NCBI RefSeq assembly: GCF_003813965.1
Contig: NZ_CP033896.1
Span: 496,001-560,000 of the forward strand
DNA: 64,000 nucleotides
From: Corynebacterium choanae
GTDB taxonomy: Bacteria > Actinomycetota > Actinomycetes > Mycobacteriales > Mycobacteriaceae
Reading direction: 5' to 3'
Shown here: positions 1-64,000 of the stretch, in pieces
Numbering within the stretch: position 1 is the first letter of the stretch
Layout: every line of letters begins with the position of its first letter
Translations under genes and position numbers: made by a program
Notes under the pieces: model-generated
Seen by the model: only the letters and a program-made list of their open reading frames with translations
Database searches by the model: none
What the model was told of the DNA's origin: nothing

Positions 1-1
1 G

Positions 2-1024
2 CCGCGCCTGCTGCACTCCTTTGTGCGCGACCGGGGCATCCAAACCACCTTAGGTGTCTTCGTTGCCACCTTTGTGTTCTCCCTTTCATCACTGCGAGCC
101 ATCTCCGCCGGGGAGAACGGGGCGGTGTTTGTCCCACACTACAACGTCACCGTCTCCATGGGATTCGCTGCCCTGTGCGTGGGATTTCTGGTCTACTACA
201 TCGCTCACATGGCCATGTCGATCTCGATGAGCAGAAACGTGTATCTGCTCACCGCCGACACCAAACAAGCCTTCGACAAAGCAACAGAAGAAGCCGCCGA
301 TGAACACACTATGCCAACAGTCGACAAGACCCTGTTTAGCGGTGCTGAAGCACTAACCCTGGATCAATCCGGCTATGTGCAGGCAATCGACTATGCGGGA
401 CTCGCGGAATACGCCGCCAAGCATGACCTGGTCATCAAACTGGACATCAAACCAGGCGATTTCATTGTGCGGGGGCAACGCATCGGGAAAACAACAGCCC
501 TCATCGACCCTGATGTCCTGCACAACATGGTGTTCGTCGGCGACACTGCTGATCCGGAACATGACGTCACCTATGCGGTACGGCAAACCGTGGAGGTCGC
601 AGTCCGCGCGTTAAGCCCTGGCACGAATGACCCCTACACAGCAACCGATGTGATCCGTCGGCTCTCCCAGATCCTCGCCGAGTTGAAAGACCGTCAACTC
701 CCCAGCGGTATTGTGACCATTGACGGTGAAGTGCGTCTCGTGCACGACGTGGTCACCTTCGATGAACTTGTCGACACGATGTTTTCTGATATTCGCCGGC
801 ATGCTGCCGGCACTGTCGTGGTCTACACCACCCTGCTGGAGCAGTTCGTTGCCTTACAACACGTCATCACTGATCCGCTGCGGGTCGGACTGTTGCATGC
901 CCACGGTGAGGCGGTGTATGCCGACGCGAAACGGCTCGTCGACAACGACAAGGATATGCAAGTCATCGAATCGGCCTACCGAAAGTTTAAGACCGTCAAT
1001 GCGGTCACCGGACAGGCAGTGTAG
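2..1024 (+). CDS. DUF2254 family membrane protein, 3' part
   Basis: Predicted integral membrane protein of the DUF2254 family, of unknown biochemical role. The reading frame is open from base 2, so the gene begins before the window. The first visible residues (PRLLHSFVRDRGIQ) are the conserved stretch that precedes the third membrane segment in this family. Two hydrophobic segments follow (LGVFVATFVFSLSSL and MGFAALCVGFLVYYIAHMA), then a soluble C-terminal domain of about 260 residues containing RALSPGTNDPYTA, a typical DUF2254 motif. A GTG at 23 should not be taken as the start because the conserved sequence continues upstream. It lies just before the CRISPR-Cas locus, on the same strand, and is probably the chromosomal neighbour into which that locus was placed (inference). 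Confidence 0.85.
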   Translation, partial: PRLLHSFVRDRGIQTTLGVFVATFVFSLSSLRAISAGENGAVFVPHYNVTVSMGFAALCVGFLVYYIAHMAMSISMSRNVYLLTADTKQAFDKATEEAADEHTMPTVDKTLFSGAEALTLDQSGYVQAIDYAGLAEYAAKHDLVIKLDIKPGDFIVRGQRIGKTTALIDPDVLHNMVFVGDTADPEHDVTYAVRQTVEVAVRALSPGTNDPYTATDVIRRLSQILAELKDRQLPSGIVTIDGEVRLVHDVVTFDELVDTMFSDIRRHAAGTVVVYTTLLEQFVALQHVITDPLRVGLLHAHGEAVYADAKRLVDNDKDMQVIESAYRKFKTVNAVTGQAV

Positions 1025-1179
1025 CGTTCATGTTTGCGTAATCTTTTACAGTGTGACGCCAACGGATAGTTTGTTGGTGGGGAAGTGGAGGTAGCGAGCT
1101 ACTTTCCGGTCACCAAGGAGAGCTGAAAGAAGGAACCTCTCAGTGCGCGGCGAAAGTAAATAGAATTTTCGTTGGCGCC

Positions 1180-1208
1180 TTGCGATATCCTGTCGCGGCT
1201 GTTACGAT
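1180..1208 (+). promoter_or_regulatory. Predicted tracrRNA promoter
   Basis: TTGCGA (1180-1185) and TACGAT (1203-1208) are separated by 17 bases, and TGT immediately before the -10 gives it extended -10 character. A start about seven bases downstream falls at 1214-1216, exactly where the anti-repeat begins. The boxes are seen in the sequence; their use is inferred. Confidence 0.5.
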
Positions 1209-1213
1209 AGTTC

Positions 1214-1298
1214 TCGTCGAACCTCAATAAGTAATGGACTCGTTAGCCATTACGGAATTCTCCAGCCGGCGCCTTCGGGTGTCGGCTCTTTTTATTTT
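1214..1298 (+). ncRNA. tracrRNA of the type II-C CRISPR-Cas9 locus
   Basis: The trans-activating RNA pairs with the crRNA repeat and is bound by Cas9. Bases 1216-1225 (GTCGAACCTC) pair over 10 positions, with one G-U, with GGGGTTCGAC in the 5' part of the crRNA repeat. Next comes a perfect 7-bp hairpin, GTAATGG (1231-1237) with CCATTAC (1247-1253). It ends in a 10-bp terminator hairpin with a TTCG tetraloop (1264-1287) followed by TTTTTATTTT. The order anti-repeat, GAACCTCA-TAAG, short stem, GCCGGC-type terminator closely matches the C. diphtheriae Cas9 tracrRNA as I remember it. It lies about 700 bases upstream of cas9 on the same strand. The 5' end is uncertain; a longer form that also pairs with the 3' half of the repeat is not obvious. 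Confidence 0.85.
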
Positions 1299-1320
1299 CT
1301 AGGGAGCAAGGCGGTCTGGT

Positions 1321-1353
1321 GGGTTAAGGGACAAAATGTGTGTCTGGGGGTGG
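1321..1353. repeat. 33-bp sequence shared with the IS3-like remnant at 35.6 kb
   Basis: Identical at 32 of 33 positions to 35640-35672 and in the same orientation (core ACAAAATGTGTGTCTGG). At the second site it directly abuts the end of an IS3-type OrfA. It is therefore probably an insertion-sequence end left behind here (inference). Similarity stops abruptly on both sides. Confidence 0.6.
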
Positions 1354-1571
1354 TTGCAGCTTCCCTTTTATTCGCCCTTTTTCACTTTGGCAGAGCGTTT
1401 CCCTCACAGTCGATATGATTGCCGCCCAATAGAGAACGTCCCCGTGTCGCGATTTGCTGGGTTGCTTGACACTGGGGTGCGGATCGAAACATTCGCGGAT
1501 ACCAGCGGGTCTGTGAGGGCCGGTGTGTAGGTGAAGCCGTTGTTCTTGGTGGGCTAGTTTCAAGCACTGCA

Positions 1572-1835
1572 ATGGGGAAGGTTGGTATCCATAGGCGACA
1601 AGCAATCCGGACTTTTACCCTTGGGCGTCAACAGAGTCAAGGGTTTGGATTCACTTGGCGAGCATATATTTTGGTGTTGGTGCTGGTTGGGGTAGGGATT
1701 TCGGCCTTTCAGACACACTTTTTGACCCTAATCTCTCCCTTGTCGATAGTCGTCATTGGTCTGGCGATCGATGAACTGGGAGTTTCCTCATTTCATATTT
1801 TCGTCAAAGAGCCTCTCCTGAATCGCCTAATTTAG
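1572..1835 (+). CDS. Possible small membrane protein, doubtful
   Basis: Open frame of 87 codons with two hydrophobic stretches (YILVLVLVGVGISAF and LTLISPLSIVVIGLAI) and a basic N-terminus. There is no convincing ribosome binding site before the ATG and I recognise no family. It lies in the gap between tracrRNA and cas9, which also holds an IS-end-like sequence, so it may be a fragment or a chance frame. Confidence 0.25.
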   Translation: MGKVGIHRRQAIRTFTLGRQQSQGFGFTWRAYILVLVLVGVGISAFQTHFLTLISPLSIVVIGLAIDELGVSSFHIFVKEPLLNRLI

Positions 1836-2007
1836 GGAGCTGCGAGCCCAATTCGTGTACCAACTACTGCATCTTTGTGATCTGTTCGAACGATTCATTG
1901 AAGTTGGTAAGCGTGTGCACAATCATTGCTACTGTGAGAACAGATGACAAAACTTTTCCATTGCTGCGGTAACGGGGTAGGTGCCGCACCTCCTGAGGAG
2001 AAATGAA

Positions 2008-5000
2008 ATGCAAGTTCAAAAACGCTATACCGTGGGGCTTGACGTTGGATCCTATTCGTTAGGTATGGCTGCCATTGAGCTCAATGAAAACGGTAACCCA
2101 GTGAGTATTCTCAGTGCAGTGTCGCACATCCATGACGCTGGGTTGGATCCAGACCAGGTTAAAAATGCGACAACACGCCTTGCGCAGTCCGGTCTTATGC
2201 GACGTACCCGCAGGCTATATAGGGAGCGGCGCCGGCGTTCCCGCAAACTACATGAGTTTTTAGTAGAACAACAATGGAAAACTTTGCCGTTCGAGTCATA
2301 TGCTGACCCGTACCATCCGTGGCGGGTTCGAACGATGCTTGTGGACTCGTATGTGGAAGACGATGTAGAACGGGGGGAGTTACTTTCGATTGCGCTGCGC
2401 CATATTTTCAATCATCGCGGATGGCGCAACCCATACACCCGGGTGCAGAGTCTTTACAATGTGGCAGAGCCAAGTGAAAACTTTGAACAGATTCGCAACG
2501 ATCTGGAAGGACGGTACGGTGTCCCAATCGATCGTGATATCACCGTAGCTCAGTTAGTTTCGGTTGCCGAGTTTGGTAAAGACCGGTTACGGGGAGCGGT
2601 GAAGTCCAAGAAAAATGGCAACGCCAAGGGTGCACCCGAAAACGAAGTGAAGGAAGCCGTCCTTTCCCATCGTTTACAACAGAGCGACAACGCGCGTGAG
2701 ATATGCCGGATTTGTCAGGTGCAACGCATCGATGACGACCTTTACAAGAAAATTATTGATTTAGTCTTTGATGCAAAGTCCCCAAAGGGTGCACAACAGG
2801 AGAGAACTGGAAAAGATCCGTTTTTCCCCAAAGAATATCGAGCCCTGAAAGCGAGTGATGCATTTCAGCGATACCGAATCGCCTCAATCATAGGTAACTT
2901 ACGTATTCGTGAGGATGATTCCAACGTTCCACTCGATCATGATCAACGCCAGCAACTCTTTAACTTTCTGGTAAATCATACTGGGAACAACCTTCCGACT
3001 TGGCAGGATGTAGCAGAAGAACTTGGTATCGATCGCGGGTTGCTTCGTGGGACAGCGGCGGTCACAGAGGATGGAGAACGAGCCAATAGCCGTCCCCCTA
3101 TCCATGAAACGAATCGAGCGCTGACCAATTGCAAAGTCAAACCTTTGGCCTCTTGGTGGAAATCTGAAGATTGGCCTGCGAGAGAGGCATTGGTTAAGGC
3201 GCTCTCCAATGCAACCAAGGCCGATTTTGCGTCTCCAGCAGGACTCAAGGTGGAGCAATTCCTCAGGAGCGTAGACGATGAGCTGCTTACTGAGATCGAC
3301 AAGCTGAAATTGCCAATTGGTCGTGCAGCCTATGGTGAGACTACACTCATCAGGCTTACAAATACGATGTTGGAAAATGATCTGGATTTGCGAGGTGCAC
3401 TAGAAGCGGAGTTTAACATTCCAAAAAATTGGTCTCCACCAAAGCCACCAATCAACGAGCCAGTCGGCAATCCGGCAGTCGACCGAGTGTTAAGGGAAGC
3501 GCATCGCTGGATTGAAGCTGCAGTGTCCCAGTGGGGTGAACCAGAATCGGTGGTGGTTGAAGATACGCGTGCAGGATTCACCAGTGAGGCTACTCGGCGC
3601 GAAATTGAGCGTGGTATTGAGAAACGTACAAAACGAAATCTCGCTCTGGCAGACCAAATGCGGCTGGAACTTGGCATCGATGGCCCAATTCGCCGCTCCG
3701 ATCTATGGCGATACCAGTCAATACAACGCCAAAATGCGCAATGTGCTTACTGTGGTAATCCGATCACCTTTTCAGCCAGTGAGATGGATCATATTGTGCC
3801 ACGGGCCGGGGCTGGATCTACTAATGTTCGCGAAAATCTGGTGGCTACATGTGCGCGTTGTAATCGGGCAAAATCAAACAGACCATTCGCTAATTGGGCT
3901 CGCACCTGCGGTATCCCAGGAGTGAGTGTAGATGAAGCTGTGGAACGAACCAGGCATTGGGTGCGAGACTCAGCAATGAAAACGGGGGAATTCAAACAGT
4001 TTGTCAAGGATGTGACGGATCGGTTTAGGCGAACTGAATACGATGCGCCACTGGATGCGCGATCCATCGAGTCGGTGGGATGGATGTCCATCGAATTGCG
4101 AAGTCGAATCATGCAGCGATTCCCCAATGCGCGTGTAGATCTTTACACAGGTAAGACCACGTCTCAGGCACGTGGTGCTTCCGGTATCACTAAGCATTTG
4201 GAGTTTATCGGGGGTACCGGTAAGTCCCGGCTCGACCGACGCCATCATGCGATCGATGCAGCAGTTATCGCAATGATGCGGCCCTATGTAGCTGAAACCC
4301 TGGCGATTAGAAATAACATTAAATTCGGAGAGTTTCTTGAACATGGAGGCTCCGATAATCGGCGGTGGAAGGAATTCATCGGGGAGGATCAGGCTCACCG
4401 TCAGTCGTGGCAACGCTGGATGCAAGCCATGCACGCGTTGCTTCCACTACTTCAAGAAGCTCTGGATCAGGATCGAATCCCAGTCACGAGGAATTTACGG
4501 CTGCGCCTGGGAAATGGCGCTGTGCACAAAGCCGAGATTCATTCGCTGGAAACTGTTTCATTGTCGACAGCGCTTACCGTGGAACAAATTGATCGTGCCG
4601 CAACTGAGGCTCTGTGGTGCGCTCTGACGAGGCACCCCGATTTCGATCCCAAGGATGGTCTGTCAGAAGACCCGCAACGCCAAATAACGGTGAACGGTAA
4701 ACTGATTAAGTCCGATGATCAGATTGAATTGTTTCCAGTCCAAGCTGCGTCAATCCGAGTTCGTGGTGGATATGCACAGCTTGAGAAGATACACCATGTG
4801 CGCTTTTACCGAGTGCCTGGGAAAGTAAAACCCAAGTACTTCATGCTGCGAGTTTTTGTCCACGACTTAGTCAATTTCGGTGGTCGGGATCTTTTTAGTG
4901 TTGAACTTGCCCCCCAGACACAATCGGTTCGGCACTCCAGGAAAATTCTTCGGGAAGCGCTTGTGGATGGAACCGCGGAGTATTTGGGGTGGGTAGTCAC

Positions 5001-5328
5001 GGGAGATGAACTACACCTAAACCCAACTGTTCTTCCAAAATCGGTGACGCCCCTATTGGAAGAATTCGGCCACCTCCATCGTTGGACGATTGATGGTTTT
5101 CCTGATGAGAGGCGTATTCGTCTGCGCTCGCGATTGCTGAGCGGTGAAGGTGCAGAGAATCTGCCAGAGGAGTGCAGAAAAGTTCTGACGGGAAGGGGAG
5201 TTCTTACCTCAGTCAATGCGTTGCTTGCACAAGGTGAGCTTATGGTTGTGCGGCGGGATGCCTTAGGCCGTGTCCGCCTAGGCAGCAGAGCTAACCTCCC
5301 CGTATCTTGGCGCTTGGATCGGCAATGA
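2008..5328 (+). CDS. cas9: Cas9 endonuclease, type II-C (1106 aa)
   Basis: RNA-guided DNA endonuclease of the CRISPR system; with crRNA and tracrRNA it cuts both target strands. All nuclease motifs are present: RuvC-I with D12 (YTVGLDVGS), Arg-rich bridge helix about residues 63-85, RuvC-II with E518 (VVVEDTR), HNH with D594-H595 and N619 inside a CxxC...CxxC zinc frame (C579, C582, C615, C618), and RuvC-III HHAIDA with H747 and D750. Spacing matches Actinomyces naeslundii Cas9 (D17, E505, H582, N606, H736, D739, from memory), and the C-terminal VVRRDALGR...SNLP-type ending is shared. The compact size and the absence of csn2 and cas4 fit subtype II-C. The ATG at 2008 is chosen because GAGGAG lies 7 bases upstream; a GTG at 1981 would add nine unconserved residues. 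The stop overlaps the cas1 start (ATGA). The PAM cannot be read from the sequence. Confidence 0.97.
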   Translation: MQVQKRYTVGLDVGSYSLGMAAIELNENGNPVSILSAVSHIHDAGLDPDQVKNATTRLAQSGLMRRTRRLYRERRRRSRKLHEFLVEQQWKTLPFESYADPYHPWRVRTMLVDSYVEDDVERGELLSIALRHIFNHRGWRNPYTRVQSLYNVAEPSENFEQIRNDLEGRYGVPIDRDITVAQLVSVAEFGKDRLRGAVKSKKNGNAKGAPENEVKEAVLSHRLQQSDNAREICRICQVQRIDDDLYKKIIDLVFDAKSPKGAQQERTGKDPFFPKEYRALKASDAFQRYRIASIIGNLRIREDDSNVPLDHDQRQQLFNFLVNHTGNNLPTWQDVAEELGIDRGLLRGTAAVTEDGERANSRPPIHETNRALTNCKVKPLASWWKSEDWPAREALVKALSNATKADFASPAGLKVEQFLRSVDDELLTEIDKLKLPIGRAAYGETTLIRLTNTMLENDLDLRGALEAEFNIPKNWSPPKPPINEPVGNPAVDRVLREAHRWIEAAVSQWGEPESVVVEDTRAGFTSEATRREIERGIEKRTKRNLALADQMRLELGIDGPIRRSDLWRYQSIQRQNAQCAYCGNPITFSASEMDHIVPRAGAGSTNVRENLVATCARCNRAKSNRPFANWARTCGIPGVSVDEAVERTRHWVRDSAMKTGEFKQFVKDVTDRFRRTEYDAPLDARSIESVGWMSIELRSRIMQRFPNARVDLYTGKTTSQARGASGITKHLEFIGGTGKSRLDRRHHAIDAAVIAMMRPYVAETLAIRNNIKFGEFLEHGGSDNRRWKEFIGEDQAHRQSWQRWMQAMHALLPLLQEALDQDRIPVTRNLRLRLGNGAVHKAEIHSLETVSLSTALTVEQIDRAATEALWCALTRHPDFDPKDGLSEDPQRQITVNGKLIKSDDQIELFPVQAASIRVRGGYAQLEKIHHVRFYRVPGKVKPKYFMLRVFVHDLVNFGGRDLFSVELAPQTQSVRHSRKILREALVDGTAEYLGWVVTGDELHLNPTVLPKSVTPLLEEFGHLHRWTIDGFPDERRIRLRSRLLSGEGAENLPEECRKVLTGRGVLTSVNALLAQGELMVVRRDALGRVRLGSRANLPVSWRLDRQ

Positions 5329-6233
5329 ATCTTGGATGGCGTGTGTTGGACTGCTCACAGCTTGATGGCAGACTCCGCTATGAACGAGGAGTTATGAAAG
5401 TCCTGGATCGTGAGGGTTCTGAGCTCATAACTGCACCACTTTCGCAGATAGCTATTGTTCTAATTGGTGTACAAAGCTCTATATCCGGAGCGCTCATTGC
5501 CAAGTTCGGTGAGTATGACATTGCTTTGCTGGTCTGCGATTGGCGCCAAGAGCCAGTCGCAGGGGCAATGCCTTGGCATGACCATTCGCGGATCGGCGCA
5601 CGACAGGTTGCCCAGGCAAGATTATCTGCGCCAAGAGCAAAGCAGGCATGGAAAGCAATAGTCAAGGCGAAAATTGCTGGACAGTCATGTTGTCTAAGTT
5701 CTGTACGAGGCATCTCGCCGATATCAGAGCGTTTAGGCGAGCTCGTTGGTCAAGTGAAATCGGGCGACAGATCCAACGCGGAAGGTCAGGCCGCTCGAAT
5801 CTACTGGCCGGCAATCACGGAAGACCCTACTTTCCGTCGTACACCCCAGTGCTCCGATCGCGGTTGGAACATGTATTTAAACTACGGTTACACCTTGCTT
5901 CGAGGGCATGGCATTAGAGCCGTCACAGCTGCTGGACTGTGTGGCACGCTTGGTATTTTTCATCATCATCGGGAGAATGCTTTTGCTCTTGTTGATGACC
6001 TAATTGAGCCATTTAGACCGTTGATCGACTATCACATATTTTCCTCATTTGACGAGTTGTGTGAACTAGATAGAGATTCCAAAAAGATTATCATTAACTG
6101 TTTTGATAAGCCGTTCAACGGAAATGGAAAAAGTCTGGTGACAATGCTTGAAGAATTTGCTCACCATTATGGTGCCTATGTTGAAGATAAAATCGAACGT
6201 TTAGTTGTTCCCCGATGGGAAGGTAGGAGATGA
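5325..6233 (+). CDS. cas1: Cas1 integrase (302 aa)
   Basis: Metal-dependent integrase that, with Cas2, inserts new spacers next to the leader repeat. The type II Cas1 pattern is clear: E153 in NAEGQAARIYW, the His cluster 213-215 in GIFHHHRENAFAL, and the acidic motif LVDDLIEPFRPLID. Length is normal for the family. The ATG at 5325 overlaps the cas9 stop by four bases, so translation is probably coupled; an earlier in-frame GTG at 5307 lies inside cas9 and adds nothing conserved. Its own stop overlaps the cas2 start in the same way. The cas1 order and lack of cas4 support a II-C adaptation module. Confidence 0.96.
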   Translation: MNLGWRVLDCSQLDGRLRYERGVMKVLDREGSELITAPLSQIAIVLIGVQSSISGALIAKFGEYDIALLVCDWRQEPVAGAMPWHDHSRIGARQVAQARLSAPRAKQAWKAIVKAKIAGQSCCLSSVRGISPISERLGELVGQVKSGDRSNAEGQAARIYWPAITEDPTFRRTPQCSDRGWNMYLNYGYTLLRGHGIRAVTAAGLCGTLGIFHHHRENAFALVDDLIEPFRPLIDYHIFSSFDELCELDRDSKKIIINCFDKPFNGNGKSLVTMLEEFAHHYGAYVEDKIERLVVPRWEGRR

Positions 6234-6562
6234 TGCCTGCGAAAGGAGCAGATCCCGTGTGGTCGATGGTGATGTTTGATGTGCCTACCAAGACTGATGT
6301 TGACAGACGAAATGCAAACAGGTTCCGACATTTCCTTGTGGATGAAGGATTTGGCAGAGTTCAGTTGAGTGTCTATGCACAGTACTATCCGAACGGGGCC
6401 AGGGCGGTGACTGTATTGAAGAAAATCAAACAGAATTTGCCTCCAGGCGGAGACGTTAGGATTCTTCATATCACTGACAAACAGTGGTCGACCGCGAGCA
6501 GATTTTCACGGACTAAGGCTGCATCGATCGAGGAAAAGCCCGAAGTGGGCGTAGTTTTTTAG
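6230..6562 (+). CDS. cas2: Cas2 adaptation protein (110 aa)
   Basis: Small ferredoxin-fold partner of Cas1 in spacer acquisition. The N-terminal strand VWSMVMFDVPTKTDVDRR carries the conserved Asp, followed by RFRHFLVDEGFGRVQLSVY, typical of type II Cas2. Two consecutive ATG codons (6230 and 6233) are possible starts; the first overlaps the cas1 stop. The gene ends 49 bases before the first CRISPR repeat, so the operon runs head-on into the array, which is read from the other strand. No csn2 or cas4 follows. Confidence 0.95.
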   Translation: MMPAKGADPVWSMVMFDVPTKTDVDRRNANRFRHFLVDEGFGRVQLSVYAQYYPNGARAVTVLKKIKQNLPPGGDVRILHITDKQWSTASRFSRTKAASIEEKPEVGVVF

Positions 6563-6575
6563 CCAACGATATAAT

Positions 6576-6632
6576 AAAACCCCCTGGTAGAGCCCGCTTT
6601 TTGTGATTTAGGGAGTATACCAGGGGATTTTT
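6576..6632. terminator. Inverted half-repeat pairing with the last CRISPR repeat
   Basis: Bases 6576-6589 (AAAACCCCCTGGTA) are an inverted copy of part of the CRISPR repeat and pair with 6618-6631 (TACCAGGGGATTTT) of the adjacent repeat, 13 of 14 pairs, with a 28-base loop. On the plus strand the stem is followed by TTTTT-type bases, on the minus strand by GTTTTATT. The hairpin could therefore end both the cas transcript and the opposing array transcript. The pairing is seen; termination is inferred, and the large loop makes it uncertain. Confidence 0.45.
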
Positions 6633-7352
6633 GTGTCGAACCCCAACATGAAAGCATACTCATACGACAGCCCTAGGGAGTATACCAGGGGATTTTTGTG
6701 TCGAACCCCAACCTGCACTTGTCGTTTGTGGCGCGTGCCGGGAGTATACCAGGGGATTTTTGTGTCGAACCCCAACCTACCGGGCTCACCCCGCAGGCCT
6801 CGGAGGAGTATACCAGGGGATTTTTGTGTCGAACCCCAACGTGCCGCTGCAGCCACTGTGACAGACAAGGAGTATACCAGGGGATTTTTGTGTCGAACCC
6901 CAACGTGCAGTCTGAGGTGGCGCCGCTGAAGGGGAGTATACCAGGGGATTTTTGTGTCGAACCCCAACGCCATCCGCCATGTAGTAGCACAAGGCGGGAG
7001 TATACCAGGGGATTTTTGTGTCGAACCCCAACGTGCTGAAAGACAATGCGGCGGCGGTGCGGAGTATACCAGGGGATTTTTGTGTCGAACCCCAACGCAG
7101 AGCGCGGCGAGGTGTGTTGGCTGTGGAGTATACCAGGGGATTTTTGTGTCGAACCCCAACTTTGAGGTGTCGGTGGTGCCGATCGGTGGGAGTATACCAG
7201 GGGATTTTTGTGTCGAACCCCAACCCACTAGGGCTCGCCGCACTTGGATCATGGAGTATACCAGGGGATTTTTGTGTCGAACCCCAACGGGCAGATGATC
7301 GAGACAGCGCTGGGTGGGAGTATACCAGGGGATTTTTGTGTCGAACCCAAAG
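6612..7352 (-). CRISPR. CRISPR array, 12 repeats and 11 spacers
   Basis: The 36-base repeat starts at 6612, 6677, 6741, 6805, 6869, 6933, 6997, 7061, 7125, 7189, 7253 and 7317. Spacers are 28 bases, except the cas-proximal one (29). In crRNA sense (minus strand) the repeat begins GTTGGGGTTCGAC and ends CTGGTATACTCC, like the C. diphtheriae type II repeat from memory. The first 11 copies are identical; the twelfth (7317-7352) has lost the GTTG end and is the old, degenerate terminal repeat. The orientation is fixed by pairing of GGGGTTCGAC with the tracrRNA anti-repeat. The degenerate repeat sits away from cas2 and at the 5' end of the crRNA strand, so new spacers are probably added beside cas2. 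That polarity has been described for type II-C. Each repeat carries an extended -10 box (TGGTATACT) reading into the next spacer. Confidence 0.98.
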
Positions 7353-7387
7353 GTTGGTTTGGTCTGCAGAGGCCGGTATCCCTCACC

Positions 7388-7930
7388 GCGTTCGCCTTCG
7401 TTGCGTTCAAGGTCGTAGTACGACCGTGAACGCTGGTGATGGTTGAGGCTGGCGAAAGCTGACATCCACAAGGAGTTCTTTGGTTTCTTGGTGACTCCTC
7501 GGTTCGGGGTTAAGGAGCGGATTGATGCCTCTGATCGTCGTTGTTGGGGACTGAGACCTGCGTATGCTGCCAGCTGTGCGGGGCCGTGGAACGCTGAGAG
7601 GTCGCCGACACACGTAATGAAGATCGCCGCGATGTGTTCTCCTGTTCCAGGCATAGATTTGTCGATTTCGTACTCTGGCACGGTTTTCGCTGACTCGATC
7701 ATGCGTTGTTGCACCTGCTGCCGTTTTTGGCCGTTGCCAGCATGATTGTGGTGTGAGTTTGCATGCTGTACCAATGATCTTGCTTCGCTGGCGTTGCAAC
7801 AGTTTATCGGCTCTTCGCAGTTTAGAGTGCACAACCGGTCGCAAGGCATAGCAGCTGCCTCAATCCCAGACTCAACATTTAGTAGCATCCACCCCTGCAG
7901 CCACATGCCGCTGTACTGGCATCGACACAC
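7388..7930 (-). pseudogene. IS110-family transposase remnant
   Basis: The minus strand encodes a C-terminal Transposase_20 region: a VPEYEIDKSMPGTGEHIAA-like segment, then VGDLSAFHGPAQLAAYAG, LSPQQRRS and SRSYYDLERNEGER. This is the helix-hairpin and catalytic-Ser half of IS110/IS116-type transposases. The N-terminal DEDD domain is missing and the upstream sequence is disrupted by frame changes, so the gene is dead. It stops about 35 bases from the degenerate end of the CRISPR array. The conserved part spans roughly 7390-7730; the part upstream of 7730 is weak. Confidence 0.75.
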
Positions 7931-8725
7931 TAGTGTTTGGGTTTGCTAGCGAACAGCTTTGTTGTCGACATTGAGGTAGCGACATCTATCTGGCGGAATG
8001 GTGGAATGAGAGGAGCTGTATGAAGTACCTGGCTATCGGATCTGTCGATGGCTTGCATCACTAGGGCGGTGCTCGGTGGTGTTTTTGCCGCTGCTTGCTT
8101 CCATCACGCCGGTGGGTCCTGGGCAACGAGTTTCCAGAATCTCTGGCGGATCTGGTGAAGGTGCACGTTCAGGATTGCGGCAAGTTCGTTCTCTGTGAGT
8201 GGGAGGGTTGCTTTACAAGGTCGATGAGGGGGAGTCACGGTTTTGCGGATTTGGGCTGTGCAATGCTTCGGGATGGGGCGCTGTTGTGTTCCACAACTGA
8301 CGGTGCGTCAGATTGTCGACGATCGCAGCCGATGCGAAGTTCGCATGAGGCATCGACGAAATTGAGCACGAGCAATCCTGCTACGTTCCATAGTTTTAAT
8401 AGGTGTGGGCGCGCCACTGCCTACCCCTTTAATGGTGCGTGCTCCATCGCTTTATTGCCATAGTCGACAGGTATTGTTAAAGGGCAGGTTTGCAAGCACT
8501 GTTTTGCCGTGCTTTGTAGGCGTGCCGTCGATATTCCCTCATGCCCGCCGAGGTTCGTGATCACAAGTTTGCGTGACCTCTATTGCGGTTCTCCTCATGT
8601 TGGCTCGATGAGCGGATCCAGTGTGCAATGAATCATTGCATTTACGATGAGTTCGTACACCCAAATGCGTCGGTGCGCGGGGAATTCGAGTTTGAACTGG
8701 CAGCAGTCTGCTCTCTTTAGGTGTG
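7931..8725. other. Decayed region between the CRISPR island and the core genes
   Basis: No intact gene is seen. The only protein-like trace is on the minus strand at 8104-8417. Composition and stop density suggest degraded coding sequence. Confidence 0.5.
8104..8417 (-). pseudogene. Possible gene remnant of unknown family
   Basis: Translating the minus strand with one frame change gives protein-like segments: AAIVDNLTHRQLWNTTAPH, then after a shift LTENELAAILNVHLHQIRQ and FWKLVAQDPPA before a stop at 8104. The second part looks like a helical regulatory or DNA-binding fragment but I cannot assign a family. No start codon or ribosome binding site supports a working gene. Confidence 0.25.
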
Positions 8726-9718
8726 TTAGCTGGCAGTGTTGTTGCCGTCGGCATTATCGACGAGGGGTTCCGGGGCATATGCGGCGCGCAGCTTTCGCAA
8801 CGTGTCCGCATGCTCGTGGAGCCGCTTGTCTTCTGCTGTTTGTGGAATGAATTGCCGTGCTGGGAGCGGATAGCCGTCAATATCGATACCGACAAAGGTG
8901 ACGGCAGCATGGATTGCTGTGCGAAGATTTTCACGTCCACCGGTTGGTTTGCCGCTGCGCACATGCACACTGACCTGCATTGAGCGGGTGTCGGTGCGCA
9001 TAATTCGGGAATCGACTTCGACTAAATCGCCAATGTGAATCGGGGCGTAGAAGCGGATCCCGCCGGCGTAGACGGCAACTGTGCGCTCCCCGGAGAATTC
9101 CATGGTGCAGGCGGTGGCGGATTCAATAATCCATTCCATAGCGGTCCCGCCGTGCACATTGCCACCCCAGTTCACGTCATTCGGGGACGCTAAGAAACGG
9201 GTGATGAGGCGGGGTGCATCAGAGGGGCCGTCATAGGTTTGCTTCGCCATTTCTTCTTCAATGGCATTACGTAAATCGATGCGGCGGGTAGCAACCTCGT
9301 TGAGGCGCTGCTCGGCGGGGGTTTCCGGGGTGAAGGTTGGTACTGCGACAGCCTTGTTTGTTTCTTCGTCTTTTGCCACGAAAATCACCAAACAGTCGCA
9401 GGCGCGGGTAAACACCCCTTCGCGGGGATCCGCGGAAAGCACCTCGTTGACAATATGCATTGAGGAGCGCCCGGTGAGTGCAATCCGGGAGCGAACTTCG
9501 ACAATGTGTCCCACAGGGATAGGGCGGGTGAAGTGAATATGTCCCACATAGGCGGTGACACAATATCGTCCCGACCAGGCGGTGGCGCAGGCATAGGCTG
9601 CCTTGTCGATCCACTCGAGTACCCGGCCGCCGTCGACGCCAAACGCACCGGCGGTAATCACATCGGTGGGTGCGGCCATAAACCGCAAAACAACTTCGTG
9701 GGGACGTTGTGTGGACAA
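8726..9718 (-). CDS. Acyl-CoA thioesterase, double hotdog domain (330 aa)
   Basis: Probable cytoplasmic acyl-CoA hydrolase releasing CoA and a free acid. Two hotdog (BFIT/BACH-type) domains follow one another: residues about 5-120 (with GRYCVTAYVGHIHFTRPI) and about 165-285 (with NWGGNVHGGTAMEWI and ERTVAVYAGGIRFYAPI). NxHGGxxMxW is the active-site signature of the second domain; the first has the degenerate form GAFGVDGGRVLEWI, as usual in two-domain thioesterases. The start is a TTG at 9718, with GAAAGG nine bases upstream; no better ATG exists before the first domain. The acyl substrate cannot be predicted. The gene stands alone between the CRISPR island and the purine genes. Confidence 0.85.
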   Translation of the reverse strand: MSTQRPHEVVLRFMAAPTDVITAGAFGVDGGRVLEWIDKAAYACATAWSGRYCVTAYVGHIHFTRPIPVGHIVEVRSRIALTGRSSMHIVNEVLSADPREGVFTRACDCLVIFVAKDEETNKAVAVPTFTPETPAEQRLNEVATRRIDLRNAIEEEMAKQTYDGPSDAPRLITRFLASPNDVNWGGNVHGGTAMEWIIESATACTMEFSGERTVAVYAGGIRFYAPIHIGDLVEVDSRIMRTDTRSMQVSVHVRSGKPTGGRENLRTAIHAAVTFVGIDIDGYPLPARQFIPQTAEDKRLHEHADTLRKLRAAYAPEPLVDNADGNNTAS

Positions 9719-10291
9719 GACAGAAAACCTTTCACACCTTGGGTTAGCAGCAGCTTGCCACAGGCAAAACCGCGGATGGCATGCGGATGGGCAACACTGT
9801 TGCGCACCATTCCCGCATGGTCTGTGAGCGTTGACACAGTGTACCGGACGGGGATCGGCATCCCTGATAGACGGTTCCGGTTGGCAGATATCGATGGTTA
9901 AGCGATGGGGACGCGTGGACGGTGGGGATCGCTGGCCGGTGATCTCAGGTGGCGAGTGCTGGTGTTTGGCTCGTAGTCGTGATCACCAGTGGTTCAACGA
10001 GGCGAGTGATATTGATCGGTTGGTGAACATGAGTGGCTAGTTGCCGGTTGGCATGATTGGTTGGTCGCCGGTGGACATGGTGGCACAGTGGCCGGTGGCG
10101 ACGCTTTGGCGGGCTGCTGGAACTGGGGGAAGGTGTTGTTGCGGGTGGAAATGCTGTGGCGCACATCCCGCAAAATGGTGTGGGTGATCAAGGTGTGGAT
10201 GGTCAATAGGATGGCTGTTTTTTCGGTTTGGTGTGCGTTGCGCAGTGGTGAAACCGGGATACTGGTGGACACTGTGGCAAAGTTACAACGT
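9719..10291. other. Intergenic, G+T-rich
   Basis: About 570 bases without a supported gene. An open frame continues upstream of the next gene from 10061 but its composition is not protein-like. Degenerate GGTTGG/CCGGTGG-type short repeats occur at about 10010-10100. Confidence 0.4.
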
Positions 10292-10708
10292 ATGACTGGA
10301 AAACGCATCGACCCGCAGCAGCTCCGGGAAGCAGTGATGGCGATCCTGCCGTGGATTGCTGATCCTGCCACCCAACCGGAACCGACCCGGCCGCAACTCG
10401 CGGCGGCGTGCCGCATGTTGGCGCGCACGGCCGCCCAAGACGCCCCGGGGAAAACCGTCGAGTTGCGGGTGCCGCCATTTGTGGCTGTGCAACTTATAGA
10501 CGGACCTGCCCATACCCGGGGAACACCGCCGAATGTGGTGCAGCTCGATCCGCTCACGTTTTGTCGACTGGCCTGCGGCTGGATCACGATGGCTGACATT
10601 GTTGCTACCAGCAGCCCGCTGATTGAAATTTCCGGGACAAGAGCACAGCTGGTCGACGAAGTCATGCCGGTGGTCGATGGGCAAAAGCTGATGTCGGCTG
10701 CCGTGTAA
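10292..10708 (+). CDS. Sterol-carrier-like family protein (138 aa)
   Basis: Small soluble protein of the actinobacterial family annotated as sterol carrier family protein, similar to the C-terminal domain of mycothiol-dependent maleylpyruvate isomerases. Typical features are the N-terminal helix RIDPQQLREAV, LAAACRMLARTAAQDAPGKT, and GTPPNVVQLDPLTFCRLACG in the ligand-binding fold. The ATG at 10292 fits the family start; the longer in-frame extension from 10061 has low-complexity, non-conserved composition. The family is commonly found just upstream of purF in corynebacteria, as here. Ligand and role are unknown. Confidence 0.75.
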   Translation: MTGKRIDPQQLREAVMAILPWIADPATQPEPTRPQLAAACRMLARTAAQDAPGKTVELRVPPFVAVQLIDGPAHTRGTPPNVVQLDPLTFCRLACGWITMADIVATSSPLIEISGTRAQLVDEVMPVVDGQKLMSAAV

Positions 10709-10840
10709 TGCAACTGCGGATAGAGGATGGCTGTGGTGAACTTGGGGTGGGGCTTTCGCTTGTCGGCGGGGGGACTTTCCGGGTGAGCTGTTCCCGGTTT
10801 GGTGTCGAACTTTGCACGCTAACGGCTACAGTAGGAAATT

Positions 10841-12391
10841 GTGGCTTCGCAACAACCAAGACAGGCAAGTGCATGTTCAACCCGTCAAGGGGGGTATAGC
10901 GGGGGGTTAGCCTCCCCGTTGGATGATCAAGGCGAGACCGCACCCCGTGAAGAATGTGGGGTGTTTGGGGTGTGGGCGCCGGGGGAAGACGTTGCCAAAC
11001 TCACCTACTATGGGCTCTACGCTTTGCAGCATCGCGGCCAAGAAGCAGCAGGTATTGCTGTTGGTGATGGGGATCAGATTGTGGTGTTTAAAGATTTGGG
11101 ACTCGTGAGCCAAATCTTTGACGAACAGTCGCTGGGGGCTTTGAAAGGTGACTTAGCGATCGGGCATACCCGCTATTCCACCGCCGGTGGGGCGTGCTGG
11201 AATAACGCCCAACCAATGTTTCGGATGGCGAAAAACGGCACCGATGTGGCGCTAGGTCACAACGGCAACCTGGTGAACTATCTGCAGCTGCTCGATATTG
11301 CCCACGACAAGGAACTAGTCGACAAAGAGCAGGCACCATCGGACTCTGATGTGTTGTGTGCACTGCTCGCCGACGGCATTGATGATAAGACTTCGCTGGA
11401 GCAGTCAGCACTTGCCCTGCTTCCGCAGGTGGAAGGGGCATTCTGCCTTACATTTACTGACGGCAACACTTTGTATGCGGCGCGTGACCGCAATGGGGTT
11501 CGCCCACTTTCCCTTGGCCGACTGGAACGTGGCTGGGTGGTAGCCAGTGAAACTGCTGCCCTCGATATTGTTGGTGCCTCCTTTGTGCGGGAGATCGCCC
11601 CCGGGGAATTGGTGGCAATTGATGCAACCGGGGTGCATTCCACCCGGTTTGCTGACACCACCCACAAAGGCTGCGTCTTTGAATATGTGTATTTGGCTCG
11701 ACCTGACTCGGTGATCCGGGGTCGGGCGGTTAACGCCACCCGCGTTGAAATCGGGCAACGGCTAGCGAAACAATATCCAGCAGATGCTGACCTTGTTATT
11801 CCGGTACCAGATTCGGGTACCCCGGCGGCGGTCGGCTACGCCCAAGGTTCCGGGATTCCCTTCGGGCAAGGACTGGTGAAAAACGCCTATGTGGGGCGGA
11901 CATTTATCCAGCCTTCACAGACCATCCGGCAGTTAGGTATTCGCCTCAAACTCAACCCGCTGCGGGAAGTCATCAACGGCAAACGACTTGTGGTGGTCGA
12001 CGATTCCCTGGTGCGTGGTAACACGCAGCGGGCCTTGATTCGGATGCTGCGGGAAGCCGGCGCCCGGGAAGTGCATGTGCGGATCGCATCCCCGCCGGTG
12101 AAATGGCCATGCTTCTATGGCATCGACTTTGCCACCCCCGGTGAGCTTGTGGCGAATGCCGTCGACACTGCGGATGAGGCAGCCATGGTCGAATCGGTGC
12201 GCACTGCAATCGGGGCGGATTCGCTGGGGTATGTATCCATCGAAAACATGGTGGAATCTACCCGGCAAACCCGCAGTGAATTGTGTTGTGCCTGCTTTGA
12301 TGGGGACTATCCGCTGGGGTTGCCAGAAGGCAACCCGAATGCGGCACTCGTGCGTAAACTGCAAACCCCGGCCGCATCGGCGGAGCAGTAA
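10841..12391 (+). CDS. purF: Amidophosphoribosyltransferase PurF (516 aa)
   Basis: Catalyses the first committed step of purine synthesis: PRPP plus glutamine gives phosphoribosylamine, glutamate and pyrophosphate. The Ntn glutaminase domain starts at C39 (EECGVFGVWAP), after a propeptide that must be removed to expose the Cys. YALQHRGQEAAGIA and GHTRYSTAGG follow. The phosphoribosyltransferase domain has the PRPP loop VVVDDSLVRGNT. Cysteines in HKGCVFEY, KWPCFYG and SELCCACF match the iron-sulfur cluster ligands of the B. subtilis type. The start is GTG at 10841 with AGGA about eight bases before. purM follows after 139 bases on the same strand, so the two probably share a transcript. Confidence 0.97.
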   Translation: MASQQPRQASACSTRQGGYSGGLASPLDDQGETAPREECGVFGVWAPGEDVAKLTYYGLYALQHRGQEAAGIAVGDGDQIVVFKDLGLVSQIFDEQSLGALKGDLAIGHTRYSTAGGACWNNAQPMFRMAKNGTDVALGHNGNLVNYLQLLDIAHDKELVDKEQAPSDSDVLCALLADGIDDKTSLEQSALALLPQVEGAFCLTFTDGNTLYAARDRNGVRPLSLGRLERGWVVASETAALDIVGASFVREIAPGELVAIDATGVHSTRFADTTHKGCVFEYVYLARPDSVIRGRAVNATRVEIGQRLAKQYPADADLVIPVPDSGTPAAVGYAQGSGIPFGQGLVKNAYVGRTFIQPSQTIRQLGIRLKLNPLREVINGKRLVVVDDSLVRGNTQRALIRMLREAGAREVHVRIASPPVKWPCFYGIDFATPGELVANAVDTADEAAMVESVRTAIGADSLGYVSIENMVESTRQTRSELCCACFDGDYPLGLPEGNPNAALVRKLQTPAASAEQ

Positions 12392-12530
12392 ACACAGCAG
12401 GAGGCAGCAGTGTGGAATCATGCACTGCTGCGGATAGGTGCGCGAACAGTTGCACCCCACAACCACCCTACTTGCCGCCCTGATTGATATTTGATTGAAC
12501 AACACGAACAAAGAATGTGAACAAACCCTG

Positions 12531-13643
12531 ATGACGAATCAACCACACAATCCGGCTTCCACAACACCTGCTGCAGCCCCGCAGCCTGCCCCGGAGGGGG
12601 TCTCCTATGCGGCAGCCGGTGTCGACATTGTTGCCGGTGATCAGGCCGTGGAACTCATCGGCCCACTGGCGAAACGAGCCACCCGCGAAGAAGTCACTGG
12701 TGGTATTGGGGGATTCGCCGGATTATTCAAACTGAAACAATATGAAGAACCACTGCTTGCCGCCGGCAGTGACGGGGTGGGCACGAAACTCGTTATCGCC
12801 CAAGCAATGGATAAGCACGACACCATCGGTATCGACCTGGTTGCAATGTGCGTTGACGATCTCGTGGTGTGCGGGGCGGAACCCCTGTTCCTGCAAGACT
12901 ATATTGCTATCGGGAAGGTGATCCCGGAGAAAGTCGCCACAATTGTCAGCGGTATTGCCGAAGGCTGTGTGCAGGCTGGCTGTGCCCTGCTGGGTGGTGA
13001 AACTGCGGAACATCCCGGGGTGATGGAGCCCGACCACTATGACGTGTCCGCCACTGCGGTCGGTGTGGTGGAAGCCGCACAGCTACTCGGACCAGATAAG
13101 GTTCGCACCGGGGATGTGGTGATTGGTATGGCCGCCTCCGGGTTGCACTCGAACGGCTATTCGCTAGCCCGCCACGTCCTCCTTGAGATCGCCGGCCTTG
13201 ATCTGCACTCCCATGTTGAGGAACTCGGCCGCACGCTTGGCGAAGAGCTCTTGGAGCCGACAAAGATTTATGCGAAAGACTGTCTTGCCCTGGCCAGTGA
13301 ATGTGATGTGCACACCTTCTGTCACGTCACCGGTGGGGGATTGGCTGGCAACCTGGCGCGGGTCATTCCTGACGGCTACACCGCTACGTTGCACCGGGCG
13401 GCGATCACCCCAAATCAGATTTTCCGGGTCATCGAAGACTTAGGGAAAGTATCCCGGGAAGAGATGGAAAAAACCTTCAACATGGGGGTTGGTATGGTGG
13501 CGGTAGTTGCCGCTGAGGATGCGGATCGGGCAATGGCAATGCTGACCGCCCGCCATGTGGACAGCTTCATTCTTGGTGAAGTGCACACCGCCGCAGCGGA
13601 TGAGCCACGAGTCGTGCTCACCGGGGATTACGCCGACGAGTAA
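12531..13643 (+). CDS. purM: Phosphoribosylformylglycinamidine cyclo-ligase PurM (370 aa)
   Basis: Fifth step of purine synthesis: closes FGAM to AIR using ATP. The PurM/AIRS-type folds are complete: SYAAAGVDIVAGDQAVELI at the N-terminus, GSDGVGTKLVIAQ (ATP and substrate loop), DLVAMCVDDLVVCGAEPLF, GGETAEHPG, HVTGGGLAGNLARV and NMGVGMV near the C-terminus. About 30 residues of Pro/Ala-rich leader precede the domain. The ATG at 12531 is preferred; a TTG at 12495 in the same frame has no ribosome binding site. It is the second gene of a purF-purM pair. Confidence 0.96.
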   Translation: MTNQPHNPASTTPAAAPQPAPEGVSYAAAGVDIVAGDQAVELIGPLAKRATREEVTGGIGGFAGLFKLKQYEEPLLAAGSDGVGTKLVIAQAMDKHDTIGIDLVAMCVDDLVVCGAEPLFLQDYIAIGKVIPEKVATIVSGIAEGCVQAGCALLGGETAEHPGVMEPDHYDVSATAVGVVEAAQLLGPDKVRTGDVVIGMAASGLHSNGYSLARHVLLEIAGLDLHSHVEELGRTLGEELLEPTKIYAKDCLALASECDVHTFCHVTGGGLAGNLARVIPDGYTATLHRAAITPNQIFRVIEDLGKVSREEMEKTFNMGVGMVAVVAAEDADRAMAMLTARHVDSFILGEVHTAAADEPRVVLTGDYADE

Positions 13644-14332
13644 CAGCATCTGGCTTTTGGCGGTGATCGCAGGTCGCTGATCCGGTAGTGCAGTGGCGTG
13701 TGGGACTTATGGTGCACACAGTCAACGCAACTACCGGGAAGTCGCGCTACAGGGAATTGCTGGCGGTAGCATCCACGGTCACTGCAGGCGCGGCAGGAAT
13801 CCTCCACTACAGTAAACGCAATGCTGCTGCCCCTTCGTTGACGGTAAATGAGCAGCGTACGACGTTGATGTAGGGTGCCGTTCCCACAGCCCGACTAGGT
13901 GTTGCCCGCTGGGTTGCATGGCGACTGCTTGCACCCGGTACCAGTGGTGACTCATTCCGCGGTGGAATAGGGGCTTTGCTCCTGTGCGACACCTATCGGC
14001 ATCGGCGCGGGCAAACTGAACACCCCAGTTTCGCGTTGCAGAAGCAACACCAGGCTAAGGAACAATCATTATCACCCACGCACGGCGGCACCGAAGGTGC
14101 TGCCAGCGGCCTTTGAACATGGAATAGCTGTGGCAATGTAGGCAGCGGAAAAACCACCGTGGCCGGCTATGGAAAAGCCGAGCGACGGTGGTTGCACAAA
14201 TAGATTGCACGCTTTGCAGTTATTGCTGCACGTGTCAGCATCGCGCTGGTACTCCGCTGGTAACGGGATCAGTTCAATGCAACTTCGCCCGCCACCGCAC
14301 ACGGTGACGTGGATATTCGCCTGGCACACCAG
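13644..14332. other. Intergenic between purM and the DUF3073 gene
   Basis: About 690 bases with no supported gene. It contains the terminator at 14147-14193. Confidence 0.5.
14147..14193 (-). terminator. Terminator of the DUF3073 gene
   Basis: A 9-bp stem AACCACCGT (14152-14160) with ACGGTGGTT (14185-14193) encloses an inner GGCT/AGCC pair. Read on the minus strand it is followed by TTTTT, as expected for the gene ending at 14333. Confidence 0.7.
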
Positions 14333-14530
14333 CTAGCGCTGCGGCGCCTCATCCGCCCAATCCGACCACTTGTCATAGTCGTCGTCATAGTCGTCAGCAC
14401 CATAGTTCTCGTGATCACTCGAGTTGCCCTTGAGTTCACGTTGCAACTGATCCAGGTCCATGTCCGGGATGTTGTACTTCAACTGACGAGCAACTTTGGC
14501 TTGTTTTGCTTTAGCACGGCCGCGACCCAT
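14333..14530 (-). CDS. DUF3073 family protein (65 aa)
   Basis: Small actinobacterial protein of unknown function. It begins MGRGRAKAKQAKVARQLKY, the highly conserved basic start of the DUF3073 family, and ends in an acidic, Asp/Tyr-rich tail (ENYGADDYDDDYDKW). The ATG at 14530 has a strong AAGGGGG site just upstream. A basic head with an acidic tail suggests nucleic-acid or ribosome contact, but that is speculation. It is usually found near purM in actinobacteria, as here. Confidence 0.88.
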   Translation of the reverse strand: MGRGRAKAKQAKVARQLKYNIPDMDLDQLQRELKGNSSDHENYGADDYDDDYDKWSDWADEAPQR

Positions 14531-14961
14531 GGTCTGACCCCCTTGGGTTTTCGTCGGGCGTAAGAGTACGCCCGGAATGTCTCTCAATGTGTATTCCTGT
14601 TAGACAACAATAGCGGTTTCTGTGTGAAAATACCGCAAATAGTCATTGAGCTGCAGAAAACAACACATTCCCGACGCGGTGATCGGACGCAGCCCGGTTG
14701 TTGATGCCCCTTTTTTTGCATCAAAGGCACATGGATGATTTTCGCTACGCTTCCCCGAGACTTGGGTCGGTGGTCCTTCGCGGCAGGCGAGCAAACAATT
14801 CTTGGTGGCGCTGTGGCCGACAAACTGGGTTCCTCCCGCAAGGCGGGGTGTCGGACCAGGGGGCAGGGTGGGGCACACCTAACGGTGTCAAGGAACCTGG
14901 GTTTTGTTGTCGCCTGCTTGGGGGGTGGGGCAGCAATCTGCCAAGCATTGTGTTCTGCTGG
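14531..14961. other. Intergenic between two minus-strand genes
   Basis: About 430 bases with no supported gene. A short TTGATGC/GCATCAA inverted repeat with a T-rich loop lies at about 14700-14725. Confidence 0.4.
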
Positions 14962-16176
14962 CTAGTCGTCGGTGGGATCAAGTCCGCGCAGTTTCGCCAA
15001 CGCCACCCGTCCAGCTTTCGGACCGGAATCCGGGGGTAGTGAATCCGGGTCGATAGCAATCGATTGACCGGCGGCGGTCAGGGTGCCGGTTTTGCCGACG
15101 GCAGACCGTTTCACCAAAGCAAGGGCAATCGGACCATATTCGTGGTGCTCAATGACACTGCCGATGGTGCCAACAGTGCGGCGACCATTGCTGATCGCAG
15201 TACCTGGTGCTGGTAGCTGTGGTGCGGAACCATCTAAATGGGCGACCACCAGCAGTTTTGGGGGTTGGCCAAGGTTTTCAACGCGGGCAACAGTTTCCTG
15301 CCCCGGATAGCAGCCTTTGTCCAAATGCACCGCGGCAGGGGTTGCCCCCCGGCCGAGCAGATGATGACTTTCATGCGGGATCGAATTGGCGGCCAAATCT
15401 GGTTCCCGGCGGGCAATACCGGCCGCGATCCGCAGCGCTTCATAGGCCATCATGCCGGCCAGGGATATGCCATCGCCGGTGAGAGTAGTAATCAATGCGG
15501 GAAGGTGTTGCGGATCGACCAGTAAGTCAGTGCGACACAGCCCCGCCCAGGTGATGTGGGCGGCAACCGTGACCAGTGGTTGCAGGGCAGGATTGGCAGC
15601 AAGCTGCCCATGGTGTGAAGCAGTGCCACCCAGGATCACCACCCGGTTCAGGACGGTGGGGGTGACGGTGACATCTGACCAAAACTTCATTCGGGTGACA
15701 TGGTCGCTAAAAGCGGTGACATCCGCGGCCGCGCCAACACCATAGATTGCAGTATCGTCGCCGGTAAATACGGTGAGCTGCTGGTTGATATGCCCCTGGG
15801 CGGAAAGCGTTAACAGCCCGGCGCCATTAATACTGGTCGTATCGCCGAGAAAATGCTGTGTCGTTAGCCGATGCAAGAGATCAGGGGCATCTGCGCCGCT
15901 GATGCGCACAGCATGCTGTTCATCGGTGACGATCACACGCGGCCTGGTACCGGCCGCAATCGCTGCTTGTTCCCCGAAAGGATCCCCATAATGCCACGGT
16001 ACTGTGGCATCCCCCTGATAGCTTGGCCGGAGCGTGGCCGGCACATCGGCAGCAAAATCAACGATCAACCCGCCATAGTCGCGGGTGAGGAATCCAGTTG
16101 CCGCACTGTCGGCTGATTCCACCATCGCTGGGGTGTGCCCATCATTGGGGGGAGTAAGCGTCGCCTCATTGGTCAC
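14962..16176 (-). CDS. ygfZ: YgfZ/GcvT-domain folate-binding protein (404 aa)
   Basis: Tetrahydrofolate-dependent protein that supports iron-sulfur cluster enzymes in bacteria with this family. The diagnostic motif KGCYPGQE lies about residue 290 in HLDKGCYPGQETVARVENLG, and the GcvT-like fold is seen in AVRISGADAPDLLHRLTTQ. Start is GTG at 16176 (MTNEATL); the ribosome binding site is weak. The gene is divergent from pabC, and the starts are only 40 bases apart, so the two share a promoter region. A YgfZ-like gene beside an aminodeoxychorismate lyase (folate precursor) is a common actinobacterial arrangement and fits a folate link. Confidence 0.9.
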   Translation of the reverse strand: MTNEATLTPPNDGHTPAMVESADSAATGFLTRDYGGLIVDFAADVPATLRPSYQGDATVPWHYGDPFGEQAAIAAGTRPRVIVTDEQHAVRISGADAPDLLHRLTTQHFLGDTTSINGAGLLTLSAQGHINQQLTVFTGDDTAIYGVGAAADVTAFSDHVTRMKFWSDVTVTPTVLNRVVILGGTASHHGQLAANPALQPLVTVAAHITWAGLCRTDLLVDPQHLPALITTLTGDGISLAGMMAYEALRIAAGIARREPDLAANSIPHESHHLLGRGATPAAVHLDKGCYPGQETVARVENLGQPPKLLVVAHLDGSAPQLPAPGTAISNGRRTVGTIGSVIEHHEYGPIALALVKRSAVGKTGTLTAAGQSIAIDPDSLPPDSGPKAGRVALAKLRGLDPTDD

Positions 16177-16216
16177 AAAAGAAGATCGTAGTTGTTATCC
16201 GAGCCATAATCTAGGT

Positions 16217-17353
16217 ATGCCCTTTTCGACGCCCAAACCAGTCATTGTGATTGTTGATCCGCTCGGCGGATCGGCGCGCGCCCACAATCCGACCATGCCC
16301 CACATTTTCTTTGATGATGCGGCAGTCACCAGGGGGGATGCGGTGTTTGAAACATTACTGGTCAGTGCCGGTAAACCGGTGGGATTGTCGGCACATTTGC
16401 AGCGCTTTAGTAACTCTTGTGTCGCCCTGGGGCTGCCGAATCCACAGCAGGAACAATGGATCACCGCCACAGAGATTGCGGTTGCACAGTTTAATCAGCA
16501 GGCCACCACCGATGCCCGGTGCACGTGGACACTCTCCCGGGGACGAGCCGCAACCGGGCAGCCCACCGGCTGGGTGACGGTGACCGCTATTCCAGCGGCA
16601 CAACTTACCGCCCGGGAACAAGGGGTGAAGGTGCTCACCGCTTGCCGGGGATACACCATTGATCGTGGCGACGATGCAGCCCCCTGGCAGCTTGCGGCAG
16701 TAAAATCGGTGAACTATCAGGCGGCGATGGCGGCAGTACGGTGGGCACAAGATAACGGTGCCGACGATGTGATTTTCACGAGCAGCGACGGACTCTTGCA
16801 GGAAGCAACTACAGCTGCGCTGCTCGTCGTGCAAGGGAAAACATTGCTGACCCCGAAACCAGACCGGCATATTTTGCCGAGTACGACAATCGGTGCGTTA
16901 TTCGACTATGCCCCCAGCCAGGGCTATACGGTGCAGTATAAGAAAATCAAGAAAAAAGATGTGCTGAAAGCCGATTCGGTGTGGCTGGTTTCTGCGGTGC
17001 GGATGGCTGCCCGGGTGCGCAGCATTGACGGGGAGAAACTCGCCAAACCCGATAACCCTGGTGCAATCCCGGCTCTGGTGGCACAAGCCTTAGCCGCCGC
17101 AGCAGTGGTCGTCGATGAACGCGCGGCACATCGCCTTGATAGTCCCGTTCAGCGGCCAGCCGGCAAGGCATTCGATGCACATGCAGATATTGACGCAGCT
17201 GTTGGTGCAGCAGGCCTACTCGGTGAACATGGCAACGCTAACGGTGATGGTGCAGCACAGAGCACCGGCACTGCTAAAACCGGGGGGAAGTCACAAGATA
17301 GTGCTGGGCGGGAAGAAAAATCCAAAGACAAAAAGCATCGCAAGCGGAAATAG
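16217..17353 (+). CDS. pabC: Aminodeoxychorismate lyase / class IV aminotransferase (378 aa)
   Basis: PLP enzyme that probably converts 4-amino-4-deoxychorismate to p-aminobenzoate and pyruvate for folate synthesis. The class IV fold is clear: DDAAVTRGDAVFETLLV, the PLP lysine K163 in LAAVKSVNYQAAM, and DDVIFTSSDGLLQEATTAA. About 80 C-terminal residues form a Gly/Lys-rich tail ending KDKKHRKRK that is not part of the enzyme fold. The ATG at 16217 fits the usual N-terminus. A branched-chain aminotransferase role is less likely given the folate-related neighbour but cannot be excluded. Confidence 0.85.
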   Translation: MPFSTPKPVIVIVDPLGGSARAHNPTMPHIFFDDAAVTRGDAVFETLLVSAGKPVGLSAHLQRFSNSCVALGLPNPQQEQWITATEIAVAQFNQQATTDARCTWTLSRGRAATGQPTGWVTVTAIPAAQLTAREQGVKVLTACRGYTIDRGDDAAPWQLAAVKSVNYQAAMAAVRWAQDNGADDVIFTSSDGLLQEATTAALLVVQGKTLLTPKPDRHILPSTTIGALFDYAPSQGYTVQYKKIKKKDVLKADSVWLVSAVRMAARVRSIDGEKLAKPDNPGAIPALVAQALAAAAVVVDERAAHRLDSPVQRPAGKAFDAHADIDAAVGAAGLLGEHGNANGDGAAQSTGTAKTGGKSQDSAGREEKSKDKKHRKRK

Positions 17354-17728
17354 CGCTGGTCGCCTTTGCGGCGGTGGATGCCAGCGCAGCAGTGTGCTGC
17401 GTGTTCCCCGCACACGCTGTGCTCGGCTAATCTGCTGTGCACCCAAACAGGACGTGCATCCAACGGAATGCACAGCGGTGCGCAAGACACAACAAGCCTT
17501 GCCCCGAAAAAAGCGGTGACAGACCACCGCGGCAGAATCGGGCAAGGCTTGCTGGCGGCACACGGTTTGCAACCAGTGCCGCGTGTGCGTTGTCTTTTTT
17601 TGCAGCAGCTGCGGCTATTGCTTGCTGGCGTTAGTTACAGCTGCAACGTGGTGTTCTTCCTTACAGATGCAGCGCCTGCAGCTGCTTGTTTGTTCCTGCT
17701 GTGAAATGTTGTGTTGCGGGGGCAGGCA
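17354..17728. other. Intergenic between convergent pabC and the FABP-like gene
   Basis: About 375 bases without a gene. It holds a nested stem-loop described separately. Confidence 0.5.
17493..17551 (-). terminator. Nested hairpin with minus-strand terminator
   Basis: Outer stem CAAGCCTTGCCCCGA (17493-17507) with TCGGGCAAGGCTTG (17538-17551), one bulge. The inner stem GCGGTG/CACCGC, read on the minus strand, is followed by TTTTTT. This suits termination of the gene ending at 17729; the outer stem has no U-tract. Confidence 0.55.
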
Positions 17729-18472
17729 CTAGCCGACGATGCGGCGCAGCTGCGCGGACATGCGGGGCAAGAGTTCACCGTCGACGACCCGCTCATCAAC
17801 CCAGCCCAAATCATTATTTGGCATCAGCCCGTACAAACGTTTGCCAGGGCCTAATGCTTTCGGGCCGGTGGCGGTCACCATGGTAGAGGCGGTTTCGAAC
17901 TGCCAGGCACGCTCGTTGAGCGGATCACCATAGAAAATCTCGACTGCGCCAGCGGCGTGAGTGATGACAAATTCCATCTCATCGGATTCGCTGATCCGCA
18001 AAAAACCGGCTTCTTGCTCCGCCCAGCCGATTGCTTCCCCATGTTCGTCGAGCTTGTAAATCTTCGACGAATAGCTGATGTAGTTTTCACCATTGTGGGC
18101 AAAGGTGAGCCGCTGCCCAAACGGGTAGCTGCCACCTTCTGCGGTATCAGCCTGGCCTTGCCCTTCCCACACACCAATCAGCGGCAGGAGGGCAAGCAGA
18201 CCGTCGTGAAGATTGGGGCCTTGCCGCAGGTTGGCGGTGTCATCGGCAACCGGCAGACCTTCCAAATTGGGGATATTTTTCTCGGCGGTGATTTTGGATT
18301 GTTCGGCAGCCAGATTCACTGCTGCACTCCCGGACAAGAACGGGCTTTGCGGGGCAGCGGCCTGCGCATCGGCTGCGGTATCGACCACCGGACCGGTGGT
18401 GGTGGCGGCATCGGCTGCTGTGGCACCAGTGGCTTCTTCACTGTGCTGTGGATTCGTATCGTTTTCGCTCAT
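17729..18472 (-). CDS. FABP-like / nitrobindin-family protein, DUF1794 (247 aa)
   Basis: Probable small beta-barrel protein of the FABP/nitrobindin family. The fold begins at residue about 92 with LLALLPLIGVWEGQGQ (the GxWxGxG turn), continues with FGQRLTFAHNGENYISYSS, and ends in PNNDLGWVDERVV...LRRIVG. Some family members bind heme and react with nitric oxide or peroxynitrite; heme binding is not demonstrated here. The first 85 residues are Ala/Thr-rich and look disordered. Start is ATG at 18472 (MSENDTN). It is divergent from mshD, as commonly in actinobacteria. Confidence 0.82.
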   Translation of the reverse strand: MSENDTNPQHSEEATGATAADAATTTGPVVDTAADAQAAAPQSPFLSGSAAVNLAAEQSKITAEKNIPNLEGLPVADDTANLRQGPNLHDGLLALLPLIGVWEGQGQADTAEGGSYPFGQRLTFAHNGENYISYSSKIYKLDEHGEAIGWAEQEAGFLRISESDEMEFVITHAAGAVEIFYGDPLNERAWQFETASTMVTATGPKALGPGKRLYGLMPNNDLGWVDERVVDGELLPRMSAQLRRIVG

Positions 18473-18612
18473 GTCCTGATCATAGCGGCCAGCAGCGATT
18501 GCCTTAAAGTGTGTTCGCCGCCAGCGCACAGCAGCGTCTAACCGGGTGCCGCGCTATGAGCCTGCTGGCTGCTCCTGCTTGCAGTGGTGACGGGTGCGCT
18601 AGGGTCGAAGCC

Positions 18613-19695
18613 ATGGCTTTTCGTATCGAAACCTACTCCCAGCCCCTGTCCGACGACCTGCAGACCACGCTGCTCAGCGTGATCGACGAGGCGACCTCTG
18701 TCGACGGAATTGCAGCAATCAGTGAACAATTCCGCAGGGCAATCACCGATGGAAGAACCGACAGTACCGCGGCGGTGACCGTGTACGGGGTGGTCGATAC
18801 CAGTGAGCAAACCCAACCCATTGTGGCAGTGGCTGTCCAACGCGATGCACAGGCCGAATGTGTGGTGGCGCCACACTCACGAAATGCCGGCATCGGCAGC
18901 CAGCTGCTTGCCCACCTCTTTGCCGCCGGGGTCGTCGATGTGTGGGCACATGGTCAACATCCAGCCGCTGTGCATCTTGCGAAGCAATTGGGTCTGTCCA
19001 TCACTCGAGAATTGCTGGTGCTCGCCAGTGATAATGATAATGCTGCAAGGGTGGTGGCAAAGCAGCAAGACACTACCGGGCTGATGACACTTCCCGCTCA
19101 GCGTCGTTTCACCACCTATGAGCAAGCCTGTAGTGTTGCTGATCCCACCGCTGTTGCGGCAGCCTGGGTGGCGGTCAATAATGCCGCATTCGACTGGCAT
19201 CCCGAACAAGGCGGCTGGTCGCAGGCAACGCTGCAGCGGGCAATGGAGGTGGACTGGTTTGATCCGAATTCGGTCCATCTGCTGTGGGATACTGCTGCTG
19301 AACCGGGTGCCGAGATCCACCCGCCAGCAGCTGATGCGAACCATGATCCGGAAGTAGTTGCCGGACTTGGCCGACTGGCTGGATTCCACTGGGTGAAACG
19401 ACACCCGGATGGGGTGGGGGAAGTCTATGTCATCGGTATTGCCCCGCACTATCAAGGCACGGGCCTGTTTCGACCGCTGATGGCGCAAGGTCTGCGTGAC
19501 CTGCTGCAGGGGCGTGCCGGTGCGCCAGCAGTCACCAAAATTGTGCTGTATGTGGAAGCAGATAACACTCCTGCAGTGGCCGGTTATCGTCGCCTAGGGT
19601 TCACCACCGCGGAAACCCATGTGGTTTTTCACCGGCACAATGACGGCAAGGACACCCCGGGCACGAGCGGTGCCGCAGAGGCAGCCGGCGACTAA
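18613..19695 (+). CDS. mshD: Mycothiol synthase MshD (360 aa)
   Basis: Final step of mycothiol synthesis: acetylates Cys-GlcN-Ins with acetyl-CoA in the cytoplasm. Two GNAT domains are visible, as in all MshD proteins. The N-terminal one (to about residue 155) has the acetyl-CoA loop region SRNAGIGSQLLAHLF. The C-terminal, catalytic one has WHPEQGGWS, VYVIGIAPHYQGTGLFRPL and VLYVEADNTPAVAGYRRLGF. The ATG at 18613 (MAFRIETYS) fits the family; earlier in-frame codons give no conserved sequence. It lies upstream of the pst genes, as in C. glutamicum from memory. Confidence 0.93.
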   Translation: MAFRIETYSQPLSDDLQTTLLSVIDEATSVDGIAAISEQFRRAITDGRTDSTAAVTVYGVVDTSEQTQPIVAVAVQRDAQAECVVAPHSRNAGIGSQLLAHLFAAGVVDVWAHGQHPAAVHLAKQLGLSITRELLVLASDNDNAARVVAKQQDTTGLMTLPAQRRFTTYEQACSVADPTAVAAAWVAVNNAAFDWHPEQGGWSQATLQRAMEVDWFDPNSVHLLWDTAAEPGAEIHPPAADANHDPEVVAGLGRLAGFHWVKRHPDGVGEVYVIGIAPHYQGTGLFRPLMAQGLRDLLQGRAGAPAVTKIVLYVEADNTPAVAGYRRLGFTTAETHVVFHRHNDGKDTPGTSGAAEAAGD

Positions 19696-20465
19696 CTACA
19701 GCGGCCTGGATCTGCCCAGTTTCCTGCCACAGTTTTCCCAGGTTAGCGAGACGCTGCAGTCCAGCCGGGAACACCAGCTGTAGCCTGGGGCAGGGACATT
19801 GCAACGCGGCAGCGCCGAAGGTGGGATCGCAGCGCTAGTGGGGGGTGAACTTTAGGTAACCCAAGACACCTGGCGGGGAGTCCCAGGGGTGTGCCATGCC
19901 CGGCTTTCACCCCTGAACGTGGGCGGGGGTGAGGGCATGCTGTTGCTCATGTGAAAAGTCATACTTCACAAGCTGTTTACTTGACTGTTACCTGCCGCAC
20001 AGCGGGGATGTGGGGCATCGCTGATGGCAGGGCAGCACCAAATGCTGCCCTGCTTCGGATATCAGCGTGGCCGGGTTGCCGGTGTTCAGGGGTTACCTCT
20101 TCAGCAATGCCGCAGCAGGCGGTGATGGGGAAGCAGCAATCATGGGTGCTGCCCTACGACTGGGTGGCGGCGAAGCCAACCTCGGGTGTTACAACGGCGC
20201 CCGATGGGGGAAGAAGTTTCCTTTCTGGTCGCCTACCCGTTACTTCGCCTCGTTAGAGTCCCTTGATTGTCAGGGCAGGTAGCACCCAACCACCTGGGTA
20301 TTCCAGCAGCTTTGCTGGGCTGGCCAACGGCATGGTTAACCAGTCCACCAGCCGGCGGAAGCACTGCCAAGAAGGTGCTTGGCTGATGGGATAACCATCA
20401 TTGCACCCCCTGAGACTTTCCCTTCACCCTGTGTATAGCTTTTCGGTTCAAGGAAGTAGGTATCC
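19696..20465. other. Intergenic upstream of pstS
   Basis: About 770 bases without a gene. GGGGTGAA (about 19842-19849) can pair with TTCACCCC (about 19914-19921) around an inner CCTGG/CCAGG hairpin, so a structured RNA is possible. I could not identify a convincing PhoR-type direct repeat by eye. Confidence 0.4.
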
Positions 20466-21575
20466 GTGTACAACCCACGTTATCGTCGCAATTGTTCAAT
20501 TATCGCCGGTGTCGCTGCCGCCGCACTCTTGCTTGCCGGCTGTAATGAACAATCCGAACAGGCTGCACCGGTCAGTGCTGCCGCTGATGCTGAAGTGACC
20601 GGCCAAACCGGTCAGCTCACCGGGGAAGGTGCCACCTCCCAGCAGAAAGCAATGGAATATTTCCGTGCCGCCTACGGGCAGACGATCCCCGGGGCAAGTT
20701 TCGACTACACCGCCACCGGTTCCGGCGCGGGGCAGAAACAGTTCATTAACGGCACCGTCGATTTTGGCGGCTCCGACTCGCCTTTAAACGATGAACAACA
20801 AACCGCGGCACAAGCCCGCTGTAACAACAATCCTGCCTGGCATCTGCCATTGGTGATCGGCCCGGTTGCTGTGGCCTATCACCTTTCTGGGGTTGATACA
20901 GTAGTGCTGTCCCCGCCAGTGATTGCACAAATCTTCGCAGGAACCATCACCACCTGGAATGATCCTGCTATTGCGGCCCTCAACGAGGGAGTGAGCCTGC
21001 CTGATACCCCGATTGCGGTGATCTACCGGTCGGAAGAATCCGGAACCAGCGACAACTTCCAAAAATTCTTAACCGCCGCCGCCCCTGGGCAATGGTCAAC
21101 CACCGGGAAATCCTTCCCCACCGCCACCGGTGCCGGGGCAAACGGCTCGAAAGGGGTAGTGACAGAAGTGGCTGCCACCGAAGGTGCCATCACCTATGTG
21201 GAGGCCGGTTTTACCCGCGATGTTGCTGACGTCAATGTTGCGGCAATCGATTTTGGGGCAGGACCTGTTGCCCTTGATCCCGATTCGGTTGGGATTGCGC
21301 TCGACAACCTCACCTATGTTGGCAGCGGTCACGACATGGTGGTGGATGCGAAGCAACTCTTCGCCATGCAAACCCCCGGCGCCTATCCGCTGGTGTTGAC
21401 CACCTATGAGATTGTGTGCTCGAAAGGCTACGAACCTGAGGTTGCAGCCAGGGTAAAAGACTTCCTTTCCGTGGCGCTGTCCGTGCAAGATGACACCCTG
21501 GCGGAAAAGGGCTATATCCCGGTTCAAGGTGACTATAAAGCCAAACTCGAAGCAGCAGTTGCCGCCATCGAATAG
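20466..21575 (+). CDS. pstS: Phosphate-binding lipoprotein PstS (369 aa)
   Basis: Extracytoplasmic substrate-binding protein of the high-affinity phosphate ABC transporter. The signal peptide ends in a lipobox LLLAGC (lipidated Cys at residue 26). The PBP fold shows FDYTATGSGAGQKQF, DFGGSDSPLND and YRSEESGTSDNFQKFL, all phosphate-contact motifs of PstS. Start is GTG at 20466 with AGGAAG upstream. pstC, pstA and pstB follow on the same strand, but pstC begins only after 537 bases containing a strong hairpin, which may set a higher level of PstS than of the membrane parts. Confidence 0.96.
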   Translation: MYNPRYRRNCSIIAGVAAAALLLAGCNEQSEQAAPVSAAADAEVTGQTGQLTGEGATSQQKAMEYFRAAYGQTIPGASFDYTATGSGAGQKQFINGTVDFGGSDSPLNDEQQTAAQARCNNNPAWHLPLVIGPVAVAYHLSGVDTVVLSPPVIAQIFAGTITTWNDPAIAALNEGVSLPDTPIAVIYRSEESGTSDNFQKFLTAAAPGQWSTTGKSFPTATGAGANGSKGVVTEVAATEGAITYVEAGFTRDVADVNVAAIDFGAGPVALDPDSVGIALDNLTYVGSGHDMVVDAKQLFAMQTPGAYPLVLTTYEIVCSKGYEPEVAARVKDFLSVALSVQDDTLAEKGYIPVQGDYKAKLEAAVAAIE

Positions 21576-22112
21576 CGAAGCGACCACTGGCGAATATGCG
21601 TCACCCTGGTGTGCAGCAGCAGGAAGCTATCAAGCAGCAGTGAGTCTGTGCTGGCACCACCCCGCATCGTGTACCAGGGCAGATCCGGGGTGGTGCAACA
21701 ACCTTCGCGCATCTTCCCGTGGCAGTGCACCGGCAGACGTTGTAGAACAAATGCGTGCCGGCGTGGGGTGTGCTGCAGCAACTTGTGGTGCCCACGGCAC
21801 CTCCAAGTTTCCCGACTGTGCAATCTTAGCTCCCACCCCGCTTCTTCCCCTTCATGTTCGTCTCACCGCCTTCCCATAACCCTTACTTCTTCTCCCCTCT
21901 TTTTCGCTGAAATTCCTTCGCTGCTCGCGCACTTCCGCCACCCTTTTTTCCAGCACGACTACTCCTTATTGCTTGACTCCGGTCGGTGTGGTGCGGCATG
22001 CGCAGCAACATGCGCTTTGCAACAGTCACCGCGCAAACCACCCGTACTCGCACTACAGCAACCGACCACCCCGAAACTGTCCATCCCCGCTGTGGAAGCC
22101 TGCTTGGATACG
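21576..22112. other. Long pstS-pstC intercistronic region
   Basis: 537 bases without a supported gene, unusual inside a pst operon. An open frame upstream of pstC is not protein-like. The strong hairpin 21654-21696 lies here. Confidence 0.5.
21654..21696 (+). other. Strong intercistronic stem-loop after pstS
   Basis: GCACCACCCCGCATC (21654-21668) pairs with GATCCGGGGTGGTGC (21682-21696), 14 of 15 positions, with a 13-base loop. No U-run follows, so a processing or 3'-end stabilising role is more likely than simple termination (inference). Confidence 0.55.
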
Positions 22113-23207
22113 ATGACTCATCTTGATCACGACATTCGCGGCCGCACCGGCCGCGGTCCCGCCCAACTCCCGTCAAACACCCCGGCCACACCGCCCCCAC
22201 CACCGACTGGCACACCCACCAGCACCACCCCGCCTGGATTGCTCACCACTGGTGGGAAAACCCGACGGGCAGAAACCCTCGCCCGGCTCGGCACCACTAG
22301 TGCCGCGATCACCGTAAGCCTGCTCATTGGGGCAATTGGACTCTTCCTCCTGTGGCGGGCTGTCCCTGCCCTCCAGCGCAACGCCGCCGGCTGGCTCGGA
22401 TTTTTCAGCTACACCGGCGACTGGGACACCACCAACCGGGAAGCGATGTATTTCGGTATCCCCAACCTGTTCGGCGTCACCGTGGTGATCTCCCTGATCG
22501 CGCTCCTCCTCGCTATGCCCGTTGCCCTAGGGGTAGCGATCTTTTTCACCTGCTACAGCCCACCCTGGCTGAAACAGCCACTCGGATTTGTCATCGACCT
22601 GCTCGCAGCTGTGCCCTCAATCGTCTACGGACTGTGGGGTATGACAGTGCTAGGTCCTGCACTTTCACCACTTTTTACCTTCCTCACCACCCATTTCGGA
22701 GCGCTGCCACTATTTACCACCTACGCCAACAGTCCATCGCTTGCAACCTCCCGCAATCTGGCTACCGGTGGGGTAGTGCTCGCGGTCATGATTTTGCCGG
22801 TGATTGCCGCAACCGCCCGGGAAGTATTCGCCCAAACCCCAACCGGTCACATCGAATCGGCACTCGCTTTAGGAGCAACCCGGTTAGAAGTCGTGCAACT
22901 TGCTGTGTGGCCTTTCGGGCGCGCCGGGTTCGTGGCGGGCAGCATGCTGGGGTTGGGGCGTGCCCTCGGGGAGACCATGGCGCTGTATTTAGTGGTGTCC
23001 TCCGCGCCGGGATTCCGCTGGTCAGTATTTGATGGCGGCAACACGTTTGCCACCGCGATCGCCAACGCCGCACCTGAGTTTAACGACGATATCAAAGCCG
23101 GCGCCTATATCGCCGCAGGGCTTGTGCTGTTCGCGCTTACGTTTGCCGTCAACGCTGTTGCCCGCCTGGTCATTACCCGTCGTGCCGTCGGGAAAGCCAA
23201 ACGATAG
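22113..23207 (+). CDS. pstC: Phosphate ABC transporter permease PstC (364 aa)
   Basis: One of the two membrane subunits of the phosphate importer. After a Pro/Thr-rich cytoplasmic head (about 50 residues) come six predicted membrane segments, starting with AAITVSLLIGAIGLFLLW. The permease motif EVFAQTPTGHIESALALGATRLEVV contains the EAA-loop that contacts the ATPase PstB. DLLAAVPSIVYGLWGM and GRALGETMALYLV are typical of PstC. ATG at 22113 is taken as start; its ribosome binding site is weak. pstA follows after 74 bases. Confidence 0.94.
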   Translation: MTHLDHDIRGRTGRGPAQLPSNTPATPPPPPTGTPTSTTPPGLLTTGGKTRRAETLARLGTTSAAITVSLLIGAIGLFLLWRAVPALQRNAAGWLGFFSYTGDWDTTNREAMYFGIPNLFGVTVVISLIALLLAMPVALGVAIFFTCYSPPWLKQPLGFVIDLLAAVPSIVYGLWGMTVLGPALSPLFTFLTTHFGALPLFTTYANSPSLATSRNLATGGVVLAVMILPVIAATAREVFAQTPTGHIESALALGATRLEVVQLAVWPFGRAGFVAGSMLGLGRALGETMALYLVVSSAPGFRWSVFDGGNTFATAIANAAPEFNDDIKAGAYIAAGLVLFALTFAVNAVARLVITRRAVGKAKR

Positions 23208-23281
23208 CCCTGTTGAGACCACCTGATACCAATCCTGCTCGATCCAGCTTGTTCAACGATCAGAAACGAGTGTGACCATTC

Positions 23282-24202
23282 GTGACCTCACCGACAACAA
23301 CACCAGCTACTCGCAAGACGCCCGCCCCCTTGGCGGCTGGACTCACCACCCGCCGCCGGATCAACAACCAGCTAGCAACAGTCATCATCACTGCCACCAT
23401 CGGCATTGCGCTGATCCCGCTGCTGTGGGTGGTCAGTGAGCTTGTTCGCCGCGGCATCGGGAGCATTATCACCGCTGAATGGTGGACAAAATCCCAGCTT
23501 GGTGTCACCAGTGACATGGCCGCCGGCGGTGCGATCCACGCCATAGTAGGCACCGCAATGCAAGTCGGGGTCTGTGCCGCGATCGCTATCCCCATCGGCT
23601 TGGCCACCGCCATCTATCTGGTCGAATATGACGAAGGTGGCCGCTTGGGCAAGATCACCACCTTTATGGTCGATATTCTCTCCGGGGTGCCCTCTATTGT
23701 GGCGGCACTGTTTATCTACTCGGCATGGATCGTGCTCTGTGGTTTTCAACGCTCCGGGATCGCGGTAAGTCTGGCATTGGTGCTGCTCATGATCCCTGTG
23801 GTGGTGCGCACCACCGAGTCGATGCTGGAAGTAGTGCCCCACGATTTGCGGGAATCCGCCTATGCGCTCGGCATTCCCAAGTGGAAAACCATTATCACTA
23901 TTGTGCTGCCCACCGCACTGTCGGGCATTGTCACCGGGCTGATGATTGCTATTGCCCGTGTCATGGGCGAATCTGCCCCAGTGCTGATCCTGGTGGGATC
24001 CTCCGCATCGTTGAACTTTAACCCCTGGCAGGGCAATCAATCCTCGCTGCCACTGATGATGCTGGACATGTATCGCGCCGATTTTCAAGGCCCTGCCGTT
24101 GACAAAATGTGGGGTGCGGCACTGACCCTGGTGTTCTTTATCGCGGTACTCACCATAGGTGCGAAACTTCTTGCCCGCATGTGGGCACCAGCAAAACGCT
24201 AA
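23282..24202 (+). CDS. pstA: Phosphate ABC transporter permease PstA (306 aa)
   Basis: Second membrane subunit of the phosphate importer, partner of PstC. Membrane segments include TVIITATIGIALIPLLWVV and VGVCAAIAIPIGLATAIYLV. DILSGVPSIVAALFIYSAW and the EAA loop VPHDLRESAYALGIPKWKT are characteristic, as is the Arg-Val-Met-Gly-Glu motif in ARVMGESAPVL. The start is GTG at 23282; no ATG precedes the first membrane segment. pstB follows after 143 bases. Confidence 0.94.
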   Translation: MTSPTTTPATRKTPAPLAAGLTTRRRINNQLATVIITATIGIALIPLLWVVSELVRRGIGSIITAEWWTKSQLGVTSDMAAGGAIHAIVGTAMQVGVCAAIAIPIGLATAIYLVEYDEGGRLGKITTFMVDILSGVPSIVAALFIYSAWIVLCGFQRSGIAVSLALVLLMIPVVVRTTESMLEVVPHDLRESAYALGIPKWKTIITIVLPTALSGIVTGLMIAIARVMGESAPVLILVGSSASLNFNPWQGNQSSLPLMMLDMYRADFQGPAVDKMWGAALTLVFFIAVLTIGAKLLARMWAPAKR

Positions 24203-24345
24203 CCATATTGCCCGCCGGCGGCCTGTCGCCGCCCGGCCAGTGGTAGGTCCGCAGCGTCAAGTCGGCTGCCCGAAGCTGCTGGCTGCTCGCGCCCCCTTTT
24301 TATCAAGCAACAACGTCGAATAAGGATTCGGGAAGAAACACAGTC

Positions 24346-25122
24346 ATGGCTGAACAACTCGATTTACACGATGTCAATATTTATTACGGTGATTTTCATG
24401 CGGTGCAAGATGTGAACTTGCACGTCCCGGCGAATGCGGTGACCGCGTTTATCGGTCCGTCCGGATGCGGAAAATCCACAGTGCTGCGCACCATCAACCG
24501 TATGCATGAAGTCACCCCCGGTGCGCGGGTCACCGGTGAGATTCTGCTCGACGGGAAAAATATTTACGACCCCGATGTGGATCCGGTGGCAGTACGCTCC
24601 ACCATCGGGATGGTGTTTCAAAAACCGAACCCGTTTCCCACAATGTCCATCGCCGAGAACGTGACAGCAGGTCTGCGCCTTGCCGGGGAGAAGAATAAGG
24701 ACAAACTGGCTGCCGTCACCGAAGAAGCCCTGCGGGGGGCGAATCTGTGGGAGGAAGTCAAAGATCGCCTCGACAAGCCGGGCGGTGGGCTGTCCGGTGG
24801 ACAGCAGCAGCGGCTTTGTATTGCCCGGGCGATCGCAGTAAAGCCGAATGTGTTGCTTATGGATGAGCCGTGTTCGGCACTTGATCCGATCTCGACGCTG
24901 GCGGTGGAAGAACTCATCACACAGCTGAAAGATGACTACACCATTGTGATCGTCACCCACAATATGCAGCAGGCGGCGCGGGTGAGTGACCAGACTGCGT
25001 TTTTCTCATTGGAGGCAACCGGGAAACCGGGTCGGCTGGTAGAAGTAGGGCCTACTGCGGCAATGTTTGAACATCCGCAGGAACAAGAAACCGAAGACTA
25101 TATCTCCGGACGGTTCGGCTAA
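24346..25122 (+). CDS. pstB: Phosphate ABC transporter ATPase PstB (258 aa)
   Basis: ATPase that powers PstCA. All ABC motifs are present: Walker [11 protein letters not shown]-loop FQKPNPFP, signature [14 protein letters not shown], Walker [14 protein letters not shown] and the switch His in VTHNMQQ. N-terminal [14 protein letters not shown] is typical of PstB. The ATG at 24346 follows an AAGGATTCGGGAAG stretch. It ends the pst run; the DUF1846 gene converges on it with its terminator in between. Confidence 0.96.
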
Positions 25123-25190
25123 CCCGCGTGAAGTAATGCGCCAACCACATTGAATGGAACCGTCGCACGGCTTCCACGGCTGCATCGCCG

Positions 25191-25260
25191 AAAAAACAGC
25201 GCCGACAATGGTGTTGAGCAAGGGTGATCCCCTTGCCGCAAGAAACCTTGTCGGCGCTGT
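25191..25260 (-). terminator. Terminator of the DUF1846 gene (nested hairpin)
   Basis: Perfect 13-bp stem ACAGCGCCGACAA (25196-25208) with TTGTCGGCGCTGT (25248-25260). It encloses an inner GCAAGGG/CCCTTGC hairpin. On the minus strand the stem is followed by TTTTTT, so it terminates the gene ending at 25378 and may insulate it from pstB. Confidence 0.75.
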
Positions 25261-25377
25261 ACTGTGTGCAGCGGTTACAGCGGCCGCCACCGGCTACGCT
25301 GCACCGGTGGTGCAGGTGGACGCTTGCGCGCGTGGGAAGTCAACCGTGCCGGTTTGTGCCAGGTGGCGGGTAGTGTG

Positions 25378-26871
25378 TTACCGCTTTTGGTAGAGCGACT
25401 TTTTCGCGAACACGGGATCGCTGGTGACCAGCACCCCAAGAGAGCGGAAAATTCCCTCATCGACACTGCCCAAAATAGTGGTGGTGTGCGCATCGCAGCC
25501 TTGCAGATTCTTCAACTGCTCTAAAGCCTTGCGCGCATCCTCATCGTGGCCAGCAGACACCGACAGTGCAATGAGCACCTCATCGGTGTGCAGCCGCGGA
25601 TTCCGGGAACCCAAATGCACCGTCTTCAACTCTTGGATCGGCTCGATGGCTTCCTTCGACAACAGATGCATATCGGGGTCGAGGCCAGCTAAATGCTTCA
25701 AAGCATTGAGCAATACTGCCGCGGAACAGCCCACCAGATCACTGGTGCGGCCGGTAACAATGGTGCCATCGCCCAACTCGAGGGCAGCCGCAGGAAGACC
25801 AGTGGCTTCTGCTTTGGCACGGGCAGGCTGCACCACAGTGCGATCTGTGACTTTCAACCCGGCTTTCGCCATCACCACTGCCGCCCGATCCGAATCGGTG
25901 GAATCCTTCGCGCCGCGTGCCTCGTCGACGAGCGCTTGGAAGTAGCGGCGAATAATCTCATTGTTTGCAGCAGCCCGACAGGCTGCATCGTCAACAATGC
26001 AATTACCGGCCATGTTCACACCCATATCGGTCGGGGACTGGTATGGGGTGTTGCCGGTAAGTTTCGTCAGCAGGGTTTTCAGCAGTGGGAAGGCTTCCAC
26101 ATCCCGGTTATAGTTCACCGTCGACTTGCCATACGCCGACAGGTGGAAATGGTCGATGACATTGGCATCATTCAAATCGACCGTTGCCGCCTCATAGGCA
26201 AGATTCACCGGATGCTCCAGCGGCAGATTCCAAATCGGGAAGGTTTCAAACTTTGCATAGCCGGCATTCACACCCCGCTTATGCTCGTGGTAGATCTGCG
26301 AAAGACAGGTGGCAAGTTTCCCGGAACCAGGACCTGGGGCGGTCACCACCACCAGGTTACGGGTGGTTTCGGCGAATTCGTTGCGGCCAAGTCCCGCCTC
26401 CGAGACGATAAAGTCCGTGTCGGAGGGATAACCGGGAATGACCCGATGGCGGGAAACTGTCAACCCCAGCCGTTCCAGGCGCTGCTTGCATTCCACCGCT
26501 TTGGTGTTGGTGTCGTCCATTTGGGTGAGCACCACATTGTTGACCAGGAATCCCCGCTCCCGGAACACATCCACCAGACGCAGCACATCATCTTCATAGG
26601 TGATGCCCAGGTCGGCGCGAATCTTGTTGCGTTCGATGTCTTTAGCGTTCAAACAGACAAGGATTTCTACCTCGTCTTTGATTCGATCGAGCATGGCAAT
26701 CTTGTTGTCAGGGGTAAACCCTGGCAGCACCCGGGAGGCATGCATGTCATCGAAGAGCTTGCCGCCCATCTCCAGGTACAGTTTGCCGCCGATTTCTTCG
26801 CGTCGCTGCCGGATATGTTCCGACTGCATTTCGATATATTGTTCGCGATCAAATCCTGTTACATGTGGCAT
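25378..26871 (-). CDS. DUF1846 family protein (497 aa)
   Basis: Cytosolic protein of the DUF1846 family; biochemical role not established. Characteristic stretches are the start [57 protein letters not shown] (a P-loop-like GPGSGK segment at about residue 180) and [14 protein letters not shown]. Length is normal for the family. ATG at 26871 is the conserved start. It sits between convergent pstB and the minus-strand phoU; proximity to phosphate genes may be coincidental. The nucleotide-binding loop suggests an ATP-dependent enzyme, as inference only. Confidence 0.88.
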
Positions 26872-26985
26872 GGAAAAAGTGTACTCTGCTCAATTCCGGC
26901 AGTGAAAACTCTCATTGTTTCCGCTGCTCACAGGCCACTTTCTGGCCGTAGTTAGGGTGCGTGGGGAATGCCTATTCCTGTCGGT

Positions 26986-27744
26986 CTATAGGTTGTGGGG
27001 TTTGGGTTGTGGCGCGATCCCCAGCCGATGCTCTAAGGCGGCGAGTCGATCATCGAAGCGTTCCCCGCGTTGGGCGGCTTCCCGGTTGGCCAGATATTCG
27101 GCTGGTTTCATGCCGGTGGACAGATAGATGATTCGGCTAGCAACGTTGACAATGTGGTCGGCGTAGCGTTCGAAATAGCGCGACAGCAGTGCCACATCGA
27201 CGGCTTGGGTGGTGGAGTGTTCCCACGGGCGGGCGGTAAGAAGAAGGAATAAATGTTTCTGAATATCGTCGACCGCGTCATCGTCGGCGCCGAACACCAC
27301 TGCCACATCCACATCATCCGGGTCGGTGAGGAGATCACCCAGTTTTTGGGTCATCTCTTGGGCGAGCCGCGAATATTCTTCGAAATAGCCGACGAGCGGC
27401 TCAGGGAGCACCTGTGCAGGATGCCGCAGCCGGGCGGTGGTGGCGATATGTTTTGCCAACGTCGCCATGCGGGAGATGTCTTCCACAATATAGATACTGG
27501 ACACTACTTGCCGCAGGTCGCGGGCGAGCGGTCCTTCCAAAGCAAGCAGCTGCACGGCTCGTTCTTCGCAGCGTTGAGTGATCGGTTTGAGATCATCGGT
27601 GAGGGTAAGTGCTTGTTCGGCGGCGGTGAGATCCTGCGCTAGCAGCGCCTTCGCTGCCTGCTGCATGATGACCTGCACAGTGTCACACATGACGATGAGA
27701 TCTTGGGCAAACCGGTCGAGTCGTTCCTGGTAAGAGCTGCGCAT
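26986..27744 (-). CDS. phoU: Phosphate signalling protein PhoU (252 aa)
   Basis: Helical-bundle regulator that links the Pst transporter to the phosphate two-component system. Two PhoU repeats are seen: MRSSYQERLDRFAQDLIVMC...VSSIYIVEDISRMATLAKHI, and ALLSRYFERYADHIVNVASR. The YxERxxDHxxNVA pattern is the metal-binding motif. The ATG at 27744 matches the family start (MRxxYxExL); upstream in-frame codons give no conserved sequence. It is on the strand opposite to pstSCAB and separated by the DUF1846 gene. Confidence 0.94.
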   Translation of the reverse strand: MRSSYQERLDRFAQDLIVMCDTVQVIMQQAAKALLAQDLTAAEQALTLTDDLKPITQRCEERAVQLLALEGPLARDLRQVVSSIYIVEDISRMATLAKHIATTARLRHPAQVLPEPLVGYFEEYSRLAQEMTQKLGDLLTDPDDVDVAVVFGADDDAVDDIQKHLFLLLTARPWEHSTTQAVDVALLSRYFERYADHIVNVASRIIYLSTGMKPAEYLANREAAQRGERFDDRLAALEHRLGIAPQPKPHNL

Positions 27745-28567
27745 ACTATGCAATATATTGGCTATCGTGCGGCAGGGAAAGCCTCTTGAGGGGTACTTCC
27801 GGGGGATACGAGTCGCCGGGCACGAGGGTGTCTGCGCCGGGATGTTCAACCATTTTCCCGAGATCGACATCAACTGGCGAATGGGGGAGGTGACGGTGCA
27901 ATATCGGCACCGCAGCTGTTTCGCCAAGACTGTATATGGGCTGTTTTGTGGCCGGTAACTTGACGGTACTGCTGCGGTTACTCGCCGGTAACCTGTGCAA
28001 GTCTGGTCAACTGGCAAACCGGCTTACCACTTTGGTGCGATTTGCCGCCAGAACGGGCGCTGCACTGCCTCGCCAAGAAACTGGTTTTTATTCCCCCAAA
28101 TGGGTGGGCTGTGTGGTGGTTGGGTGCCACGCAGTAGGGAAGTGTCATGACGGAACGTTGGAAGCGCTTCGCTCGGAGAAGCAGCGGTGCGCCAGCCGCA
28201 CCGCAACTAGGGGAGTCAAAGTACCTTAAGAGTGTCGCAAGCCCAGTCTGTCGAGACAGGCATCAGCCAAGTGTGCGGTGAGCAGGGGGCAAGATATCTT
28301 GTGAGCAACAGCAGCCATGTTGTGTTATTCACCGCCACAGATCAGATCATCACCAGCCTGGTGGGGTTGTTATCCCTCCCTGCGGCGTGTGTTAGCCCTC
28401 ACCGGCGGCGTGTGTTAGTTCTCACCGTCGGCGTGTGTTAGTTCTCACCGTCTGCGTGTGTTACTCCGTGCCAGTTCCCTTGGATCCTGGTGTGCGCTGA
28501 TAGCTGCGGCATCCAAGCCGGGTACTTGCGGTGCTGGCTGCTCGCTGAATGCTGGCGGTGTTAGCTG
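27745..28567. other. Intergenic between phoU and dusB
   Basis: About 820 bases without a supported gene. It contains the 23-bp tandem repeat at 28382-28470. Confidence 0.5.
28382..28470. repeat. Tandem repeat, 23-bp unit, nearly 4 copies
   Basis: Units start at 28382, 28405, 28428 and 28451 with the core GGCGTGTGTTAGTTCTCACC. The second and third differ at one base; the first differs at two or three; the fourth is incomplete and diverged. Each contains GTGTGTTAG...TCACC, so a protein-binding role is possible but unproven. Confidence 0.85.
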
Positions 28568-29761
28568 CTAGCCGCCCGAATTTTCAATCTCTGCACCAAC
28601 CGGAACGGTGAGATCATAGGGATCATCCAACCAGCCTTCCGGCAGGGTAACTTTCTTTGCCCGGCCTTGCCGACCACGCGCCCCATCAGCATCATCGGCG
28701 ACTGCAACCGCATCACGATACGGTGCCAGTAGTTCACATAATTCGTGAAAAGTCGATACCCGGGCAAGATCAGCGCGCAGCTGGCCGCCGACCGGGAACC
28801 CGCGGAAATACCAGCCCATATGTTTCCGAATGTCGCGCATCGCCCGCTGCTCACCATCATGCGCGATCAACAATTCGGTGTGCCGCAGCACAATACTGCA
28901 CACCTGCCCCAACGTCGGTGGCGCTGGTTTTTCATGACCATTGAGTACTGCAGCTAACTCGGTAAACAGCCATGGACGTCCCAAACAGCCGCGACCCACC
29001 ACAACCCCGGCACAGCCGGTGTGTTCCATCATTGCGGCGGCATCCTCGGCAGCGAAAATATCCCCATTGCCTAACACTGGAATCCCAGTAGGGCGAAGAT
29101 GCTCCACCAATTCGCCGATCGCATCCCAGTCGGCGTGACCGGCATAGCGTTGCGCGGCAGTACGACCATGAATCGCGACCGCCTGCGCGCCTTCTTCCAC
29201 CGCAATCCGGCCGGCAGCAAGATGCGTCATATGCTCAGCGTCAATACCGGTGCGCATTTTGACGGTGACCGGAATATCGGTTCCTTCACAGGCTTTCACT
29301 GCAGCGCCCACAATTGCTGCGAAAAGTCGCTGCTTGTAGGGTAGTGCGGCGCCGCCGCCGCGCCGGGTCACCTTCGGTACAGGGCAGCCGAAATTCATAT
29401 CGATATGGTCGGCCAAGTTCTCGTCAACGATCATTTTCGCTGCAAGATACGTGTATTTCGGATCAGTGGTGTATAGCTGCAAACTGCGCGGCTGCTCATC
29501 GGGGGCGAAGGTGGTCATGTGCAGCGTTTTCTCGTTGCGTTCGACCAGCGCCCGAGCAGTCACCATTTCACAGACATAGAGTCCGGCGACGGTACCGAAG
29601 GCGTCGCGTTCGAGTTCCCGGCACAAACTACGAAATGCCACATTGGTCACCCCGGCCATCGGTGCCAAAATTACCGGCGATACTAGCGTCAGCGCCCCAA
29701 TGCGCAGCGGATCGCGTTGCGCTGCGGATGCTGTCTGTTGTGTTCCACTGTCATCAACCAC
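28568..29761 (-). CDS. dusB: tRNA-dihydrouridine synthase DusB (397 aa)
   Basis: FMN enzyme that reduces uridine to dihydrouridine in tRNA. The TIM-barrel starts at ALTLVSPVILAPMAGVTN. DHIDMNFGCPVPKVTRRG carries the catalytic Cys, followed by VTVKMRTGID, AVAIHGRTAAQRYAG and PVLGNGDIF, and the helical domain with RDIRKHMGWYFRGFP. GTG at 29761 is chosen as start; the frame is open far upstream to 30145 but that part is not conserved in character. A C-terminal tail of about 30 residues extends past the usual end. Confidence 0.9.
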   Translation of the reverse strand: MVDDSGTQQTASAAQRDPLRIGALTLVSPVILAPMAGVTNVAFRSLCRELERDAFGTVAGLYVCEMVTARALVERNEKTLHMTTFAPDEQPRSLQLYTTDPKYTYLAAKMIVDENLADHIDMNFGCPVPKVTRRGGGAALPYKQRLFAAIVGAAVKACEGTDIPVTVKMRTGIDAEHMTHLAAGRIAVEEGAQAVAIHGRTAAQRYAGHADWDAIGELVEHLRPTGIPVLGNGDIFAAEDAAAMMEHTGCAGVVVGRGCLGRPWLFTELAAVLNGHEKPAPPTLGQVCSIVLRHTELLIAHDGEQRAMRDIRKHMGWYFRGFPVGGQLRADLARVSTFHELCELLAPYRDAVAVADDADGARGRQGRAKKVTLPEGWLDDPYDLTVPVGAEIENSGG

Positions 29762-30557
29762 GGCGTTAGTGTTCCAGGTTTCACCACCGTCGTCCAACTT
29801 TGGGCGGCAGCGAAGGCTGCGACGCGGTATTCGGGCGACGCGGTCTTTGGACACCGTATCGCAGGGTGTCTCGACTTGTGTGGGAGGACTACGACTCGTT
29901 TGGGAATTTGGGAAGCTGTCCCAGCTTGTTTGGGAAGCTTTCATAGCCGGCAGGCTCAATCTGTGCACTCTGGGGTGGGATGAGTTACGCACTACCGGCA
30001 GTGATGATCTGTGGCCATACGGGAAGAACGGAGAGACGCACAGCCCAAGCTGTCCGACTGCGATGGCGACCACCGCATGCCGGGGGTGAAGGATTTGGGG
30101 TGATATTCTCCAGGGATTTCGAGAGTATATGCCCGAATGCGGCACCCTATCTGGGGGTATTGGGGTGGCGATCTTTGCGCCGACTTGTCGCTAGCTCAGG
30201 GGCTGCAAGCGTGCCACTGGATAGCGGTTTTTGCAGCGTAGTCCTGGTGTGGGCCTTTTTCGCGGCGGGGGGATTGTCGGGTTATTGTCATCCCCCAATC
30301 GTCGAAATCGATCCCATCGCCGGTGGAACTCCCCTATTGTGGGGAAAGTAACGTGACCGCGGGAGCAGCGATCTAGCCCACCGGCTGGTGGATACCCGCA
30401 TCCCTACCGCGGCGCACCCTACACCGTCACATTTTTCCATCCTGCCAATCGCCGAAACATTCCGATCAGTGAAGTGACTGTGCGATCAGTGAAGCGATCG
30501 GCAAGCTCACCCGCTGCCCAAACTGGCTGCAGGATGGAACATAACAGGAGGAAGTAC
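29762..30557. other. Shared upstream region of dusB and the CoA-transferase gene
   Basis: About 795 bases between divergent genes. It holds GTTTGGGA-type short imperfect repeats (29870-29940), a CCCC-TATTGT-GGGG inverted repeat (30331-30344) and the 12-bp direct repeats at 30463-30494. Confidence 0.5.
30463..30494 (+). promoter_or_regulatory. 12-bp direct repeat before the CoA-transferase gene
   Basis: CGATCAGTGAAG occurs at 30463-30474 and 30483-30494, exactly 20 bases apart (about two helical turns) and about 65-95 bases before the start codon. This spacing suggests a paired regulator site; the regulator is unknown. Confidence 0.5.
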
Positions 30558-32075
30558 ATGTCCGACCGGATCGCCAATGCCAAGCTCCGCGGCAAGGTAA
30601 TGACGGCTGAAGAAGCCGCCGAGTTCGTCAACAATGGCGACAATGTAGGAATCTCCGGGTTTACCGGTGCTGGCTACCCGAAGGCACTGCCAACCGCTAT
30701 CGCGAACAAAGCGAAAGCCGCCCACGAGCGTGGCGAAGAATACATGATCAGCCTGTTTACTGGCGCTTCCACCGCACCTGACTGCGATGGTGTGCTTGCT
30801 GAGGCTGACGCCATCCGCTTCCGCACCCCATACCAGTCGGATCCGATCCTGCGCTCGAAGATCAACGACGGCACCACCTACTACATGGACTATCACCTCT
30901 CCGAGTCTGGTCTGTATGTGGAACAAGGCTTCTTTGGCCAGATGAACGTCGCGATCGTTGAAGCGGTGCGGATCACCGAAGATGGCCACCTCGTGCCATC
31001 CTCCTCGGTGGGCAACAACGTGGAATACCTCGACAATGCTGAAAAGATCATCATCGAGGTCAACTCCTGGCAGTCTGAAGAGCTGGAAGGCATGGCGGAT
31101 ATTTACCGCATCAATAAACTGCCGAACCGTCAGCCAATTCCGATCACCGACCCAGGGCAGCGCATCGGTACCACCTATATTGACATCGACCTGGACAAGG
31201 TTGTGGCAGTGGTGGAAACCGACCTGCCAGACCGCAACGCCCCATTCAAGCCGATCGATGACCAGTCGAAGCAGATCGCTGGCCACTTCCTCGACTTCCT
31301 GGAGGGCGAAGTTGCTGCCGGCCGTCTCACCTATGACGGCTACATCATGCAGTCCGGTGTTGGTAACGTGCCAAACGCGGTGATGAGTGGTCTGCTGGAC
31401 TCGAAGTTCGAAAACATTAAGGCCTACACCGAAGTGATCCAGGACGGCATGGTCGATCTCATCGACGCCGGCAAGATGACGGTCGCTTCTGCAACCTCGT
31501 TCTCCCTGTCGCCGGAATATGCCGAGCGGATGAACAAGGAAGCCAGCAAGTATGCCAAGACCATTATTCTGCGTCCGCAGCAGATCTCTAACCACCCAGA
31601 GGTCGTGCGTCGTCTCGGCCTGATCTGCACCAACGGCCTGATCGAAGCTGACATCTACGGCAACGTGAACTCCACCAACGTCACCGGCTCCCGGATGATG
31701 AACGGTGTGGGCGGCTCCGCAGACTTCACCCGGAATGGTCTGATCTCCTCGTTCATCACCCCTTCCGATGCCAAGGGTGGCGCAATCTCGGCGATCGTGC
31801 CGATGGTTTCCCACGTCGACCACACCGAGCAAGACGTCAAGGTCATCATCACCGAATATGGCTACGCCGATCTGCGTGGCCTGGCACCACGCCAAAAGGT
31901 GAAGAAGATGATCGCACTGGCTCACCCGGACTACCGTCCGCTGCTCGAAGAGTACTACGAGCGTGCACTGGCTAAGGCTGAAGCAAACAAGACCATGCAA
32001 ACCCCGCATGATCTCGCCACCGCGCTCAGCTTCCACCAGCGCTTCCAGGACACCGGCACCATGAAACTGTCCTAA
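30558..32075 (+). CDS. cat: Succinyl-CoA:acetate CoA-transferase / acetyl-CoA hydrolase family (505 aa)
   Basis: Cytoplasmic class I CoA-transferase, probably exchanging CoA between succinyl-CoA and acetate. Family features are the N-terminal GISGFTGAGYPKALP, the glycine loop SGVGNVPNAVM, the segment AYTEVIQDGMVDLIDAG that carries the catalytic Glu, and C-terminal ITEYGYADLRGLAPRQK. Start is ATG at 30558 with a strong AGGAGGAAG site. Codon use is very uniform, as in a highly expressed gene. In C. glutamicum (from memory) the equivalent gene is cg2840 and sucCD lie nearby; no sucCD is seen here. A terminator-like hairpin follows at 32141. Confidence 0.93.
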   Translation: MSDRIANAKLRGKVMTAEEAAEFVNNGDNVGISGFTGAGYPKALPTAIANKAKAAHERGEEYMISLFTGASTAPDCDGVLAEADAIRFRTPYQSDPILRSKINDGTTYYMDYHLSESGLYVEQGFFGQMNVAIVEAVRITEDGHLVPSSSVGNNVEYLDNAEKIIIEVNSWQSEELEGMADIYRINKLPNRQPIPITDPGQRIGTTYIDIDLDKVVAVVETDLPDRNAPFKPIDDQSKQIAGHFLDFLEGEVAAGRLTYDGYIMQSGVGNVPNAVMSGLLDSKFENIKAYTEVIQDGMVDLIDAGKMTVASATSFSLSPEYAERMNKEASKYAKTIILRPQQISNHPEVVRRLGLICTNGLIEADIYGNVNSTNVTGSRMMNGVGGSADFTRNGLISSFITPSDAKGGAISAIVPMVSHVDHTEQDVKVIITEYGYADLRGLAPRQKVKKMIALAHPDYRPLLEEYYERALAKAEANKTMQTPHDLATALSFHQRFQDTGTMKLS

Positions 32076-32140
32076 GCGACACTTGGAGCACGCCCGCTGA
32101 GTGAACACACAGCGGCAACTCCTCACCTGTGGCCACTTAT

Positions 32141-32178
32141 CAAGCCCCCTCGCTGGCAGCCGCCAACGAGGGGGCTTG
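32141..32178 (+). terminator. Hairpin after the CoA-transferase gene
   Basis: Perfect 12-bp stem CAAGCCCCCTCG with CGAGGGGGCTTG around a 14-base loop, 65 bases after the stop. The U-run is poor. Confidence 0.65.
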
Positions 32179-32422
32179 ACTGTGCAGTCGACGTTGGAAA
32201 AAACTCGATCACTAGATAGTAAAGCTGTGCTGTCGTAGCGGCACGAAATACGGAGCCCAGCAACCGTGGGCTAAAAGTATTGCGGCGCAGCTCAAACAAG
32301 GTCGACCGCCGGCGGAAGATGGGTGCTCTCGACTGTTGCGCAGCGCTAGGTTTGTGCGAACGGCAATCGCCCTATACAATAGCTGCTGTGGTTGGGGCGT
32401 GTATGCGCCGCCATTCCACAGT

Positions 32423-32495
32423 GGGCCTTTAGCTCAGTTGGTAGAGCTACGGACTTTTAATCCGCAGGTCCCGGGTTCGAGCCCCGGAGGGCCCA
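32423..32495 (+). tRNA. tRNA-Lys (anticodon TTT)
   Basis: Full cloverleaf: acceptor GGGCCTT/AGGGCCC, D arm with AGCTCAGTTGGTAGAGC, anticodon loop CTTTTAA, T arm GGGTTCGAGCCC, discriminator A. CCA is not encoded. Confidence 0.98.
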
Positions 32496-32504
32496 CAATA
32501 AATT

Positions 32505-32553
32505 CAGTGCCCACAGCAAATGATTCCGCATCTGCTGTGGGCACTGTTTTTTT
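32505..32553 (+). terminator. Terminator of tRNA-Lys
   Basis: Perfect 14-bp stem CAGTGCCCACAGCA with TGCTGTGGGCACTG followed by seven T. Confidence 0.95.
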
Positions 32554-33324
32554 GACCTATACCGCACATGCGGTTTTGGGGAAAATTCGGGAGTCCTGTG
32601 CAGAGCTGATCTTGCACAGAACTCCCATTTTTTAAGGACACATGCGGTGACGATTGCAGCCGTCTCACACTCAGAAATCCGCAGTCGTTAGCCTTCGCTC
32701 TGCCAATGTATAGCGCCAGTTGAAATTGGACGGTCAGTGCCAGTCGTTGATGATGTAAATTCCACCGATGATCGGCCCCTGCGATGTCTGATGCTGGTTT
32801 GTGGCGTGTGTGTGGCTGCCGATCAACGAGCTCGAATATGGGGATCAGCTCGTCGTGGTGATGGTCGGTGTAGACCTGCTGTCGATTCCCGTTTTAGATG
32901 GCATCGACGGTGGCTGGGGTGGTGATGGTGGTATCAGCGATCCAAGGATCTCGTTCCCTGTGGTTGTTGTTAGCGATTTACATTCTACTTAGGGACAAGG
33001 GTCGTCTTTTGTATCGAGTTGTGTTGGCGGTGGGGTGCAGTAGCCCTGGGGCTTTCGGGGGATCTGCTGCTCGGTGTCGTACCCCTGGGTTGAGGCAGGT
33101 TCTTCACTCCCACGCACTTACTTTTGTGCAGAGCCTCCTTAACACATGCACGTGAGCCAACTTAGGCAGCGCGGCTGGATAGCCCGCCCCCTGCGACTTT
33201 TCCGCCCCTGTCAATGCCGTATGTAACGTTGTCTTGGTTATTGCAGTTGCATCTTTAACTACGAAAAAGTCGACGCAGAAGACATAAATACGACTCCTGC
33301 GCCGGCTGGTTACGTTAACCGTTT
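32554..33324. other. Intergenic accessory stretch
   Basis: About 770 bases with short G+T-rich frames only. No supported gene is seen. Confidence 0.4.
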
Positions 33325-33477
33325 TTAGGTCTCCCTATTCTTTAACTCTTTTGATATTTGCTCAACGTCTCTCTGGAGCTTCATTAAATGCTTTGCCCCT
33401 TTGAAGGCGATGAAAATGATAAGAGCAGGAATGAAGAGAATGGCTGCTATGAGTAGTGCTTCGATGGGGCCGATCAT
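33325..33477 (-). CDS. Small single-span membrane protein (50 aa)
   Basis: MIGPIEALLIAAILFIPALI is the start of a hydrophobic span of about 22 residues; a basic, helical cytoplasmic-type tail with QRDVEQISKELKNRE follows. Family unknown. The ATG at 33477 lies 4 bases after the stop of the secreted-protein gene and has no own ribosome binding site, so it is probably translated by coupling. The pairing with a secreted protein suggests a membrane partner, for example for anchoring, secretion or protection, but this is inference. Confidence 0.55.
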   Translation of the reverse strand: MIGPIEALLIAAILFIPALIIFIAFKGAKHLMKLQRDVEQISKELKNRET

Positions 33478-33481
33478 AGCG

Positions 33482-33958
33482 TTACGGGAGGATGTTGATG
33501 CACGCGTAGTTACCCCAGTTCTCGCCGACACGGACTCGACCGCAGAAGGGAGTGTGTGCATCCACGTCTTTGTAAAGGTCAAACCGGTGCGTTACCCGGC
33601 CTACGGCGCAGTTGCTGCCAGCGGTTTCGGTGATTCGTTGCCCATTTTCGTAGTAGGCAATTTCGAACTCATCAACGCATGCATTGTTTTGAATCATGTT
33701 TGACCCTGCCATGTACGCCACAGCTGCAGTACGTACGTTCAGGCCATCGCCTTTGACATAGAGCCAGTTTGTCGCGCCTGCGCCACCAGGTGCCCATGAT
33801 GCGCCATCTGTGTCTCGCGGTGCGTAGACGTTCTGTGCCGGGGCTGGGGCAGAAGCCTTTTGGACAGAGACTCCATCGTCGCCCACTTCACTTGCGTGTG
33901 CGTATGGCGTGATGGCGGTTGCTGCTGCGATAGCTTTTGTTGGCGCTAGCATCTTCAT
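33482..33958 (-). CDS. Secreted four-cysteine protein of unknown function (158 aa)
   Basis: N-terminal signal peptide MKMLAPTKAIAAATAITPY with a likely cleavage after AHA (about residue 22). An Ala/Pro linker (KASAPAPAQNVYAP) follows, then a domain of about 110 residues with four cysteines (NNACVDEF, GSNCAVG, PFCGRV, YACINI), which could form two disulfides. Repeated Gly/Asn/Tyr and a conserved-looking GRVRVGENWGNYACI ending suggest a small beta-sheet domain. No family is recognised. ATG at 33958 has AAGGAG at good spacing. A CRP/GlxR-like palindrome lies about 70 bases upstream. It could be an exported bacteriocin-like, inhibitor or cell-wall protein; the sequence alone does not decide. Confidence 0.75.
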   Translation of the reverse strand: MKMLAPTKAIAAATAITPYAHASEVGDDGVSVQKASAPAPAQNVYAPRDTDGASWAPGGAGATNWLYVKGDGLNVRTAAVAYMAGSNMIQNNACVDEFEIAYYENGQRITETAGSNCAVGRVTHRFDLYKDVDAHTPFCGRVRVGENWGNYACINILP

Positions 33959-34395
33959 GCTTTTCTCCTTTGGTGCTTGGGGCTGTTAAGCCAAATCTTG
34001 GGTTCCGGAGTTGGGATCACCCCTTGTGACTTTGGTCACTAAGTGTGATGTCGAATACCTTAATGGCAATGATTCCAACTAGCACGGACAGGGGTAAAGC
34101 GCAGACAAACCACACCTGAAGAGAATGGCAGCGCGTCGCCCCCGATTAGCCGAAGCGCTGAAATCGGCGACGGGGATCCCTCGGTGTCCTTTTAAGAGGT
34201 GCCAGACCTGGTAGGGGGCTACCTGCGGCGAAACGAACTCGCCCAATCCCCGAACGGTTCCTCCGCCTGCCCAAAGAAGCCGATATGTTGGCGGTTAAAG
34301 GCTGTTACAACGATGAGATCGGCAGGGGCATTGGAATCTTCCCGGCTACGTTGTTTAACTGGTGATGCCAGTACGGTGGCATGAGCATCGATAGC
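33959..34395. other. Region upstream of the secreted-protein gene
   Basis: About 435 bases. The GlxR-like site lies here; the rest shows no gene. Confidence 0.4.
34025..34040 (-). promoter_or_regulatory. CRP/GlxR-like palindrome
   Basis: TGTGA-CTTTGG-TCACT matches the TGTGA-N6-TCACA consensus of corynebacterial GlxR at 9 of 10 positions. It is about 70 bases before the start of the secreted-protein gene, suggesting cAMP-GlxR control (inference). Confidence 0.45.
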
Positions 34396-34399
34396 GCTG

Positions 34400-34835
34400 A
34401 AGAGTTTTAAAACCCTCAAAAATGAAAACGCCCGCTTCAAGAGCCTGTTGGCTGATCAGGTATTACATGCGCAACCGCTCGAGGGGATCGCGAAGGGAAA
34501 AGTTGTAAGCCCGGCGGCTCAATGCCGGGCAGCCCTAAAACTTCGAGGCCCCCTGGGGCTTAAGGCCATGTCAGGCTTGTTGCTAGGTGTGTATGCCCTG
34601 CAGCAGGTTGCAGTGCACTCTTTAGAAAACACACCACCTGCGACCCGGATAATCACCTCCGTCGGATGCTGCGGGAGTACGCACTTAATCACCCGTGTGC
34701 GGGGTTCATGCGGGCGTACGCGTGTGTGTTCATGCCGAGGGCATGGCGATCAACCGAGAAAAGGTATGGCGGTTATGGCGGGAGGAAGGACTTGCTCAAA
34801 AGGGGATCCGCCTAACGTGGCGGACTAGCGTAAGC
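34400..34835 (+). pseudogene. IS3-family orfA/orfB remnant
   Basis: Translation gives the leucine-zipper end of an IS3 OrfA (LKSFKTLKNENARFKSLLAD), then AKGKVVSPAAQCRAALKL as in the OrfA-OrfB junction of the IS407-like group. After a frame change come MLREYALNHPCAGFMRAYA and, in another frame, EGMAINREKVWRLWREEGL, the HTH_21 segment before the integrase core. The DDE catalytic part is absent. At least two frameshifts show it is dead. Confidence 0.75.
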
Positions 34836-35493
34836 ATTGTGGACGAGCCGGTGGTGCCCGGCACACCACACCACACCACACCAGGTGTGGAGTATTTGAC
34901 TTGGGTTTCCAGGTTACTGCTGATGGGAAGCCCTTGCGAGATCGACGAATACACAGTATGTCGCTGAATGTTGTGGTCGAATGTTCGGTGATCGCTGATC
35001 ATTGGGGCGGCGCGCTGATCCGCCTGTTGCAGGCAGTGGGGTGTGCTGGACTTCCTGCGGATGGACAATGAGCACGAATGTATCTCGCGCTGGCTTGTTG
35101 GGCTATGTGCGAGAAGGTGTAGATGTGTTTTATCCCGCCGGGTAGGCCGTGGACTAGTGGTTTCGTGGACTCCTTTCGTCGGGGTCGCCGTTATGAGTGC
35201 CTGCAGCGGCACGTGTTCGATACGAGGCTTCAAGCGCGTGCGCTGATCGGCGGCTTTCGTGGGGAGCGCAATCTGGGGCACCTTTATTATTCCTAGAGGA
35301 TCTGACCTCACGGGAATTCGCGGCGAAAGCCGCTGCTTAGCTTACCGATTCATTCCCGGTAAGCCCTGACTCGGGACGAGGGGATCCCCTCAGATATTTT
35401 CTAAAAAATCGGCACTTGACCTGGCGATTTGTGTTCTTGGTAGGTGGTGGGTTAAATTATTGGAGCCGACAGGGAAGCCCCCTGGAAAGCAAA
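34836..35493. other. Non-coding stretch before tRNA-Glu
   Basis: About 660 bases, no gene recognised. Probably IS-derived debris and the tRNA promoter region. Confidence 0.4.
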
Positions 35494-35566
<73 letters not shown>

Positions 35567-35571
35567 CAATT

Positions 35572-35606
35572 GCCCCCTACCTGAAACGCCAGGTAGGGGG
35601 CTTTTT
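35572..35606 (+). terminator. Terminator of tRNA-Glu
   Basis: 12-bp stem GCCCCCTACCTG with CAGGTAGGGGGC, loop AAACGC, followed by TTTTT. Confidence 0.95.
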
Positions 35607-35639
35607 CGTACCCATAACCAACTCCTTAAGTTCGGGTTA

Positions 35640-35672
35640 GGGTTAAGGTACAAAATGTGTGTCTGGGGGTGG
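35640..35672. repeat. 33-bp sequence shared with 1321-1353
   Basis: Second copy of the sequence with core ACAAAATGTGTGTCTGG (32 of 33 identical). Here it forms the last codons and stop of the OrfA-like frame, supporting an origin as an insertion-sequence end. Confidence 0.6.
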
Positions 35673-36029
35673 GGGTGGCTGTGGGGGTTTTGGTCGCAAC
35701 GCCCCGATACCACCCTTATTTACCTGCCACGCCCAGTGAGAAATCAGGTCCGGCGATGACAACCCAAATTCTTGAGCAAGATCAAACCTTGTTTCGCCGG
35801 CTTTATAGCGGCAAAGGATCTCCATCTTCGTGTCAAAAGAATACTGTTTCTTCGATGGTTTACTCACAAGACATAGTCTGCCATGTAGCCTAAACCTTCT
35901 TTCGAGACGAAGTACACGGTCACGGTTGACCCCTAGACGGGTAGCTACCGCACGTGCGCCGTAACCCTCCTCGAAGAGATCGACTGCTAGCTCACGCTGA
36001 GTCTGACTGAGTTTGCTGCGTGGATGCAT
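35643..36029 (-). pseudogene. IS3-like OrfA, truncated element
   Basis: Helix-turn-helix transposase subunit: MHPRSKLSQTQRELAVDLFE, GYGARAVATRLGVNRDRVLRLE and a second HTH in KMEILCRYKAGETRFDLAQEFG, then WAWQVNKGGIGALRP as in IS3/IS150-type OrfA. The end PPQPPPPPDTHFVP comes from the shared 33-bp sequence rather than from OrfA, and no OrfB with a DDE core follows. The element has therefore lost its right part. An imperfect inverted repeat (CCCCACAATC...GATTATGGGG) lies just before the start at about 36038-36081. Confidence 0.7.
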
Positions 36030-37065
36030 TGAAACTCCCCACAATCTGGTTTTCTGATTGCTCAGTCCGGATTATGGGGAGCAGTTCAAACACGGCAGTT
36101 GTTTCATCTCGTAAATGCCCGAAAAAATACAGCAGTCGATCGTCAATAGTGGGGCGCAAAGCCGTGGTGCTTGCTGACGCCGCAGCGAGGGTCAGATTCG
36201 TTGATCCGGGTCTTGCACCAACAGTGGGCAACCCTAATGTCCGGTGGTAGCACGGGCGGTGAGATACGCTGCGTGCCGAAAATTGCACAGCCTCTTTCCA
36301 TCCGGCTGCGCCGGCGAATGGCGGCACCACACAGTACCCGCAACCCCAATTGCGCCAGTGTCTATCACAAAGTGGGGTAGAGTTTTCGCTGGCCAGAGCC
36401 CTATTGAAATGGTGCAATTTGCACAGACACGAAACTGGTACACGATTGTTGACCCTTGCGCGGATGTTTCATGCCAGCAAGCCCGCTTCGTCGGCTTCGT
36501 GCTCTCCAGCCAACGAGGGGATCGACTCGGATCCAAGGACGATACGGGAACGCTCAACGTTCCCAGCAGCTATCACGTCGGTTCTGCGGGGTAACGCTTG
36601 ATTCCGGTAGCCTGACTCGCAACAGTTGGCCAGACAGATAAATGCTACAGCCTTTGACTCTCCTAGCGAATCCTCGCGGCCGGAAGTGCACCATCGGCAA
36701 TTGGAAAATTCCGCAGTAGAACTGAACGTCCAGAAGGTACCTTGCCACCATTCGCAGGGGAATACCCGCTGATTTTTGTGCAGCGAATTTTATCCTGGAA
36801 CAGTGACATGGACGGTGTTCGGTAAAGCGCTTCGGTACAGGCCCCAAGGCGACTCTTTGAGACTCTTCGTCTTTTCATGGTGATTACAGCCGGGATGCAC
36901 AGCACTGATTTATTCGCAAACCATGCACTCCATTTGGCGCCGCAAGCATCGAACCCTGAAATTGCAACAGCGCACGAAGCAGGAAACTACCTGCCACGTG
37001 CGCTGTGCGTTTTTACCATTTGAGCATTGAGTGCAAAGCCTCGATGCTCACAAGGTGGTTATGGA
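36030..37065. other. Non-coding stretch between IS remnant and surface-protein gene
   Basis: About 1 kb without a recognised gene. It contains the hairpin at 36967-37014 and an inverted repeat TGAGCAT...ATGCTCA (about 37021-37052) just past the surface-protein gene, possibly its terminator. Confidence 0.4.
36967..37014 (+). terminator. Hairpin with T-run between convergent units
   Basis: ACAGCGCACG pairs with CGTGCGCTGT, and inside it GCAGG pairs with CCTGC; TTTTT follows on the plus strand. Confidence 0.65.
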
Positions 37066-40000
37066 TTACAACTGCCGACGACGACTGCGGGCGAGAAGAA
37101 CCAAACCAGCAAGGAGGAGTGCCAGGCTGCCGAGTGCGAGCCCGGTCACGTCAGCACCGGTGACTGCCAACACTGGAGTCTTGGCTGCCTCAGGATGCGG
37201 ATTTTCCGCAGGAACTGGTGCTGGTGTCGGAGCAGGAACCACAGCTGGTAACTGGGTTGCAGGAACCAGCGGCGGTACCGATGAACCGTTAGAGCTCAAA
37301 CCAGGAAGCAGTGGGATAATCGCAATCGGAATCAGTGGCACGAGCCACGGAATGATTGAGGAACCCCCAGTGTTGCTGCTGCCTGGCGTTTCTTTACCAG
37401 GCTTATCCTTGGTGTTCTCTCCGTCGTCCGTATTTGGAGTGGTCGGAGTGGTAGGCGAAGGCTCTGGCTCCGTTGGCTCCGCCGGCTTCGTCGGTTCCGT
37501 CGGATCGGTTGGCTCCGTCGGCTCCGTCGGTTCCGTTGGCGTAGTCGGTTCCGTCGGGTTTGTAGGCTCGGTCGGCTCTGTCGGCTCCGTTGGCTCTGTC
37601 GGCTCCGTTGGCTCCGTAGGCTCCGTCGGTTCCGTAGGCTTCGTCGGTTCCGTAGGCTCCGTAGGCTTCGTCGGTTCCGTAGGCTCCGTCGGTTCCGGTG
37701 TGACGGTCGAATCGTACACGGCTTCAACCATGGCTACTGCTGGCCGGATCGTCGACAAAGGAGTGCCGTCTTCGGAGGTCGCACGGGATGCGATGCGGTT
37801 CACCGCATAATGTCCCTCGCCAGTGATCGCCTTGCCATCGACCGTGGTCGTAGGCATCGCCATTGGAACTGGAATGTCGAAGTTACCGGTGAATGTCGGA
37901 TCAAAGGCGATCCGCAGATACTTCACGTCTGCGAAGTCCTCGACTTGATCTTCGGTCACCCAGTCGTTGTTGCTATTGAATTCCGTGCAGCCGGAGTTCG
38001 CCGGGTACTCCGTTGCCTCGTTGCCCATCTCTGGGCGGCAAGGGTTCATGTCAGTGGAGTAGTAGATCGTGCCCGGAATCTTGCCTGACACCCACCGGTT
38101 TTGCTGCTTGTCAAAGTAGCGGGTCTCTGGAAGGTCAAGTTTGCCCTTCAGGGTTGGCACCAGATCAGGCGCACTGTCGCGTCCCGTCGTTTTTGCTTGA
38201 TCAACTGACTCTGCATTGAGTGCTACCCAGTCGGCGGCAGGAAGTGCGTCGTAGAGCACATAATCCTTGACCGGAATGGAACCATTGACCGCCACATTCA
38301 GGGTGAAGGTGACATCTTTGGAAGCAAACGAGGTCGGTTCCCTGTTCCCATCGGTGGGGAACTTCTGCGTCGGTTCCGTGATGTTCTTTTTTTCGTCCTT
38401 GTCACCGGTAGCGAACTTGTTGACATTTGCGCTGGAGTAGCGATCAACAAACAAATCCACACCTGCACGGTAGTAGCGTTTCTCCGTGTCGCAGGAAACA
38501 AGCGCATCATCACAGGTGAGCTCATTTGACAGCTGCAAGTAGGTATCAGGTTTGTCGACGATGACGGTCTGCGGGTCAGCCGCGGTGATAAACATGCTCA
38601 GCTGTGAAAGCGGATCGCTTAACGATTCCTGTTTGTAGTTCCCAGCAATCGCACCGACAGTCTTCAGCGGTACATTGAGGCGGCAATTGAAATTTTCCAC
38701 CACATTGCCGCGCATCACCATGTTCGACGGCACAGTAAGCGTCCACAGTTCACCACCATTTGGGGTGGTGGTGTCGAGTTTGGTGAAGGTGACTTCCCGC
38801 GGATCATAGGCGACATTCGACGGGAAATCCTGGTCGACATTGCCTTGCGCCTCGATGCACTGTGCTGCGGTAGCTACCGGCAGCACAGATTTGCCTTCAC
38901 TATCGACATCGAAGGTAAATCCTGGAGGAACCGCAGCAACGATAAACGGCGAGTAGATGTCTTCTGGTGAATCTGAGAGGTTCACCGGTCGCACCGATAC
39001 CTTGGCGGGTGCAGGTTCTTGGCCGTTGACTGCACCGAAGCGGTTATCGGTGATCTCCAGCCGCAGCTCTGGGGCGTTCACCGACTGGCGCACCTGAATA
39101 TAGGCTGTCGTCTCCAAGGTGTTGGGTTGTCCAGTGCTGTCTGGGAAGGTAGCCGACAAGTCATTGAAAACTTGAACGGTTTCCCGGCTGGCACCACTGG
39201 CGTCTGCCGCAAACACTTCAGCAGGCAGGTGCGGAACACCTTCCATACGGAAGCGGAAGCCTGCATTTTGTTGCAGCTCGTCCATGTGGACTTCGATCTT
39301 CACTGGTTTGATACCGTTTGGTACCGCAAGCTCACGGTTTTGGGTGGTGACTTCCTCTTCGAGACTGACCGTCTGAGAAGAACCATCGGCAGCCGTAAAA
39401 GTAATCCGTGCGGCAGGATGTGCTCGGGTGATTTCCCCATTGACTTCCATCGTTACTGCGTCGAACACAAGCACGGTTGGCTCGAAGAACACTTTGTTGT
39501 TGTCAAAGGAAGCACCTTGCTCGCATTCTTGCGACTTGTAGGCCGTTGTATCGGTCCATTCGAGGCAGTATTGCGGACGTAGTTCGTCGACAATATCAAC
39601 CGGGCCGGTGGCGGCAGGACGCAGGCCGACAGTGTAGAGGCCAGAACCATTATTCGGGCTTGGCGATTTGCCCTCTTGCTCTCCCCAGCCATTTTTCCTC
39701 ACATAGCCGTTCAATTTGTCGCTTGCCAGCACGTCAGAGGTCGCAGGTTTGCCAAGGCCTTCCGTGTCCGCCGGTACTGGGGTGGTTCCGTCAAGCTGGG
39801 TGACGCCATCGGCCCATTGCAAGGTGTTGACATAAGACTTCGCATCACCTGCTGGCTTGCCTACTACCTTGGCGATATAGCGCACGCGGAAGCGTTCATT
39901 GCCGCGCATCGACAGCACCTGGTCGACGTTAGTATCCACATCGATGCGGATCTCATTGTTGGCTTTGTCGAAGGAGATATATCGGGAGTTCAGGATCGCT

Positions 40001-40764
40001 TCCTCGTCCCGGTCAAAGACTGCCTTCGGGTTGGTCACTCGGCGGGTTGCCGGATCGACGTTCACTTCACCACGGTCAGTGTTGAGGAAACGAACAAATT
40101 CGAGCCCTTCCGGCAGTTTGTCGGTGAGGGTACCGATTACACCTGTCGTCCCGGAACGACGGTAGGTGAGATCGTAGAAAATATAGCTACCAATGGTGGC
40201 CTGGTACTCGCTGTTGCTTTTGGCCAGGACATTGTCGAGCTTGCCGGTGATCGTTGAGGTTGCCTCGGAGGACTGTTTTTGATCTTTGTAAGCAGCCGAC
40301 CACAGTATCGGACGGGTGCCGGGGAAGGACGGGTTATCGTTCACCGGCCACGTCAGAGTCATGACGTTGTGGTTGATGAGCTTGGTAAAGGTAATCGTCG
40401 GATTAGCGCTTTGCGGATCTTTGATGGTGGCTTCCGCCTCAGATGCGACAGAAAGTTCCGCATCAGGGGCGATGTTATCGGGACGCTGCACCTGCACGGT
40501 TACTGGATCGTCACAGGAACCTTGCGTACAGGTGATGGTGAGCTCGGACTGGACGACGGTGCCGGTACCGGTTTCGCCGGTGGCATCCGACAGTGTGACT
40601 GTGGCTTCACCCAAGTTCACTGAGTGGGTGTCTGCAGCATAACTGCGGGGCACGCCAGCCTGCTGTTGAGCTGCGGTAAACAGCACCACTGCCATCACCG
40701 CTGCCCCAGCGCGTCGCATGATGCGTGATCTGTGCCGCGACACAGAAGAAGTGTTGTGGAACAT
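37066..40764 (-). CDS. Large sortase-anchored surface protein with Glu-Pro-Thr repeats (1232 aa)
   Basis: Exported cell-wall protein. An Arg-rich long signal peptide has the core AGAAVMAVVLFTAA and probable cleavage after SYA (about residue 43). A large ectodomain of about 970 residues follows; it resembles isopeptide/collagen-binding-like beta domains of Gram-positive surface proteins in composition, but I cannot name a family. Residues about 1021-1098 are tandem EPT units (EPTEPTKPTEPT type), a Pro-rich wall-spanning stalk. Near the C-terminus are a hydrophobic Pro-rich stretch (IIPWLVPLIPIAIIPLL), the sortase signal LAVTG (1199-1203), a membrane span and the tail RSRRR. LAxTG is a usual corynebacterial sortase variant. 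ATG at 40764 has AAGGA five bases upstream. Possible roles are adhesion or biofilm; no sortase gene lies nearby. The repeat number probably varies between strains. Confidence 0.88.
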   Translation of the reverse strand: MFHNTSSVSRHRSRIMRRAGAAVMAVVLFTAAQQQAGVPRSYAADTHSVNLGEATVTLSDATGETGTGTVVQSELTITCTQGSCDDPVTVQVQRPDNIAPDAELSVASEAEATIKDPQSANPTITFTKLINHNVMTLTWPVNDNPSFPGTRPILWSAAYKDQKQSSEATSTITGKLDNVLAKSNSEYQATIGSYIFYDLTYRRSGTTGVIGTLTDKLPEGLEFVRFLNTDRGEVNVDPATRRVTNPKAVFDRDEEAILNSRYISFDKANNEIRIDVDTNVDQVLSMRGNERFRVRYIAKVVGKPAGDAKSYVNTLQWADGVTQLDGTTPVPADTEGLGKPATSDVLASDKLNGYVRKNGWGEQEGKSPSPNNGSGLYTVGLRPAATGPVDIVDELRPQYCLEWTDTTAYKSQECEQGASFDNNKVFFEPTVLVFDAVTMEVNGEITRAHPAARITFTAADGSSQTVSLEEEVTTQNRELAVPNGIKPVKIEVHMDELQQNAGFRFRMEGVPHLPAEVFAADASGASRETVQVFNDLSATFPDSTGQPNTLETTAYIQVRQSVNAPELRLEITDNRFGAVNGQEPAPAKVSVRPVNLSDSPEDIYSPFIVAAVPPGFTFDVDSEGKSVLPVATAAQCIEAQGNVDQDFPSNVAYDPREVTFTKLDTTTPNGGELWTLTVPSNMVMRGNVVENFNCRLNVPLKTVGAIAGNYKQESLSDPLSQLSMFITAADPQTVIVDKPDTYLQLSNELTCDDALVSCDTEKRYYRAGVDLFVDRYSSANVNKFATGDKDEKKNITEPTQKFPTDGNREPTSFASKDVTFTLNVAVNGSIPVKDYVLYDALPAADWVALNAESVDQAKTTGRDSAPDLVPTLKGKLDLPETRYFDKQQNRWVSGKIPGTIYYSTDMNPCRPEMGNEATEYPANSGCTEFNSNNDWVTEDQVEDFADVKYLRIAFDPTFTGNFDIPVPMAMPTTTVDGKAITGEGHYAVNRIASRATSEDGTPLSTIRPAVAMVEAVYDSTVTPEPTEPTEPTKPTEPTEPTKPTEPTEPTEPTEPTEPTEPTEPTEPTNPTEPTTPTEPTEPTEPTDPTEPTKPAEPTEPEPSPTTPTTPNTDDGENTKDKPGKETPGSSNTGGSSIIPWLVPLIPIAIIPLLPGLSSNGSSVPPLVPATQLPAVVPAPTPAPVPAENPHPEAAKTPVLAVTGADVTGLALGSLALLLAGLVLLARSRRRQL

Positions 40765-41597
40765 CTACATCCTTCACGGAATCGTTAGGTTGTTCTTCGG
40801 TTGGGAGCTTGGGCGCAGGGTTGTTGCTGTGGGCAAGGATCATGCTCCGGCCTGGCGCACTTCACTTGCGGACAACCTTGCGCTATCCACCTGGCAATAT
40901 ACAGATGATTGGTGAGTGGAACCAACGATTAATTTGCCCGATATGCTGGAAAAACGGTTCCTCGCCACTGTGGTGATGGAGAAAACTAAAGGGTGATCGG
41001 TAATTTGATGCTCTTTCGTTGTTATTCACTGTGAGGTACCAAACGGGGGTAAAAAACGTTGTTTGTGACTGTGGTGGGTGGCTGTGCAGGGTGGCGAAAG
41101 AGTGAAAATCGCCACAATGGTTACGTCGGCGGCTGTTGCTGGCCTGAGAGTGGGCTGAGGTGTCTCTGGCGGGTTGCACGAGGTGCCATACAGGTAGTGA
41201 GGCAAGTCAAGCAGGGGGTTGGAGCCGGTGCAGAAGCGAGAATGATCTACCCCGCGATGGGCAAAGTAAATGAGTGAGAACGATCGCTAGAACGAGGTTT
41301 GTGCCCGAACAGGTGAATCTTTTCTGCGCTGGGGTGGTGGGGTGATGGGGAGCCTCGCGTGCAATACTCCGACATTCGTGCTTTAGCTCGGGGAGGCAAC
41401 CTTCAGCGTCGGGCGGGGAAGCGCACAGTGCGACATGAAGCGGCAGCGATGTGCGTTGCCTGCCGCATATCTGCGCGACGAATGTTCGTGAAAAATAGTC
41501 TCTGAACAGCTGTTTAGGATGATTGCGTAGGGCGTGTTACTGTGTATATCGCTAGCAAGGCGGAAACGCTTTGTGGCGACAATGGAATGTTCCATAT
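40765..41597. other. Intergenic upstream of the surface-protein gene
   Basis: About 830 bases without a supported gene. It includes the predicted surface-protein promoter at 40896-40925. Confidence 0.5.
40896..40925 (-). promoter_or_regulatory. Predicted promoter of the surface-protein gene
   Basis: On the minus strand TTGGTT (40925-40920) and TATATT (40901-40896) are 18 bases apart. Transcription would start about 125 bases before the ATG at 40764. Confidence 0.45.
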
Positions 41598-41671
41598 GGC
41601 CCTGTGGCGCAGTTGGTTAGCGCGCCGCCCTGTCACGGCGGAGGTCGCGGGTTCGAGTCCCGTCAGGGTCG
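41598..41671 (+). tRNA. tRNA-Asp (anticodon GTC), copy 1
   Basis: Acceptor GGCCCTG/CAGGGTC, anticodon stem CCGCC/GGCGG with loop CTGTCAC, T arm CGGGTTCGAGTCCCG, discriminator G. CCA follows directly in the DNA (41672-41674). Confidence 0.98.
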
Positions 41672-41687
41672 CCATAACATTCATAGC

Positions 41688-41727
41688 AACGATCCGGAGT
41701 GTAGTGAAAGCTACGCTCCGGATCGTT
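41688..41727 (+). terminator. Hairpin after tRNA-Asp copy 1
   Basis: Perfect 12-bp stem AACGATCCGGAG with CTCCGGATCGTT, extended inward by GTAG/CTAC. Only a short T-run. Confidence 0.7.
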
Positions 41728-41990
41728 TGCATTGGGCGCGTAATGTGCTGTTGCGGTAGTAGCAGGGGTGCAATTCGGCAAGGTTGGCAAATAACATCTT
41801 TGGTGGCCTTGTTGTGGGCGCAGTGTTTCTTGGTGGTAGTTGCCGATTTTATTGCTCGTTGCGGCAGCTGAAATGGCTGTAAATAGGGCGCTGGGCAGGG
41901 TATTTGTTGCTTGCATCGATGTTGTGTAAGCTTTCTTTTCGTTGCACGGCAAGATGCCTTGCTGTGTAATGCAAGATAAGTAAATTATCT
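41728..41990. other. Spacer between the two tRNA-Asp genes
   Basis: About 260 bases, A+T-richer toward copy 2; no gene seen. Confidence 0.4.
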
Positions 41991-42064
41991 GGCCCTGTGG
42001 CGCAGTTGGTTAGCGCGCCGCCCTGTCACGGCGGAGGTCGCGGGTTCGAGTCCCGTCAGGGTCG
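41991..42064 (+). tRNA. tRNA-Asp (anticodon GTC), copy 2
   Basis: Identical over all 74 bases to copy 1. Here CCA is not encoded (CAG follows). tRNA-Phe starts 20 bases later, so the two are probably cotranscribed. Confidence 0.98.
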
Positions 42065-42084
42065 CAGAACAACACTGTTGTTCT

Positions 42085-42157
42085 GGCCAGATAGCTCAGT
42101 CGGTAGAGCGTCCGCCTGAAAAGTGGAAGGTCCCCAGTTCGATCCTGGGTCTGGCCA
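42085..42157 (+). tRNA. tRNA-Phe (anticodon GAA)
   Basis: Acceptor GGCCAGA/TCTGGCC, anticodon stem TCCGC/GTGGA with loop CTGAAAA, T arm CCAGTTCGATCCTGG, discriminator A. Confidence 0.98.
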
Positions 42158-42162
42158 CAATC

Positions 42163-42195
42163 ACCCGGTTTCATCGTTGATGGAACCGGGTTTTT
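42163..42195 (+). terminator. Terminator of the tRNA-Asp/tRNA-Phe unit
   Basis: 13-bp stem ACCCGGTTTCATC with GATGGAACCGGGT (one G-T type mismatch), loop GTT, followed by TTTTT. Confidence 0.9.
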
Positions 42196-42618
42196 GCTTG
42201 TCAGTCTCAGGTGGGCGAATGTGTGCAGTGTTCCTCAGTCAACAGCACATCTCTAGGAAAGCAAAGGGTGCCAATCCATTTTTTGCCTCGTTGTTGGCCG
42301 GGCAACCCCATCGAGCTTTTGCAATGCGTCCCGGCAGGGTGTTCGCGGGCGAACTGGCACAGATCATTAGCTGATCAACAATGCGCAGGGTTTGCGGGAT
42401 ACGAGCGCGGTAAGGGCTGGTGGTGCCGTTCCTGCACCCCCGCAGCGCCCCAAAGGAGAGCCCAGCAATTCGTGCAACAGCTACCTCATTGCGTAAACTC
42501 ATCCTTCTCTGTGAAGTTTATTTTCACTTTTTAGCAAATTCCTAAGTAGGGGCGGCAGACGCTTCCACTGGGGTGGCTGTTGAGTGAATTGTTGGTTTTA
42601 TCGAAAGACTCGTACCTT
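42196..42618. other. Intergenic before the CD225-type gene
   Basis: About 420 bases, no supported gene. Confidence 0.4.
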
Positions 42619-43041
42619 ATGACTACCCCTGAAGATCCGTCGAATAATAACGGGTTCCCACAGTTCCCACAGGGCGGCAACGGCGCCAACGGGATGAACA
42701 CTGGAGCAAATGCGTTCAACAATCCAAACGCCCAAGCATTCGGCGGTTACCCAAACCAGGGTTTTCCAGCAGTTCCACCGGTACCGAAGCCGGAGAACTA
42801 TCTTGTTTGGGCTATTTTGACGACGCTGTTTTGCTGTTTGCCGTTGGGGATCGTCAGCATCGTCTACTCCACCCGCGTGGATAGCGCTTGGAATGTTGGC
42901 AACTATCAGGAAGCGATGGACAACTCCCAGAAGGCAAAACAATTTGCCATCTACAGCGCTATTGGGGTTCTTGTCTTCCCCCTGCTCTATCTTGTCATTT
43001 TCCTGCTCGGTGGTTTAGCCTCTGTCGCCGGCTATTATTAG
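42619..43041 (+). CDS. CD225/dispanin-family membrane protein (140 aa)
   Basis: Small two-span membrane protein. The first 55 residues are Asn/Gly/Pro-rich and disordered. The CD225 domain follows: NYLVWAILTTLFCCLPLGIVSIVYSTRVDSAW...GNYQEAMDNSQKAKQF, ending in a second membrane span (YSAIGVLVFPLLYLVIFLL). The CC pair and the ASxA-like loop match the bacterial dispanin family, whose animal members are the interferon-induced membrane proteins; the bacterial role is unknown. ATG at 42619 is the natural start. A DUF2752 gene follows on the same strand, a pairing I believe is common in actinobacteria. Confidence 0.85.
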   Translation: MTTPEDPSNNNGFPQFPQGGNGANGMNTGANAFNNPNAQAFGGYPNQGFPAVPPVPKPENYLVWAILTTLFCCLPLGIVSIVYSTRVDSAWNVGNYQEAMDNSQKAKQFAIYSAIGVLVFPLLYLVIFLLGGLASVAGYY

Positions 43042-43277
43042 GCCACAACTTCGCTGTGCCGTGGAGTGAAGGGCAGTGTAGTACACCCGCTGTATTAGCT
43101 GCCTGAAGATGCAGGTGTCCCCTCTGGGGATCGCTGCACGCTACCGTGAACCGGGTGCGGGAACCGGGAATTACACCGTTGCACCTGCTGTTGATGATGC
43201 TCTAATACCATTGATGGTTCTCGTCGCACACCGGGTTGCACAGAACACTGCATCGTTGTGCTACAAGGACGTGCATT

Positions 43278-43766
43278 ATGACTCACCAACTACCTGTGCC
43301 GGCGCCACATCAGCGACCAGTGTCGGCGAAGCAAGGACAAGCGTGCACACCTGCTAGTTCGCGGAGGCTTCGACAGTTGTGGAAGCCGATCATTGTCGGG
43401 GCTGCGGCAGGAAGTGCCCTGTTCGTGGTGAACGCTGCCGACCCGACCACCCCTGGCGGGATCATCCCAGTGTGCCCTTCCAAGTTCGTGTTTGGTCTGT
43501 GCTGTCCTGGTTGTGGTGCTTGCCGCATGCTGTACAGCCTCATGCACGGGGATCTGCTGGCAGCTGCTGCCTATAACGCGGTGGCATTGGTCGCCCTCGG
43601 GTTGTTGTTGTGGGCGTATCTGGCGTGGATTGTGCGCCTGTGTGGGGGACGGATCCCTACCTGGGAAAACGGGCGCTACACAGCGAACGTGACGTTGGTG
43701 GTAGTCATCTTGTGGCTAGTGATAAGGAATCTTCCCTTTGCGCCGTTTACAGCACTGTGGGTGTAG
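43278..43766 (+). CDS. DUF2752 family membrane protein (162 aa)
   Basis: Membrane protein of unknown role. The DUF2752 signature is clear: CPSKFVFGLCCPGCGACRML, followed by LMHGDLLAAAAYNAVALVAL. At least three hydrophobic segments are present, the first being PIIVGAAAGSALFVVNAA. The Cys-rich CPGCG motif could bind metal or form disulfides; unproven. ATG at 43278 has AAGGA at suitable distance. Confidence 0.85.
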   Translation: MTHQLPVPAPHQRPVSAKQGQACTPASSRRLRQLWKPIIVGAAAGSALFVVNAADPTTPGGIIPVCPSKFVFGLCCPGCGACRMLYSLMHGDLLAAAAYNAVALVALGLLLWAYLAWIVRLCGGRIPTWENGRYTANVTLVVVILWLVIRNLPFAPFTALWV

Positions 43767-44214
43767 TTCTCCCGCCCTGCGGGTGCGATCAGGGTTGGCT
43801 TGTACCGCGGGTGCGTTGCACGCGACCCGGCCACGGTGCGCATGTCTGAGTTGCCGATAGGCGGCTGTCCGCAACAGGTCTGATACGCGAACATTGTTTA
43901 AGTGGGGGTGCGAAACCCCACGAGGTGCCGCACCGCAATGTGGGGAAAGCTGCCCCTTTATTGGGGTATTTGGGGTGTCTTGAACTTGGGAGATGTGAAA
44001 ACTTGCGCAACTTGCTCGCAGGCCATACACGGGGTTCGCTAGTCTTTCCCATGGAGTGAGACAGTCGTCGCTAGGCGGCGGGGTTGTCCGAACTCTTCGA
44101 ACGTATCTGTCGCGGATTCTTGGCTGCCAGCTTCATGTTTTAGAGGCACCAAGGTGGGGCGATGGGGCGAGCTATATCAGTGTTAGTTCTATTCACCTTT
44201 TGAGGAGTCACATC
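43767..44214. other. Intergenic before the GNAT gene
   Basis: About 450 bases; no gene seen. Confidence 0.4.
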
Positions 44215-44508
44215 ATGGCTGATAGCAACATCACGGTGAGCTTTGACGAGCAGCAGCATCGGTATTATCTTTCCGTCGACGACAAGGCCGCGGCCTATGT
44301 GCAATTCGTGGCGGAAGATGGGGTGTGGGACCTGCAACACACCGTCGTGGATCCGTCCTTCCGCGGGCAAGGTCTGTCCAAGCAGCTGATTGCGGCGGTG
44401 CTTGAGGAGGCTCGGGCAAAGTCGGTGAAGGTGAAGCCAACATGTTCCGCGGTGGCCGGGTTCATTGAGAAGAATGAGCAGTACGCTGACCTCGTCGCAG
44501 CAGAGTAA
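44215..44508 (+). CDS. Small GNAT-type N-acetyltransferase (97 aa)
   Basis: Short YjdJ-like (GCN5-related, N-acetyltransf_CG type) protein. AYVQFVAEDGVWDLQHTVVD is followed by the acetyl-CoA loop PSFRGQGLSKQLIAAVLEEA and CSAVAGFIEKNEQYADLV, which contains a conserved Cys-Ser pair. These minimal acetyltransferases use acetyl-CoA; substrates are mostly unknown. ATG at 44215 has GAGGAG eight bases before. It converges with cysE. In C. glutamicum a similar gene lies beside cysE (from memory). Confidence 0.9.
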   Translation: MADSNITVSFDEQQHRYYLSVDDKAAAYVQFVAEDGVWDLQHTVVDPSFRGQGLSKQLIAAVLEEARAKSVKVKPTCSAVAGFIEKNEQYADLVAAE

Positions 44509-44628
44509 TACATCACTACCTTGGTTTCCGCCCAGGACTCGGTATCGCCGCAGCTGGTGATCAAGAGCCCTGGGCGTTGGTGTTTCCTCGGGGGTTGAGG
44601 ATTGTGTTGCTTTTGCGGCAGGCAAGGT

Positions 44629-45231
44629 CTAGCTGTACAGCCCGTCACTAGCAGGCTTATTCCGGTGAATATAGAAGTCCGGGTCGACGAGTTTCTTGCA
44701 CTCTTCCGTTTTGCGTGGCCGATTCACCGCGGGAATCCCTACCGCAATATGGTTTGGTGGCACATCTTTCGTTACCACCGCATTCGCCCCGATCGCAGAA
44801 CCGCAGCCAATCGTGATAGGGCCTAACACTTTGGCACCTGCCCCAACGGTGACGTTGTCTTCCAAAGTGGGGTGGCGTTTGGTTTGGGTGAGCACCTGAC
44901 CACCCAATGTCACCCCGTGGTAGAGCATCACCCCGTCGCCGATCTCAGCGGTTTCCCCGATGACCACACCCATGCCATGATCGATAAAGAAGCGACGGCC
45001 AATTGTTGCCCCGGGATGGATTTCAATTCCGGTGAGGAACCGAGTTGCTTGCGCCAATATGCGGGCAGGTCCTTTCATGCCGCGCACCCAGAGCCAGTGC
45101 GCAACCCGATGCGACCAAATCGCATGCAGCCCGGAATATACGATGGCGTTTTCCATATCGCCGCGGGCAGCCGGATCGTGGGCGCGGGCGTTGACGAGAT
45201 CTTCCCGCATGGTCTGCAAAACTCGGAACAT
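44629..45231 (-). CDS. cysE: Serine O-acetyltransferase CysE (200 aa)
   Basis: Makes O-acetylserine from serine and acetyl-CoA, the carbon acceptor for sulfide. After a helical N-terminus come the left-handed hexapeptide repeats: [43 protein letters not shown], and [16 protein letters not shown]. The DHG and HGVTLGG segments hold the active-site His and Asp. It is the short EpsC-like type. ATG at 45231 is preferred; an in-frame TTG at 45249 is possible. It lies downstream of cysK on the same strand, 382 bases away. Confidence 0.95.
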
Positions 45232-45249
45232 ACTTTCAAACAGTACCAA

Positions 45250-45613
45250 CGGCTGCGGCTGCAGGAGCTATTGGGCGGTCTTGCCGGGGAGCAAGGTGAA
45301 AGCTATGGGACTGCAATGGTCGACCATTTGCGGCATAAGTCGGTGCGGAGTAAACCAGCACAACGCCGACGTGCGGCCACCTTGTCGCAGGAAGATGGTG
45401 GGCGCCCGTCGGCGTCATGTTGGCAGTTTCGTCAGTGCCGGCGGAAAGCAGGCTTGCGCAAAACACTTGTTCACACCGTGTCTACTCGGCGTTGCCGCAG
45501 TCAGTGGGTAAAGCCTTGTGCCCACCGGGTCGCGGCGAGTTGTTGCTCTGTGCCTTCGCCGTTCGGCGTCGAAGTTGTTCGGCTACGCGTCTTCGTAGTG
45601 CTGAACCGGCCGT
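45250..45613. other. cysK-cysE intergenic
   Basis: About 360 bases, no gene seen. No clear second McbR-type site found. Confidence 0.4.
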
Positions 45614-46549
45614 CTAGTTGCGAATATCGTCGTAGAGCACTGTGGAAACATAGCGCTCACCATAGTCGCACACCACGGTGACGATGGTTTTGCCCCGATT
45701 TTCTTCCAGCTTCGCAAGCTCAAGGGCGGCGTGCACATTCGCGCCGGTAGAAATACCGCCGAGGATCGCCTCCGTGGAGCCGAGTTTCCTCGAGGTGGCA
45801 ATCGCATCTTCACTACTCACCGCAATAACGTCGGTCAACAGTGAGCGATCGAGATTTTCCGGCACAAAGTTGGCACCCAACCCTTGAATCTTGTGCGGAC
45901 CTGCTTTGCCGGTGGTCAACAGGGCAGATTCGGCCGGCTCCACTGCGTAAAGTGCAATATTTGGATTGTGTTCCTTTAAGAATTTGCCCGCCCCGGAGAT
46001 GGTGCCACCGGTGCCGACCCCGGCGACGAAAATATCGACTTTGCCGTCGGTGTCTTCCCAAATCTCAGGACCGGTGGTGGCGTAGTGAAATTTCGGATTT
46101 GCTTCATTGGCAAATTGGTTGGCCAATATTGCACCCGGACGCTGGGCGACGATCTCATTGGCTTTATCCACCGCGCCCTGCATTCCCGCTGAACCGGGGG
46201 TGAGGATAATCTCTGCCCCGTAGGCGCGCAGCATCACCCGGCGTTCTAAGGACATGGTCTCCGGCATAGTGAGCACCACATTGTAGCCGCGGGCGGTAGC
46301 GACCATGGTCAAAGCAATACCTGTGTTGCCGGAGGTGGCCTCCACAATAGTGCCGCCAGGTTTGAGATCGCCTGCTTGTTCGGCTGCATCAATAATCGCC
46401 AAACCGATGCGGTCTTTCACCGAGTGAGCCGGGTTGAAGGATTCCAGCTTCACCAGCACGTCAGCTGCAAGCCCTTCGGTAAGTTTATTAAGCCGAACTA
46501 GCGGGGTGCCGCCAATAGTTTCGGTGATGGACTGATAGATACGGGACAT
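45614..46549 (-). CDS. cysK: Cysteine synthase CysK (311 aa)
   Basis: PLP enzyme joining O-acetylserine and sulfide to cysteine. PLP lysine K45 in NPAHSVKDRIG, the substrate loop TSGNTG (72-77), the phosphate cup VGTGGTISG, and PHKIQGLGANFVPENLD are all canonical. ATG at 46549 with AAGGAG upstream. A perfect TAGAC-N6-GTCTA operator 195 bases before the start suggests repression by McbR, as for cysK in C. glutamicum. Confidence 0.97.
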   Translation of the reverse strand: MSRIYQSITETIGGTPLVRLNKLTEGLAADVLVKLESFNPAHSVKDRIGLAIIDAAEQAGDLKPGGTIVEATSGNTGIALTMVATARGYNVVLTMPETMSLERRVMLRAYGAEIILTPGSAGMQGAVDKANEIVAQRPGAILANQFANEANPKFHYATTGPEIWEDTDGKVDIFVAGVGTGGTISGAGKFLKEHNPNIALYAVEPAESALLTTGKAGPHKIQGLGANFVPENLDRSLLTDVIAVSSEDAIATSRKLGSTEAILGGISTGANVHAALELAKLEENRGKTIVTVVCDYGERYVSTVLYDDIRN

Positions 46550-46743
46550 GGCTACTCCTTTTTCATCGCAGCGCGCTGACTGGCAGCTGTAGTTTGCTGC
46601 TGATAGTCGTCGCGCACCAGCTGTGATGTATGCGTTTTCTTCATAGGACAGTTCGTGGTGTGCAGCGATTTATGCTTTGGGAATCGGATACCCGTCGTGC
46701 ACACTGCTGGCGCTAACGCTAGCACAGGATTTGAACCGTCTAG

Positions 46744-46759
46744 TAGACTGTGCTGTCTA
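46744..46759 (-). promoter_or_regulatory. McbR-type operator upstream of cysK
   Basis: TAGAC-TGTGCT-GTCTA is an exact match to the TAGAC-N6-GTCTA consensus known for McbR, the methionine/cysteine repressor of C. glutamicum. A TAGTAGAC/GTCTA overlap directly beside it (GTCTAGTAGAC) extends the palindromic character. Confidence 0.8.
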
Positions 46760-47053
46760 TATTTTCCGTGGTAGTGCAGGCAGCAGCGGCTTTTCGCTGC
46801 AAGATCTTCGCGGCGTTTTTTTACACAATTCGATGTGTTCCTGAGCATCATCGCAAGGACTTGGAGCAGGAGATCGTCTCCCAAACCGATCCTCGATGGC
46901 GCCGGGAATCCCTTAGGCGCTAGGGGCGTCGAGTGCTGATTTATCCCGGCAGGGAAAGTTCTAGACAACAGCGTCCCTCGGGTTGGGGAAGGGTGGCGTT
47001 GGTCGGGGTGAGTATCGGCGGCATTGTGCAGGGAATCCGAGCCGGATTGCTAA

Positions 47054-47083
47054 TTGCCGTTGTTGCACCGCTGGTGCTATATT
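47054..47083 (+). promoter_or_regulatory. Predicted promoter upstream of cbiM
   Basis: TTGCCG (47054-47059) and TATATT (47078-47083) are 18 bases apart, with TGC before the -10. It would give a leader of about 560 bases before cbiM. In that leader GTCGCAG/CTGCGAC and CAGGCCCAA/TTGGG-TTT-GCCTG can pair. Confidence 0.5.
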
Positions 47084-47653
47084 CAACTAGGTAAACCAAC
47101 GCTTGGTCGCAGAGTGCCCTGCGACTGGTTTCGGCAACTACTACTCGACAACACTGCAGGTGCCGCTGCGGGGGATCGGGTCAGGCGAGCACCACACAAG
47201 CGCAGACAACCGTAAGCAGGCCCAAATGATCGGCTCGGCGGCGGTTGCTGCGAAGCTTGGGTTTGCCTGGTGCCGGATTAGCGATGGTGCTGCCGGATGC
47301 TACAGGAATCACTGAGCTGTACCGCCTGCGCAGGATAGGCTGCGGGGTGAACTGCTCGTGGTATTGATGTTGCGGCCGGCGGCGGCGATCCTTGGAGAGA
47401 GATCGGTAACAATTTATTGCACGGTTGTTGTACGGGCGAATAGGGCTACTGCTGTATCCCTTCCCCTGGTGTCGTGCCACCACCATGGCGTGTTGCCGCA
47501 GAGGAGAGCCAGCCTCTGCACCGGCATGCCGGGGGAGGGGAGATACCGCGCTGCCCTGAACACCACTGTGATATCTACCAGTTCCCTGCTTTCTGGTGGA
47601 TCTTGGCAGTGACGCAGAATCCATTCATATTCCGAGTTTTCCCAAGGATCATT

Positions 47654-48355
47654 ATGCATATTGCGGAAGCATTCCTACCCGCCAGCCACTGTGTTGCGTG
47701 GGGTGTTGCGGCTGCCCCGTTTGTGGTGCACGGCGCTGTGGCGGTGAAGAAACAAATCAGCAAACAGCCAGAAACTTCCCTGTTGTTGGCTGCCGCAGGC
47801 GCCTTTAGTTTCGTGCTGTCGGCCATCAAAATCCCGTCGGTGACAGGTTCTTGTAGCCATCCGACTGGTACCGGTTTGGGGGCGGTGCTGTTCAAACCGC
47901 CGGTGATGGCGTTTATGGGCGGTATAGTGCTGCTGTTTCAGGCGCTGCTCTTACAGCACGGCGGGTTGACCACCTTAGGGGCAAATATTTTCTCCATGGC
48001 GATCGTCGGTCCGTGGGCTGGCTATGGGGCTTGGCTGCTTGCCCGCAAACTGGGGGCATCCTTTGATGTCGCTATTTTCGCGGCGGCATTCTTCTCTGAT
48101 CTGCTCACCTATGTCACCACCGCATTGCAGTTAGCGGCCGCACATCATGCGGTGGGTTTTGTGCGTTCCGCGGTCACCTTCCTGGCCATGTTTGGCCCCA
48201 CCCAACTGCCGCTGGCGGTCATCGAGTCGATTGTGACAGTGCTGATTTTCCGGATGCTGCGCCAAGTCGCCGCCCCTGAACTGCGGATGCTCGGCTTTGT
48301 CCGGCGCCCCACCACGGACGAAACCGAATCCGCCCCAGTAGTCGTCAATTCTTAA
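47654..48355 (+). CDS. cbiM: Cobalt ECF transporter S component CbiM (233 aa)
   Basis: Substrate-binding membrane subunit of a cobalt importer. It starts MHIAEAFLP; Met1-His2 of this family bind the metal, so the ATG at 47654 (AAGGA upstream) is certain. [16 protein letters not shown] supplies further metal and fold residues, and several membrane segments follow. A nickel-specific role (NikM) is less likely because the neighbours include a CbiN-like protein and B12 genes lie nearby. First of four cbi genes on this strand, with gaps of 220-280 bases between them. Confidence 0.94.
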
Positions 48356-48595
48356 AAACCCACCGCATGTAGGGGCTGTGCAACCCGGTGCTGCGCTGGG
48401 GTGGTGTGCCGCTAGCGGCGTGGAGTGGTTCGACACGTCTGTACCTGTTCCCCTTGGAAACAGGGGGGTGGCGTAGTCCACGCGTTGGCGTTGTTGCCCA
48501 CCCTCCACCCACCTTAGGTGCCCTGTCGGCGGGTTCGTTGCCGCTGAAATCTGCCCTTACAGTGATGCTGTCATCCATGCCTGAAGGATAAATCT

Positions 48596-49006
48596 ATGTC
48601 TGCGAATAATGCTGTGTTCCCCACCAATCAACCCGCTGTGCCAAACCAGCAGGCGCAGCCAGCTGCTCCTGATCCGAAAACCGTCGACTCTGGTGAACGG
48701 CATTCGATCGGTTCGACGATAGCCCTGATTCTGGTGGCGTTAGCGTTGGCAGGGTTGCCACTGTTTTACAATTTGGCTGACCCTAATTCGGAAGAACAAT
48801 TCGCCGGAACAGATTCCACGGCCGAACAGGTCGTAGAAGAGGTCGCCCCCGGCTATGAGCCGTGGTTTGAACCGATCACCCCAGAACTCGCCCCAGAGGT
48901 GGAATCCGGACTGTTTGCTTTGCAGGCAGCGTTAGGTGCCGGGGTGTTAGGTTATGTGCTGGGTGTGTATCGTGGCCGCAGCCGTACAGTCAAACGCCGC
49001 AACTAG
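48596..49006 (+). CDS. cbiN: Cobalt transporter accessory protein CbiN (136 aa)
   Basis: Auxiliary membrane protein that pairs with CbiM to load cobalt. Two membrane spans flank an extracellular loop: IALILVALALAGLPLFYNLA, then GTDSTAEQVVEEVAPGYEPW, the typical CbiN loop (FxGTDxxA...I...P.Y.PW), then FALQAALGAGVLGYVLG. About 40 Gln/Pro/Ala-rich residues precede the first span, more than usual. ATG at 48596 follows GAAGGATAAAT. Confidence 0.92.
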   Translation: MSANNAVFPTNQPAVPNQQAQPAAPDPKTVDSGERHSIGSTIALILVALALAGLPLFYNLADPNSEEQFAGTDSTAEQVVEEVAPGYEPWFEPITPELAPEVESGLFALQAALGAGVLGYVLGVYRGRSRTVKRRN

Positions 49007-49282
49007 GCGGGCTTAGCGGTAGTCCCCACTGCGGCGGTGAACGCTCACAGGTTGAGTGAAGGTCTGCCTGGTTTCTAGGTGGCCGGCTACGGTAGGAATC
49101 AGTAGCCCAAGCTGGTGGCATGCGGTGAAACAGCCTTCATAGGTGTTTGCCTGTGACGCTGCTCTTACCTGGGTGGCGGGAGCACAGCGTTCCACCCCTG
49201 GGAGGGCTGTGCCGCCGGCTGGGGCTGCTCCAGGTGCGGCGCAGGCTGTTTGACAAACAATGAGAAGCGATGAGGTAGACGG

Positions 49283-50050
49283 ATGCGATCCCTGGAATTG
49301 GCGGCGGCGCGCAACCGGTTTGCGCATGCCCCCGTCGGGGAGAAACTCGTCGCCCTGCTTTTGGTATTCAGTGGGGTGTTGCTGCTGCCGCCGCTGCCAA
49401 CGCTGCCGCTGCTTGCGGGTGTTGTGCTTCTTACCGCCTTCCACGCCCGGGTGCCGTGGCGGCTTTATGGGGCGATGATTATCGCCCCCGCCAGTTTCCT
49501 CATCCCCGGGCTGATCCCGCTAGTGGTCACCTTCGATCACAGTGGGCTGCTGCTCATCGAAGGGGGTCTAGTTACTGCCGCAACAGTGCTTGCCCGCTCC
49601 ACAGTGGCGATGAGTGCAACTATGCTGTTTGCCCTGACCACCCCGATGAGTGAACAACTGATGTTCGCCCGCAAACTGCACCTTCCCGACTTTGCGGTGC
49701 ATATGGCGATGCTCACCTACACGATGATTGGATCGTTGGTCACCACCGCCCAAGCGATGCTGTTTGCGCAATCCTCCCGGCTCGGATTCCGCAATCGTCG
49801 CCGGTGGATTGCCAGCAGCGCCGCGCAGGCCGCCAGCCTATTTGTGGTCGCCTTTGCTCGGGCGCGTCGCCTCCAGGAAGGACTCGAGTTACGTGCCGAT
49901 CCGACAGCCCTTGCCACCGGTCGCACCCAGGTTGCTACCGCCTCCAGCCGCCCGAGTCGAATCGTCGCTTTACTCGTTGCGGCGCTGATAATCGTCGGTG
50001 TTTCCTGGTTTACTACCGGCAACTGGATTGACCCCGGCAGCAGGTGGTAG
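49283..50050 (+). CDS. cbiQ: Cobalt ECF transporter T component CbiQ (255 aa)
   Basis: Transmembrane coupling subunit between CbiMN and the ATPase. Hydrophobic segments such as LVALLLVFSGVLLLPPLP and MIIAPASFLIPGLIPLVV alternate with loops. The Ala-Arg-Arg-rich coupling helix is seen in SSRLGFRNRRR and FARARRLQEGLELR. ATG at 49283 is taken from its position before the first conserved residues (SLELAAARNRFAHAPVGEKL). Confidence 0.9.
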   Translation: MRSLELAAARNRFAHAPVGEKLVALLLVFSGVLLLPPLPTLPLLAGVVLLTAFHARVPWRLYGAMIIAPASFLIPGLIPLVVTFDHSGLLLIEGGLVTAATVLARSTVAMSATMLFALTTPMSEQLMFARKLHLPDFAVHMAMLTYTMIGSLVTTAQAMLFAQSSRLGFRNRRRWIASSAAQAASLFVVAFARARRLQEGLELRADPTALATGRTQVATASSRPSRIVALLVAALIIVGVSWFTTGNWIDPGSRW

Positions 50051-50270
50051 CCGATGCACACCAACCCCCAGCAGGTGGATCCGGTCACAAAATCCCCCGT
50101 CTTACCACGCTGCGCCGACAGCGGTGGTGTCGGCTGGGGTGCACACGAACCATGAACCGCAGCGATAGGAGCAGGGAAATTGCCGCCTAAACGGGCTTCA
50201 TCCCGGCGGCAGCATCAACGGCACACGAAGAAGTTCACGACGCAACATAAAAGGATTGGTGGTTGACATC

Positions 50271-51122
50271 ATGGGTGATACTGAACCGGCAACCCAGCCG
50301 CCCACCGCGGCATGCCTCCGCGCAGTAGGCATCTCCTTTGCCCACGAACCCCACCATCCCATCCTGCACGACTGTTCACTGGCGGTCTATCCCGGCGAAA
50401 TCATTGCCCTTTTAGGGGCAAACGGCTCCGGGAAATCAACCCTGCTCAAACTCCTCGCCGGGGCGTGGCGTCCCGCCACCGGCCACGTGGAACGGCACGG
50501 CACCCCGCTGGACTACAGTCGCAAAGGCCGCGACCAGCACCGGCAAGCAGTGCAGCTGGTACTCCAAGAACCCGATGATCAAATCTTTGCGGTTTCCGTT
50601 GCCGCCGATGTCGCATTCGGTCCGACCAATCTTGAACTAGACCCGGACACCATTGCACAACGAGTGGCGTGGGCAATGGAAGCCTGCGAAATCACTGATC
50701 TGGCGCGCCGGGTACCTCATCAACTCTCCTACGGGCAGCGGAAACGAGTTGCCCTCGCTGGGGCGTTGGCCATGCAACCATCCGTGCTCCTCCTCGACGA
50801 GCCCACTGCCGGACTTGACCCGGCCGGGGCAAGACAGCTGCTTGCAACAATCTCCCTGCAACGTGCCGCCGGGCGGGCAATCCTGCTCGCCACCCATGAG
50901 GTGGATACCGCCTGGGAGATAGCTGATCGGGTGGCGATTATGCATGAAGGCACTGTGCGAATCGGCCCTGCCCGCACCATGCTGCGGGATCAACAACTGC
51001 TCGCGGCTGCCCGGCTGGGTCAACCGTGGGCACCAATGGTCGAACAGCTCACCGGCACTACGATCACCAAGCCGGCGGATCTTGCCGCCTGGCTCGCCGC
51101 CAACCAGCCCCCCCTCGGCTGA
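50271..51122 (+). CDS. cbiO: Cobalt ECF transporter ATPase CbiO (283 aa)
   Basis: Energy-coupling ATPase. Walker A LLGANGSGKSTLL, Q-loop LVLQEPDDQIF (the DDQ form typical of ECF ATPases), signature LSYGQRKRVALAG, Walker B VLLLDEPTAGLDP and switch ATHEVDT are all present. ATG at 50271 is preferred, with GGTGG about eight bases before; GTG at 50259 is an alternative. Some 30 C-terminal residues extend past the ABC fold. Only one ATPase is present, so it would act as a homodimer. Last gene of the cobalt transporter. Confidence 0.93.
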   Translation: MGDTEPATQPPTAACLRAVGISFAHEPHHPILHDCSLAVYPGEIIALLGANGSGKSTLLKLLAGAWRPATGHVERHGTPLDYSRKGRDQHRQAVQLVLQEPDDQIFAVSVAADVAFGPTNLELDPDTIAQRVAWAMEACEITDLARRVPHQLSYGQRKRVALAGALAMQPSVLLLDEPTAGLDPAGARQLLATISLQRAAGRAILLATHEVDTAWEIADRVAIMHEGTVRIGPARTMLRDQQLLAAARLGQPWAPMVEQLTGTTITKPADLAAWLAANQPPLG

Positions 51123-52596
51123 ACAACATTAAAACAAGAACGCGGCAGCATCGCAGCAGTCATCGCCGCAAAAATAGGGCGCCACTGTAGTCATGCGGGA
51201 AGCCGCGGCGGCAACCGGAAAAGCCGCAACCTAGAGGAGTAGCAACAATACTTCGCGCCCTCTGTCATCGCCGCCGCAATAGCTCACAGCCTTTGAAAAA
51301 AGGAGATCGTCGAACCGGCTAAGGCAGTGTCCTTGCGAACCGCTAGGCCAGATAGTCAAGCGGGGCATAGTCTCAATGCAGGGAAAGAGCGTTCGGTTTC
51401 CCCGGTGGAACGTTTGGAGAAGCTGGCAAGCACCGGCGACCATCACCACCCACCAGCAACCGGGCATTGCTGCCAAAGGATCTTTGCCATCAATGCTTGC
51501 TGCCACTGGAAAAACAGCTAGATACGCTCACTGCGACACACCAGCCAAGTGGTACGCGGTTGGAGAGAAGGCTTACGGGCAGTACGCGGCGGCGAACATC
51601 ACTGTGCAAAGCAAACCTTTACGCAGTGACATTTTTTCGCGCAACCGCAAAACCCGCACCACATGGAGTGTGTCCAGCAAGCATCACAGCGGTGCTCCCT
51701 GGTGGGGTAGCTGCCTTCCACGAAAATACGCGGATGGCAGCGGTGATGGTTGCGCCGGTGAAGTGTTTCCGCCTCCCACGCAGCCCCCCACGAAGGAGGA
51801 AGCGACAGGAATGCTCAAGATTTCTGGAAAACATGCCCGATTGTGCCGATCGAACACTCCCTGAGATCTTGCCGAAAACCAGCATCCGCCCCAGCAGGGG
51901 GAATGACTGCTTCTTGCTGCACACCAGCTATTTCTCAACCAGGTGGGGGAGGAACCACGAACAGCACCCGCAGTGCATCGCAAAACAGCCAGCAGACGAG
52001 ATGTTCAGCATGAAGGCGATGGCGTTGTTCGGCGGAGCCGGTTTGCGGTAGGGAATAAACCCTGCAACCGAAGCTGCCGCGACAGAGCAAAGCGCCGACA
52101 GTTTCACCACAGCTACCTGGATAGTCCAGGGTAAACCCGGGAACCGGGGTGGTGAACACCATCGACGCGGAAACGTTGTGCGAAGCGCTGCAACACACCA
52201 TCAGCAACAGGAAATACCAGCAGCAGCTGCGCCAACCAACCCCCTTGCTGGCGCATGGCAAACAGCGTGCTCGGGGTGCCGCCCGAGTGCTGCGGTAGCC
52301 ATGAATCAACAAGATGGTTACCGCCGCAATCACCAACTGGCCTTCACGCATTACACCGTGAAAGGCTGCACGCTGACAATATTGATTGCACCGACCCACC
52401 GAGAATCCACGCCCGTGGTGCCTCACCCAGTAGCAATGCGCATTCCTCAGCCGGTGCCAGGAACTCGCTGGTTGCTACCAGTGAGAGAAGCTGGTGCGAG
52501 AGCCAATCTTCCGCCCAGAATCCACCCATGATCGCATCACAAACGATGGCTGGGGTATTCCGCGCAGGACGATTCGGAAACCTCTTGCACAAGCAA

Positions 52597-52740
52597 CACA
52601 ACTGACAGGTATCGGACTTGTGGGCTGATGTATTCCCCGGCGTTTGGTGACGCCAGCGACAACCCCTTACCGTTGCGGGACAGTTCCGGTTTTGCACCGG
52701 ATTCCCTTATTTCACGCCGCCACGCACTGCCACACCACGG
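52597..52740 (-). promoter_or_regulatory. Cobalamin riboswitch
   Basis: On the minus strand the core reads AAGGGAATCCGGTGCAAAAC, then CCGGAACTGTCCCGCAACGG, then TAAGG. This is the conserved GGGAA...CCGGTG...CCGG...CCCGCAACGGTAA sequence of the adenosylcobalamin riboswitch. It is followed by a GGCGTcaccaaacGCC-type stem and the B12 box AAGTCCGATACCTGTC, like AAGCCCGAAGACCTGCC of E. coli btuB. All core parts are present. An AAGAGG ribosome-binding-like site lies about 25 bases past the box, but no intact gene follows. Confidence 0.9.
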
Positions 52741-53341
52741 TATATAAACCAGTGGTTATGCAGCTATTGTGCTGCTGTGGAAGCAACAGTGGCGACGACC
52801 AGTTGCACCGGTGATCCTACAACGAACCCGCCAGCTTGTGCAGTGCAATGTTGGCCATACCCCCAACTTCATACCCCCAATACTTGAGCCCACTTGGCAA
52901 ACTACCGCCGCATGAGATGCCGCATCTGGCATAGCTGGTGTCTGCAGCAGCGGCACGGTGCGGTGAAAGAGAACAGCTGGCATCCGCCCGAGTTGCAGCG
53001 ACCCGGTGAGGTGGGCTGTGGCGGGTGCTTCCACTAATGCTTGCAGGGGAAGGGCTGCGCCGGGTGAACTGTCGCATAGGGGAGTCGGCAGTGGGGCAAC
53101 GGGGATGCGCACTGTTGGGCAACTTGCGTGGAATTTGTCACAAAACCTGGCAATTGCAATGGTGTAAATCTGGGTCTCGGGTAGCTGTGCTCGGTGAGGA
53201 AACAAGGTGCTAACCGGCGTCGTGCAGGGGGTATTCCGAATCCCCCCACGGGGCTAGAAGGTGGATGGGGGCAAAATGGGCACCCAAGCGGGCAATGCCC
53301 CGATGAGCGTGTGGGATAAAAAACAGCGCAACCGCTAGATT

Positions 53342-53364
53342 ACCCCCATCTCAGCGGTTATACT
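53342..53364 (+). promoter_or_regulatory. Predicted ramA promoter with C-run
   Basis: TATACT (53359-53364) is a good -10; the -35 is weak. ACCCCC at 53342-53347 and several G4/C4 runs upstream (53220-53300) resemble the short C/G-run sites bound by RamA, which regulates its own gene in C. glutamicum. Confidence 0.4.
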
Positions 53365-53438
53365 GCCTAGCGAACGTAGTAACAATTGCCTGCCGGGTGT
53401 ACCTAGTCGGGTGGGCTGAGCTATAGAGGAAGAAGCAC

Positions 53439-54281
53439 GTGGACTCACAACGGATGAAGGATGACGACGATGCCATCCGCGAGGCATTGTCCTCGTTAAA
53501 GACCGCGACTGGTATTCCGGTGACCATGTTCGCCACCGTGCTTAACGACAACCGGTTGAAGATCAGCTCCTGGGTTGGACTGCGCACCCCCGCGCTGCAG
53601 AACCTGGTTATCGATTCCGGCTGTGGTGTCGGTGGACGGGTAGTCACCACCCGCCGCCCGGTCGGTGTGTCCGACTATGCACGCGCCAACGTGATCAGTC
53701 ACGAATACGACAACGCCATTCAAGATGAAGGGCTGTTTTCGATCGTGGGCGTGCCAGTCATCGTTCACCGGGAAATCCGCGGCGTGCTCTATGTGGGTGT
53801 GCATTCAGCGGTACGGCTCGGCGACAAAGTCATCGAAGAAGTCACGATGACTGCCCGTACCCTTGAACAGGAATTAGCTATCAATGCTGCAATGCGCCGC
53901 AGCGACATGACTCGTGCCCCGGGGGCGAAATCCGGCCGGGTGATGAACGGCGCTGAATGGGAACAAATCCGATCCACCCATTCCAAACTGCGGATGCTCG
54001 CCAACAAGGTCACCGATGAGGCGCTGCGGCAAGAATTAGAAGAGCTTTGTGATCAAATGGTCACCCCGGTGCGAGTAAAACAAACCACGAAGCTTTCCGC
54101 CCGCGAACTCGACGTGCTCGCCTGTGTGGCGCTTGGCCACACCAATGTGGAAGCCGCCGAAGAAATGGGGATCGGCGCGGAAACGGTGAAGTCGTATCTG
54201 CGCAGTGTTATGCGCAAACTTGGGGCACACACCCGCTATGAGGCAGTCAACGCTGCCCGCCGCATCGGTGCACTCCCTTAA
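53439..54281 (+). CDS. ramA: Acetate-metabolism regulator RamA (280 aa)
   Basis: LuxR-type transcription regulator controlling acetate and central carbon genes in corynebacteria. A GAF-like sensor domain covers about residues 15-145 (AIREALSSLKTATGIPVTMF, GVGGRVVTTRRPVGVSDYA, GVPVIVHREIRGVLYVG). The LuxR helix-turn-helix is at about 218-275: KLSARELDVLACVALGHTN, EMGIGAETVKSYLRSVMRKL. Start is GTG at 53439 with AGAGGAAG upstream. Length matches C. glutamicum RamA. The CoA-transferase gene in this window is a plausible target. Confidence 0.93.
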   Translation: MDSQRMKDDDDAIREALSSLKTATGIPVTMFATVLNDNRLKISSWVGLRTPALQNLVIDSGCGVGGRVVTTRRPVGVSDYARANVISHEYDNAIQDEGLFSIVGVPVIVHREIRGVLYVGVHSAVRLGDKVIEEVTMTARTLEQELAINAAMRRSDMTRAPGAKSGRVMNGAEWEQIRSTHSKLRMLANKVTDEALRQELEELCDQMVTPVRVKQTTKLSARELDVLACVALGHTNVEAAEEMGIGAETVKSYLRSVMRKLGAHTRYEAVNAARRIGALP

Positions 54282-54476
54282 AAAAGCAACCAATCCTGGT
54301 GCCTGCGGGGATGTTGCTGACCGCATCCAAGAGCAGGGACAACACTGAACCAATACTGCAACCCCTGAGGGGTGCTTTCCGGAGTTGAGTTATCCGGGCA
54401 GCACCCACCAGGGGTTGCGATCTACTAGCGGTGCAAAGCACCTGCGGGTTGGCGGCGAATCGGCACCTGAGCAGGT

Positions 54477-55070
54477 TTACTCGCTGGCGTCGCTATAGCC
54501 GCGACCTGATCCTGGCACCCACAACACATCGTTGCCGTCATTGACCACTCGGCCGATGATAAACAGCAGATCGGACAACCGGTTCAAATAGGCGGCCGGC
54601 AGCGTCGAAGTCGTTTCTGGGTGATCCGAAATCGCCTGCCAGGCAGCGCGCTCCGCGCGACGACACACAACCCGAGCCACATTGATATGGGCGGCCGCTG
54701 GTGTGCCACCTGGCAAAATGAACGAGTCAAGCTTGCCGAGCTGCTCGTTGAGCACGTCACAATCGGCCTCAAGCGCATCGATATAGCTTTGCGCCACCCG
54801 CAACGGTTCCCACTTTGGATTTTCTTCCACAGGTGTCGCGAGATCAGCCCCAGCATCAAACAGCTCGTTTTGTACCCGCTGCAATATTGCTCGCACCTGA
54901 TCGGGAATGCCATCGCAGGTCAACGCCACCCCGATATGGCAGTTGGTTTCCTCACAGTCGGCATACGCTGCCAGTCGTGAATCGGTTTTTGCCACCCGTT
55001 CAAAATTCGACAGGGCAGTCTCACCTTTGTCGCCGGTACGGGTATAGATTTTCGTCAAATGCACAGCCAT
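54477..55070 (-). CDS. pduO: ATP:cob(I)alamin adenosyltransferase, PduO type (197 aa)
   Basis: Attaches the adenosyl group to cobalamin. The N-terminal ATP loop [17 protein letters not shown], the helix with [11 protein letters not shown], and the C-terminal [10 protein letters not shown]...[14 protein letters not shown] are the PduO/CobO2-type signature. ATG at 55070 is the usual start. Convergent with ramA and divergent from murA, as in C. glutamicum from memory. Together with cbiMNQO it indicates use of cobalamin by the cell. Confidence 0.94.
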
Positions 55071-55281
55071 ACCTCACCAGCCTAGCGAAGAACCATTGCG
55101 CAAGCGGCAACAATTCCTGTTGCAGCGCGGTAGAACAATCCTTGCGCGTTGCGGTAAACCATCCCCTCGCGGCAACCGCAGACATGCTCGCTGCCACAGC
55201 AGCAAGACGGCCGCAGCTGGTTTCCGATCCGGTGAAAGTGAGCGGTGGGTATGCGGAAGCTTTGCGGTACCCTGGAAACCT

Positions 55282-56553
55282 GTGACCGGTAAACAACGTT
55301 TTCAAGTAGCAGGTGGCGCTAGGCTGCAAGGCTCTGTGCGGGTAAGCGGGGCAAAAAATAGTGTCCTGAAGTTGATGGCAGCGGCGTTGCTGGCAGAGGG
55401 CCGCACCGTATTGACGAATTGCCCAGAGATCCTCGATGTGCCGCTCATGGCAGAGGTGCTGCGCGGTCTTGGCGCGGAAGTAGCAATTGACGGTACCACT
55501 GTCACTATCGATGTGCCTGCCGCATTGGAATATCGAGCCGACTTTGACGCAGTGCGTCAATTCCGGGCAAGTGTTTGCGTGCTGGGGCCGCTGACTGCCC
55601 GCTGTGGCCAGGCAGTTGTGGCACTGCCTGGTGGGGATGCGATCGGTTCACGACCGTTGGATATGCACCAATCCGGGTTGGAGAAACTTGGGGCTACCAC
55701 CCGTATCGAACATGGTTGTGTTGTGGCACATGCACCTGCATTAACCGGCGGCCGAATTGATCTAGATTTTCCCAGTGTTGGCGCGACGGAAAATATTCTC
55801 ACCGCAGCAGTCCTCGCCGACGGGGTGACTATTCTTGACAACGCCGCTCGCGAGCCAGAAATCGTTGATCTTTGCCAGCTACTCACCGCGATGGGGGCAA
55901 AGATCACCGGTGCGGGATCGAACACCATCACCATTGAAGGGGTCGATAGTCTGCATCCCACTACCCATGCGGTGATCGGTGACCGCATAGTCGCCGGAAC
56001 CTGGGCATATGCAGCAGCAATCACACAAGGCGATGTGACGGTCGGAGGGATTTCCCCGAAACACCTGCATCTCCCGTTGGAAAAACTCAAGCTTGCCGGG
56101 GCATCGGTGGAAACCTACGAGCAAGGTTTCCGGGTAGTGATGAATGGCCGCCCACAGGCAGTGGATTATCAAACGCTGCCGTTTCCTGGTTTTCCCACTG
56201 ATCTGCAGCCGATGGCTATCGGGCTTGCCGCGGTCAGTGATGGATTGTCGATGATCACAGAAAACGTGTTTGAATCCCGCTTCCGGTTTGTCGATGAGAT
56301 GCAACGACTCGGTGCCGATGCTTCAGTGGACGGTCATCATGTTGCTATTCGCGGCACTACCGAATTGTCCTCGACCAGCGTGTGGTCATCAGATATTCGG
56401 GCAGGTGCCGGTCTCGTGCTGGCCGCACTCGCAGCCGACGGGGTCACCGAAGTGCACGATGTGTTCCACATTGACCGTGGCTATCCACACTTTGTTAAAC
56501 AGTTAGTTTCCCTTGGTGCTGATGTAAAGCGAGTAGGGGATGGCGCTGCATAG
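55282..56553 (+). CDS. murA: UDP-GlcNAc 1-carboxyvinyltransferase MurA (423 aa)
   Basis: First committed step of peptidoglycan synthesis: transfers enolpyruvate from PEP to UDP-GlcNAc. [19 protein letters not shown] holds the catalytic Lys25-Asn26. The loop [19 protein letters not shown] has Asp119 where E. coli has Cys115, the change that makes mycobacterial MurA insensitive to fosfomycin. [15 protein letters not shown] and HIDRGYPHF near the C-terminus are conserved. Start is GTG at 55282 (MTGKQRFQV); earlier codons give no family sequence. The rrn operon follows 1 kb downstream. Confidence 0.95.
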
Positions 56554-57623
56554 CGCGCAATCGTGTGCACTGCGGGTGCAATAGCGGTGACAACTCACGT
56601 CCACAACCACCACACTTGTGCCGGTGTGCAGCCCTGCTGCGCACCGGCTTTGTCGATGTAAAACGACCCTGTGCAAGCACAGTGTGCGGGCTGGTAGCGG
56701 CACGTGTTGGTGTCTTCGCTGTTGTTCCCATTGTTATTTGCGGGGCTGACCTGGTGTTTTGTGTTTATGTGTGGGGTGTGTGTAAATTCTTCCAAGCAAG
56801 CACGGCGCAGCCTGCTGGAGTTTCTTGAAGTGTTTCGTCTTGGACGGGATGTTTTTTAAGAAGGGTTCTGGTGGTTGCGGGTGTGGGAAGACTGTGTTTC
56901 AACGCTGTTGGTTTTCCCTGATGTTGCTGGGTGTTGTTCCAGGATTGTGATGCTGGGTTGACATTCTGGTGGCGGATTGTGTAGGTTGGAACAACGTTGC
57001 CAATGCGGCTGTCAGTTTTGTGTGATGGTTGCGTGGTGGACGCATGATATGTGAGAACTCGATAGTGTGCCAATGTACTTCTATGTTTTATAGTGCCAGT
57101 GGCCATGGTGTTCGGTGTTGTGCCGGACAGCTGTTGGTTGTTGGTGTGATCATGGATGCTTTCTTTTGCTTTGGTGATGATCATGCTGGTGTAGACCGGG
57201 GATTTGCTAGTCCCTGAGTGTTGTTGTTGGTTCGTGGTGGACGATCTTAGTGTTCACGTGGGAGCAATGATGATTAGCTGGATGATTGTTTTTATCCAAT
57301 GGCATGGAAGTGTTGTTTGGTTGAAACATGGTTATGGTTGATTGTCATGTTTGATGTGGTGTGGCCTTCCTCGTCGGGAACCTGCTGCAGAATTCTGCCT
57401 GTGTTGCATGCATGGTGTATGTGTGTGGCGTGTGGGTGGGTGCGTGATGGTTGATTTTCATCTATTTTTATATATTTTTTTGCAACAATTGTTGTTGCCA
57501 TGGCAGCTCTGCTTGTTGATCGGGTTGGGGTTGTTGTGGTGGCTGGTTGTTTGTTTTTGCTAGTTTTAGGCTTTCCAGCCTTTGTGCCTTGATGGTTCAG
57601 TGTTGTGCTGATTGTTTTGGTTT
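56554..57623 (+). other. rrn leader region
   Basis: About 1.07 kb between murA and 16S rRNA, unusually rich in T and G on the plus strand, with no protein gene. It should contain the rrn promoters and leader; one good promoter is listed separately. A palindrome GCAACAATTGTTGTTGC lies at about 57481-57497. Confidence 0.5.
56958..56987 (+). promoter_or_regulatory. Candidate rrn promoter
   Basis: Consensus -35 TTGACA (56958-56963) and -10 TAGGTT (56982-56987), spacing 18, about 640 bases before the 16S gene. Confidence 0.45.
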
Positions 57624-62712
<5,089 letters not shown>

Positions 62713-62918
62713 CAACCACCCTTTTCCGGTGTTGTTTCACCGTATGGTGATGGCCAGGTTAGGGTGTGTGGCGAGGGTTGATGATCAACAGCCGTAAAAA
62801 AATTCCCAATGTTTTGGGTTGATGAGTGTTCTACGTCCACTGTGCGGTGTCACACACAGCACGGTCGAGCCAGCCTATTGGGGTGGTTTGATGGCTGATA
62901 ATGGTGTTCATAATAGAG
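62713..62918 (+). other. 23S-5S spacer
   Basis: About 200 bases, no tRNA gene seen. Confidence 0.8.
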
Positions 62919-63038
62919 TTTGTCGGTGGCGATAGCGGTGGGGAAACGCCCGGTCCCGTTCCGATCCCGGAAGCTAAGCCTACCTGCGCTGATGGTACTG
63001 CACACGGGAGTGTGTGGGAGAGTAAGACACTGCCGACT
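62919..63038 (+). rRNA. 5S ribosomal RNA
   Basis: GTCGG at the 5' end pairs with CCGAC at the 3' end; the body has GGAAACGCCCGGTCCCGTTCC and GGAAGCTAAGCCTACC, typical of corynebacterial 5S. Ends approximate. Confidence 0.95.
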
Positions 63039-63050
63039 TGTTTCGTAGAA

Positions 63051-63107
63051 GGGGTGTGTGTGTTGTTTGCTGGAAAGCAGACAGCATACACACTCCTTTC
63101 TTTTTTT
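63051..63107 (+). terminator. rrn operon terminator
   Basis: Long imperfect stem starting GGGGTGTGTGTG and closing CATACACACTCC, with AGCAAAC/GTCTGCT-type inner pairing, followed by a ten-base T-rich run. Confidence 0.85.
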
Positions 63108-63249
63108 GTGTTTAGTGGTGTGTGGGGTGCTGTGCGTGGGGGTTTGACGGGGTACAGGTTTTTTCCGCGACTGCTGCGCGGGTGGGGTAGCGGGGAGCTA
63201 GGCAAGCCAGCGGCTGGGATTCTTTGTGAATGGCTGGTGCGTTGTGTTG

Positions 63250-63609
63250 TCACCACAGGTGTGTGGCAACAGCGGCCGCAATCTCATAGCTTATTAATCC
63301 GCCGAGTAGCGTGGAGCCAAGATAACTACTGGCTTGGCCTCGGTTTTCCTGCCAGGTGTCAACTACCTCGACTGCAAATGAAGACCAAGTGGAAAGTCCT
63401 CTTGTTACCCCAACGATGAGGCCTAACAGCAGCAAGGACTTGCCCTGATTTGGGGACGGAAAACCTGTCAACAACCCGAGAAGTCCGCATCCCACCATAT
63501 TGGCTATCCAGGTTCCCCAGAGCCGTGGCGCTACTTGGGCGATCTGATATCGGCACGCAGCACCGCAACCTGCGCCCATAGCCACCGCGGCCAAATTTGA
63601 GATATCCAT
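63250..63609 (-). CDS. crcB: Fluoride channel subunit FluC/CrcB, second of pair (119 aa)
   Basis: Four-span membrane protein exporting fluoride. MGAGCGAACRYQIAQ is the N-terminal GGxxGAxxRY motif, GTWIANMVGCGLLGLLTG carries the conserved Asn, and VTRGLSTWSSFAVEV is the polar-track segment GxxTTFSTF in altered form. Start is ATG at 63609, 6 bases after the stop of the first crcB gene, so the two are surely one operon and may form a heterodimer. Convergent with the rrn operon. Confidence 0.9.
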   Translation of the reverse strand: MDISNLAAVAMGAGCGAACRYQIAQVAPRLWGTWIANMVGCGLLGLLTGFPSPNQGKSLLLLGLIVGVTRGLSTWSSFAVEVVDTWQENRGQASSYLGSTLLGGLISYEIAAAVATHLW

Positions 63610-63615
63610 GTTGTT

Positions 63616-63942
63616 CTACCGGCTGCCTTTCCGGGCGGAGGTGCGCCACTTGTTGCCTGCTGCTGCAGCACAAAGACACATCAGGGGCGTGATGAGTATA
63701 TATACGATCCCAAAAAGGCCGGAACTGGCGCTTGCCGCAATATATGCGCTGAAGCTAGTCAACCCTCCCAGGAAACCGGTACCCCAAACAGGTGACGGTC
63801 GCAGCCACGCAAGGAGGAATGCGCCGATGATGTTGATACCGAGTAACACGCCGAGTTGGTGTGTCCCATATATGTTGGACACCAGTTGGTGGATGACTGC
63901 GCCTGCCGCACCACCACCGGCGACTAAGAGAAGTTGCTTCAC
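63616..63942 (-). CDS. crcB: Fluoride channel subunit FluC/CrcB, first of pair (about 108 aa)
   Basis: Companion half-channel. GGGAAGAVIHQLVSN, GVLLGINIIGAFLLAWL (conserved Asn) and GTGFLGGLTSFSAYI (Phe-box with TSFS) are present, with four membrane segments. The usual Arg of GAxxRY is replaced here (AVIHQL). Start is GTG at 63942 or TTG at 63978; neither has a clear ribosome binding site. The upstream region, where a fluoride riboswitch could lie, is outside the window. Confidence 0.88.
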   Translation of the reverse strand: MKQLLLVAGGGAAGAVIHQLVSNIYGTHQLGVLLGINIIGAFLLAWLRPSPVWGTGFLGGLTSFSAYIAASASSGLFGIVYILITPLMCLCAAAAGNKWRTSARKGSR

Positions 63943-64000
63943 ACCCGTCGAGCTTAGCGTTGCTGTTGCCCGGGGCAAGGGCTAATTGTTTGCTCGTTGT

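Follow-up and report, generated by a model that had tools for sequence, protein, structure and literature searches.

Riboswitches are normally read as gene leaders. The window analysed here, a stretch of 64,000 nucleotides from Corynebacterium choanae, holds a cobalamin riboswitch on its minus strand with no recognisable gene downstream on the same strand, where a cis-regulatory leader would have one, and this raises the question of what the element is and what it might control. The first-pass annotation had placed a complete B12 riboswitch at 52597..52740(-), and this was borne out, as the Rfam model RF00174 matched 52587-52750(-) with 51.4 bits against a gathering cut-off of 31.5 (E 6.5e-10). 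It is the sole RF00174 match in its 2,986,773-base single-contig genome among the 150 of 226 candidates that were scored. Core segments AGGGAATC, CTGTCCCGCAACGGTAA and GTCCGATACCTG are common to the window and Corynebacterium mendelii, and one position of the B12 box, a C at 13 of the 15 loci aligned, is U in the window and G in one relative (G224). A decaying aptamer was considered because Rfam marks mispairs in helix P2; it was dropped after two candidate P2 strands, GTGCAACTGG (52808-52799) and TCAGTTGTGT (52605-52596), were found to pair at 10 of 10 positions. The 5' boundary given by RF00174 is probably too short and the aptamer larger than the match, and we propose limits of 52596..52808(-) according to the RF00174 match, the P2 pairing and core identity. 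The RNA of the window is predicted to bind cobalamin.

On one side, the riboswitch converges with a cobalt transporter operon on the plus strand, which comprises cbiO, encoding the ATPase (50256..51122; TIGR01166, 232.3 bits), cbiQ (49283..50050; TIGR02454, 116.8 bits), cbiN (48596..49006; NF002780, 102.9 bits, and PF02553) and the cbiM ORF (47474..48355; TIGR00123, 250.9 bits). The family match of this last ORF begins at residue 61, and its annotated start is probably about 60 codons early (47474-47650), the real one lying near 47651. On the other side, ramA (53439..54281(+); NF041673, 554 bits) is the divergent neighbour and served as synteny anchor, and a PduO-type cobalamin adenosyltransferase is encoded beyond it (54477..55070(-); TIGR00636, 163.3 bits, and PF01923). 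Curated models also named murA, cysK and cysE among the neighbours. Between the aptamer and the stop codon of the oppositely oriented cbiO lies a gene-free stretch (51123..52595(-)), which was examined by ORF, Pfam, coding and MetE searches. That these approximately 1.47 kb hold no recognisable gene, as had been noticed from the letters, was confirmed, since we found no gene, no coding signal and no metE remnant there. The best 60-codon coding score in the gap was 0.107, a value that 22 of 100 shuffles attained; none of the 10 ORFs in the vicinity had a Pfam match at a limit of E 10; and the DNA in common with 60 relatives at E ≤ 0.001 was the aptamer core only, in 12 of them. Permissive tblastn with 31 MetE proteins reached at best E 0.06 in the gap, on the opposite strand, and this candidate remnant was rejected.

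The nearest RamA among the matches listed is that of C. mendelii (93%), and we compared the two loci base by base. The aptamer core is identical at 83 of 95 positions (87.4%, shuffled 63.6%). The region upstream of ramA (65.7% versus 62.0% shuffled) and the gap (71.2% versus 70.5%) do not surpass the best shuffles, in a test that is blunt, as the last 300 nt of cbiO do not rise above shuffled sequence either (64.5% versus 62.5%). Local search returned the aptamer at 2e-15 and the end of cbiO at 1e-4, and pieces of the gap, the hairpin described below among them, at E ≥ 0.3. With a core at 87% and flanks that resemble shuffled sequence, the sensor has thus been conserved through the rewriting of its surroundings.

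We then asked whether the arrangement recurs in the genus. A scan of 242 genomes with RF00174 gave 74 genomes with a match at E ≤ 0.001, 69 of them with one above the cut-off, and 40 stretches, picked around riboswitches or ramA, were compared. In 15 species including that of the window, the riboswitch adjoins ramA, points away from it and has no recognisable gene behind it; we refer to these as orphans. A comparison with sister species, which the first-pass annotation had proposed, thus returned 14 other species with the gene-less form, three with a full-length metE behind the riboswitch at the same position (G121, G122 and G108), and one (G233) in which a 378-aa ORF there corresponds to the N-terminal half of MetE. 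The half-length ORF of G233 lies at L095:6921-8057(+), and a full-length metE is found elsewhere in that genome. On a short contig of G199 (L223), a riboswitch, the downstream strand and the start of metE occur together; the counts cover ramA-linked loci, and this fifth metE leader is not among them. Of the two groups of orphans, group I consists of the following (G000, the window; G157, C. mendelii; G023, G107, G081, G224, G070 and G196) and group II of seven others (G034, G065, G132, G064, G001, G223 and G138), of which G034, G065, G132 and G064 are near-copies of one another; the riboswitch positions of G132 and G064 were taken from the 242-genome scan. A tree of RamA, CysK and CysE rejected the orphans as one clade (p-AU 6.5e-5), on 48 chosen rows, with a quick method and with an orphan set defined by gene content when a first tree had already been seen.

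In 12 of the 15 orphans, the riboswitch faces cbiMNQO, on the opposite strand and pointing towards it; in G107, G081 and G224, cbiMNQO is missing from the locus and the riboswitch is followed by cysK on its own strand. In L078, L081, L082 and L088, five ORFs next to the riboswitch, 156-259 aa in length, had no Pfam match at a limit of E 10. Ten other sister gaps up to cbiO measure 155-495 nt, G157 being excepted. By the look of its sequence, a 457-aa ORF between riboswitch and cysK in G081 (L081:4197-5570(-)) is transposase-like. In G107, a GOLLD RNA (RF02032, 173.1 bits) is located at L080:12445-12877(-), approximately 4 kb beyond a tRNA cluster.

If the gaps of the orphans hold no gene, they do hold conserved RNA structure. 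In the window, a hairpin at 52268..52289(-), hereafter hairpin A, was recognised by motif scan and covariation; it has the stem CUCGGG/CCCGAG and a CGGCAC hexaloop, and is the only such hairpin with at least 5 pairs in the 64 kb on both strands. GCGGCAC occurs once per gap in all eight group I loci and in none of seven others (four of group II, three of metE type), and the chance expectation of the hairpin is 0.006 per shuffled gap. Its stem is paired at 97.5% versus 73.7% in shuffled alignments, with 10 cells changed on both sides versus 4.1. A short peptide encoded by ATGCCCGYGGAYAGG, conserved in the sisters, was considered and rejected, as the reading frames diverge at once by eye.

A second structure, the long-range helix P1, is formed by the strand GCCCGNGGANNGG and a distant arm in every orphan except the window (14 of 15). 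A T-rich stretch follows it in many orphans, and is weak in some (e.g., G107 and G001). In 12 of the 14 loci, at most 20 of 200 shuffles gave arms as good as those of P1; the arms of G196 (28/200) and G070 (130/200) are not rare alone. Across 10 sequences, 90.6% of cells pair (85.2% when shuffled, 29-51% when slid) and 12 cells are changed on both sides versus 5.4 in shuffles; further pair types are no more numerous than in shuffles, 141 of 500 having as many. From these 10 sequences we built a model, R1, with G070, G132, G064 and G157 left out of training. In the 242 genomes, R1 found 12 orphan loci at E < 1e-14 (the 10 training rows and two near-copies) and, at 2e-7, the metE leader of G233, which was outside training. 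Away from the ramA locus, nothing fell below 1e-6, and further matches were weaker than 1e-5; two weak ones there, in G076 (C18:948180-948227, E 3.8e-4) and G204 (C17:85641-85747, E 0.0023), are probably due to chance. Among five metE leaders, three, none of them used in training, scored 36.3, 25.4 and 25.4 bits, the latter two being those of G121 and G122, and L212 and L223 had no match; at E ≤ 1, R1 matched neither the metE leaders of G108 and G199 nor G157. G070 received 12.5 bits (E 0.18) despite its P1 arms, and G157 has such arms as well. For the window, R1 with filters off reached at best E 0.46, on the other strand, and 0.71 on the riboswitch strand, and a pattern search for P1 gave none inside the gap and 10 in the whole window, where 14.9 were expected. 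In searches of three sister loci, hairpin A, element B and P1 had no Rfam match at E ≤ 1.

The 5' strand of P1 may also contact the aptamer itself. In all four group II loci tested, its pairing with the B12 box is beaten or equalled by 0-2 of 34-44 comparison windows, and two of three metE leaders pass the same test (1/46, 4/37 and 19/43 windows reach the pairing). The pairing fails in seven of seven group I loci tested, where 15-47 of 65-237 windows reach it. Judged from base complementarity, the P1 5' strand can thus pair with the B12 box in group II and in two of three metE leaders, in an attenuator-like manner.

Upstream of the aptamer, a -10-like hexamer, TAGGAT, was recognised by sequence pattern at 52814..52819(-), 5 nt ahead of P2, with no -35 recognised. 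All 19 riboswitch loci linked to ramA have TANNNT 4-7 nt ahead of a P2 strand, in a survey of the 40 best P2 candidates per locus in which the hexamer of G107 goes with the second-best candidate. As a control, upstream DNA was shuffled (n = 200 per locus) and searched for a P2 of at least 8 pairs with a hexamer 4-6 nt before it; the combination was reached in 57 of 200 shuffles for the window, 35 of 200 for G070, and 1-19 of 200 for the remaining 17 loci. The pattern is convincing for the 19-locus set and weak for the window alone. We infer that the RNA would start at this hexamer before P2. No two-hexamer promoter was found in 50900-53450 (0.7 expected by chance), and the window gap has one weak terminator-like site, which is no more than chance.

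Where did such an RNA come from? The gene-less riboswitch is most likely descended from a riboswitch-metE leader from whose locus metE has gone. It belongs to the same aptamer family as the cobalamin leaders of metE, and in C. halotolerans and relatives metE comes after the riboswitch at the same position, with the downstream strand CCCGYGGACAGG in common (several of its bases are different in G108), whereas the 15 orphans have no recognisable gene there. Because metE is commonly found behind a riboswitch, we take loss of metE from the orphans as likelier than its gain by the others. The genome of the window has an intact metH (1406.8 bits), cobI/cbiL (193 bits) and no match for metE. In all, metE is without a match in seven of the 15 orphan genomes (G000, G023, G070, G107 and G196 being listed so, and G223 and G224 counted because the genomes listed with a match do not include them), and in the other eight it occurs at another place in the genome. 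Traces of MetE in the sister gaps, searched with filters off (31 MetE proteins, 12 gaps), were taken as GC-rich noise; they reached 0.002 in G196 (riboswitch strand, 24% over 92 aa), 0.004 in G224 (other strand) and 0.019 in G081, and the half-metE of G233 stood at 7.6e-102 in the same tblastn.

The suggestion that the window element is what survives of the control region of a degraded metE-like gene thus stands in one part, its origin, given metE or its N-terminal half behind the riboswitch in four species and a window genome with metH and without metE. It does not seem to stand in the other, that of a mere survivor, since the core is 87% identical, the flanks do no better than shuffled sequence and no metE remnant is left. 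An inactive, fading relic of a lost metE leader in the window species is rather unlikely in our judgement. The missing helix P1, the change in the B12 box and the want of a terminator or two-hexamer promoter above chance agree with it, together with the metE evidence just given. Against it, the core has been kept while its flanks have not, P2 and hairpin A persist in the window, and the gene-less form occurs in 14 further species of two groups, eight of which have metE elsewhere. We are fairly confident that a conserved, selected RNA is encoded here. That it is a complete B12 aptamer leading a non-coding RNA, likely a former metE leader, which has been kept at the ramA/cbiMNQO locus, is on balance the probable explanation overall, although the window has neither P1 nor a recognisable -35, a two-hexamer promoter or a terminator above chance.

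This putative non-coding RNA faces the cobalt importer. A permissive scan of 44000-56000 gave no further RF00174 match at E ≤ 5, so that the cbiM leader of the window is indeed free of a riboswitch, as had been remarked at the outset. This is an exception: 22 of 24 cbi transporter loci, which were chosen around riboswitches or ramA and not at random, have one there, one of them below the cut-off. All 24 have at least one riboswitch, with 14 carrying it both in the cbiM leader and on the ramA side, eight in the cbiM leader only (among them G148, below the cut-off at 27.5 bits, and G261, whose ramA is outside the stretch examined) and two, the window and C. mendelii, in convergent position only. 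In the sister group of the window species (L084, L085, L086 and L087, i.e., G067, G158, G178 and G148), the cbiM leader has a riboswitch and no convergent one occurs.

A comparable layout has been described in Listeria monocytogenes, where a B12 riboswitch controls AspocR, an antisense RNA to pocR (available part of PMC8079631). As far as that account goes, the likeness is that a non-coding RNA headed by a cobalamin aptamer runs against a B12-related gene and that B12 would shorten the RNA; this layout, on the opposite strand and pointing at a B12-related gene, is seen in the window and in 12 of the 15 orphans in all. The differences from AspocR as portrayed there lie in the genus, the RNA and the possible target, which is a cobalt transporter operon here and a regulator there, and three Corynebacterium species keep the RNA without the possible target cbiMNQO. 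A candidate counterpart of the AspocR terminator would be the long-range helix P1 in the sisters, where it ends the conserved RNA before cbiO; none was found in the window.

An antisense regulator running into cbiO, which the first-pass annotation had raised, is possible. By analogy with these Listeria RNAs, we would tentatively propose, as the likeliest mode, that B12 sets the distance over which the RNA extends towards and into the convergent cbiMNQO at its 3' end. The RNA would be made from the -10-like hexamer before P2, bind B12 and exert an effect. Because of the analogy with AspocR and Rli55, it would be expected to stay short with B12 and to become longer without it, in antisense or convergent orientation relative to cbiO. 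Since searches of the window gave no P1 and no terminator above chance, the transcript could run into cbiO. Two points stand against this mode. The RNA is kept in G107, G081 and G224, which lack the proposed target, and the logic is odd, as antisense RNA made at low B12 would work against cobalt import just when the vitamin is in short supply. A broader form of the proposal is that a metE leader turned into a stand-alone B12-responsive RNA in two groups, with P1 and the CGGCAC hairpin acting on the cobalt importer or on a target in trans; we regard this as plausible, if a little short of a reading we would lean towards.

EutX is a name for RNA of the Rli55 type. Rli55 is a non-coding RNA with a B12 riboswitch that sequesters EutV (PMC8079631, in the part available). 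A B12-controlled transcript of this sort, whose CGGCAC hairpin binds an mRNA or protein elsewhere and which does not act on cbiO, is an unlikely alternative. The RNA would resemble Rli55/EutX, so far as that partial account extends, in being a stand-alone B12 riboswitch RNA with downstream hairpins, and in all eight group I species, three of them without cbiMNQO, the loop of hairpin A is invariant and its stem covaries. On the other hand, the hairpin is absent from the four group II loci scanned, and, unlike Rli55/EutX as described there, it has a CGGCAC loop and a target that is hypothetical. The loop is presumably not of the ANTAR type, which also counts against this alternative. It is very improbable that the riboswitch serves cysK or another neighbour on its strand and that cbiMNQO was inserted later: cysK does lie downstream on the same strand in the three species that lack cbiMNQO, but cbiMNQO intervenes on the other strand in 12 of the 15 orphans, the transposase-like ORF does so in G081, and P1 would end the RNA before cysK. 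The suggested leader of a short unannotated protein is hardly credible, for the minus-strand ORFs of 117 and 163 aa have no Pfam match, none of 42 candidates scored is a homologue of the latter (51935-52426(-)) at E ≤ 1e-3, the gap lacks a coding signal, and DNA similarity to the 60 relatives at E ≤ 0.001 does not extend beyond the aptamer core.

The probable reading therefore remains that of an aptamer-led non-coding RNA, and related elements have been noted in the genus. C. amycolatum has three riboswitches, regulating cobalt transport and metE (accessible text of PMC11071462); similarly, five of the seven group II genomes have three RF00174 matches, and we would guess C. amycolatum to be a group II member. 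The accessible text of that account (PMC11071462) does not set apart any convergent copy that lacks a gene. For C. diphtheriae, two riboswitches are listed (PMC5784534, available portion), and riboswitches have been mapped in skin Corynebacterium (PMC9600381, likewise in part). In the literature covered, in which subscription journals are little represented and several sources are available in part, no description of a gene-less convergent cobalamin riboswitch in Corynebacterium was found.

If the reading is true, a B12 aptamer kept without a recognisable gene in 15 species of two separate groups would be an actinobacterial case beside the two from Listeria, and would offer a testable system for a leader turning into a free regulatory RNA. 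Furthermore, riboswitch surveys based on proximity could miscount the convergent copy as a leader of cobalt transport. In the window species, no B12 riboswitch besides the gene-less copy was found among the genome candidates scored (150 of 226).
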